Below, piece after piece: positions 1 to 35,940 of a DNA stretch of 35,940 nt. Source of the stretch: an uncultured Gammaproteobacteria bacterium (lineage in GTDB: Bacteria > Pseudomonadota > Gammaproteobacteria > GCA-001735895); NCBI GenBank assembly GCA_937894085.1, contig CALCSG010000255.1, positions 1-35,940 on the forward strand, in the 5' to 3' direction. Under the pieces are notes generated by a model that did no database searches, had not been told where the DNA came from, and saw only the letters and a program-made list of their open reading frames with translations. The translations under genes were made by a program, and so were the position numbers. The first letter of the stretch is position 1; the number at the start of each line of letters is the position of its first letter.

Positions 1-68
1 TAGATAAAGCTGGAAAACAAACACAGGACATAGTCCTGCACGGGAGATAGTCAAGTTTATGTCCCGAA

Positions 69-152
69 GTACATAGGCTTGAAAGTACTGTTCGGTACCT
101 TGGAATAGAAGTGGATGATGCTCTGGAAATATCTGAGTTAACAGATTGTTGA
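69..152 (+). pseudogene. Tyrosine recombinase C-terminal remnant
   Basis: The last 27 codons before the stop at 150-152 read LESTVRYLGIEVDDALEISE and then a short tail. This matches my recollection of the C-terminal end of phage-type/plasmid tyrosine recombinases, where a GHTKLESTVRYLG-like stretch carries the catalytic tyrosine. Upstream in the same frame there is a stop at 48-50 and no recognisable GH-T motif, so only a tail remains; the rest is outside the window, frameshifted or decayed. It suggests an old integration event at the left edge. The assignment rests on one short motif and could be wrong. Confidence 0.4.
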
Positions 153-173
153 TGTAATTAATCAGGAGGCGTC

Positions 174-314
174 ATGAAATGGAGCTTCCTGGTTTCTCCA
201 TACCGGACGTATGAGACAGTAAAGCTTCTGGCTTTCAGTAAAATTAACGAAATTTCAGTATATTCGATTAGGCTTAATCATGGACAAACCGGCCGTTCCT
301 GCATGTACCGGTAA
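174..314 (+). CDS. Small ORF of 46 aa with a strong ribosome binding site
   Basis: The ATG at 174 follows a perfect AGGAGG (164-169) at a short spacing and lies 21 bases after the recombinase-tail stop, as in a co-transcribed pair. The product starts MKWSFLVSPYRTYETVKLLA and ends at a TAA. It has no domain I recognise and is basic. Only the good Shine-Dalgarno and the position support it; it may be part of the same degraded mobile segment. Confidence 0.25.
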   Translation: MKWSFLVSPYRTYETVKLLAFSKINEISVYSIRLNHGQTGRSCMYR

Positions 315-361
315 TCGGTTCTTCACGGCCCTCAAGAGACATTTAGATGATAGATAACTAT

Positions 362-395
362 AAAAGTCTCCAGGCTTTTTGGCCTGGATACTTTT
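362..395. terminator. Bidirectional hairpin terminator
   Basis: AAAAGT and TCCAGGC (362-375) pair with GCCTGGA and ACTTTT (382-395), with one unpaired base on each side and a T-rich loop. The flanking A/T runs make it usable in both directions. It sits just beyond the 3' end of the minus-strand small exported protein gene. Confidence 0.55.
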
Positions 396-416
396 CTTTA
401 CAGGCTGGTGAAGTAT

Positions 417-704
417 TTATCTGGAACCAGGAAGCGGACGATGACCACCGCCTTCAGGTGCACAGGCTAAAGGTCCGTCTCTTCCTCCTGGTGGTGACAG
501 GCAACTACCTTCGACCATATCTCCTCTGGGCGAGGAAAAACTACAGGTGTCATTTGCAGCTTTGTCGGCACAGGCTTCAATAGCCTCTTCCGGTGGCCCA
601 CCTCTTCCCCCCTGTTGGGCGTAGGTTTCAGTAAACGGCATTGAGATCAGTAAAATCAAAGCTGAAGCTGTTAATACATTTTTTAAAGTATTATTTCTTA
701 ACAT
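417..704 (-). CDS. Small exported cysteine-containing protein, 95 aa
   Basis: I chose the ATG at 704 because GAGG lies about 8 bases upstream and it opens directly into a signal peptide (MLRNNTLKNV, then a hydrophobic core, then TYAQ). The longer upstream extension lacks these. The mature part starts QGGRGGPPEEAIEACADKAA and has four cysteines in a C-x6-C ... C ... C pattern within a TCSF-SPRGD-x-VEGSC-LACAPEG framework. I know similar short periplasmic proteins in marine gammaproteobacteria, but none with an assigned function. It lies 203 bases downstream of the flavoprotein gene on the same strand and shares the Gly/Pro-rich style seen in several neighbours. Function unknown. Confidence 0.7.
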   Translation of the reverse strand: MLRNNTLKNVLTASALILLISMPFTETYAQQGGRGGPPEEAIEACADKAANDTCSFSSPRGDMVEGSCLSPPGGRDGPLACAPEGGGHRPLPGSR

Positions 705-907
705 TTTTATTTCCTCGTTTCTTTTATTCAGTTTACCAAGTCTAAAGCCTAAATATGGAATGGATAAGGAGAGAAAGTGAATACAATGTGGAGTTTGTTC
801 CAGCATGATAAAACACTATCATTATTTCAGGTGAGTAGAAAAATATCGATACAGACCCTGACTATATTTAACTTACGTCAGTTAACAGCCTGCAGAAGTG
901 TCAGGCT

Positions 908-2686
908 CTACGCAGGCCAGGCGTCAAATCGCTGTTTTTCCAGTTGCATCTCACCTTTGTTACCCCGGTAAATATTGATCCACGCCTGCCAGTTCTCGTT
1001 ATCGATTTCCGGGTAATCGAGCCGGTAATGACTGCAACGACTCTCTTTACGCATCAGTGAAGCTTTTAATTTCATTTCGGCACTGATAATCATGTTTGCG
1101 GTTTCGTGAGCCAGTCTTAATTCGTGCATGTCTGCAGCTCGAAGCATCGGCAGGTGGTGATCTCTGAGTTCTTCGATATAGGCAAGTGCAGCCTTTAACA
1201 GGCTCTCTTTTTTAATATACAAAACAAAATTCGGAATCATGATGCCCTGCAATGTTTGTGTAACCCAGGCAGGTCCGAAACCAGCTTGCCTTTTCAGGGG
1301 CGCGAGGATTTCATCTTTCACCTGGTTGAGCTTTACAGGTGAAATTTTGAACATTGGTGTTTTCTGTACATAGTTTGCTGCCGCCTTTCCGGCAATAGCT
1401 CCCTGAACTGCAGATCTGGCCAGAGAGGACCCTATCTGGGTATAGATAGCACCCGCCATATAAGAGCCCAATGCATCACCTGCCGCGTACAGGCCGGGTA
1501 TGTTAGATTCACACTGATCGTTAATGGGTACCAGACCCTCGGATTTATGAATGGACATACCGGCTGAAGAACCACCTACAGGTATGCCATGCATGCCGGG
1601 AGGCCGACCACCGTCTGCAGGTCCTCCGGGCGGTGGTTCAAAACCTGCAGGCGGTTTACCTCGACCTGCAACTCGATCAGAATCACCCGGAGGTGGAGGC
1701 GGGTGGTGGGGCTGATCAAATCCTGCTGGCCTGTAAGGCCCGCCGACGGTTTTATTGCTTGCTGCCATTCCCGGTGGTCCAGCTTCAAGGGGATTACCAT
1801 TCATGTAAGCCAGGTAATTCATGTCCACACCCAGATCATGGTGAATTTCTACCCCGGTAATTCCCGGTTTACGTTCAAACATGCCATGCCAGCCATCAAA
1901 ACAGGCGGCAGCATTTTTTGCCTGACCAGGGTGTCCATCATTCCATTCCTTACCCGTTACTTTGGCTCCTATTTTATAGGCCATGACGGTACCATCATGA
2001 GTCAAATCATTGATAGGGAATCCATTCGGTTTAAAGCCTCCTGCACCAGTACACAGGATGATGCTTTTTGCGCTAAAGCTGATGACGTTTTCATTATCCA
2101 TACTAAATCCGGCGGCACCCACGATCTTGCCGTCTTCCTTGATAAGGTGTGTAATCATCACGCGTTCGATAACGGGGATATTGCGTTTCTGTAGCGGGTT
2201 ACTGAACGGCCTGTTACACAGCACAGAATCAAAGAATCCCCATTCTTTCAACTCGTTGACTCTGGCCTGTGAATGCTCGGCCATCTGTCGGGTGTAAACC
2301 GGGTTGCTGGTTCCTAATGCAGAACGCGATACCTCATTGGTAAACTCATCCAGTGTCAGTTTGGATGTTTTCGGGTTGAAAGCAAATATTCCCTTTGCAA
2401 AAGGTGTTTGCCCGGATGCACCGAGCCGTCCCTTGGAAACCATCATGACTATGGCACCGGCATCATGTGCCTTGACTGCGGCAAAAAGACCCGCCATGCC
2501 ACCACCAATGACCAGTACATCTGTTTGATGATCCTGTTTAGACAGGTTGTCAGTATCAAGAGTTACTTTATTATCTGCCCATCCATCAGCTATGCCCATC
2601 GACGTGAGAGCTGCCATACCAGCAACTCCACCCGTTAATTCTAAAAACTGGCGACCTGATAACCTGCTATTTTCTGAGTCGCTCAT
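908..2686 (-). CDS. Fumarate reductase/AprA-like FAD flavoprotein with a proline-rich insert
   Basis: 592 aa from the ATG at 2686, which has AGGAG six bases upstream and overlaps the stop of the cytochrome b gene (TGATG). The N-terminus (SRLSGRQFLELTGG, then a hydrophobic stretch) looks Tat-like but lacks a true RR pair, so export is uncertain. Residues 57-66 form the Rossmann FAD motif (VLVIGGGMAG). The C-terminal GLYAAGDALGS and the RCSHYR-DYPE-DNENW stretch are typical of the FrdA/SdhA/AprA flavoprotein superfamily. At roughly residues 313-372 (1573-1744) there is an insert very rich in Pro, Gly and His (HHPPPPPGD, PPAGFEPPPGG) just before the conserved GG-SAGMSIH motif; it is absent from the standard family fold. 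The partners suggest electrons flow between quinone/haem b, Fe-S and flavin. Substrate unknown. Confidence 0.85.
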   Translation of the reverse strand: MSDSENSRLSGRQFLELTGGVAGMAALTSMGIADGWADNKVTLDTDNLSKQDHQTDVLVIGGGMAGLFAAVKAHDAGAIVMMVSKGRLGASGQTPFAKGIFAFNPKTSKLTLDEFTNEVSRSALGTSNPVYTRQMAEHSQARVNELKEWGFFDSVLCNRPFSNPLQKRNIPVIERVMITHLIKEDGKIVGAAGFSMDNENVISFSAKSIILCTGAGGFKPNGFPINDLTHDGTVMAYKIGAKVTGKEWNDGHPGQAKNAAACFDGWHGMFERKPGITGVEIHHDLGVDMNYLAYMNGNPLEAGPPGMAASNKTVGGPYRPAGFDQPHHPPPPPGDSDRVAGRGKPPAGFEPPPGGPADGGRPPGMHGIPVGGSSAGMSIHKSEGLVPINDQCESNIPGLYAAGDALGSYMAGAIYTQIGSSLARSAVQGAIAGKAAANYVQKTPMFKISPVKLNQVKDEILAPLKRQAGFGPAWVTQTLQGIMIPNFVLYIKKESLLKAALAYIEELRDHHLPMLRAADMHELRLAHETANMIISAEMKLKASLMRKESRCSHYRLDYPEIDNENWQAWINIYRGNKGEMQLEKQRFDAWPA

Positions 2687-3351
2687 CACTTTGCTCCTAT
2701 GTGTATGACAGGGTTGACTACATAATGCCTGACCAGCATAACTGCGCCAGTCAGCGCGCAAATTATGATAAAAACGGCCATTAAATAATTGATATGACGT
2801 CCAAGTTCGATTGCATGCCAGCTTGCCAGTGAAATAAAGAGGATAGATAAGCTGCCATGAAAATACCGCCAGGCTTTATAATTCACCCCTAGCTTTTTCA
2901 CTAATCTGTAACGAAACAGGGCAGTTATCCCTAACACAAGCATTAATCCCCAGGCAATCAAACCCAGTATTACACCCGTACTTTCGAAAGTTGTGATAAT
3001 GGTGATTAATGCATCCAGTGGTTCTACACCAGCCTCAAAAAAACGGGGTAACACAATCAGCACAGGATGCAGTAAAAAAAAGGGGACGATAATGTAGCCT
3101 GTCACTTTATGCCTATTGGAAATCTGGCTTAATTTATAGAATTGCGAAATGGTTTTAACATGACGTGTCAGAAATAATTGCTGTAGTAACAAAGCAAAAG
3201 CGATAATCGTCAGTATTGAGATTGAATCTTTTAAAACTGTACGCCCTGGAGAATCTCCCGTAATAAACAGCAGCACGGGTAGTGCGATAAAAATAAGTAG
3301 CGCGCTAATGATAGTTATTTTTTTCGCAGATATAATCAAATTTAACCCCAT
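2686..3351 (-). CDS. Ferric-reductase-like transmembrane cytochrome b
   Basis: About 221 aa from ATG 3351, which overlaps the last codons of the ferredoxin gene by 10 bases and implies coupled translation. The ribosome site is weak; an in-frame ATG at 3438 exists but lies inside the ferredoxin. About six hydrophobic helices are visible. Candidate haem ligands are the histidines in NRHKVTGYIIVPFFLLHPVL and in the later WRYFHG / SWHAIELGRH stretch, which is the pattern of the ferric reductase-like transmembrane domain (PF01794 type). It would be the membrane anchor and electron-transfer subunit linking quinone or periplasmic donors to the ferredoxin and flavoprotein of the same operon. Confidence 0.75.
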   Translation of the reverse strand: MGLNLIISAKKITIISALLIFIALPVLLFITGDSPGRTVLKDSISILTIIAFALLLQQLFLTRHVKTISQFYKLSQISNRHKVTGYIIVPFFLLHPVLIVLPRFFEAGVEPLDALITIITTFESTGVILGLIAWGLMLVLGITALFRYRLVKKLGVNYKAWRYFHGSLSILFISLASWHAIELGRHINYLMAVFIIICALTGAVMLVRHYVVNPVIHIGAK

Positions 3352-3557
3352 GACACAACAACGGGTATGGTTTTTTCCGCTGAAATAATGATTGCATCCA
3401 CCGGGCAGTACAACCGGCACAGATGACAAATCTGGCAATCGGCGACATATTTAATGACCGCCTTGCCTGTGTGCGGATCAAGTCGAAGTACATCAGTCGG
3501 ACATGACTTCACGCATTCTCCGCACCCAATGCATCCATTAATACTGTGTATCGACAT
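3342..3557 (-). CDS. Ferredoxin with two [4Fe-4S] clusters
   Basis: 71 aa. Two complete cluster-binding motifs are visible, CIGCGECVKSCP and CQICHLCRLYCP. I chose ATG 3557 (MSIHSINGC) because GAGGA sits 7-8 bases before it; the in-frame ATG at 3572 is too close to that GAGG. The protein has no signal peptide, so it is cytoplasmic or exported with a partner. It is first in the operon with the cytochrome b and the flavoprotein. AprB-like or FrdB-like small Fe-S subunits play this role next to AprA/FrdA flavoproteins. Confidence 0.85.
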   Translation of the reverse strand: MSIHSINGCIGCGECVKSCPTDVLRLDPHTGKAVIKYVADCQICHLCRLYCPVDAIIISAEKTIPVVVSWG

Positions 3558-3748
3558 CGTCTTTTTCCTCATTCATTAACACAAATGATAGGAAAACAAT
3601 GTGCAGCAAATATGTAGACAACAAGTAGATAGAATGGATTATAGAACCCAGAATAATTCCTCGATTGGTATCTGGTAATTAGCCTGGTTATTAATGGGGA
3701 GTTACAATAAGTGCCTATTATTGTGAAATAAATATTGTAACTACTCAG

Positions 3749-3823
3749 CACCTCAGCCCGTGCCGGCCAAGCATCTACAAGTAACAGAACTCTGTTGCTT
3801 AGATGGCGTGGCCTCCGTGGCAT
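3749..3823 (-). pseudogene. Possible RAYT (IS200-like transposase) N-terminal remnant
   Basis: A good ribosome site (AAGGAGAACATC) precedes an ATG at 3823 whose first ten residues, MPRRPRHLSN, resemble the usual start of REP-associated tyrosine transposases (MPRRxRxxxPG...). The family HUH and catalytic tyrosine motifs do not follow. The frame continues to 3569 but soon loses any resemblance to protein. With the inverted repeat just upstream this looks like an internally deleted element. Confidence 0.35.
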
Positions 3824-3862
3824 GATGTTCTCCTTGATTGTGGCAGCTAGCTTCGTTATCTC

Positions 3863-3960
3863 GGGGTCGGAGTCGAATTATTTTACGGGTAAAGTTTGAG
3901 AGTCTAGCAATAAGGACTACCGAGCCAGGCTTTATTCAGTGGTTATTCGACTCCGACCCC
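3863..3960. repeat. 98-bp element bounded by a perfect 16-bp inverted repeat
   Basis: GGGGTCGGAGTCGAAT at 3863-3878 is exactly reverse-complemented at 3945-3960 (ATTCGACTCCGACCCC). Sequences of the type GGGGTCnGAGTnnAAT commonly flank RAYT/IS200-like genes in gammaproteobacteria, as I recall. The remainder of the 3573-4091 interval holds no gene I can support. Confidence 0.65.
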
Positions 3961-4091
3961 TGCTGAAATAAACATAATGAAATCAATTAGTTAAAAATCT
4001 GTTACTTAGAAGCGAGATTAAATATTTAGCTTGAATGTATACGGATTTGTTAGACTTTTTGATGTGTTTTGAACCTTTTAATCTATGCTCA

Positions 4092-4844
4092 TTATTTTTT
4101 TAATTGAAAGACCTGTCTTATCGTCACCACTTTTTCACCAGGGTGTTCAGGCGATAACACGGTAATTCGTTGTAAACGATCGGGTTCTGATAGCAACTTA
4201 AAACGTTGAACAACACTTTTGTCTACCCCTGTATCAAAGTTAACAACTAGCACATCATCTTCCCAGCCTGCTGTAGCAGTAACCTGGTGACTGCCACCGA
4301 TAGCAGATACAGAAGAATATCGATAGTCCGTGTAAATTACCCGGGTTCCAGTGCTTCGAGAGTATATTTCAAAAGCAGGTTCCTGATGGTTAATAACCAG
4401 TTGTGTTGACTTAAGCTCCTGTATCAGAGCCTGCATGTTCTGGTGGCGACTACTACTTCCATCTTCACCTTTGCGTCTTCCTCCAGGTCCTTTACCGCCC
4501 GCTCCTTTACCATCAGGCCGTCCACCGGGTCTCCTTTCTCCCGCATCTCTGGAACCTTTATTTTTAGCCTTTTTTGTATGATCACCAGCAGTCGATAATA
4601 CTTCCTCAGGATCATCACTTGCTTCAGGATCGAATACCCAGGTTCCGGAAAAATCCGCTTTGTTTTCGTCATTTAGCGGATTTAAAATATCTGGAGTTAG
4701 GCGAAGATCAAGATATTCCAACCTGCCTGAATCAGTTGATGGAGGATTCATTTGATCAGCATAAACTGAATCAGTGAATACAATGACCAGTGATGTTATG
4801 GCCAGCGATACTATTTTTGGAATACCTGAGAAATGCCTGTTCAC
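4092..4844 (-). CDS. Exported protein with Gly/Arg/Lys-rich linker, 250 aa
   Basis: Residues 1-29 form a signal peptide (MNRHFSG, hydrophobic core, SVYADQ). Next comes a segment ending in FSGTWVFDPEASDD, a motif typical of secreted proteins of unknown function. A low-complexity basic linker follows at about residues 90-130 (RRPGGRPDGKGAGGKGPGG), then a beta-rich C-terminal domain. It starts 26 bases after the TPR gene and is the last gene of the seven-gene minus-strand run. No catalytic motif is visible. I do not recognise a named family. Confidence 0.7.
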   Translation of the reverse strand: MNRHFSGIPKIVSLAITSLVIVFTDSVYADQMNPPSTDSGRLEYLDLRLTPDILNPLNDENKADFSGTWVFDPEASDDPEEVLSTAGDHTKKAKNKGSRDAGERRPGGRPDGKGAGGKGPGGRRKGEDGSSSRHQNMQALIQELKSTQLVINHQEPAFEIYSRSTGTRVIYTDYRYSSVSAIGGSHQVTATAGWEDDVLVVNFDTGVDKSVVQRFKLLSEPDRLQRITVLSPEHPGEKVVTIRQVFQLKK

Positions 4845-4870
4845 TTTAGTTTCACCTGATCGGTAAGTCG

Positions 4871-5722
4871 TTATTGTAAAGTAACACCAGCAGCGTCTAG
4901 CTGACTACGGGTTCGTTTGATTTCACCAAGATTGCGCTTAACATAGGCTATTAAGTCAGCATTATTTTTTTCCTCTGGTTGAAGCATAGATAAAGCGCTA
5001 CTCAACTGATCTTCTGCCTTTTCTAATTCCTTTTGCAGCGCATTAATGATGCCTAATTTGATGAGATTTTTTGCGATATCTGGGTGCGTTTCACCCAAAG
5101 TCTGGTAACGCACCTGGAGAGTCTGCTGAAGCTCTTTCTGTGCATTCTGATACTGCCCTTTTACTGTGTAAATAATGGCTAGATTATCTTGCAGGTTGAG
5201 TAGTTGCTGAGGCTTAAACTCAGGCAACTGTTGAACCTGTTGCATGGCCTTTAAGATCAGTTTTTCCGCCTGCCCATAGTTTTTCTGATCATAAGCAAAT
5301 TGTGCCGCCATCTTTAGATAGACGATGTTGTCAGGTTGTAACTGTAACGCCTCTCCCATAAAGGATTCGGCAAGAGTCCACTTTTGCTGCTCGGCATAGT
5401 ATTGCGCCAGTCGGATGGCCGCCTCTGCTGCCTGTTTTATGCCTTTATCATGCAGTGCTTCCAGCTTCGACGGGTATTGATCGTCGACTTTTATGTTGCT
5501 GGCTTTTACTGGCTTTAAGTTCTGCACTCTTGCTTGCTGGTGCGCAGAGTATAATTGCTTCAGTCGAGATGATGGTTCTGTTGCTTGATTAGTCTGATAA
5601 TCCACTGGCCTGGCAAGCGGCATATCTGTCGTTTTTGCTGAAGTTTCTGCTGATATCAATGCCGAGACAATCAACGTTATCGTTACCAGCCCCCGGGATA
5701 TTCCAGCTCGATCGTTTATCAT
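4871..5722 (-). CDS. Exported TPR-repeat protein
   Basis: 283 aa with an N-terminal hydrophobic segment (residues 11-28, ending AETSAKT), so probably periplasmic. Residues about 95-265 are tetratricopeptide-like helical pairs: AAEAAIRLAQYYAEQQKWTL, AQFAYDQKNYGQAEKLILKA, NLAIIYTVKGQYQNAQKELQ and HPDIAKNLIKLGIINALQKE. It is very likely a protein-protein scaffold. It lies 120 bases downstream of the response regulator and 26 bases upstream of the Gly/Arg-rich exported protein, so it is probably part of the same regulon. Confidence 0.75.
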   Translation of the reverse strand: MINDRAGISRGLVTITLIVSALISAETSAKTTDMPLARPVDYQTNQATEPSSRLKQLYSAHQQARVQNLKPVKASNIKVDDQYPSKLEALHDKGIKQAAEAAIRLAQYYAEQQKWTLAESFMGEALQLQPDNIVYLKMAAQFAYDQKNYGQAEKLILKAMQQVQQLPEFKPQQLLNLQDNLAIIYTVKGQYQNAQKELQQTLQVRYQTLGETHPDIAKNLIKLGIINALQKELEKAEDQLSSALSMLQPEEKNNADLIAYVKRNLGEIKRTRSQLDAAGVTLQ

Positions 5723-5842
5723 TGCGTTCAGTCCTCTATGCTGCTGTATTAAAGAGGAACCATATTGAAGCTTTAATGAGGAACAAAGATGGAATGAATG
5801 TGGAGATAATCAGCAGTGAGTTACTGTACGGGTTGAATAAGT

Positions 5843-6541
5843 CTACCCCGGCTCTTCGAACTTATACCCTACACCGTATACTGACTTGATAATTTCTGGG
5901 TCACTGTGTAATTCAGCGATTTTTTTACGCAGGTTTTTTACATGACTATCGATAGTGCGATCGGTCACCACTCGATGATCGTCATACAGGTTATCCATCA
6001 ACTGTGTTCTGGAAAAAATTCGTCCTGGCTGGCTCACTAAAGTCGTTAAGAGGCGAAATTCGACCAGCGTTAAATCTAGCGCATTTTCGTAGACAGTTGC
6101 CTGCATCCGTTCAGCATCCAGTTCAATCACCCGACTTGCAGGGTGGTGAGATTGTTGTCTAGAAGCCAGGGTGCGGAACAATGCCTTGATTCGAGCCATC
6201 ACCTCACGTGGACTAAACGGTTTACAGATGTAATCATTGGCTCCAATTTCCAGTCCCAACACGCGATCAATCTCCTCAACTCGTGCGGTCACCATGATGA
6301 TCGGCACATCGCTAAAACTTCTCACCTCCTGGCAGATGCTGATACCGTCTTTACCGGGTAGCATCAGATCCAGTAAGATGAGATCCGGGTTGTGCTGCTG
6401 AACCCAGTTAACTACCTCTTCTCCATGATCAATCCAGTGTGAGTTATAGCCATTACTCTGCAGATAGTCGAGTAACAACTGTGCAATCCTGGCTTCATCC
6501 TCCACGACCAGTACGGTTCTTTTTGACGCTGTTGTATTCAT
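5843..6541 (-). CDS. OmpR/BaeR-family response regulator
   Basis: 232 aa. The receiver domain has acidic residues E14-D15, the phospho-acceptor D58 (LILLDLMLPGKDG), T85 and K107 (CKPFSPREV). The C-terminal winged helix (LTLVEFRLLTTLVSQPGRIFSR ... DRTIDSHVKNLRKKI ... VYGVGYKFE) is the OmpR/PhoB DNA-binding domain, closest in feel to BaeR. It starts three bases after the stop of the BaeS-like kinase gene, so the pair is co-transcribed. All key residues are intact, unlike its partner. Confidence 0.9.
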   Translation of the reverse strand: MNTTASKRTVLVVEDEARIAQLLLDYLQSNGYNSHWIDHGEEVVNWVQQHNPDLILLDLMLPGKDGISICQEVRSFSDVPIIMVTARVEEIDRVLGLEIGANDYICKPFSPREVMARIKALFRTLASRQQSHHPASRVIELDAERMQATVYENALDLTLVEFRLLTTLVSQPGRIFSRTQLMDNLYDDHRVVTDRTIDSHVKNLRKKIAELHSDPEIIKSVYGVGYKFEEPG

Positions 6542-6544
6542 ATT

Positions 6545-7972
6545 CTAATGTTTATGTTTAATCGGCAACTGTAAACTGATTTTTAATCCACCCAGCACAG
6601 ATGCTTCAGCAGATAATTCTCCACCATGCGCCCTGGCAATGCTGTGTACAATAGATAAACCCAGCCCTGTCCCTCCAAACTCCCGACTACGTGAACGGTT
6701 TACCCGAAAAAGTCTTTCAAAAATATGGGGAATAAATTCTGCAGGAACTCCGGGAGCACTGTCTTCAATATGTATGATCAGTGCGGCCCCTGTTTCACAG
6801 GTCACCTTTACCCTGCCACCGTTATCAGTATAACGTAAACTATTTTCCAGCAGGTTGTTGAAGAGCTGAACCAGGCGATGTCGGTCAGCAATAATCTTTA
6901 GCCCATCCTGCTCACAATCCACTGATAATTTCATCTGTTTCCGTTGCATGGGTATCCTGTAACCCTCGAGTACACCATGCAACAGTTTAAAAATATCGAT
7001 CTCATCCATTTCATAGGAGAGAGACCCCTGATCAGATTGCGACAGCAGGTAGAGATCTTCAACCAGTCGTTTGAGCTGCTTAACCTCTAATGACAGTGAC
7101 TGTATTGACTCCGTATTTAATGGGCGGATTCCATCTTCCATGGCTTCCAGCTCACCGGTAAGTACCGTTAACGGGGTGCGCAATTCGTGTGAAATATCTG
7201 CAATCCACTGTTGACGGGCAGTCTGATTCTGTTCCAGAGTTTCAGCCAGTTTATTTAAATCAGCCGCCAGGTAACCCAGTTCATCCCGGCTATTAATTGC
7301 AATGCGAGTGTCAAACTGCCCAAAGGTCAATTGACGAGCCATCCCTGCCAGCCTCGAAATTGGCCGGTTAAAAAGTCGAGCCAGCAATAGTGAAGCAATA
7401 ACGGCAATCAGTAATGATAACAGAGCAGTCAGTAACAGGTCTTCAAGCTGTTGTTCTGCAAACTGGATATCCAGTTGACTGCGGATAGTTTTAAAGTTCT
7501 GTATGACGAGATAACCAACCACCATCCCATTCAGTTCAATAGAGAGCAGGTGCTGATCCTTCCTCGGCGGAGGACCAATGACAGCTGCATGTTGCTGGTC
7601 GAGCAATCCAATTCGCTCCAGCATAAAAGGAGCCGGTGGTGGTGGAGGATGTCCCGGAGGAGGAAATTCATGCCACCCGAGATCCGCAGGTAGCTCCCCT
7701 GGGTGAAATGGGTCATGCCCTGCAAATTCAGTAACATCCCCTGTTGGTGGTGGAGGCCTACGCTGAGGCGGCCTGTCAGAGGGACCAAAATCTGCAGGGC
7801 CAACAGCATTTCCATCCGGATCATGCCCTTCAAACTCAGGAATGTCAGCCCCAGGCGGTGGAGGCCTACGATGAGGCTGTCTATCAGGAGGACTGGAATC
7901 TGGAGGGCCAACAGCACTTCCATCCGGATCATGCCCTTCAAATCCAGCAATATCAGTCCCTGGCGGTGGAGG
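6545..7972 (-). pseudogene. BaeS-like sensor histidine kinase, C-terminal part after a frameshift
   Basis: This frame carries the proline-rich repeats, a second transmembrane helix (LLSLLIAVIASLLLARLF), HAMP, the BaeS hallmark H-box (QWIADISHELRTPLTVLTGE) and a complete HATPase domain with the GTGLGLSIV box. It joins the N-terminal part (7953-8240) if one base is removed from the C8 tract at 7971-7978: the sequence then reads ELAPPPPPGTDIAGFEGHD without a break. A truncated version could start at the ATG at 7624, which would lack the first membrane helix and the repeats. Whether the break is biological, phase-variable or a sequencing error cannot be told here. Confidence 0.85.
7757..7972 (-). 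repeat. Two 108-bp tandem repeats coding a 36-residue proline-rich unit
   Basis: Copy A (7972-7865) and copy B (7864-7757) are 108 bp each and nearly identical; a third, diverged unit continues to about 7650. The encoded unit runs PPPPG-x-DI-x-x-FEGHDPDG-x-AVGP, then SPPDRQPHRR or a variant. It lies in the periplasmic sensor region between the two membrane helices of the kinase. The HDPDG core could bind metal, but that is a guess. Confidence 0.85.
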
Positions 7973-8240
7973 GGGGGGCTAACTCGGCATCAGACAAAAG
8001 CTGATGCCATAACCGGGGTTCCTGCTGCAGGAAGTCCCAGCCCTTCTTTAGCCGGTACTGTTCACTTAAGCTTTTCCTGAATCGATCAAGGCGATTCGAT
8101 TTTACCTCTTCAATATACTGGGAGAAGCCCTGTTGAAAATTAACCCGGGACAGCCAGACATTGATTGCCAGAATAAGCACTATCACCAGCAGGATGGTGA
8201 AAAACAGCTTGTGCCAAATCTTGATCTGTATATTTAACAT
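7953..8240 (-). pseudogene. BaeS-like sensor kinase, N-terminal part
   Basis: 95 codons from ATG 8240 include a membrane helix (LFFTILLVIVLILAINVWL, about residues 12-30) and the start of the periplasmic domain (FSQYIEEVKSNRLDRFRKSL ... GWDFLQQEPRLWHQLL, as in BaeS-type kinases). It then enters the C8 tract and stops at a TGA 18 bases later. The rest of the kinase continues in another frame. It starts 20 bases after the stop of the small helical paralogue gene, within the same operon. Confidence 0.8.
7971..7978 (+). repeat. G8 homopolymer at the kinase frame break
   Basis: Eight consecutive G on the plus strand (C8 in the coding strand). A tract of seven would restore one uninterrupted BaeS-like kinase of about 565 residues. 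Confidence 0.9.
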
Positions 8241-8260
8241 ATCGTGAACTATACATAATC

Positions 8261-8731
8261 CTATACAGAAGCGCTGAACATACTCTCTTCAGAACCCAGT
8301 AAGTTTCGAACAGATTCCATCAATGTACTACGCTCCTGGTCAGTAGTATCCTCTGCGTAGTATTGATCGAGTAAGGTATAGAGATCCTGTATTAGTTCTT
8401 CGCTCAGGTTGAATCCACTACTATTTCCCTGTCCACCCGGCGGCATCCCCTGACCCGGTGGAGGTCCCTGGACACCGGCCATCTCTCCAACAGTCCTGGC
8501 ATCATAACCTGCTGCTTCCATCGTTTCTGCCAGTTCTCTTCCTGCCTGAATTCCGGCATCCGCAAAGGTTGAAACAATAGAAAGTGCATCTTCACTGGTC
8601 AGGTTTCTTGCATCAAACTCACTCAATGTATCACTGATCAACTGTTTCTGGTCACTGGTTAAAGAGGCTCCCGCGAGTCCGTATGAAGGTTGCTGTATAG
8701 ATATTGCTGAAGCTGAGATTGTATTATTCAT
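8261..8731 (-). CDS. Small helical protein with Pro-Gly linker, paralogue 1
   Basis: 156 aa from ATG 8731, chosen because AGGAG lies eight bases upstream. There is no signal peptide. An N-terminal helical domain (SLTSDQKQLISDTLSEFDAR-NLTSEDALSIVSTFADAGI ... ETMEAAGYDARTVGEMAG) is followed by a Pro-Gly linker (QGPPPGQGMPPGGQGNSSG). A C-terminal helical segment (EELIQDLYTLLDQYYAEDTT ... RNLLGSEESMFSASV) ends the protein. I recall similar proteins of unknown function in gammaproteobacteria. It is a close duplicate of the next gene upstream and sits between that gene and the kinase gene, suggesting a role in the same signalling or surface system. Confidence 0.75.
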   Translation of the reverse strand: MNNTISASAISIQQPSYGLAGASLTSDQKQLISDTLSEFDARNLTSEDALSIVSTFADAGIQAGRELAETMEAAGYDARTVGEMAGVQGPPPGQGMPPGGQGNSSGFNLSEELIQDLYTLLDQYYAEDTTDQERSTLMESVRNLLGSEESMFSASV

Positions 8732-8841
8732 GAATTCATCTCCTGTTTTGTATTTAACAATCAATACATAAATTTTAGATATACAATGTGCAGAAAATAT
8801 GGAGTTTTATTAGTTCTGAGGAGATTGGAATATTGAACGTG

Positions 8842-9357
8842 TCACGAGCTATACATAATTCTATACAGGTACGCTGAACATACTATCTTCAGTACCCATA
8901 TGCTGAGCATGCTGTCTTCAGGCCCCAGTAAGTCCTGAAAAGATTTCATCAAAGTTCTGTGCTGATCGTCAGTAGTATCCTCTGCGTAGTATTGATCGAG
9001 TAAGGTATAGAGATCTTGAATCAGTTCTTCGCTCAGATTGAATCCATTCCCATTTGCCTGGCCGCCCACCATCTCCTGACCAGTAGGTGACTCTTGAATA
9101 CCGGCCATCCCTCCAACAAGCCTGGCATCAAAACCAGCTGTTTCCATCAGTTCAGCCAATTCTCTTCCGGGTAGAATACCGGTGTCTGCAAAGGTTGAGA
9201 CAATAGAAAATATATCTTTCCTGGTAAGGTTGTTTGCATCATATTCACTCAATGTATCACTGATCAACTGTTTCTGGTTACGGGTTAGAGAAGCTCTCGC
9301 GAGCCCGTACGGAGGTTGCTGTATAGCCATTGCTGAAGCTGAAATTGAATTATTCAT
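8842..9357 (-). CDS. Small helical protein, paralogue 2, with altered C-terminus
   Basis: 171 aa. It aligns with its downstream neighbour over almost the whole length (MNNSISASAMAIQQPPYGLA..., EELIQDLYTLLDQYYAEDTT identical). The Pro-Gly linker is shorter and less proline-rich (QESPTGQEMVGGQANGNG). After GPEDSMLS a 29-bp tandem duplication shifts the frame. The usual short tail (SMFS-x-x-V then stop) is therefore read out of frame and replaced by a cysteine- and tyrosine-containing tail (WVLKIVCSAYLYRIMYSS). Downstream non-coding sequence is also shared with the other copy, so the duplication unit was larger than the gene. It lies 24 bases after the CotH gene. Confidence 0.75.
   Translation of the reverse strand: MNNSISASAMAIQQPPYGLARASLTRNQKQLISDTLSEYDANNLTRKDIFSIVSTFADTGILPGRELAELMETAGFDARLVGGMAGIQESPTGQEMVGGQANGNGFNLSEELIQDLYTLLDQYYAEDTTDDQHRTLMKSFQDLLGPEDSMLSIWVLKIVCSAYLYRIMYSS
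8871..8928. repeat. 29-bp imperfect tandem duplication at a gene's 3' end
   Basis: 8871-8899 and 8900-8928 repeat the same segment (ACGCTGAACATACTATCTTC versus ATGCTGAGCATGCTGTCTTC at their starts). Because 29 is not a multiple of three, the second unit is read in another frame. Confidence 0.75.
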
Positions 9358-9381
9358 GGATTAGTTCTGTTTGCTATTTAC

Positions 9382-10821
9382 TTATTGGTTATTCAAGTAG
9401 GTACTAACCGCCGTCGCTCGGCTCGTCGCATGTGATTTCAACGTATTCACAGCATTGTAAAAATCACTGTCATTTTCCAGGAAAGAATAGCCGGATAATT
9501 CAGCGGTTGCATAAGGGGCAATCAATGTCGAATAATAATCATAGGTCGCCTGTATGCTGCTGGATTCAAATGCATTAGAAATTACCTCAGACAGGTAAAT
9601 ATTGTATTGAGCCCTGTACACATCATCCGCATAGATCTTCGCTATCAATGGCCACTGCGACGAAGTCAGGTCAGAGAAGTTCAACGCTAGAGAACCTCCT
9701 AACTTGCCGTCCTGCAGGGCTTCATTATTGTCCCAGGGGATCCATGTCAACTTACCGTTGTCAGGGTTGTTGTAGAGATAATAATTGTGGGGCATACGGC
9801 CATAGGTATCCCAGTTCTGGATAATGCCATTGACAGCCAGGTACTTCAGGAAACCATCAACATCAAAGACGTCTTCGAGGTTTGCTCTCCAGATCGCGGG
9901 GTCTGTAATCCGAGTGCTGTCATGCAAGGCATCAAAAAGAGCGATAATGTCAGACCAGTCTTCATCGACTTCGTTTGTCTTTTTCGTAAAGTCCGCGCTA
10001 TCGAATGTGCCTTCGACAAAGTTTGCACTACCATCTTCTGGTTTGTACAAATTCCCATTGTCGCTGGAGAACTGGGTATCTATAACCGTGTTGTCTACCT
10101 CCTCCACCAGGGTGTACAGGCCGAAATACTCGGGGCCATTGCCATGATCAACATATAATGTGTAAAACGCGGTATGAGAAATTGCGATTCCAGCATTTTT
10201 AAATACGTCAGCCGAGACTTTTTCACGCATAAAGGATTCGTCATCATAATTGTTTTTAAGACTGAATTTTTTGAACCCGTAAAAACGCTGGTTATCGATT
10301 TGCGGGTAGTCATCTTCGTATTCATCAAAGTCCATCTTGAAAGCCAGTTTGAGGATTCCCGCCTGCCAGCTGCTTTGCAGTGAGGAGTTTCCTTTGAATC
10401 TTATGCCTACGCGATACCATCGCGTACCATTATAAAAGACTTCTGCTGGTACAAAAACAGGATCCTCATCCGTATCGATCAGAGCCGGACTACCCGAAGG
10501 TTGTCCGAATTCACCGTAGGTAGCTGACATATCATCCAGCATACTTTGCCAGCGTTCTGCAGTAATCACAAAGTCGAAGCGCTTAACCTGAGTATCGTCA
10601 AAAACTTCATCAAAATTCGGATCTGCACTTTTACTATGGGTTTCTTCACTCCAGTCGGTGGCTTCGAAATCGGTATCAGTCACTTCACTCGTTGTAGCAG
10701 TAGTTTCTGTAGTACTGTTGCCGCACCCGGAGACAAGTAATATTGAGCCCAAAACCAGCATTAGCAAAAGCTCTGGGAGTACTTTAGTTGCACCCCTGGT
10801 GGGTAATAAGTTGAACATCAA
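9382..10821 (-). CDS. CotH-kinase-family lipoprotein
   Basis: 479 aa. The N-terminus is a lipoprotein signal peptide with the lipobox LVSGC (cysteine 33), followed by a Thr/Glu/Asp-rich linker. The CotH domain covers about residues 75-470. Visible motifs are a conserved Arg/Lys-containing strand (VGIRFKGNSS), YFGLYTLVEEVD, GNLYKPED, the helical segment VDGFLKYLAVNGIIQNWDTY and the metal-site stretch LYNNPDNGKLTWIPWDNNEAL. CotH proteins are atypical protein kinases, known from Bacillus spore coat where CotH phosphorylates CotB and CotG. In a gram-negative envelope it could phosphorylate periplasmic or surface proteins. It is first of the seven-gene run, which supports an envelope-related role. 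The family call is firm, the target unknown. Confidence 0.88.
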   Translation of the reverse strand: MMFNLLPTRGATKVLPELLLMLVLGSILLVSGCGNSTTETTATTSEVTDTDFEATDWSEETHSKSADPNFDEVFDDTQVKRFDFVITAERWQSMLDDMSATYGEFGQPSGSPALIDTDEDPVFVPAEVFYNGTRWYRVGIRFKGNSSLQSSWQAGILKLAFKMDFDEYEDDYPQIDNQRFYGFKKFSLKNNYDDESFMREKVSADVFKNAGIAISHTAFYTLYVDHGNGPEYFGLYTLVEEVDNTVIDTQFSSDNGNLYKPEDGSANFVEGTFDSADFTKKTNEVDEDWSDIIALFDALHDSTRITDPAIWRANLEDVFDVDGFLKYLAVNGIIQNWDTYGRMPHNYYLYNNPDNGKLTWIPWDNNEALQDGKLGGSLALNFSDLTSSQWPLIAKIYADDVYRAQYNIYLSEVISNAFESSSIQATYDYYSTLIAPYATAELSGYSFLENDSDFYNAVNTLKSHATSRATAVSTYLNNQ

Positions 10822-11229
10822 AAAATCCTCCTGTAATTAAAGGCCCTTCACCACGAGATGAGATGGAGATGAATGATCAAATCAATATGCAGGTGAAATG
10901 TGTTGGAAATGAGGAAAAATTTTGCAGATAAAAAGGAATTTAAGGTCTACGTGATTAACCAGGGGCAGGTAGTACGCGTCAAATTGTCCGCTCCATGAAC
11001 ATTGGAGTCGTTCAGACTGGAAAGTGTTAAATTGCACCTAAAAACACCCCTCCATTTGCACCGAGGTTTGCCCCGTTACATGTCGATAAAAACGTATTTA
11101 GACTGGAGCTAAATTTAAAGTAGATGGGTCAAAGTAAATGTAAATAAGGCCCGAAACTGGATCAAAATTCGATGCAATTCAACACCCTTTAATTCCTTAG
11201 TTTGGATTCGGCGCTGCAGAGTCTTTAGT
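10822..11229. other. Intergenic stretch without recognised gene
   Basis: About 400 bases between the cotH-like gene start and the diguanylate cyclase stop, both on the minus strand. It should contain the promoter of the cotH operon near 10830-10950. I see no clear sigma-70 pair, hairpin or ORF with codon structure. Confidence 0.5.
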
Positions 11230-12954
11230 CTATGCTTGCTTGCGCAGATACATATCTTCGTCTGACCGTTTTAGTAGAGTTTCCAGGTCGAGACCATCTT
11301 CAGGACAGAGCGCTATTCCGATTGAAGCGCTGACGGTAAATGTGGCGCCATCTACCGCAATGTTGACTAACGATTGTAATGGTGTTGCAAGAACGCGCTC
11401 AAGCTCTTCGCGCAATGCTATTGCATCGTTGCGGTTTTCCACCTCTCCCAGAAAAACAATAAATTCATCACCGCCATACCGTGCAGCCAGGTCGCTTTCT
11501 CGCAGATTTTTCGTCAGCCGCTGCCCAATTTCCTTCAATACCCGGTCACCCGCATCGTGCCCAAATCGATCATTGATTTGTTTGAACTCATTGAGGTCCA
11601 CAAACAGCACTGCAAAGGGATGACTGTCTCCGCGTCGGCGCTGCCGAATTATGCGATCTTCTATGCGCCGAACAACCGCCTCACGATTGGGGATTCCGGT
11701 CAGTCGGTCGGTGAGCAGGTGTTTCTGCATGGTGGCAAAGGACTTGGCCAGCTCACCGATCTCGTCGTTTCGGTCTACCGGAATCTTTGCATCGAGGACG
11801 CCCTCACCAATTTCCCTGGCAGCAGTCGACAACTGGCGGAGACGTTTTGAGATTACGTTGAGCGTTACAAATCCAATTAGAGCGATAAAAAGGCAGGCAA
11901 TGATAGCCATGATTACTGTCTGGCGCACATTTTCAGTGACTTTTTGCATGAAGTCGTTTCTGGGGACTGCTACTGCCACAATCCAGTCCAGTCCTGCTGC
12001 ATCGCGTAGACGCGCATAGCCAGCCTGAATGACATCACCATTCGGCCCGGTGAATGAACTGGTGCGGGTGCCCGTTGGCGCGTCCCCATGCTCCGTCAGC
12101 TCTTTCACTACTGTATAAGTCGTCGCGATCCACGGGTCGCCGCTGACCATGGCATTCAACCGACTGTTGTCTTCGCCCCCATCATTGTGCAAATGTGGCC
12201 CACGGGAAGTTGCTACCAGATTGCCATCCGGCTCCACGATGAACGCAAAACCATTTGGGCTCAGCTTGAGATCCTTGAGGAACTGGTTCAGTAGTTGCAT
12301 GGACAGGTCTGTAGCTACTACACCTTCAAACTCCCCTGCGGCATTGTTGACGCGCCGGGCTCGTGTGCTAACCAGTTGCAAGGTCTTAAAATCAATGTAA
12401 ATCGATGTCCAGGTCTGTTTCGTGGTTTCATGGCCCGCTTTGTACCAGGGGCGCTTTCGCGGCTCGAAAATACGCATCTCTTGCTCCGGGATTCCCAATT
12501 CACCATGGATGCGGGAGTAATGATAGATTGAGCGCGGTGATACTCCATCGGTGCGCAGGCGTAGCTCAGCCTCTGTCTCGGAAAACCGCCAAAGTCCAAT
12601 GAAGTGTCCATCGCGGTTGCCGTAGTAAGCGTAGTTATTTGGATTGCGATGTATTGAAGTCGCCAGCCATAACCTTGTTCGCAGTGCGTCCAGATCATCC
12701 TTAATCGACGATGGTGGAGGAATGTCTGTTGGGAAAGCTGTTTCTAGAACCGCTTCGGATCCCGAAATGTGTTTGTCCACTGCCTGTGAAATGCGGTTGA
12801 CGGTCTCTCTAAGCACATGATCCGACAGCGTATCGACTGCATCCCGACCAGCATTGTAAGACAACATGCCAATAATAGTCGCAGCGAGCACAACTAATAC
12901 TACGTAAGGTATGATGAGCATCTGTCGCAACGAAGCGTGTGAGTAAAAATTCAT
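11230..12954 (-). CDS. Membrane diguanylate cyclase, dCache-HAMP-GGDEF
   Basis: 574 aa. A membrane helix lies at residues 12-33. A periplasmic dCache sensor domain covers about 40-340 (PRKRPWYKAG ... YIDFKTLQLVSTRARRV, the usual Cache signature). A second helix is at 347-368, HAMP to about 412, then a GGDEF domain. The active site is intact (YGGDEF, residues 493-498), and an RxxD inhibitory site (R485-E-S-D488) precedes it by the normal five residues. It should therefore make c-di-GMP with product feedback inhibition in response to a periplasmic small molecule. It appears to be monocistronic. Confidence 0.92.
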   Translation of the reverse strand: MNFYSHASLRQMLIIPYVVLVVLAATIIGMLSYNAGRDAVDTLSDHVLRETVNRISQAVDKHISGSEAVLETAFPTDIPPPSSIKDDLDALRTRLWLATSIHRNPNNYAYYGNRDGHFIGLWRFSETEAELRLRTDGVSPRSIYHYSRIHGELGIPEQEMRIFEPRKRPWYKAGHETTKQTWTSIYIDFKTLQLVSTRARRVNNAAGEFEGVVATDLSMQLLNQFLKDLKLSPNGFAFIVEPDGNLVATSRGPHLHNDGGEDNSRLNAMVSGDPWIATTYTVVKELTEHGDAPTGTRTSSFTGPNGDVIQAGYARLRDAAGLDWIVAVAVPRNDFMQKVTENVRQTVIMAIIACLFIALIGFVTLNVISKRLRQLSTAAREIGEGVLDAKIPVDRNDEIGELAKSFATMQKHLLTDRLTGIPNREAVVRRIEDRIIRQRRRGDSHPFAVLFVDLNEFKQINDRFGHDAGDRVLKEIGQRLTKNLRESDLAARYGGDEFIVFLGEVENRNDAIALREELERVLATPLQSLVNIAVDGATFTVSASIGIALCPEDGLDLETLLKRSDEDMYLRKQA

Positions 12955-12994
12955 TATTACCTCAACATACGTCTTATGGGGAAAATACCTGGCA

Positions 12995-13013
12995 CAATTC
13001 TAGAATAGAATTG
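12995..13013. promoter_or_regulatory. Palindrome upstream of the diguanylate cyclase gene
   Basis: CAATTCTA-GAA-TAGAATTG is a perfect 8-bp inverted repeat centred about 50 bases before the ATG at 12954. It could be an operator, but no regulator is identified. Confidence 0.35.
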
Positions 13014-13592
13014 CAGGGAAAAGAATAAAATAATGGAGGTTGTGCACTTCTTCTTTCCCGAAGTTGTCTACTACGTCATATTCCAGGCTTTTATCAGGGC
13101 TTCCTGCAGTTTATAGCGACAAACCACCAGTACTGAAAAGAACCCGGAACCACGAAAACCATTATCGATGAGTTATTCGTGTTCCTGGCCACTCTGTTTC
13201 GGCATCGACGTTCATCATATTGAAGCATCAATACAACGTCAACTAACTGACCACAGTGTCCACCAGAAGAGCGTGTGCACCGGTCTTTGATGCGGCACTG
13301 ATGTTCAGACTCGATTGATTTCACAACTTTCTCTGAATGGCCACAATGCCCATAATTCTCTATTCAAGAAGCTGACTCTGTAAACTATAATTGGCACTTT
13401 GTGTGCGTTCAATGCGGATTACTGGAACGACTGGTATCACCACAAACTTGCAGCTCCCTATAGCCAGTCAGGAATGGCAGGAACGGGTCCAGTCTGTGCG
13501 AAAAATCCATAAAACATAAAATTTATTGCCACTTTAGGAGTATATAAACAGTAAATTTAGAGTCTATTAACCACTTCATGCCCGATAATCAT
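13014..13592. other. Decayed region, no intact gene
   Basis: No ORF here has convincing codon structure or a ribosome site. On the minus strand near 13250-13370 a frame reads GHCGHSEKVVKSIESEHQCR, which faintly recalls the N-terminal zinc ribbon of IS1-type transposases. Together with the neighbouring broken ORF this interval looks like old mobile or horizontally acquired debris. Confidence 0.35.
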
Positions 13593-13928
13593 TTAAATGC
13601 AGACAGTGTTTTCCATCATGTCTTTTTCGAAAATAGTTTTCACACAGGCTGGGTCGTTAGCTGCCAATTCAAGTTCTATATTTGGCAACTTACTAACAAT
13701 GATTTTTCACGCCCAACTGATTTTTCCAGGTCCAATTGCATTTTCAGGGTTCAATATAATTTGTTTTTCTTCTTGCGCTTCGTGTCTCGACAATAGCTCC
13801 TGCATTGTTCTACCTACGCCCGTCTCTGGGCTAGTACCTCCAGCTTCCATGCGGTCGTACCTACTGGCGTCCTGCCCTGGTTCGTGGTGAGTTTTTTTAA
13901 ACTCGGTGACATTGTCACCGACATTTCT
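13593..13928 (-). pseudogene. Unrecognised reading frame interrupted by one TGA
   Basis: A 112-codon minus-strand frame is open except for a single TGA at 13709-13707. Both halves look protein-like: before the stop EPGQDASRYDRMEAGGTSPE and LLSRHEAQEEKQIILNPENA, after it VSKLPNIELELAANDPACVK and FEKDMMENTVC. There is no good start codon; the first ATG is at 13850. It is most likely the 3' remainder of a decayed gene of unknown family. A selenocysteine reading is possible in principle, but I see no SECIS-like hairpin. Confidence 0.35.
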
Positions 13929-13974
13929 TTATGTAAGGAATAGACTCGGCACTATCTTAACTGGAGTCTTAATT

Positions 13975-14196
13975 ATGAAACAGAATGTTGGAACTATTGA
14001 GCGTGCTATTCGTGCGATTGTTGGAATTGTGGCGTTAGTTGCTGCTTTTACTACGCTGAATGTAATGGCTGGCGCAACACTTGGTATTGTAGCTGTTGTG
14101 GTTGGCGTAGTGATGCTGGGAACTGCGGCAATCGGCTGGTGTCCTCCTTATGCAATTTTTGGAATCAGCACCTGTAAAGTTAAATCTGCTGAATAA
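13975..14196 (+). CDS. DUF2892 (YgaP-type) inner membrane protein
   Basis: 73 aa from ATG 13975, chosen because GGAG lies upstream and it begins with the family signature MKQNVGTIERAIRAIVGI. Two hydrophobic helices follow (about residues 14-34 and 35-56) and a conserved C-terminal GWCPPYAIFGISTCK. The family is the membrane part of rhodanese YgaP and often occurs in sulfur-metabolising bacteria. Here it stands alone. Role unproven. Confidence 0.85.
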   Translation: MKQNVGTIERAIRAIVGIVALVAAFTTLNVMAGATLGIVAVVVGVVMLGTAAIGWCPPYAIFGISTCKVKSAE

Positions 14197-14203
14197 TCTC
14201 ATC

Positions 14204-14229
14204 TGGCAGTAGCAATTCTGCTACTGCCA
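14204..14229 (+). terminator. Hairpin after the DUF2892 gene
   Basis: TGGCAGTAGCA and TGCTACTGCCA form a perfect 11-bp stem with a 4-base loop, eight bases after the stop. No U-tract follows, so it may act as a 3' stabiliser rather than a strong terminator. Confidence 0.5.
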
Positions 14230-14307
14230 AATATTACCCTGCTAATAACAACGTTTTAATATGGCTTGAAATTCGCTAAGCTGCGTTCTTTTTTATAATC
14301 GTCGCTT

Positions 14308-14967
14308 ATGAAACAAACCATAGACTGGCGCAGTCACTGGACCCGTAAAACACCGGGTTTTCACGAAGGCCAGGTAAATGCTTATCTTGAAAAGTTCCTA
14401 CCCTTGTTTGATCTTGCTCCTGGCGACACAATATTCATGCCGCTATGTGGCAAAGCCGTTGATATTCTCTGGTTGTCTCAACAGGGCTACCGGGTTATTG
14501 GTGTAGAGCTATCGGAAGTAGCTGTTTTATCTTTCTTTGAAGAATCAAGTATCGAATTTGTTAAAGTTCAACAGGAAAATTTTAGCGTTTACAAAGCTAA
14601 AAATATTACTCTGTATCAGGGTGATTTCATGCATATTCAGGCGCAACATCTGGCAGATTGTAAACTGGTATATGATCGTGCATCGATAGTCGCAATTGAG
14701 CCTTTTAACCGGCAATCCTATAAGCATAAAATGCTACAGATTATTCCTGCCGCTATACCGATGTTGATGGTTACCCTCGAATATGACCAGGATATTATGC
14801 AGGGGCCGCCATTTTCCGTGCCTGCCAGTGAAATTTCTGCCCTGTATCACCCGCAATATTCTGCACATTTTTTGCAAAGTAATGAGCAAAGTACAGAAGG
14901 TTCGCGCTGGCGTGAGCGAGGTTTACAATCGTTAATCGAATCAGCTCTCAGGTTAAATGCAAAATGA
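14308..14967 (+). CDS. tpm: Thiopurine S-methyltransferase
   Basis: 219 aa, the usual length for bacterial TPMT. The N-terminal W-x-x-HWTRKTPGFHEGQVN block is diagnostic. The SAM-binding region follows (FMPLCGKAVDILWLSQQGYRVIGVELSEVAV). The family S-methylates thiopurines and, in bacteria, confers tellurite or selenite tolerance by forming volatile methyl compounds. Its stop overlaps the start of the next gene by four bases (ATGA), so the three genes from here form one operon. Confidence 0.92.
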   Translation: MKQTIDWRSHWTRKTPGFHEGQVNAYLEKFLPLFDLAPGDTIFMPLCGKAVDILWLSQQGYRVIGVELSEVAVLSFFEESSIEFVKVQQENFSVYKAKNITLYQGDFMHIQAQHLADCKLVYDRASIVAIEPFNRQSYKHKMLQIIPAAIPMLMVTLEYDQDIMQGPPFSVPASEISALYHPQYSAHFLQSNEQSTEGSRWRERGLQSLIESALRLNAK

Positions 14968-15779
14968 AATTAGAAGGCGCGTTACACAAAATGCAGGTAA
15001 GCCTGCAAAGCCCGGTTCAGTATCAACTTAATTTGGGTGGTTCCAGTGTTAATCTGCATGAGCATCTGGGGAAACCCATGCGTATTACTTCGTTGCAGTC
15101 TATTCATTGTATACACTGCGGAAGGCTTACTAAAAAAAGTTTTAGCCAGGGGTTCTGTTATCCCTGTTTTCGTTCGCTGGCACAATGCGATATCTGTATA
15201 GTCTCTCCGGAAAAGTGTCACTACGATCAGGGAACCTGTCGTGAACCGACCTGGGGTGAAGAACATTGCCTGCAGGATCACTATATTTACCTGTCGAACA
15301 CTTCTGGTGTCAAGGTAGGTATTACACGTCATACGCAATTACCGACGCGCTGGATTGATCAGGGAGCTGTTCAGGCATTGGCCGTGATAAAAGTGACTAA
15401 ACGATATTATTCGGGACTCATCGAAACAGCTTTTAAAGAATATCTAAATGATAAAACTAACTGGCGTAGTATGCTGAAAAATGATTACAGTGAAGTCAAC
15501 CTGTTAGAAGTCTTTCAGACTGTATGGCCACAGGTTGAAGCGCAACTGGATAATGAGCTATTAAACGATTTAAGCGTTATTGCAGAGTCCGAACAGCAGA
15601 TTGATATCAGCTACCCTGCTTTACGTTACCCTGAAAAAATAAATAGTTTTAATCTGGATAAAAACCCTGTCATTGAAGATACACTGATTGCCATTAAAGG
15701 TCAGTACCTGATATTTGAGCAGGGAGTGATTAATATTCGTAAATATGCTGGTTATGAGGTTACTCTGGAAATTCTATGA
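14964..15779 (+). CDS. DUF2797 protein with zinc-binding cysteines
   Basis: 271 aa. The DUF2797 pattern is clear. The MRITSLQSIHCIHCGRLTKKS region is followed by FCYPCFRSLAQCDIC and CHYDQGTC, probably binding zinc. YIYLSNTSGVKVGITR comes next and resembles a GIY-YIG-like fold. Start and stop overlap both neighbours by four bases (ATGA), implying translational coupling with tpm and the DUF971-MoaD gene. Function unknown. Confidence 0.85.
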   Translation: MKLEGALHKMQVSLQSPVQYQLNLGGSSVNLHEHLGKPMRITSLQSIHCIHCGRLTKKSFSQGFCYPCFRSLAQCDICIVSPEKCHYDQGTCREPTWGEEHCLQDHYIYLSNTSGVKVGITRHTQLPTRWIDQGAVQALAVIKVTKRYYSGLIETAFKEYLNDKTNWRSMLKNDYSEVNLLEVFQTVWPQVEAQLDNELLNDLSVIAESEQQIDISYPALRYPEKINSFNLDKNPVIEDTLIAIKGQYLIFEQGVINIRKYAGYEVTLEIL

Positions 15780-16393
15780 GCGATATAGCAAAACAAAAAA
15801 TAAGTCCGACCCATATTGCCGTGCATCAAAAATCACGTCAGTTTGAAATTCATTTTAATGATGGTTCAGAATTCAATCTGCCGTTCGAATACCTGCGCGT
15901 ATTTTCACCCTCGGCTGAAGTCAGGGTAGCCAAGAAACGCGGGGAAATGATTCTGGGTAAAGAAATGGTGAATATCGTTAATGTCGAGCCGATGGGTTCT
16001 TATGCAGTTCGAATCATATTTGATGACGGACACGATAGTGGGGTGTATTCCTGGTCCACCCTGAAGAGTCTGGGAGATGATTTTGAGTCAAACTGGAAGC
16101 AGTTTCAGCAACAACTTACGCATTTTCATGAGCAAAATAAGAAGGGAGGTAATATTAACGTATTATTTTTCATGAATCTGGTTGAAGCAGCAGGTACGGA
16201 ATCATTAGAAATGGATTTGACGGATGATATTCAGCAGGTTTCTGATGTTATCCAACGCTTGATAGAAAAAGATGGTGCTTTGAAAGACGTGTTAAATCCG
16301 CAACGTTTAACCATCACGGTTAATAAACAGTTCTCAACAGTTGACCAGAAAATATTTAATGGTGATGAAATTGCTCTGGTACCTAAAGCTTGA
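15776..16393 (+). CDS. DUF971 fused to a MoaD/ThiS-like domain without terminal GG
   Basis: 205 aa. Residues about 10-105 form a DUF971/GBBH-like domain (QFEIHFNDGSEFNLPFEYLRVFSPSAEV ... YAVRIIFDDGHDSGVYSW), a fold also found at the N-terminus of gamma-butyrobetaine hydroxylases. Residues about 125-205 form a ubiquitin-like MoaD domain (NVLFFMNLVEAAGTESLEMDL ... VNKQFSTVDQKIFNGDEIALVPKA). The protein stops at ALVPKA, exactly where MoaD proteins continue to VSGG, so it cannot be thiocarboxylated in the usual way. It is last in the tpm operon. Confidence 0.8.
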   Translation: MSDIAKQKISPTHIAVHQKSRQFEIHFNDGSEFNLPFEYLRVFSPSAEVRVAKKRGEMILGKEMVNIVNVEPMGSYAVRIIFDDGHDSGVYSWSTLKSLGDDFESNWKQFQQQLTHFHEQNKKGGNINVLFFMNLVEAAGTESLEMDLTDDIQQVSDVIQRLIEKDGALKDVLNPQRLTITVNKQFSTVDQKIFNGDEIALVPKA

Positions 16394-16395
16394 AG

Positions 16396-16420
16396 CTGGA
16401 AAACGCAGTTGAGTCACAAA
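16396..16420. repeat. 25-bp dispersed repeat, copy 1
   Basis: Starts CTGGAAAACGCAGTTGA and recurs at 25992-26016 with one difference. Both copies lie directly downstream of a gene. The rest of 16421-16805 shows no gene or clear motif. Confidence 0.6.
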
Positions 16421-16805
16421 GTAATCCAGCGTTGCCTGTCAAAGCATGTTAGTATGGCAGACCATCTATGATTTAGACTGCTAAACAGGCTGTTAACCAT
16501 TCGCCTGTATTCTAATCTCCTTTAGCCTGATCTTATTTCATTTACCTGATTCAGGTTCAAATCGGTCAAAACCTGAAAAACATCTTATTTGCGAAGTCGT
16601 ATGTTCATTTCGGCAGCATTATTTTGGCATCATGCCAGTCCATTAAATCCACTAAAGTTCCATCAATTTAACGCTAGTTCATTCACTGTATATCGGTGAA
16701 AGTTAACAGCTCATTCTTTCAAATGTTAGCTGAATACAGTACCCGTTAACCTGAGCTCCATAATAACGCTCGAAGCTTGAGATAAATTTAAAAGGGGATC
16801 GCTTT

Positions 16806-16856
16806 ATGCGCTTCTTTAACCGCTTTATTCAAATTTCATGCGCCGCTAACCTTTGA
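16806..16856 (+). CDS. Micro-ORF of 16 codons before the ATP-grasp gene
   Basis: ATG 16806 has AAGGGGAT about seven bases upstream, a better ribosome site than that of the ATP-grasp gene. The peptide is MRFFNRFIQISCAANL; its TGA is 12 bases before the next ATG. It could be a translational-coupling leader or a substrate peptide. No independent proof that it is translated. Confidence 0.3.
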   Translation: MRFFNRFIQISCAANL

Positions 16857-16868
16857 AAGTAGAACTAT

Positions 16869-17936
16869 ATGAAAATTGAAATAATCACCACACCTAACAA
16901 AATGTTAAAAGAAACAGGGTTTGGATCGCTTGAAGCCTGCCAAAGCGTTATGCAATCAATTCACAAAATTGGGCATGAAGTTAGCCTGAATATTTGCAGA
17001 ACAAAGGCTGATTTACTGACTGTAGTCAATAAAAAACCAGCGCTGGTTTTATTAGCGGTTAAGTATCTATCTATTGAAAATGGCGATGACATCTGGCTGG
17101 CAGAATACTTTGAGAGACAGAATATTAACTTTGCGGGCTCTTTAAAAGATGCGCTAAAATTTGATTCAGATAAAGTTAGTGCAAAATTATTCCTTAGAAG
17201 TCAGGGCGTAAAAACGGCTAAATTTTTTACTGCTATTCCCGGTCAATTTACCTGCGAAAGCGAATTGCCCGTTAATTTTCCGTTGTTTTTAAAACCAGTG
17301 GATGCCGCTAATGGAAATGGTATTGATGATTTCTCTCTGGTCAATAATTTTGCCGAATATCGAAGCAAGTTATTATCCTTATACGAAATTTTTAAGCAAC
17401 CCGTACTGGTGGAAGAGTATTTAAGCGGTCAGGAATTTACTGTAGCCATCATAAAAACCCAGAGTAAAGGTTTAACGACTTCAATCATTGAAGTAATACC
17501 TCCTGAGTCTTCGAATGGGTTAAGAATATTAGGCGAGAAAGCGAAAAAGGAAGATACAGAAACTTTTCGTAAAACTGAAAGTAGTGAATTGACCAGTAAG
17601 GTCAGGAAACTGGCTGTTAATGTATTTAAACTTTTGGGGGTAAGGGATTTTGCAAGAATTGATATAAAAATGAATGCAGTTGGTGAATGCTTTTTCATGG
17701 AGGCTAATCTGGTTCCGGGATTGACCGCTGGCACCAGCTATTTCCCCAAAGCCATGAAAATAGCACATGGATTAGGCTATGACAGTGTGATACGCATGTT
17801 AATAGAAGGGGGAGTTAGTCGAGCGCCTTCGACTCTAATACCCATGAAAGATTTTTATATACCCGAAACAATCCTACATGTAACACGGTCAAGAAGATTT
17901 TTAAATCGATGCACACAATTGATTGGCTGGAGATAA
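16869..17936 (+). CDS. ATP-grasp ligase, D-Ala-D-Ala-ligase-like
   Basis: 355 aa. The N-terminal half is a PreATP-grasp-like domain. The ATP-grasp core is visible as FPLFLKPVDAANGNGIDD (lysine of the nucleotide site), QPVLVEEYLSGQEFTVAII and the metal-binding end CFFMEANLVPGLTAGTSYFPKA, equivalent to the EVNTxPGMT stretch of Ddl. The long RILGEKAKKEDTETFRK segment sits where Ddl has its substrate loop. Ddl is normally in the mur cluster; here there are no cell-wall genes, and the neighbours are a micro-ORF and an unknown 133-aa protein. It is more likely a peptide or amino-acid ligase of specialised function. Its ribosome site is weak, so coupling to the micro-ORF is plausible. Confidence 0.8.
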   Translation: MKIEIITTPNKMLKETGFGSLEACQSVMQSIHKIGHEVSLNICRTKADLLTVVNKKPALVLLAVKYLSIENGDDIWLAEYFERQNINFAGSLKDALKFDSDKVSAKLFLRSQGVKTAKFFTAIPGQFTCESELPVNFPLFLKPVDAANGNGIDDFSLVNNFAEYRSKLLSLYEIFKQPVLVEEYLSGQEFTVAIIKTQSKGLTTSIIEVIPPESSNGLRILGEKAKKEDTETFRKTESSELTSKVRKLAVNVFKLLGVRDFARIDIKMNAVGECFFMEANLVPGLTAGTSYFPKAMKIAHGLGYDSVIRMLIEGGVSRAPSTLIPMKDFYIPETILHVTRSRRFLNRCTQLIGWR

Positions 17937-17997
17937 TTGTAGTGGCTCAGGACTTCAGTTTTATTTTAATTTAACCTTTCACCACGACAGGAATAGT

Positions 17998-18399
17998 ATG
18001 ATGAACTCCAATAGTGACATAAAAATCATTGGTTTAGACGAGGATAGACCTCCAGTTGTGCGCAAAGAAGCCTATATTGATTTGTTTTTCAGGCTTTCGC
18101 AAAAAACTTCCGTGGAGTGGTGTGAGGATTTTAACAAACTGGGTAATCAGCTAGAGCCGCCTGTAAAAATTGATAAGAAAAACGGAATCTTTATAGAAAC
18201 CTGGATTCGGGATATGCAACTTATTCCGGCACATCTGGATAAAATAAAGAAGAAAATAATCCAGTGTAATGAACTGCTTGAAGAAAAAATCAGGCAACAG
18301 AAATTGCTGCTTTTAAGTAAAAATGCTTCTTTAATGGGGATGGATGGAGAGCAGAATAAGCTCAACCAGATAGTAGCTGAACTCAATTTTGATGGCTGA
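17998..18399 (+). CDS. Unknown 133-aa protein downstream of the ATP-grasp ligase
   Basis: ATG 17998 (or the next codon, 18001) has AGGAA seven bases upstream. The N-terminal half is mixed (KIIGLDEDRPPVVRKEAYID, FFRLSQKTSVEWCEDFNKLG). The C-terminal half is a long charged helix, probably a coiled coil (DKIKKKIIQCNELLEEKIRQ). There is no signal peptide, no membrane helix and no family I recognise. It begins 61 bases after the ligase stop on the same strand, so the two may work together. Confidence 0.65.
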   Translation: MMNSNSDIKIIGLDEDRPPVVRKEAYIDLFFRLSQKTSVEWCEDFNKLGNQLEPPVKIDKKNGIFIETWIRDMQLIPAHLDKIKKKIIQCNELLEEKIRQQKLLLLSKNASLMGMDGEQNKLNQIVAELNFDG

Positions 18400-18495
18400 A
18401 TAAAACCTGAAAAAAGGGGTTATTCGGCTAGTTGTGCTGTTTTTATGTTCAAGGTTTTAGCTGCTACCCGCTATCAGGAAATGTGGGTCAGCTAC

Positions 18496-18628
18496 AATGC
18501 CGGAAAGTTAAGCGACTCGCTCGTCATTCTGGCGAAGGCTAGTATCCATAACAACGAGCCTGCTGGCCTTTAAAATGGATACCCGCCTACGCGGGCATGA
18601 CGACAAAAGACCTTAACTTACCGGCATT
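18496..18628. repeat. 133-bp MITE-like element with nested inverted repeats
   Basis: Outer arms AATGCCGGAAAGTTAAG (18496-18512) and CTTAACTTACCGGCATT (18612-18628) pair with one mismatch. Inner arms 18522-18549 (CGTCATTCTGGCGAAGGCTA...) and 18575-18602 (...CCTACGCGGGCATGACG) form a second imperfect palindrome. The inner core resembles the widespread CGTCATTCCCGCG...CGCGGGAATGACG family of bacterial palindromic repeats. The outer pair flanks it like terminal repeats. Confidence 0.7.
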
Positions 18629-18663
18629 AGGGTCAGCTAAGGTTAAATTTTGGTAGGGCGTGG

Positions 18664-18715
18664 GGTGCACACCAATGATGTTGGTACTGAAATGCAATGG
18701 TGCGCACGGCGCACC
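18664..18715. repeat. Palindromic repeat next to the asparaginase stop
   Basis: GGTGCGC-ACG-GCGCACC (18699-18715) is a perfect 7-bp hairpin. A related arm, GGTGCACACCAATG, lies at 18664-18677. It starts six bases past the stop of the minus-strand asparaginase gene and may serve as its 3' hairpin. No U-tract is present. Confidence 0.5.
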
Positions 18716-18721
18716 CTTCAT

Positions 18722-19762
18722 CTATGAGTCAGTACTCACCGGATCAAGCTTATTTCCCCTGATCCAGCTGTCAGCGGGACGAATATCACCTACATGAAGT
18801 CCGTTAGAATTCATGATTTTTGGAGCGATATGGGCAACTAGCTGTTGTTTCATTGCATCGGTTAAAAAGTCCAGTCGATCCAGGATAGAAAGCAGGGCTA
18901 CTGAGCGTGCTCGTGAGCCACCATCTGCTATCTTCACGGCAATGCCGAGACCAGCTTCCGGTAAAGCAGCGATAACTATTCCCTCTGCCCCGGTTTTTGC
19001 CAGTACGGTACCTTTTGCCACTTCGTTTAACTCGCTTACCAGGGTTCCATGGCCAGCAATATATAAAGGTTCATTGATGATGGCCTTATGCAGACGATAA
19101 ATAGCCTGTGAACGGCTATCCGCTAAATCTACCGGTTTTGCGAAACGGGCCATAGTAAGGGCAAGACGAAATAATGGCATGGTAGGTGCGGGCAGGCCGC
19201 AGCCATCTATTCCCATCGGGTAGAGGCGTAAATCAATATCAGCCAGATTAGACAGGATATCCAGCGATAATTGTTGCAGAGGGTGATTGAGTAAATGATA
19301 GCCTTCTATCGGTAGTTGTAAATGTTGTGCTGTGGTGAGGAAGCCGGTGTGTTTTCCTGAGCAGTTATGATGAATTCTGCAACCCTGCTGGCCTGCAGCC
19401 AGCAGTCGATGGGCGCTTTCCGTATTTTCAGGTAATACCGGGCCGCAGGCCAGATTTTGTTCTTTCAATCCAAGTCGATTGAGCCAGGAAGCCACCAGTT
19501 TTTGATGCATTTCCTCACCCTGATGCGAAGAACAGGCTAAAGATAATTCAGCATCTTTCAAATTATAGTGATTGCTGGCTCCACTTTCGATGAGATGAAT
19601 CGCCAGCATTGGTTTAAGTGCGGAGCGTGGAAATATAAGTTGTTCGATATCGCCCCAACTTTGCAGCACCGTCCCTTTATAGTCGCACACAACGGCGGCT
19701 CCGAAATGACGGCTTTCCACGATATTGTTACGGGTAACTTCTACCAGAAGTTCATAGGACAT
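18722..19762 (-). CDS. Asparaginase II family protein (PF06089 type)
   Basis: 346 aa from ATG 19762 (MSYELLVEVTRNNIVESRHF), where the family begins. In-frame starts at 19816 and 19825 would add about 20 residues with no family counterpart and no better ribosome site. The block ALKPMLAIHLIESG, the CSSHQGEEMH motif, HHNCSGKHTGFL and MGIDGCGLPAPTMPLF are typical of the R. etli AnsA-like asparaginase family. GAEGIVIAALPEAGLGIAVKIADGG lies near the end. It should hydrolyse L-asparagine to aspartate and ammonia in the cytoplasm. It lies downstream of hflK-hflC-DUF1488-DUF1840 on the same strand. Confidence 0.88.
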   Translation of the reverse strand: MSYELLVEVTRNNIVESRHFGAAVVCDYKGTVLQSWGDIEQLIFPRSALKPMLAIHLIESGASNHYNLKDAELSLACSSHQGEEMHQKLVASWLNRLGLKEQNLACGPVLPENTESAHRLLAAGQQGCRIHHNCSGKHTGFLTTAQHLQLPIEGYHLLNHPLQQLSLDILSNLADIDLRLYPMGIDGCGLPAPTMPLFRLALTMARFAKPVDLADSRSQAIYRLHKAIINEPLYIAGHGTLVSELNEVAKGTVLAKTGAEGIVIAALPEAGLGIAVKIADGGSRARSVALLSILDRLDFLTDAMKQQLVAHIAPKIMNSNGLHVGDIRPADSWIRGNKLDPVSTDS

Positions 19763-19838
19763 TTTTTTGTTATCATCCTCTGTTAGAAGAGTGGGAATGA
19801 ATATTTCCTGGTCCATGATTAGCAAAGTGCAATAACAC

Positions 19839-20147
19839 TTAACTATTCCACATTACATTACACTTTTGTTTATCGGCAGCAATAAGCAATTCGATTAATG
19901 GTAATGCCCGGTGTGAAATTGATATTTCCGGTTCATCATCATCTTCATTTGAAGATTGCTGAGAAGGCTGTAATGGCTTGTCTGCTTCTACTGCTGCCTG
20001 CAGTAGTTGCAACGCTTGCGGCACGTCTTCAGCCATCAGGGCACCGGGCACCTGGCCACTATGCCCCATATATTTGAGCAATTGAATTGCGATATCACCA
20101 AACATCGTTATGTCGGCATAGGCCGGGCAGCTAAAGGTTATCAGCAT
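19839..20147 (-). CDS. DUF1840 protein
   Basis: 102 aa. ATG 20147 is preceded by AAAGG at a good distance and starts with the family signature MLITFSCPAYADITMFGDIAIQLLKYMGHSGQVPGAL. An acidic segment follows (SSNEDDDEPEISI) and then a C-terminal helix (RALPLIELLIAADKQ). This is a small cytoplasmic family of beta- and gammaproteobacteria with no known function. Confidence 0.85.
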   Translation of the reverse strand: MLITFSCPAYADITMFGDIAIQLLKYMGHSGQVPGALMAEDVPQALQLLQAAVEADKPLQPSQQSSNEDDDEPEISISHRALPLIELLIAADKQKCNVMWNS

Positions 20148-20227
20148 GTTTTTTCCTTTCAAAAAATAATTACATAAACGGTTTTTTAACCAATTATCCT
20201 GGAAAAATCATATTAAGCCTTTTTTGT

Positions 20228-20500
20228 TCAAAAATCATTAGCCGTCAGGATAACCTTAAAACGTCCATGTCCTGAGCCGCCATCTTTATAGATCTTTGCG
20301 GCAACTTTATAAATCTGCTCTATCGAGGCATCGAATGTGCTGAGTAATTCAGACTCGGTACTGCCGACGTCTTTGTTGATTTGCTGCAACGCATCGATAC
20401 CCAGGAAAAAAGAAATCTCAATTGTTCTATCGTAACCCCAGAAACAGATGCGATTTTTCGCTTCATCGAAACTGCGACTGGCATTTGGGAAATTCAACAT
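20228..20500 (-). CDS. DUF1488 protein
   Basis: 90 aa. The pattern MLNFPNASRSFDEAKNRICFWGYDRTIEISFFLGIDAL is the DUF1488 signature. It starts two bases after the hflC stop, so it is in the hflKC operon. The family has no known function. The 80-base gap to DUF1840 holds only an A/T-rich stretch with a short GGTT-AACC hairpin. Confidence 0.85.
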   Translation of the reverse strand: MLNFPNASRSFDEAKNRICFWGYDRTIEISFFLGIDALQQINKDVGSTESELLSTFDASIEQIYKVAAKIYKDGGSGHGRFKVILTANDF

Positions 20501-20502
20501 GA

Positions 20503-21474
20503 TTACCTGCCTCCATCGCTATTCATACCTTTCAGGAATTTGAACAAATCACTATCGGTTGTCAACACCAGCGTTGTGTCATTGGCAATGATGGTTTTAT
20601 AGGATTGCATGGTCCGCGTGAATTCATAAAATCCCACAGCCTGAGGACTCTGGTTGTAGGCACTGGCATAGATTTCTGTCGCTTTGGCATCTGCCAGGCC
20701 ACGTATCTCTTCAACCTCTCGATAGGCTTCAGACTGGATCTTGTTCAGGTCGCGTACCCTGTTCCCACGAATCCTTGCTGCTTCACCATTGCCCTCGGAC
20801 AGGAAGCGTTCTGCGATCTGTCGCCGTTCGCTGATCATACGATCATAAATCTTGGGGCGAACACTCTGATTGTAATTGATTCGTTTGAAGCGAATATCCA
20901 GCAGCTCGATGCCAAATACCTTCACCTTTTCCGCGGCTTCGACAAAAATCTCTTTTTCCACACCTTTGCGACCCTTCTGGATGGGAACCAGTGATCCCAT
21001 GTTTAGATTTTTTTCGGCTTCGGTCAAAAAGGCATCGCGTAAAGGTACACGATCTTTGGTCGTGCGAATTATTTCTATCAGCTCATGCTTGGCAATAGCA
21101 TTTCGTGTCTCACTTCCCAGAATATCGTCGAGGCGGGATTGTGCACTACGTTCATCGCGCAGGCGTAAAAAATACTGTAAAGGATCAACAATGCGCCAGC
21201 GAGCGAACAGATCAACTGAGATGTAAAGCTTGTCTTTGGTCGGCATATCGGACGGATTGCCATCCCATTCAAGCACTCGTTTGTCGATTGGATTCACTTC
21301 CTGAATAAAAGGCATTTTGAACTTTAGTCCTGCCGTGGTAACCGGCTCGCCTACCGGTCTGCCAAACTGGGTAATAATCATCTGCTCAACTTCACTGACG
21401 GTATAAACCGAACTCATCACCGAGTAGAAAACCAGAGCAACAACTGCCAATAACCCCATTTGCATTATTTTCAT
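20503..21474 (-). CDS. hflC: HflC, modulator of the FtsH protease
   Basis: 323 aa. An N-terminal anchor (residues 4-24) is followed by the SPFH/prohibitin domain (VEQMIITQFGRPVGEPVTTAGLKFKMPFIQ ... KDKLYISVDLFARWRIVDPLQYF). An alpha-helical part follows with SERRQIAERFLSEGNGEAARIRG, diagnostic for HflC. HflC and HflK form the large periplasm-facing complex that encloses FtsH. The start overlaps the hflK stop by four bases (ATGA). Confidence 0.96.
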   Translation of the reverse strand: MKIMQMGLLAVVALVFYSVMSSVYTVSEVEQMIITQFGRPVGEPVTTAGLKFKMPFIQEVNPIDKRVLEWDGNPSDMPTKDKLYISVDLFARWRIVDPLQYFLRLRDERSAQSRLDDILGSETRNAIAKHELIEIIRTTKDRVPLRDAFLTEAEKNLNMGSLVPIQKGRKGVEKEIFVEAAEKVKVFGIELLDIRFKRINYNQSVRPKIYDRMISERRQIAERFLSEGNGEAARIRGNRVRDLNKIQSEAYREVEEIRGLADAKATEIYASAYNQSPQAVGFYEFTRTMQSYKTIIANDTTLVLTTDSDLFKFLKGMNSDGGR

Positions 21475-22535
21475 GGCTTTGACTCCTTTTTTGAATCCAG
21501 GTTGAGCAGGGGTAAAATGCTACGAGCCTGATCATCGATAATGATCTTGGATCGAATACCCGGCATGACATCCTGCAGGGTTTCAATATAGATGCGCCGG
21601 CGCGTGACCTCCGGTGCCTTGCTATATTCTGCCAATAAAGCATTGAATCGTGCGACATCGCCTTCAGCTTCGTTTATTCTTTTTAATCGGTATCCATCCG
21701 CTTCACGAATGCGTTGATCTTTCTCACCCTCGGCTAACGGAATGACCCGGTTATAGTCACGTCGCGCTTCGTTAATCAGTTTTTCTTTTTCCTGCTGTGC
21801 CTGATTTACCTCGTTAAACGAGGCCTGTACCGGCGCAGGTGGGTTGATGTTTTTCAGTTGCACCTGGTCGATGCTGATACCCATCGAGTATTTGGTGGAC
21901 AGTTCCTGCATCTTGGTAAGAGCTTCTATTTCTATTTCCTGGCGTCCGATAGTGATGACTTCATCCACGGTTCGGTCTCCTACTACTTCACGCATGACTG
22001 ATTCAGACACATAGCGCAAGGTAAGGTTTGGTTCTCTAACTTCAAAAAGATATTTAACCGGATCTGAAATACGGTATTGCACCACCCATTCAACCAGTGC
22101 AGCATTAAGGTCGCCGGTTACCATTTCCGTTTCCTTGCGACCATCAACCGGGCTCTGGTAAGGGTCACTCGCGCCCGGTGTGGAAAACCCGAATTCCTGT
22201 TTTAACTGGCGTTTGACCGGCACAATAGTTGCCACATCTATGCTCAGGGGCAGCTTGAAATGCAGACCCGGTGGAACTTCTTTATGGTATTGTCCGAACC
22301 TTTGTACCACGGCGACTGAATCACTGGGCACAGTATAATAAGATGTCCACATACCCAGGCCAATCAGTAACAGCGCCGCGAAACCCAGTATACCGAATTG
22401 CCCACCATTGCCTGGTATCAGGTTGCGTAGACGGTCCTGACCCTGACGCAGCAATGCATCGAGATCCGGTGGATTGGACCCTGAACGGTCGCCCCACGGA
22501 GTGCCTGAGCCACCTTTAATGTTATTTGTAGACAT
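21471..22535 (-). CDS. hflK: HflK, modulator of the FtsH protease
   Basis: 354 aa. A short Gly-rich cytoplasmic N-terminus carries PWGDRSGSNPPDLDALLRQ, a single helix at about 48-66, and the SPFH domain (VPSDSVAVVQRFGQYHKEVPPGLHFKLP). The PVDGRKETEMVTGDLNAALVEWVVQYRI block and the EAEGDVARFNALLAEYSKAPEVTRRRIYIETL helix are HflK hallmarks. First gene of the hflK-hflC-DUF1488 operon. Confidence 0.96.
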   Translation of the reverse strand: MSTNNIKGGSGTPWGDRSGSNPPDLDALLRQGQDRLRNLIPGNGGQFGILGFAALLLIGLGMWTSYYTVPSDSVAVVQRFGQYHKEVPPGLHFKLPLSIDVATIVPVKRQLKQEFGFSTPGASDPYQSPVDGRKETEMVTGDLNAALVEWVVQYRISDPVKYLFEVREPNLTLRYVSESVMREVVGDRTVDEVITIGRQEIEIEALTKMQELSTKYSMGISIDQVQLKNINPPAPVQASFNEVNQAQQEKEKLINEARRDYNRVIPLAEGEKDQRIREADGYRLKRINEAEGDVARFNALLAEYSKAPEVTRRRIYIETLQDVMPGIRSKIIIDDQARSILPLLNLDSKKESKP

Positions 22536-22742
22536 AAAATATCCTTGAATTTTTATACGGGAAGAGAAGTAGTCAAAATCGACATGCTGTTAGCAGGTGA
22601 TAGTCTGCGAAAGTGATAAGACAGGATCAGTGAATGTTTAATACTTATTCTGTTTTACAATCTGAATGGTTTGATTTTTCCAGGTTGAAGACAGTATGGG
22701 CTTTATTGGTCGCATTTGCGAATCATTTAACATTAAATACAA

Positions 22743-22767
22743 AGCGAATCAGTATTATTGATTCGCT
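22743..22767. terminator. Hairpin in the hflK upstream region
   Basis: AGCGAATCA and TGATTCGCT form a 9-bp stem with a 7-base loop. It lacks a U-tract. The 22536-22918 interval separates the divergent hflK and 22919 genes and should hold promoters for both. I see no other strong signal in it. Confidence 0.35.
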
Positions 22768-22918
22768 ATCCGTCTAATCAGGGAATACAGTGGATTAATC
22801 ATCGCTGCTTCTTTCCAAATATAACAGGCACCGTCAATACTGAGAGAAGTGTACCCACGGTAAGGTATATTTTATACAGCCCAGGGTGTTAACCTGTGAT
22901 GACGAAAAGGAGTTTACC

Positions 22919-23230
22919 ATGGCTACTTTACTATCCCCGAACAAATTTAGTGCTGCTAAACACTTTAATAAACTGCCTCTGGATTGTCTGACACGTGACC
23001 GGTTACAAAGTAATTTGCTGCATGAACCGAAATTTAGAATCAGTAACATTGATCCCATGTCGGGCCAGGATGTGGTCGATTTCAGTAGTCATCCATTCGT
23101 CATAGATGGCAATTTGACAATGTATTTCCAGAGCGAACAGACACGTAAGGATTATATAAAAATGCCGTTGAATCATCCGAATTTACATTTGTCATTCGAA
23201 GCGACAATGGAGGATGATCGTGGTGGTTAA
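22919..23230 (+). CDS. Unknown 103-aa protein
   Basis: ATG 22919 is preceded by AAAAGGAG at a good distance. The sequence (MATLLSPNKFSAAKHFNKLP ... RDYIKMPLNHPNLHLSFEATMEDDRGG) has no signal peptide or membrane helix and no motif I recognise. Codon structure and ribosome site make it likely to be real. It is followed 93 bases later by another small gene on the same strand. Confidence 0.65.
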   Translation: MATLLSPNKFSAAKHFNKLPLDCLTRDRLQSNLLHEPKFRISNIDPMSGQDVVDFSSHPFVIDGNLTMYFQSEQTRKDYIKMPLNHPNLHLSFEATMEDDRGG

Positions 23231-23323
23231 CGCCAAATAATTTTATTTTCACAGGAACTCAAATTATGCTGCCAGATATTTTTCTGGCAGTTTTACTAAC
23301 TCATATTTTCAGGAGACCTGACC

Positions 23324-23443
23324 ATGAGTAAAGAACAGAAAAGCAATAAAGAGACGAAGAAAAAAGCATCCATGACAGTCAAGGAAAAAAGGGCTGTGAA
23401 GAAATCCAAAAAAGAAACTGGTGGTTTATTTGATACAAAATAA
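23324..23443 (+). CDS. Small lysine-rich protein, 39 aa
   Basis: The CAGGAGACCTGACC leader gives a good ribosome site for ATG 23324. The product starts MSKEQKSNKETKKKASMTVK and ends ETGGLFDTK. It is highly basic, about one third lysine. Short lysine-rich proteins with this start occur in several gammaproteobacteria as far as I recall, with no known role; nucleic-acid binding is a guess. A strong terminator follows. Confidence 0.6.
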   Translation: MSKEQKSNKETKKKASMTVKEKRAVKKSKKETGGLFDTK

Positions 23444-23507
23444 ACACTTTTCTGAAGTGTTAAAGCTTTAACCTGAATCAGTAGCTTCAGGTTAAATGTT
23501 AACTCAA

Positions 23508-23541
23508 AAAGGCAATGAATTAATCAACATTCATTGCCTTT
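23508..23541 (+). terminator. Rho-independent terminator
   Basis: AAAGGCAATGAAT (23508-23520) pairs perfectly with ATTCATTGCCTTT (23529-23541), loop TAATCAAC, followed by ATTTTA. A weaker hairpin (TTAACCTGAA...TTCAGGTTAA) lies just upstream at about 23468-23495. Confidence 0.8.
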
Positions 23542-23562
23542 ATTTTATCCGGAGATATTACA

Positions 23563-23571
23563 GGGGGGGGG
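23563..23571 (+). repeat. Intergenic G9 homopolymer
   Basis: Nine consecutive G between the terminator and the 3' end of the tetR gene. It is the longest G/C homopolymer in the window and the only long one outside a gene. Confidence 0.85.
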
Positions 23572-23719
23572 CGCTCAACCTTCCTGTTTTATAAAACTGT
23601 TCTGGCACAAACAATACAACCTGGCGATGAAATTTACCGTTAACGCTAACAAAACAAACGACATACTGAATGTTTGTTGCTGGCTTTCGGGCTGAATAAA
23701 CTCTTCAATAATAAAATTT

Positions 23720-24382
23720 TTATATAGATACGGCTAACTGTTCGGGTTCTGCAATTATTTTTTTAATAGCCTTATTATCTGGCGCAGGATCAATTGCCAA
23801 ATTACACCATGTAGTCGATATCAATTCATCGTATAACTCCGGGAGTGGTTTGTTGATAAGGCCATCCAGTCGGAACTGTATCATTCTTATCGCTCCACCA
23901 TAAATCACCGCAGAAGCTATCATGCAATCAGATGCATTAATTTCGCCGTTGTTGATACCAGACTGAATTATTTTTCGCATTTTGACAAAAGGTTCAGCAG
24001 AGCAGATCGGTGAACCATCAGCGATATATTCGGAATGTTTGGAATACAGAACGTAAGAAATTATATTTGGTTGTGTTTCGGTATATTCAAATAATAACTG
24101 AATAATGCGGTTACACTGATTAATCGCGCCATCTACTTCCGTTATTACAGAATCAATAAACTCACTCATTTCATTCAGCAAATGGGAATACAGGGCTTTG
24201 GCTATACCCTCCTTACCACCAAAGTGATTATAGATTGAGCCAATGCTGACATTGGCTGTCTTTTGTACGTCATGAATGGAAACATTGTGAAAACCCCGTG
24301 TAACAAAAAGGTCAAGCGCTGCAGTAAGGATTTTGCAATCTATAGGTTCTGGGCAAGGAGCAGTTTTTGTTAAATATGGCAT
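23720..24382 (-). CDS. TetR-family regulator of the methanethiol/formaldehyde cluster
   Basis: 220 aa from ATG 24382 (MPYLTKTAPCPEPIDCKILT). The longer start at 24454 would place the palindromic operator inside the gene and adds a non-homologous stretch. The N-terminal HTH is clear: ILTAALDLFVTRGFHNVSIHDVQKTANVSIGSIYNHFGGKEGIAKAL. The C-terminal ligand domain has no recognised specificity. It is divergent from mtoX. The 19-nt operator candidate at 24440-24458 lies between them and recurs upstream of the formaldehyde dehydrogenase gene, so this protein is the likely controller of both. The ligand may be methanethiol, formaldehyde or an adduct; that is inference. Confidence 0.88.
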   Translation of the reverse strand: MPYLTKTAPCPEPIDCKILTAALDLFVTRGFHNVSIHDVQKTANVSIGSIYNHFGGKEGIAKALYSHLLNEMSEFIDSVITEVDGAINQCNRIIQLLFEYTETQPNIISYVLYSKHSEYIADGSPICSAEPFVKMRKIIQSGINNGEINASDCMIASAVIYGGAIRMIQFRLDGLINKPLPELYDELISTTWCNLAIDPAPDNKAIKKIIAEPEQLAVSI

Positions 24383-24439
24383 TTCGGCACCGATCAAAGA
24401 CAATAATCGACAATATAACCTAAATTCCAGAAAAAATAC

Positions 24440-24458
24440 ATAATGAACATTCATTCTA
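24440..24458. promoter_or_regulatory. Probable TetR operator, copy 1
   Basis: ATAATGAACATTCATTCTA contains the inverted repeat AATGAA-N2-TTCATT and is identical over 19 nt to 28860-28878. It lies between tetR and mtoX, about nine bases upstream of the mtoX -35 candidate. Confidence 0.7.
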
Positions 24459-24466
24459 AAAAGTTC

Positions 24467-24495
24467 TTGACGTAATAACTTTATGGGAATAAGTT
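24467..24495 (+). promoter_or_regulatory. Candidate sigma-70 promoter of mtoX
   Basis: TTGACG (24467-24472), a 17-base spacer and TAAGTT (24490-24495). The -35 is good and the -10 poor. AAGAGGAGAG lies before the mtoX ATG. Confidence 0.45.
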
Positions 24496-24532
24496 AAAAA
24501 CTCGAAAAAACACCAAAGTTAAGAGGAGAGTT

Positions 24533-25930
24533 ATGAACACAAAAATAATTAAACGTTTTAAACCTGCTGTTGTGATTGCGCTCACCGCAATAACCATGCT
24601 TGGCGGAATTAACCAGGCACAGGCGGATGAAACCTGTCAGTCACCCTACATGGCTAAAATCACCGGTCAGGAAGATTTCGTGTATGTGTGGACATTGGGC
24701 GTAGAAGGCATGGGCGATGGTCAGGATAAACTGGTTACCGTTGATACCAACCCGAAATCCAGTCAGTACGGAAAAGTTATTAATACCTTATCGGTGGGCG
24801 GCAGAAATGAGGCTCATCATTCGGGGTTTACGGATGATCGTAAATTTTTATGGGCGGGAGGTCTGGATACCAACAAGATCTTTGTTTTTGATGTTCATAC
24901 AGATCCTGCAAAACCGACCCTGTCAAACGTCATCACAGATTTTGTTTCAGCCAGTGGTGGAGTTGTAGGTCCGCATACAACCTATGCCTTACCAGGCCGT
25001 ATGATGATCACCGGGTTATCCAATAATAAAGATCATGGCGGTAGGACAGCCCTGGTTGAATACAGCAATGAAGGGAAACATATCGTAACTCACTGGATGC
25101 CGACAGATGAAAAACTGGGCGGTGCGGATAAGGCTGGTAAATTTGCCGATGGCTACAATTACGATGTCCGTGTGCTACCCCGTCGTAATTTGATGCTGAC
25201 GTCTTCTTTCACAGGCTGGTCTAATTACATGATGGATTTTGGTAAAATGCTGAATGATAAGGAAGCCATGAAACGTTTTGGTAATACTGTTGTAGCATGG
25301 AATCTACATACCAAAAAACCAATGAAGGTACTGGATGTTCCTGGTGCGCCTCTGGAGATTCGCTGTGCCTGGAAATCTGAAAATAACTGGTGTGTCACTA
25401 CTACGGCACTGACTTCTAAAATCTGGCTTATCTATGAAGATGACAAAGGTGAATGGCAGTCAAAAGCAGTAGCCGATATTGGTGATCCTTCAAAAATTCC
25501 ATTACCGGTAGATATTTCCATTGCTTCTGATGACAGTGGTCTGTGGGTAAATACTTTTATGGATGGTAAGACTCGCTATTTCGATATGAGCGATCCCTTT
25601 AACCCAAAGCAGACCTATGAAAAAGTGATCGGTAAACAGGTCAATATGGCATCTTCAAGCTGGGACGGGACACGGGTTTATTATACCAGTTCTCTTTTAG
25701 CTAACTGGGATAAGAAGGGTTCTGACGATGAGCAGTATCTGAAGGCATTTTCTTGGAATGGAGACAAGCTGGTAGAAAATTTTTCAATCGATTTCTATAA
25801 GGCTAAATTAGGTCGTGCACACCAGATGCGCTTTGGAGCCTATTCTCTATACAACAAGTTCTCAAAGCTTGAATCCATTGATGATAGCAGTAAGCAGATA
25901 GCTCAATTAACGGGTGAACTCGTTAACTAA
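24533..25930 (+). CDS. mtoX: Methanethiol oxidase (SBP56 family)
   Basis: 465 aa with a cleavable signal peptide (to about residue 32, NQAQADETC), so periplasmic. The whole length matches the selenium-binding-protein-56 family: YVWTLGVEGMGDGQDKLVTV, GGRNEAHHSGFTDDRKFLWAGG, VGPHTTYALPGRM and the C-terminal GRAHQMRFGAYSL block. Periplasmic SBP56 proteins of this kind are copper-dependent methanethiol oxidases (Hyphomicrobium MtoX), which convert methanethiol plus O2 to formaldehyde, H2S and H2O2. The downstream SCO1 and MauG-type genes are the partners described for mtoX loci, and formaldehyde-oxidising genes follow. This context makes the methanethiol oxidase call much stronger than sequence family alone. 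Confidence 0.92.
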   Translation: MNTKIIKRFKPAVVIALTAITMLGGINQAQADETCQSPYMAKITGQEDFVYVWTLGVEGMGDGQDKLVTVDTNPKSSQYGKVINTLSVGGRNEAHHSGFTDDRKFLWAGGLDTNKIFVFDVHTDPAKPTLSNVITDFVSASGGVVGPHTTYALPGRMMITGLSNNKDHGGRTALVEYSNEGKHIVTHWMPTDEKLGGADKAGKFADGYNYDVRVLPRRNLMLTSSFTGWSNYMMDFGKMLNDKEAMKRFGNTVVAWNLHTKKPMKVLDVPGAPLEIRCAWKSENNWCVTTTALTSKIWLIYEDDKGEWQSKAVADIGDPSKIPLPVDISIASDDSGLWVNTFMDGKTRYFDMSDPFNPKQTYEKVIGKQVNMASSSWDGTRVYYTSSLLANWDKKGSDDEQYLKAFSWNGDKLVENFSIDFYKAKLGRAHQMRFGAYSLYNKFSKLESIDDSSKQIAQLTGELVN

Positions 25931-25952
25931 GTTTTATCTTTAAGTGATGACA

Positions 25953-25985
25953 ATATACCAGCCTGAGGTTTTAGGGCTGGTATAT
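25953..25985 (+). terminator. Hairpin between mtoX and the SCO1-MauG gene
   Basis: ATATACCAGCC (25953-25963) pairs perfectly with GGCTGGTATAT (25975-25985). There is no U-run after it, so it may attenuate or stabilise the abundant mtoX message rather than end transcription. Confidence 0.5.
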
Positions 25986-25991
25986 TTAAAC

Positions 25992-26016
25992 CTGGAAAAC
26001 GCAGTTGAATCACAAA
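25992..26016. repeat. 25-bp dispersed repeat, copy 2
   Basis: CTGGAAAACGCAGTTGAATC... matches 16396-16420 with a single difference. The 76-codon frame running through this 244-base gap has no ribosome site and spans the hairpin, so I do not call it a gene. Confidence 0.6.
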
Positions 26017-26174
26017 AGTCTACGCAACATCTTGATGTACCTGATAAAAACCAAAAACACGCTCTTTACCAATTAGGTATTTTCGGTGTTTTTGATTTCA
26101 TCATGCACATCAATCTGTCACGCATCTGTTTCGCGCTCAAATGTGTTTTACAGGTTTTAAATGGAGATAATTAA

Positions 26175-28151
26175 TTGAAATTGTTAAGTTTATTTCTAAA
26201 AGTGATTGCTGGAGTCACTTTTACCTCACAACTGGCGGCGTTTCAGGCTCTGCCACAGCAACAGGAAAGCTTCGAGTTGGCACCGGGATATGGCAAATTA
26301 GCTTACCCTTTACCCGCTAAAGGCAGTTACCAGTTACCTCCATTGGGAAAAGCTTTAGACGGGAAAATCCTGGATGAACAGGGCAATAGCGGGACTTTAT
26401 ATGATATTTTCGCAGGAAAATATGTTTTGCTTAGCTTTATATACAGTAACTGCAGCGACATCAACGGCTGCCCACTGGCTTCAAATGTCAGTTATAAACT
26501 GAAAAGTGCCATGCAAAAAGACTCACTGCTGGCCGATAATTTACGCCTGGTCAGCCTGAGTTTTGATCCTGACAGGGATAAACCGGAAGTCATGCGACTG
26601 TACGGTGAAAATTTCAAATATGCCGGTAACAAAGGCGAGTGGAAATTTCTGACCACTGATTCAATGCAACAGTTAAGCCCCATTCTGCAAGCCTATAATC
26701 AGGATATACAACGGGAAAAAAGTGTTAACGGGGACCAGAGTGAAAATATCTCTCATATACTCCGGGTCTTTTTAATAGACCCGGATTACAACATAAGAAA
26801 TATTTACAGCGTAGGATTTTTGCATGCTGATCTGGTAAAAAATGATGTTAAAACTTTGCTATTAAACTCGATCCCCGGCACAACAAAAATTGTGAACCAG
26901 TCAAACGTGGTTAGCCTGCTGACCAGGCCGGGTGATAATAAGGAGGGGTACGATACGCTAAATTATACTACACACAGTAACGCCCTGACCGAACGAGAAG
27001 GAAAAGGCAAACCGGCTGATTTGTTATCGATTGCACGCAATCCTCCTTTAGGTTTGCCAGCGTTACCGGCACAACTATTAGCCGGCTTAAGCGCAGAAAA
27101 AATAGCCCTCGGACGTAAACTGTTTTTCGATAGACGACTGTCATTAAATGATACTTTTTCCTGCGCCATGTGCCATGTGCCGGAACAGGGATTTACCAGT
27201 AACGAAGTTTCCATGGCGGTGGGCATAGAAGGTCGCAGTGTTCGGCGCAATTCACCTACTATCTTTAATGTCGCCTACGCTACCCGCCTGTTTCACGATG
27301 GCAGGGAATATTCCCTCGAGCAGCAGGCATGGGGCCCACTATTGGCGAAAAATGAAATGGGTAATCCGTCAATTGGATATGTGATAGAAAAAATAAACAA
27401 TATTGACGGTTATAGAGAGCTATTTGAACAGGCTTTCAATGGTAAAGGGGTCAATATGATGACTGTAGGGGAGGCAATCGCCAGTTACCAGCGCACACTG
27501 ATTTCAGCGGATTCGAATTTTGATCGCTGGTTTTACGCTAAACAGCAGAACGCACTGAGTATAAGTGCTCAGGATGGGTTTGCCTTATTCACGGGCAAGG
27601 CTAAATGCGCCACCTGTCATACGGTAGGTAACGATGTTGCCCTGTTTACCGATAATAAAATGCACAATACCGGCATTGGCTACAACAACTCAATGGGTAT
27701 AAAACCGGACAAGGAACGGGTGGTGCTAGCACCGGGCGTTTTTATCGAGGTTGACCGGGAAATTATCGATGCTGTCGGAGCGAAAAGCCCGGCTGACCTT
27801 GGTTTGTATGAAATAACTGAAAACCCGCATGATCGCTGGAAATACAAAACTCCCACCCTGCGCAACATCAGTTTAACGGCGCCCTATATGCATAATGGTT
27901 CGATAGGGTCGTTAAAAGAAGTTGTAGATTTTTATAATAAGGGTGGTATTCACAATGAAGTGCTGGATCCGTTAATTCAACCGCTAAACTTAACAGACAA
28001 AGAAGTGAAAAACCTGGTTGAATTTTTGCAATCACTTACTGGTAGTAATGTGGATACCCTGGTAGCCGATGCATTTTCGGCTCCGGTGGGAGACCTTACC
28101 CACTCTGACCCTAATTGGGCTAATAGCGGGGGATTCAGTAATGAGGATTAA
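26175..28151 (+). CDS. SCO1-MauG fusion, probable MtoX maturation protein
   Basis: 658 aa with a TTG start (26175) supported by GGAG eight bases upstream. A signal peptide covers residues 1-22. Residues about 45-235 are an SCO1/SenC copper-chaperone domain; the copper cysteines are C93 and C99 (YSNCSDINGCP), spaced CX5C instead of the usual CX3C, with the conserved histidine near 194. Residues about 285-640 are a di-haem cytochrome c peroxidase/MauG domain with haem motifs C330AMCH and C478ATCH. In known mtoX clusters SCO1 and MauG are separate genes thought to mature MtoX (copper insertion and post-translational oxidation). Here they are one polypeptide. The gene overlaps the next SCO1 gene by 11 bases. 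Confidence 0.88.
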   Translation: MKLLSLFLKVIAGVTFTSQLAAFQALPQQQESFELAPGYGKLAYPLPAKGSYQLPPLGKALDGKILDEQGNSGTLYDIFAGKYVLLSFIYSNCSDINGCPLASNVSYKLKSAMQKDSLLADNLRLVSLSFDPDRDKPEVMRLYGENFKYAGNKGEWKFLTTDSMQQLSPILQAYNQDIQREKSVNGDQSENISHILRVFLIDPDYNIRNIYSVGFLHADLVKNDVKTLLLNSIPGTTKIVNQSNVVSLLTRPGDNKEGYDTLNYTTHSNALTEREGKGKPADLLSIARNPPLGLPALPAQLLAGLSAEKIALGRKLFFDRRLSLNDTFSCAMCHVPEQGFTSNEVSMAVGIEGRSVRRNSPTIFNVAYATRLFHDGREYSLEQQAWGPLLAKNEMGNPSIGYVIEKINNIDGYRELFEQAFNGKGVNMMTVGEAIASYQRTLISADSNFDRWFYAKQQNALSISAQDGFALFTGKAKCATCHTVGNDVALFTDNKMHNTGIGYNNSMGIKPDKERVVLAPGVFIEVDREIIDAVGAKSPADLGLYEITENPHDRWKYKTPTLRNISLTAPYMHNGSIGSLKEVVDFYNKGGIHNEVLDPLIQPLNLTDKEVKNLVEFLQSLTGSNVDTLVADAFSAPVGDLTHSDPNWANSGGFSNED

Positions 28152-28740
28152 AAAATTTGGCTCTTCCTCTAATTGGGTAGTTACTATCTGCCTGCTGATA
28201 ACAGCATTTAGTACAGTATCTTTAGCTCAGTATAATCCTGCAAAACCACCTGGAATGGGTGGGGATTTTGAACTGACAGACCATAATGGTGAGCTTTTCA
28301 AGCTGCAGGATGAAAGGGGTAAACTGGTGTTAATGTTTTTTGGCTACACATCCTGTCCCGATGTCTGTCCCATGGAATTATCATCGTTATCACATCTTCT
28401 GGATTTATTAGGAACTAATGCCAGTAAGGTTAGGACATTATTCATTTCTGTTGACCCTGAAAGGGATACTCCTGAAGTGCTAAAGCGATATGTTTCCTAT
28501 TTTAATCCTCAGTTACTGGGATTGACCGGTACAGCAAAACAGCTTGCAGAAGTGACTCTTCAATATCATGCACAAAACAGTGTCAATGCCAATACTAAAA
28601 AGATAAAAAACTATACAGTAAATCATTCGGCAAATTTATATGTGGTCAATGGTGAGGGAAGGTTGATTAATATTATACCTTTCGGAATACCCATGGAGCA
28701 TATTTACCAGATGATTAATTTCGAATTAATGCGTCTATGA
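28141..28740 (+). CDS. SCO1/SenC-type copper chaperone
   Basis: 199 aa from ATG 28141, inside the last codons of the fusion gene, so translationally coupled. N-terminal anchor or signal at residues 12-30. The thioredoxin-like fold has the canonical CX3C copper site (C72-PDV-C76) in FFGYTSCPDVCPMEL, SVDPERDTPEVLKRYVSYF and a conserved histidine in NYTVNHSANLYVV. It gives the cluster two SCO domains, one canonical and one with a CX5C variant. Confidence 0.9.
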   Translation: MRIKKFGSSSNWVVTICLLITAFSTVSLAQYNPAKPPGMGGDFELTDHNGELFKLQDERGKLVLMFFGYTSCPDVCPMELSSLSHLLDLLGTNASKVRTLFISVDPERDTPEVLKRYVSYFNPQLLGLTGTAKQLAEVTLQYHAQNSVNANTKKIKNYTVNHSANLYVVNGEGRLINIIPFGIPMEHIYQMINFELMRL

Positions 28741-28813
28741 GTCTGTCGGGCCTGGGATAAATTTTACGCTAAATACCTTTTTCCCGCTTCGTTCACCTAA
28801 ACCCGACTGACTC
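28739..28813. repeat. Separated 12-bp inverted repeat after the SCO1 gene
   Basis: GAGTCTGTCGGG (28739-28750) and CCCGACTGACTC (28802-28813) pair with one mismatch across 51 bases, in the gap before the formaldehyde dehydrogenase promoter. Role unknown; it could form a long stem with a large loop. Confidence 0.4.
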
Positions 28814-28858
28814 ATAACAAGTTGATAGATAAAAATTTCATTTATATTGTTTTATGGT

Positions 28859-28864
28859 TATAAT
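28859..28864 (+). promoter_or_regulatory. Consensus -10 box of the formaldehyde dehydrogenase gene
   Basis: A perfect TATAAT lies 56 bases before the ATG at 28921; the -35 is weak (TTTCAT at 28836-28841). The operator candidate overlaps this box, which predicts repression by steric block. Confidence 0.6.
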
Positions 28865-28878
28865 GAACATTCATTCTA
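28860..28878. promoter_or_regulatory. Probable TetR operator, copy 2
   Basis: The same 19-nt sequence as at 24440-24458 (ATAATGAACATTCATTCTA), here overlapping the -10 box. Confidence 0.7.
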
Positions 28879-28920
28879 TTCAATACAGATATTATTCACA
28901 AACATAGGGGATACCTTAAT

Positions 28921-30030
28921 ATGAAATGTAAAGCAGCTGTAGCCTGGGAACCAAAAAAGCCACTGGTCATTGAAGAAGTTGAAGTCATGGGGCCAAAAGA
29001 AGGCGAAGTACTGATAAAAGTAATTGCTTCAGGTGTTTGTCATACCGATGCTTTTACCCTGTCCGGTGATGATCCTGAAGGTTCTTTTCCCTGTATTTTA
29101 GGCCATGAAGGTGGCTGCGAAGTGGTTGAACTAGGCACCGGCGTTAAAGATTTAAAAGTAGGCGATCATGTGATCCCCCTTTATATAGCAGAATGTGGAG
29201 ATTGCGAATACTGTAATTCTACCAAATCCAATCTTTGTCAAACCATTGCTCCTACAATCTGGACGGGTTATATGCCAGATGGAACCAGACGCTTCTCTAA
29301 AGGTGGCAAGGATATATTCCATTATATGGGCTGCTCTACATTTTCTGAGTACACGGTTGTTCCGGAAATTGCGCTGGCAAAAATCAATAAGGCTGCACCA
29401 CTTGATAAAGCCTGTTTGCTGGGTTGTGGTGTGACAACCGGCATCGGTGCTGTATTAAATACGGCCAAGGTCGAGGCTGGTTCAACGGTCGCCGTGTTTG
29501 GCCTGGGTGGTATCGGTTTATCCTGCATTCAGGGAGCGGTGATGGCGGGTGCCAAACGCATTATTGGTATAGATATTAATCCGGATAAATTTGAGTTTGC
29601 CAGACAGTTAGGTGCCACCGATTTTGTTAACCCGAAAGATCTTGAAGGTAATTTCGTTGAATACATGCAGGATACCTTTGATGGCGGTCCGGATTATTCG
29701 TTCGAATGTATCGGTAATACGCATGTCATGCGTGATGCACTCGAATGTACTCATATGGGTTGGGGTGTTTCAACGGTAATCGGTGTAGCCGGTGCAGGGC
29801 AGACTATACAGACACGTCCTTTTAATCTGGTGGTGGGCCGTACCTGGAAAGGATCTGCTTTTGGCGGCGTTAAAGGAAGAACTGAATTACCGGGTTATGT
29901 CGACCGTTATATGAATGGAGAAATTGAGCTGGATAGCCTGGTGACTCATACCATGCCACTGGAAGATATCAACCGTGCCTTTGATTTGATGCATTCCGGT
30001 GAAAGTATACGCTCCGTGATTATTTTCTAA
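28921..30030 (+). CDS. frmA: S-(hydroxymethyl)glutathione dehydrogenase, class III alcohol dehydrogenase
   Basis: 369 aa, the full family length. Catalytic zinc ligands are visible ([16 protein letters not shown] ... LGHEGGCEV), as is the four-cysteine structural zinc lobe ([15 protein letters not shown]). The NAD-binding motif is [15 protein letters not shown]. The class III signature [15 protein letters not shown] and [13 protein letters not shown] are present. It oxidises the spontaneous formaldehyde-glutathione adduct to S-formylglutathione. GGGGAT lies before the ATG. Together with the next gene it removes the formaldehyde produced by MtoX. Also known as adhC. Confidence 0.96.
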
Positions 30031-30050
30031 CGCTTGTCTGAGAGTTATTA

Positions 30051-30887
30051 ATGAAACAAATTGAATCTGTAAAAGAGTCTGGTGGATACCTTAATCGCTA
30101 CCAGCATCACTCCACTAGCTGTAATTGTGAAATGACATTTTCGGTATATTTGCCACCTGCTGCAGAAACTCAAAAAGTGCCTGCCGTGTACTGGCTGTCA
30201 GGTTTGACCTGTACTGATGATAATGTGCGTACCAAAGCTGGTGCACAACGCTATGCGGCTGAACTGGGTCTGGCATTGATTATGCCGGATACCAGTCCGC
30301 GGGGCGATGATGTTGCTGATAAAGAGAGTCGTTATGATCTGGGTAAAGGTGCGGGTTTTTATGTAAATTCTACACAGGCTCCCTGGGCGCATAATTATCA
30401 GATGTATAATTATGTCACTGCTGAATTACCGGATCTTATTGAAAAAGAACTACCGCTAATTCCTGGAATAAAATCGATAACCGGTCATTCCATGGGCGGT
30501 CACGGTGCACTTATCTGCGCTCTTAAGGAAGCAGGGGCTTACAGATCAGTTTCTGCCTTTTCTCCGATCAATCACCCCAGCGTGTGTGAATGGGGGCAGG
30601 GTTGTTTCAGTGCCTACCTGGGCAGCAATAAAGAAGACTGGAAAGCATATGACGCGACCGAGCTGGTGCTTGCCGGAGCAGATAAAATTGAGCTTTTTAT
30701 AGACCATGGTACAGCTGATGAATTTCTACAGGATCAGCTTTATCCGCAAGATATGATTGCTGCCTGTAAAAAAATGGATTTCCCGCTCAACCTTAGAATG
30801 CAGGATGGTTACGATCACAGTTACCACTTCATCTCGACATTTATTGGTGAGCATTTGCGATACCACGCGGATAAACTGTTCGAATAA
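30051..30887 (+). CDS. fghA: S-formylglutathione hydrolase
   Basis: 278 aa, esterase-D/FrmB family. The nucleophile elbow GHSMGGHGAL, the Asp of the triad in FIDHGTADEFL and the catalytic His in GYDHSYHFIS are present. FSVYLPPAAETQKVPAVYWLSGLTCTDDN is the usual N-terminal block. It releases formate and glutathione from S-formylglutathione. It begins 20 bases after the dehydrogenase stop and is followed by a strong terminator. Confidence 0.96.
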   Translation: MKQIESVKESGGYLNRYQHHSTSCNCEMTFSVYLPPAAETQKVPAVYWLSGLTCTDDNVRTKAGAQRYAAELGLALIMPDTSPRGDDVADKESRYDLGKGAGFYVNSTQAPWAHNYQMYNYVTAELPDLIEKELPLIPGIKSITGHSMGGHGALICALKEAGAYRSVSAFSPINHPSVCEWGQGCFSAYLGSNKEDWKAYDATELVLAGADKIELFIDHGTADEFLQDQLYPQDMIAACKKMDFPLNLRMQDGYDHSYHFISTFIGEHLRYHADKLFE

Positions 30888-30902
30888 AATATCCTCCCTT
30901 GA

Positions 30903-30946
30903 AATCCTCTGAGGAAATTACACCTTTCCCCGGAGGATTCCTTTTT
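30903..30946 (+). terminator. Rho-independent terminator of the formaldehyde operon
   Basis: AATCCTCTGAGGAAA (30903-30917) pairs with TTTCCCCGGAGGATT (30925-30939), with two G-U type mismatches, followed by CCTTTTT. Confidence 0.85.
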
Positions 30947-31035
30947 GGAGATTATCAAGATGATGGTTCATATGGGGAAAGAAAAATCTTGAAATTTTAG
31001 CTATGTATATCAAAAGGATCGCTGATCAATTAGCG

Positions 31036-31263
31036 TTAATGTTTGCAGTGTATTTTTGTTTCATCCTGTAGCGAACAATATTTCTGGTAGTCGTTATCGG
31101 CTGATTGTACTGTAGCGAGCAGTTGTTCTTTTTCGAAGGGTTTTGTCAGGTAATAGCAAGCACCAGCCAGTAGCACTTCCCGCACTTCTTCACGGCTGGC
31201 CATTTCGGATTGAAGAATTACCGGCAATGCTTCCTTAAACCTGGAAAAATCAGCTTTATAAAT
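31036..31263 (-). pseudogene. Receiver-domain C-terminal fragment
   Basis: The frame, bounded upstream by a stop at 31264-31266, reads FKEALPVILQSEMASREEVR and AGACYYLTKPFEKEQLLATV. This is the second half of a response-regulator receiver domain, including the conserved K of KPF. The phospho-acceptor half is missing. No start codon or ribosome site fits except a TTG at 31227. It is a truncated remnant directly downstream of the hybrid kinase. Confidence 0.6.
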
Positions 31264-31279
31264 TTAAATATGAGATACA

Positions 31280-31633
31280 TCACCGACCTTCACTGAAACG
31301 AATTAATGCATCTATTTCAGGGACCAGTTCTGCGTAATATTTTTCAATCATCACCCAGTCGTTTGTCCGACCCGCAGTTTCCAGTCCCGCACAGACTTCG
31401 GCCAGAGTGATGGCTCCCACCAGGCGACTTGACGATTTGAGTTTGTGGGCATGAAAGAAAATTTCCTGTGCATCCCTGGCTTCATAAGCCTCGTAAATCT
31501 CAGTTTTAATTTCCTTTACCTGTGATATATATTTATCCAGTATGCCCTGTTTCTTACTGGCATTATCACCATATAATTTAGTGAGAGCCGCAGGGTCTAT
31601 AGGCTCTTCAGCCGTTCTGGGTGGATCAGGCAA
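31280..31633 (-). pseudogene. Hybrid sensor kinase, fragment 4: Hpt domain
   Basis: About 117 codons (a TTG at 31633 could serve as start). The Hpt domain has the phospho-accepting histidine in FFHAHKLKSSSRLVGA, preceded by a PDPPRTAEEPIDPAALTKLYG linker. It continues the receiver fragment if one base is gained between about 31625 and 31655, where the two frames overlap. It would be the last module of the phosphorelay. Confidence 0.8.
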
Positions 31634-32106
31634 AGCGCTAATGCTGGACGGCCAGGGTCAGCAGTTGATTTTTCTGGCAATAATGCTGAAGTGCCATCCG
31701 TCTCCCTTTCGGGTAGCCATTTAATTAATGTTGAATACAGGTTGTCAGGATTAACCGGCTTGGCCACGAAATCATTCATGCCGGCCGTCATGCAGGCTTG
31801 TCTATCTTCGTCGAAGGCATTTGCTGTCATCGCAAGGATAGGCAGTTCTGCTTTTCCATCCATACATCGAATCAAACGCGTAGCCTCAAGACCATCCATT
31901 TCCGGCATCTGTACATCCATCAGGATCAGGTCATATTGATTTGATCGGACTTTTTCCAGAGCTACCCGACCGTTTTCCGCTGTATCGATAGACAACGAGA
32001 CTCCATGTAACAGCTCTACAGCTACCTCACGGTTGATTGCATTGTCTTCCACCAGCAGGATTTTTGAACCTGCGTAATGCGACCGCAATGTTTTATCTGC
32101 ATCCAT
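31597..32106 (-). pseudogene. Hybrid sensor kinase, fragment 3: receiver domain
   Basis: The receiver runs from ILLVEDNAINREVAVELLHG through the phospho-acceptor Asp in YDLILMDVQMPEMDGLEATR to FVAKPVNPDNLYSTLIKWLP. ATG 32106 gives a possible start, but in the reconstructed gene it is an internal methionine. After ADPGRPA the frame leaves the expected linker and stops at 31597. Confidence 0.8.
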
Positions 32107-32212
32107 AGTCTCACTGTCAAATGCCTCAGGCTGGGTGCTGCGGCCACGCTTCAGCCAGGCAGTGAACCAGAAGGTACTGCCGACTCCGGGTGTACTCTCT
32201 ACACCAGCTTCG

Positions 32213-32219
32213 CCCCCCC
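32213..32219 (+). repeat. C7 homopolymer at the second hybrid-kinase frame break
   Basis: Seven consecutive C on the plus strand (G7 in the coding strand); six would keep the kinase and receiver in one frame. Confidence 0.9.
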
Positions 32220-33062
32220 ATCAACTCGGCCAGACGTCGGGTAATGGTCAGCCCCAGGCCAGTGCCACCGTATTTTCTTGTGGTTGAGGTATCGGCCTGT
32301 TCAAAGCCGTCGAACAGACTCTCCAGTTTATCGGCGGCGATACCGATACCGCTATCCTGTACCTCAAATTTAACCAGGATTTCATCATCCAGTTCCTGCA
32401 GTTTTTTTGATCGCAAAGAGATGCTGCCCTGCTCGGTAAATTTTATCGCATTACCCGCAAAGTTCAGCAATGCCTGGCGCAAGCGGGTAGGATCACCTTT
32501 GAGCCAGTGGGGTACCGCGTCCTGATCTACCTCGATGTTTATACCTTTGGTTTTAAGCTGTTCTCTCAACATCGACTGAACGTGATCAAAAATCGTGTCC
32601 AGATGGAAATTTGTGTGTTCTAAAACCAGCTTTCCAGCTTCTATCTTGGAGATGTCCAGTATGTCATTGATGATCGACAGCAGGTGTCCGGCCGCAGAGT
32701 CGATCTTATCGAATCGATCGGACTGATCAGGGCTGTGATCAGCTCGTTTTAGCAGGTGAGTAAGCCCGATAATGGCATTCATCGGGGTGCGTATTTCGTG
32801 ACTCATGTTCGCCAGAAAGGCACTTTTAGCCTGGTTCGCCGCTTCTGCCCGAATCTGTGCATCCGCCAGCTCGCTGGTGCGTTCAGTGACCAGCTCTTCC
32901 AGATGGTGCCGGTGATCTTCAAGTTCCCTGGTGATTCGTTTCTTTTCGGTCACGTCATCTTTGACCGCAACATAGTGGGTAATAGCGCCGTTCTGATCAC
33001 TAATGGGTGAGATAACGGCAAACTCTATGTATTCACTGCCATCTTTACGTTTGTTGATGAAT

Positions 33063-35579
33063 TCACCCTTCCAGGAACCCCCCCCTGCCCAGTGTGGCCC
33101 ATAGATCCTGATAGGTTTCAGCGGATGTCCTGTCGGAATGAAGTATTCGAGGGTTGCTGCCAATCACTTCTTCCCGGCTGTAGCCGGATGTTTGTACAAA
33201 TGCCTCGTTGACGTATTCAATTTCGGCTTTGGTATTGGTAATCATGATGCTTTCCGGACTTTGCTCCACCGCCAGCGCCAGTTTGCGTAGCCGTTCATCA
33301 ATTTGTTTGCGTTCGGTGATGTCAGAAATAGCAGCAATAAATCCGACAACCTGGCCAGCCTCGTCGTACTCCGGTGCATAATTGACATGGAGAACACGTA
33401 GCTCACCGGTCTCTACTGACAGCGTGAGATCATAGGAATCGTCAACTCCTGCCAGAGCAGCATCCATGTGTGGGCTGGCATCTGCAAAGGCTTCTTCGCC
33501 AAGTATCTCGCGGGTGTGTTTGCCGACAATGTCAGAAAAGGGTAAGCCTACTAGTTTGGCATATGACTGGTTGACGAATTTATAGCGCTTTTCAGCATCG
33601 CACTGGGCAAGCAATACCGGCGCGTGATTTGCGATCAACTGTAATTGTCTCTCACTTTCACGTAGCGCCATTTCTGACAGCTTGTGCTCGGTGATGTCTC
33701 GGCTGACGGTGGCCCAGCCGACAGTCGTGCCGCTGGCGTCGAGGACACTGAACAGATAGTAGAACATCCAGATCGGCTCGCCAGTCTGGAAGTGGCGCAA
33801 GCGGATCTCAACATCGCCATGACCATCCCGTAGCACGCGCGGGAAAAACTCCTCTGCGATGAACCGCTGGTCCTCCAGGAAGAAGTAATCCTGCACCTTG
33901 ACCCGGCAAGCAGCTTCCATATCGGGCAGACCGACCATGCGCATACCCGCAGGATTCACATAATGCGGCTTCATTTCTAGGTCGCACATGCCAATAAATT
34001 CACTGCTGCTGTCGGCCAGCATGACAAACTTCTGCCGTTCCACATCGGCCTGTTTGCGCTCGGTTACATCATTAAAAATGAGCACCATGCCAAGTACATC
34101 ATTATCTGCATTACGTATTGGCGCAGCAGAATCCTCAATCTGATATTCCTTGCCATCTCGAGACAGAAGTGTGGTGTGATTACTGAGATAAACAACTTTA
34201 CCGGTGTCGATCACTTTCTCGACGGGATTGTCGATTGTTTCACGCGTGGTTTCATCTATTATTGGAAATACCTGCTGGATAGGTTTACCACTGGCTTCTC
34301 CAAGTGGCCAGCCTGTAAGCTGTTCAGCTACAGGGTTCATGCGTGTGACATTGCCTTTTTTGTCGGTGGCAATAACACCATCAGCAATACTATTAAGTGT
34401 TATGAAAAGATTTTGTTCACGCTCTTTTAGATCCTCGACGAGTTTTTGAATGTTGAAAGCCATTCGGTTAAAGGAATTCACAAAGGTACTGAATGCGCCC
34501 CGTCTTGGTATATTAATCAACAACGGCTGGCTGAAATCAGCACGTGATATTTCATCTGCCTGTGTCGCTGTTTTCAATAGGTATCCGGTAACAATTGAAA
34601 CCAGCCAGTAAACCAGTAAGCCTGATATTAAAGCAATAATAATTCCTGTTACTATCAGTGTATTTCGCAACTCAGCAACAGGACGGGTTACTGCCTGTAA
34701 CGGTGCAATGCTAATAATGCTCCAGTCCAGGGCATGATTTTCGCCGAATTCGGACATGTCGGAATAACCAGCCATCACCATATCACCTTTACTATCTGTA
34801 TAAGAGATAACACCGGTTGCCCCATGTCGGGAAAAGGCATCCAATAATTCCGGTTGAACCTGTAAATCCGGAAAACTGTCAAAAAATTGCACTGCGGGAT
34901 CTTCAGAGACAATAATCCGCCCCTGATTGTCCACAACATAGAAATGTTTATCACCTATCGTGCGCTTCTCGTAACGGGCCATAGCTTTAGCGATGCGTGT
35001 CAGGTTGACTTCTAATGTTAGTACACCCGTGACTATCGTATTCGAATTATCCGTAATGGGCGTCAGCAGGAGAATGCCCGGGCCGGAATCAAGTATTTGT
35101 GCTTCTGAAATAAAAACCTGTCCCTGGCGGGCATTCACAGTTGCCGAAAACAGGGCTTTGTTTGAAGGGTATTGTTCAAGGAACAGTTCAAACAGGTCGC
35201 TCTCATTTCGCTCGCCTGAACTGGCGATGATCTTACCGGATAGATTAATTACATCGATATCTTCGACCCATTCATTTGCCTGAGTGATTTCGCCCAGATA
35301 CTGATTAATATTTGTAATATTATCACTTTCCAGAACATCGGCTTGCGAGAGTATGCTGATATCAGTGATACGTTCTTTGATAAAGTTATCAATATTATGC
35401 CCCATCAGAACCGACTTACCCTGCAGGTCTTTCCTGATAGTATCAGTCAAAGTATGAGAAGAGCTGTAAAGACTGATGACAGCAAACAGTGAAAGGGGGA
35501 TAAGAACAGCCAGCATGGCCGCAACAACAATCAGCGATTCATACGATAAAAATATTTTATTATTTGTTAGTGGCATCAC
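33063..35579 (-). pseudogene. Hybrid sensor kinase, fragment 1: dCache, HAMP, four PAS
   Basis: 838 codons from ATG 35579. Order: membrane helix (about 13-35), periplasmic dCache domain (to about 310), second helix (about 322-350), HAMP, then PAS domains beginning near ITLNSIADGVIATDKKGNVT, FVMLADSSSEFIGMCDLEMK, LQLIANHAPVLLAQCDAEKR and LALAVEQSPESIMITNTKAE. The frame ends in a C8/G8 tract (33078-33085) with LGRGGFLEG and a stop; one base fewer gives LGRGGSWKGEFINKRKDGSE, the standard PAS continuation. The intact gene would encode about 1,430 residues and run to 31280. Confidence 0.88.
33078..33085 (+). repeat. C8 homopolymer at the first hybrid-kinase frame break
   Basis: Eight consecutive C on the plus strand (G8 in the coding strand). 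Seven would restore the frame between the fourth PAS domain and the kinase core. Confidence 0.9.
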
Positions 35580-35600
35580 TAGTTTCTAAAATGGAGTTTT

Positions 35601-35882
35601 TTATAAATTGTCATTTGGCCGGTCTTTTTTTTCATGGTCTTCAATAAGTGCCAGTGCTTCTGCCAGTGAGAATGAGGCAATCAGTTGCAGAACCTGATCT
35701 GCCAGCGGTTGCTTTAAAATAACGCGTAATAAGGGCGCTTCAGTATTTGCCAGATTGACAGCATCACTATTCCCAGTACGCAACCAGCTTTTTAGTTGAG
35801 AGAGCACTTCATCTGCACGCTTCCTGTCAACTTCCTCCATATTGATATCATCATTAAATGCTGAGTTGAGTTCATTAATCAA
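35601..35882 (-). CDS. Partial or small protein resembling a hybrid-kinase C-terminal tail
   Basis: The frame is open to the right edge of the window, so the gene may begin outside; a TTG at 35882 or ATG at 35840 are the only internal starts and neither has a good ribosome site. The segment RADEVLSQLKSWLRTGNSDA ... LQLIASFSLAEALALIEDHE looks like the helical tail found after the last receiver of large hybrid kinases. It ends 21 bases before the big sensor kinase gene, so the two are probably co-transcribed. Confidence 0.5.
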   Translation of the reverse strand: MINELNSAFNDDINMEEVDRKRADEVLSQLKSWLRTGNSDAVNLANTEAPLLRVILKQPLADQVLQLIASFSLAEALALIEDHEKKDRPNDNL

Positions 35883-35940
35883 CCTCTCTAGTGTAGTGTA
35901 GCAAACTATGCTATGAAATGGTAAAATCCTGCCACGAAAA

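Follow-up and report, generated by a model that had tools for sequence, protein, structure and literature searches.

A CX5C-type SCO domain tied to methanethiol oxidase and its fusion to a MauG/MbnH-like two-haem domain

The step catalysed by methanethiol oxidase (MtoX) is a key one in marine sulfur cycling. Genes for SCO1/senC and mauG adjoin mtoX in many bacteria, and in Methylophaga thiooxydans the two are fused (Eyice 2017, PMC5739008). Both Methylophaga mto clusters carry mtoX, a SCO1/MauG fusion, and a SCO1/SenC/PrrC-like gene, and the fusion, which is induced by dimethylsulfide along with MtoX, was proposed to process periplasmic MtoX (2019, PMC6548844). In Hyphomicrobium VS and Ruegeria pomeroyi the same partners lie beside mtoX as separate SCO1/senC and mauG genes, giving two proteins rather than one. 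Since the fusion is on record in both papers, its domain architecture is not new; it is already known and common. The term CX5C does not occur in PMC5739008, and the cysteine spacing of the M. thiooxydans fusion is not discussed in the passages of the two papers considered here.

The window analysed here is a 35,940-nt stretch, contig C255 of a 6.0-Mb draft gammaproteobacterial genome. It contains a tetR-family regulator gene (positions 23720 to 24454, minus strand; PF00440) that is divergent from mtoX (24533 to 25930). Downstream of mtoX on the plus strand follow a gene for a 658-aa SCO-MauG fusion (26175 to 28151), a canonical SCO gene (28141 to 28740), frmA, encoding S-(hydroxymethyl)glutathione dehydrogenase (28921 to 30030; TIGR02818, 631 bits), and fghA, encoding S-formylglutathione hydrolase (30051 to 30887; TIGR02821, 393 bits). 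The encoded MtoX, of the SBP56 family, scored 784 bits against the NCBIfam MtoX equivalog model NF052453, above the cut-off of 650, and has the conserved residues His95, His96, His148, His430, Trp229, and Trp392. The order of mtoX, fusion, and second SCO/PrrC-like gene, the order of domains within the fusion, and the predicted periplasmic location are all as in the M. thiooxydans clusters; the downstream genes differ, with persulfide dioxygenase and sqrB taking the place of frmA-fghA in M. thiooxydans.

The fusion has a TTG start preceded by GGAG at 26162 to 26165, and an aligned Leu suggests that the fusion of a same-genus relative (L043) shares this start. The initial annotation described the next gene as overlapping the fusion. 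An overlap is present and most likely spans 11 nt, given that ATG 28141, which has G-rich DNA immediately 5' of it, is the probable start codon of the second SCO. The longest-ORF start at 28069, which we rejected as less likely, gives 83 nt and overstates the overlap. In another relative (L041), the SCO frame begins 4 nt past the end of the fusion.

That an SCO1 and a two-haem MauG domain are joined in one 658-aa protein, as the initial annotation had noted, is borne out by the open reading frame and by Pfam matches to SCO1-SenC (residues 68 to 205, 54 bits) and CCP_MauG (residues 308 to 456, 183 bits), behind an N-terminal hydrophobic helix that resembles a signal peptide and is predicted to be of the Sec type. 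The SCO domain (26376 to 26789) scored 54.2 bits with PF02630 against a cut-off of 22.8, was modelled with pLDDT of about 77 to 98 (mostly above 90), and matched solved SCO proteins in Foldseek with TM scores of 0.67 to 0.82 by target length. Its cysteines lie in the CX5C motif C93-S-D-I-N-G-C99, followed by P100 (26451 to 26471), and the following SCO gene (PF02630, 153 bits) has the CX3C motif CPDVC (28354 to 28368), both as first described. The SCO distal copper-ligand position is retained as His194 (26754 to 26756), which is kept in 79/79 fused and 15/15 unfused aligned proteins with a letter in that column. The fusion's SCO domain thus passes for an SCO1/SenC family member by Pfam, fold, and distal His, and departs from it in the CX3C copper motif. 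Compared with the copper chaperones ScoI and human SCO1/SCO2, which are also the closest solved proteins to the canonical SCO of the window, it shares the fold and the distal His but differs in having CX5C instead of CX3C and in being fused to a haem domain.

To sample mtoX loci, we searched 369 genomes belonging to the class, 398 from the phylum, and one named genome collection, and read the genes adjoining each locus. All 97 distinct complete mtoX-linked SCO domains, fused or separate, had CX5C, and the other SCO domains in the same data whose motif could be read, 87 in number, all had CX3C. The count of 97 was made without pre-selection by motif, whereas the residue-conservation counts (His194 and others) took only SCO domains fitting CX5C. 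The usual form was C-x-D-x-x-G-C-P, with a single Glu at the third position (L118). Unfused mtoX-linked SCOs that we inspected, three of them from outside the class, were also CX5C. Entries without a listed motif included, among the blanks inspected by eye, TlpA-like proteins, truncated frames, and SCOs in which CX3C precedes a residue other than P, S, or A (such as CPDICL, CVSVCT, and CPTVCN). Because the motif is kept in every complete relative found, it reflects neither chance nor assembly error. Judged by these alignments, the CX5C SCO is a family signature strictly tied to MtoX and not a quirk of the window gene. What is new here is this previously unrecognized CX5C SCO subfamily, which sharpens the maturation hypothesis.

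When the SCO domain alone was used as the query against the 369 genomes of the class, 36 matched, including all 32 with an above-cut-off (full-length) MtoX. Of the four others, three hold MtoX fragments (G121, G174, and G351) and one a remote homologue (G311). Among the 369 genomes searched, none without any MtoX match had an SCO match; one genome (G241) has an MtoX fragment, located at the end of a contig, and lacks an SCO match. A fusion match elsewhere was found in all twelve genomes in which mtoX lies alone on its contig stretch: eight of these matches were uninterrupted, with 55 to 63% identity, one was split in two (G749), and three contained internal stop codons. These last comprised one TAA each in G750 (L259) and G752 (L258) and one TGA plus one TAA in G756 (L257), and the three copies are possibly defective or misassembled. 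As a rule, neither partner adjoins an SBP56 protein that scores below the MtoX cut-off; the exception is a remote homologue (L073), whose neighbouring SCO has CX3C. The case for a dedicated role of the CX5C SCO rests most strongly on this near-perfect co-occurrence, which also lends good support to a part in MtoX maturation, as implied by the initial annotation.

The haem domain (residues 308 to 622, 27096 to 28040; PF03150, 183 bits) contains two haem-binding motifs, CAMCH (residues 330 to 334, 27162 to 27176) and CATCH (residues 478 to 482, 27606 to 27620), in which Cys and His are invariant. Where MauG and MbnH have a Tyr haem ligand and classical cytochrome c peroxidases (CCP) have Met, the domain has Tyr587 (27933 to 27935); all 75 fused and all 13 unfused proteins have Tyr in this column. 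With two CXXCH motifs and Tyr replacing the Met ligand, the domain is MauG/MbnH-like. It falls short of the equivalog cut-offs both for MbnH (TIGR04039, 244 bits versus 363), its highest-scoring model, and for MauG proper, the enzyme of TTQ synthesis (TIGR03791, 222 bits versus 444). Among solved structures, MbnH (PDB 6e1c), a MauG-like protein with a link to copper homeostasis, was closest in both sequence and fold, with 30 to 31% identity by fold; the two share the Tyr ligand position and the copper-linked context, but MbnH has no SCO domain and its partner is not MtoX.

A search of 299 genomes gave no MauG above the cut-off, and below-cut-off MauG-like proteins were therefore taken as the outgroup in an alignment restricted to full-length rows. 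From spacing and this outgroup, Gln384, Pro388, and Glu394 appear to be the MauG distal-pocket positions. The place of the inter-haem Trp (Trp93 in MauG) is occupied by His374 (27294 to 27296), a column that is His in 72/75 fusions and Trp in the MauG-like outgroup and CCP, so that the domain lacks this feature of MauG proper. The inter-haem Trp is reportedly needed in MauG. BthA, which has Ser at this place, still reaches the bis-Fe(IV) state (PMC6405878), and loss of the Trp therefore does not exclude high-valent chemistry.

According to the initial annotation, the fusion implies physical coupling of copper insertion and MauG-type oxidation. The phylogeny weakens this claim. On a tree of 96 haem domains, built by a quick method with no bootstrap, the fused and unfused forms are intermixed; well-supported branches require at least four changes, and parsimony about 8 to 11. 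The parts therefore work in trans too, and the fusion is a sign of their joint action rather than of a required physical linkage. The linker of the fusion (residues 236 to 290, 26880 to 27044) is predicted to be disordered, with pLDDT of 47 to 69 over most of its length, and includes a conserved PGDxKxGYxxxxYxTxSxALxxRxG segment. In unfused MauG partners, the core of this segment, GDxKxGYxxxxYxTxS, is likewise N-terminal, ahead of the haem domain. Since it is predicted to be disordered and is common to the unfused proteins, this segment may serve in docking. Four loci (L049, L060, L065, and L069) carry a second, stand-alone MauG-type gene in addition to the fusion, often followed by a TlpA-like gene.

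Among 72 operons with enough sequence to show what directly follows the fusion, 24 have a CX3C SCO at that place, 6 a TlpA-like protein, and 42 neither, which makes the second SCO optional at the locus. The suggestion that the different cysteine spacings reflect a division of labour between two SCOs accordingly holds in part: CX5C is constant in the MtoX-linked SCO, but a division of labour is not a general feature and may apply in lineages that have the second SCO.

We consider it probable that the fusion is a periplasmic maturation factor dedicated to MtoX, combining copper insertion with haem-driven oxidation. The CX5C SCO domain would take up copper through Cys93, Cys99, and His194 and load the histidine copper site of MtoX (His95, His96, His148, and His430; these four proposed ligands are conserved not only in MtoX but also across other SBP56 proteins). 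The two-haem domain, of MauG/MbnH type and driven by peroxide, would then oxidize aromatic residues of MtoX, of which Trp229 and Trp392 correspond to the published candidates for a Trp-derived (TTQ) cofactor. Where a CX3C SCO follows, it would most likely keep the CX5C cysteines reduced or hand copper on. The analysis itself shows anatomy, conservation, and co-occurrence, from which copper binding and transfer, MtoX modification, and the sequence of steps are inferred. Taken singly, copper delivery by the CX5C site seems to us about as likely as not, and Trp oxidation by the haem domain somewhat less probable than that. Beyond the co-occurrence with MtoX, the maturation role is favoured by the fixed CX5C, by the retention of His194, both CXXCH motifs, the Tyr ligand, and the distal-pocket positions, by 6e1c as the best solved match, by the co-induction on dimethylsulfide, and by the presence of copper in native Hyphomicrobium MTO (PMC5739008). 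The poor performance of MtoX made in E. coli points the same way. Full activity of MtoX without the fusion, which the initial annotation had named as evidence to the contrary, is not what published data describe: when produced by itself in E. coli, the Ruegeria enzyme consumed 77 µM methanethiol, with 0.3 mg/ml enzyme over 30 min, and no H2O2 was detectable (PMC10936201). By our calculation these figures correspond to a rate of about 9 nmol per min per mg; Hyphomicrobium MTO purified from its native source reached 12.9 µmol per min per mg (PMC5739008). The difference is roughly 1000-fold, by our own estimate and between different species and assays. Such slow turnover fits an immature enzyme. 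Against maturation stand the human SELENBP1 and worm SBP56 relatives, which are active with copper alone when made in E. coli (PMC10362175), so that the SBP56 fold as such needs no MauG, as well as the replacement of the inter-haem Trp by His and a Trp conservation that matches the presence of MauG imperfectly. SBP56 proteins lacking MauG likewise keep Trp392 (17/19), and the alignment of Trp229 between MtoX and other SBP56 is ambiguous; Trp conservation thus neither proves nor excludes TTQ. We had regarded the Trp229 column as MtoX-specific, with Pro in 17/19 other SBP56 proteins, and dropped this reading on finding that alignment with 2ECE puts a Trp two residues earlier in those other proteins.

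The CX5C SCO might instead be a thiol-disulfide oxidoreductase that reduces or isomerizes MtoX Cys35, Cys278, and Cys287, with copper handled by the CX3C SCO or by MtoX itself. These three cysteines are near-invariant in MtoX (96 to 99%) and nearly absent from other SBP56 proteins, Cys28 is required for activity of the Ruegeria MtoX (PMC10936201), and some SCO proteins are thiol reductases (Sco2; PMC6696091). The CX5C spacing is also unlike the copper-binding CysXXXCysXnHis motif, and TlpA-like thiol proteins follow the fusion in the 6 operons counted above. We nevertheless think this explanation unlikely, as the distal His194 is invariant though a plain thiol reductase would not need it, and the 42 operons with neither an adjoining CX3C SCO nor TlpA would have no local copper-loading agent. 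It is more doubtful still that the haem domain acts as a peroxidase removing H2O2 made by MtoX and not as a modifier of MtoX. MtoX does make H2O2 (PMC5739008), and cytochrome c peroxidases belong to the same fold family; the classical-peroxidase Met ligand, however, is Tyr throughout the fused and unfused proteins, MbnH and MauG are the top-scoring family models, and peroxide removal hardly explains a fusion to SCO. An extended form of the maturation reading, which we regard as speculative and rather improbable, is that the CX5C SCOs are a separate copper-delivery subfamily evolved for the histidine copper site of MtoX and not for CuA, and that their haem partner reaches high-valent states although it lacks the inter-haem Trp; copper insertion and MtoX cofactor synthesis would then be a single coupled step.

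Maturation by these partners offers a possible explanation for the slow turnover and missing H2O2 of MtoX made alone in E. coli. The strict signature of a CX5C SCO and a Tyr-ligated MauG-like partner, tied to MtoX, shows which genes to co-express for mature enzyme.

An operator-like near-palindrome, AATGAACATTCATT, lies at tetR/mtoX (24442 to 24455). Its exact sequence occurs only twice in the 6.0-Mb genome, the other match lying before frmA (28862 to 28875). Exact or near copies were present beside mtoX in 8/8 relatives examined. These putative sites, together with the copies listed next, point to a single TetR regulon serving both methanethiol and formaldehyde oxidation. A copy with one mismatch is found at 23522 to 23535, on the other side of tetR. 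Two further one-mismatch copies lie on another contig of the genome (G000:C316:14112 and 14190; L283), upstream of a gene of the GFA family (glutathione-dependent formaldehyde-activating enzyme) that is located near NuoE/NuoF-like genes resembling formate dehydrogenase subunits.
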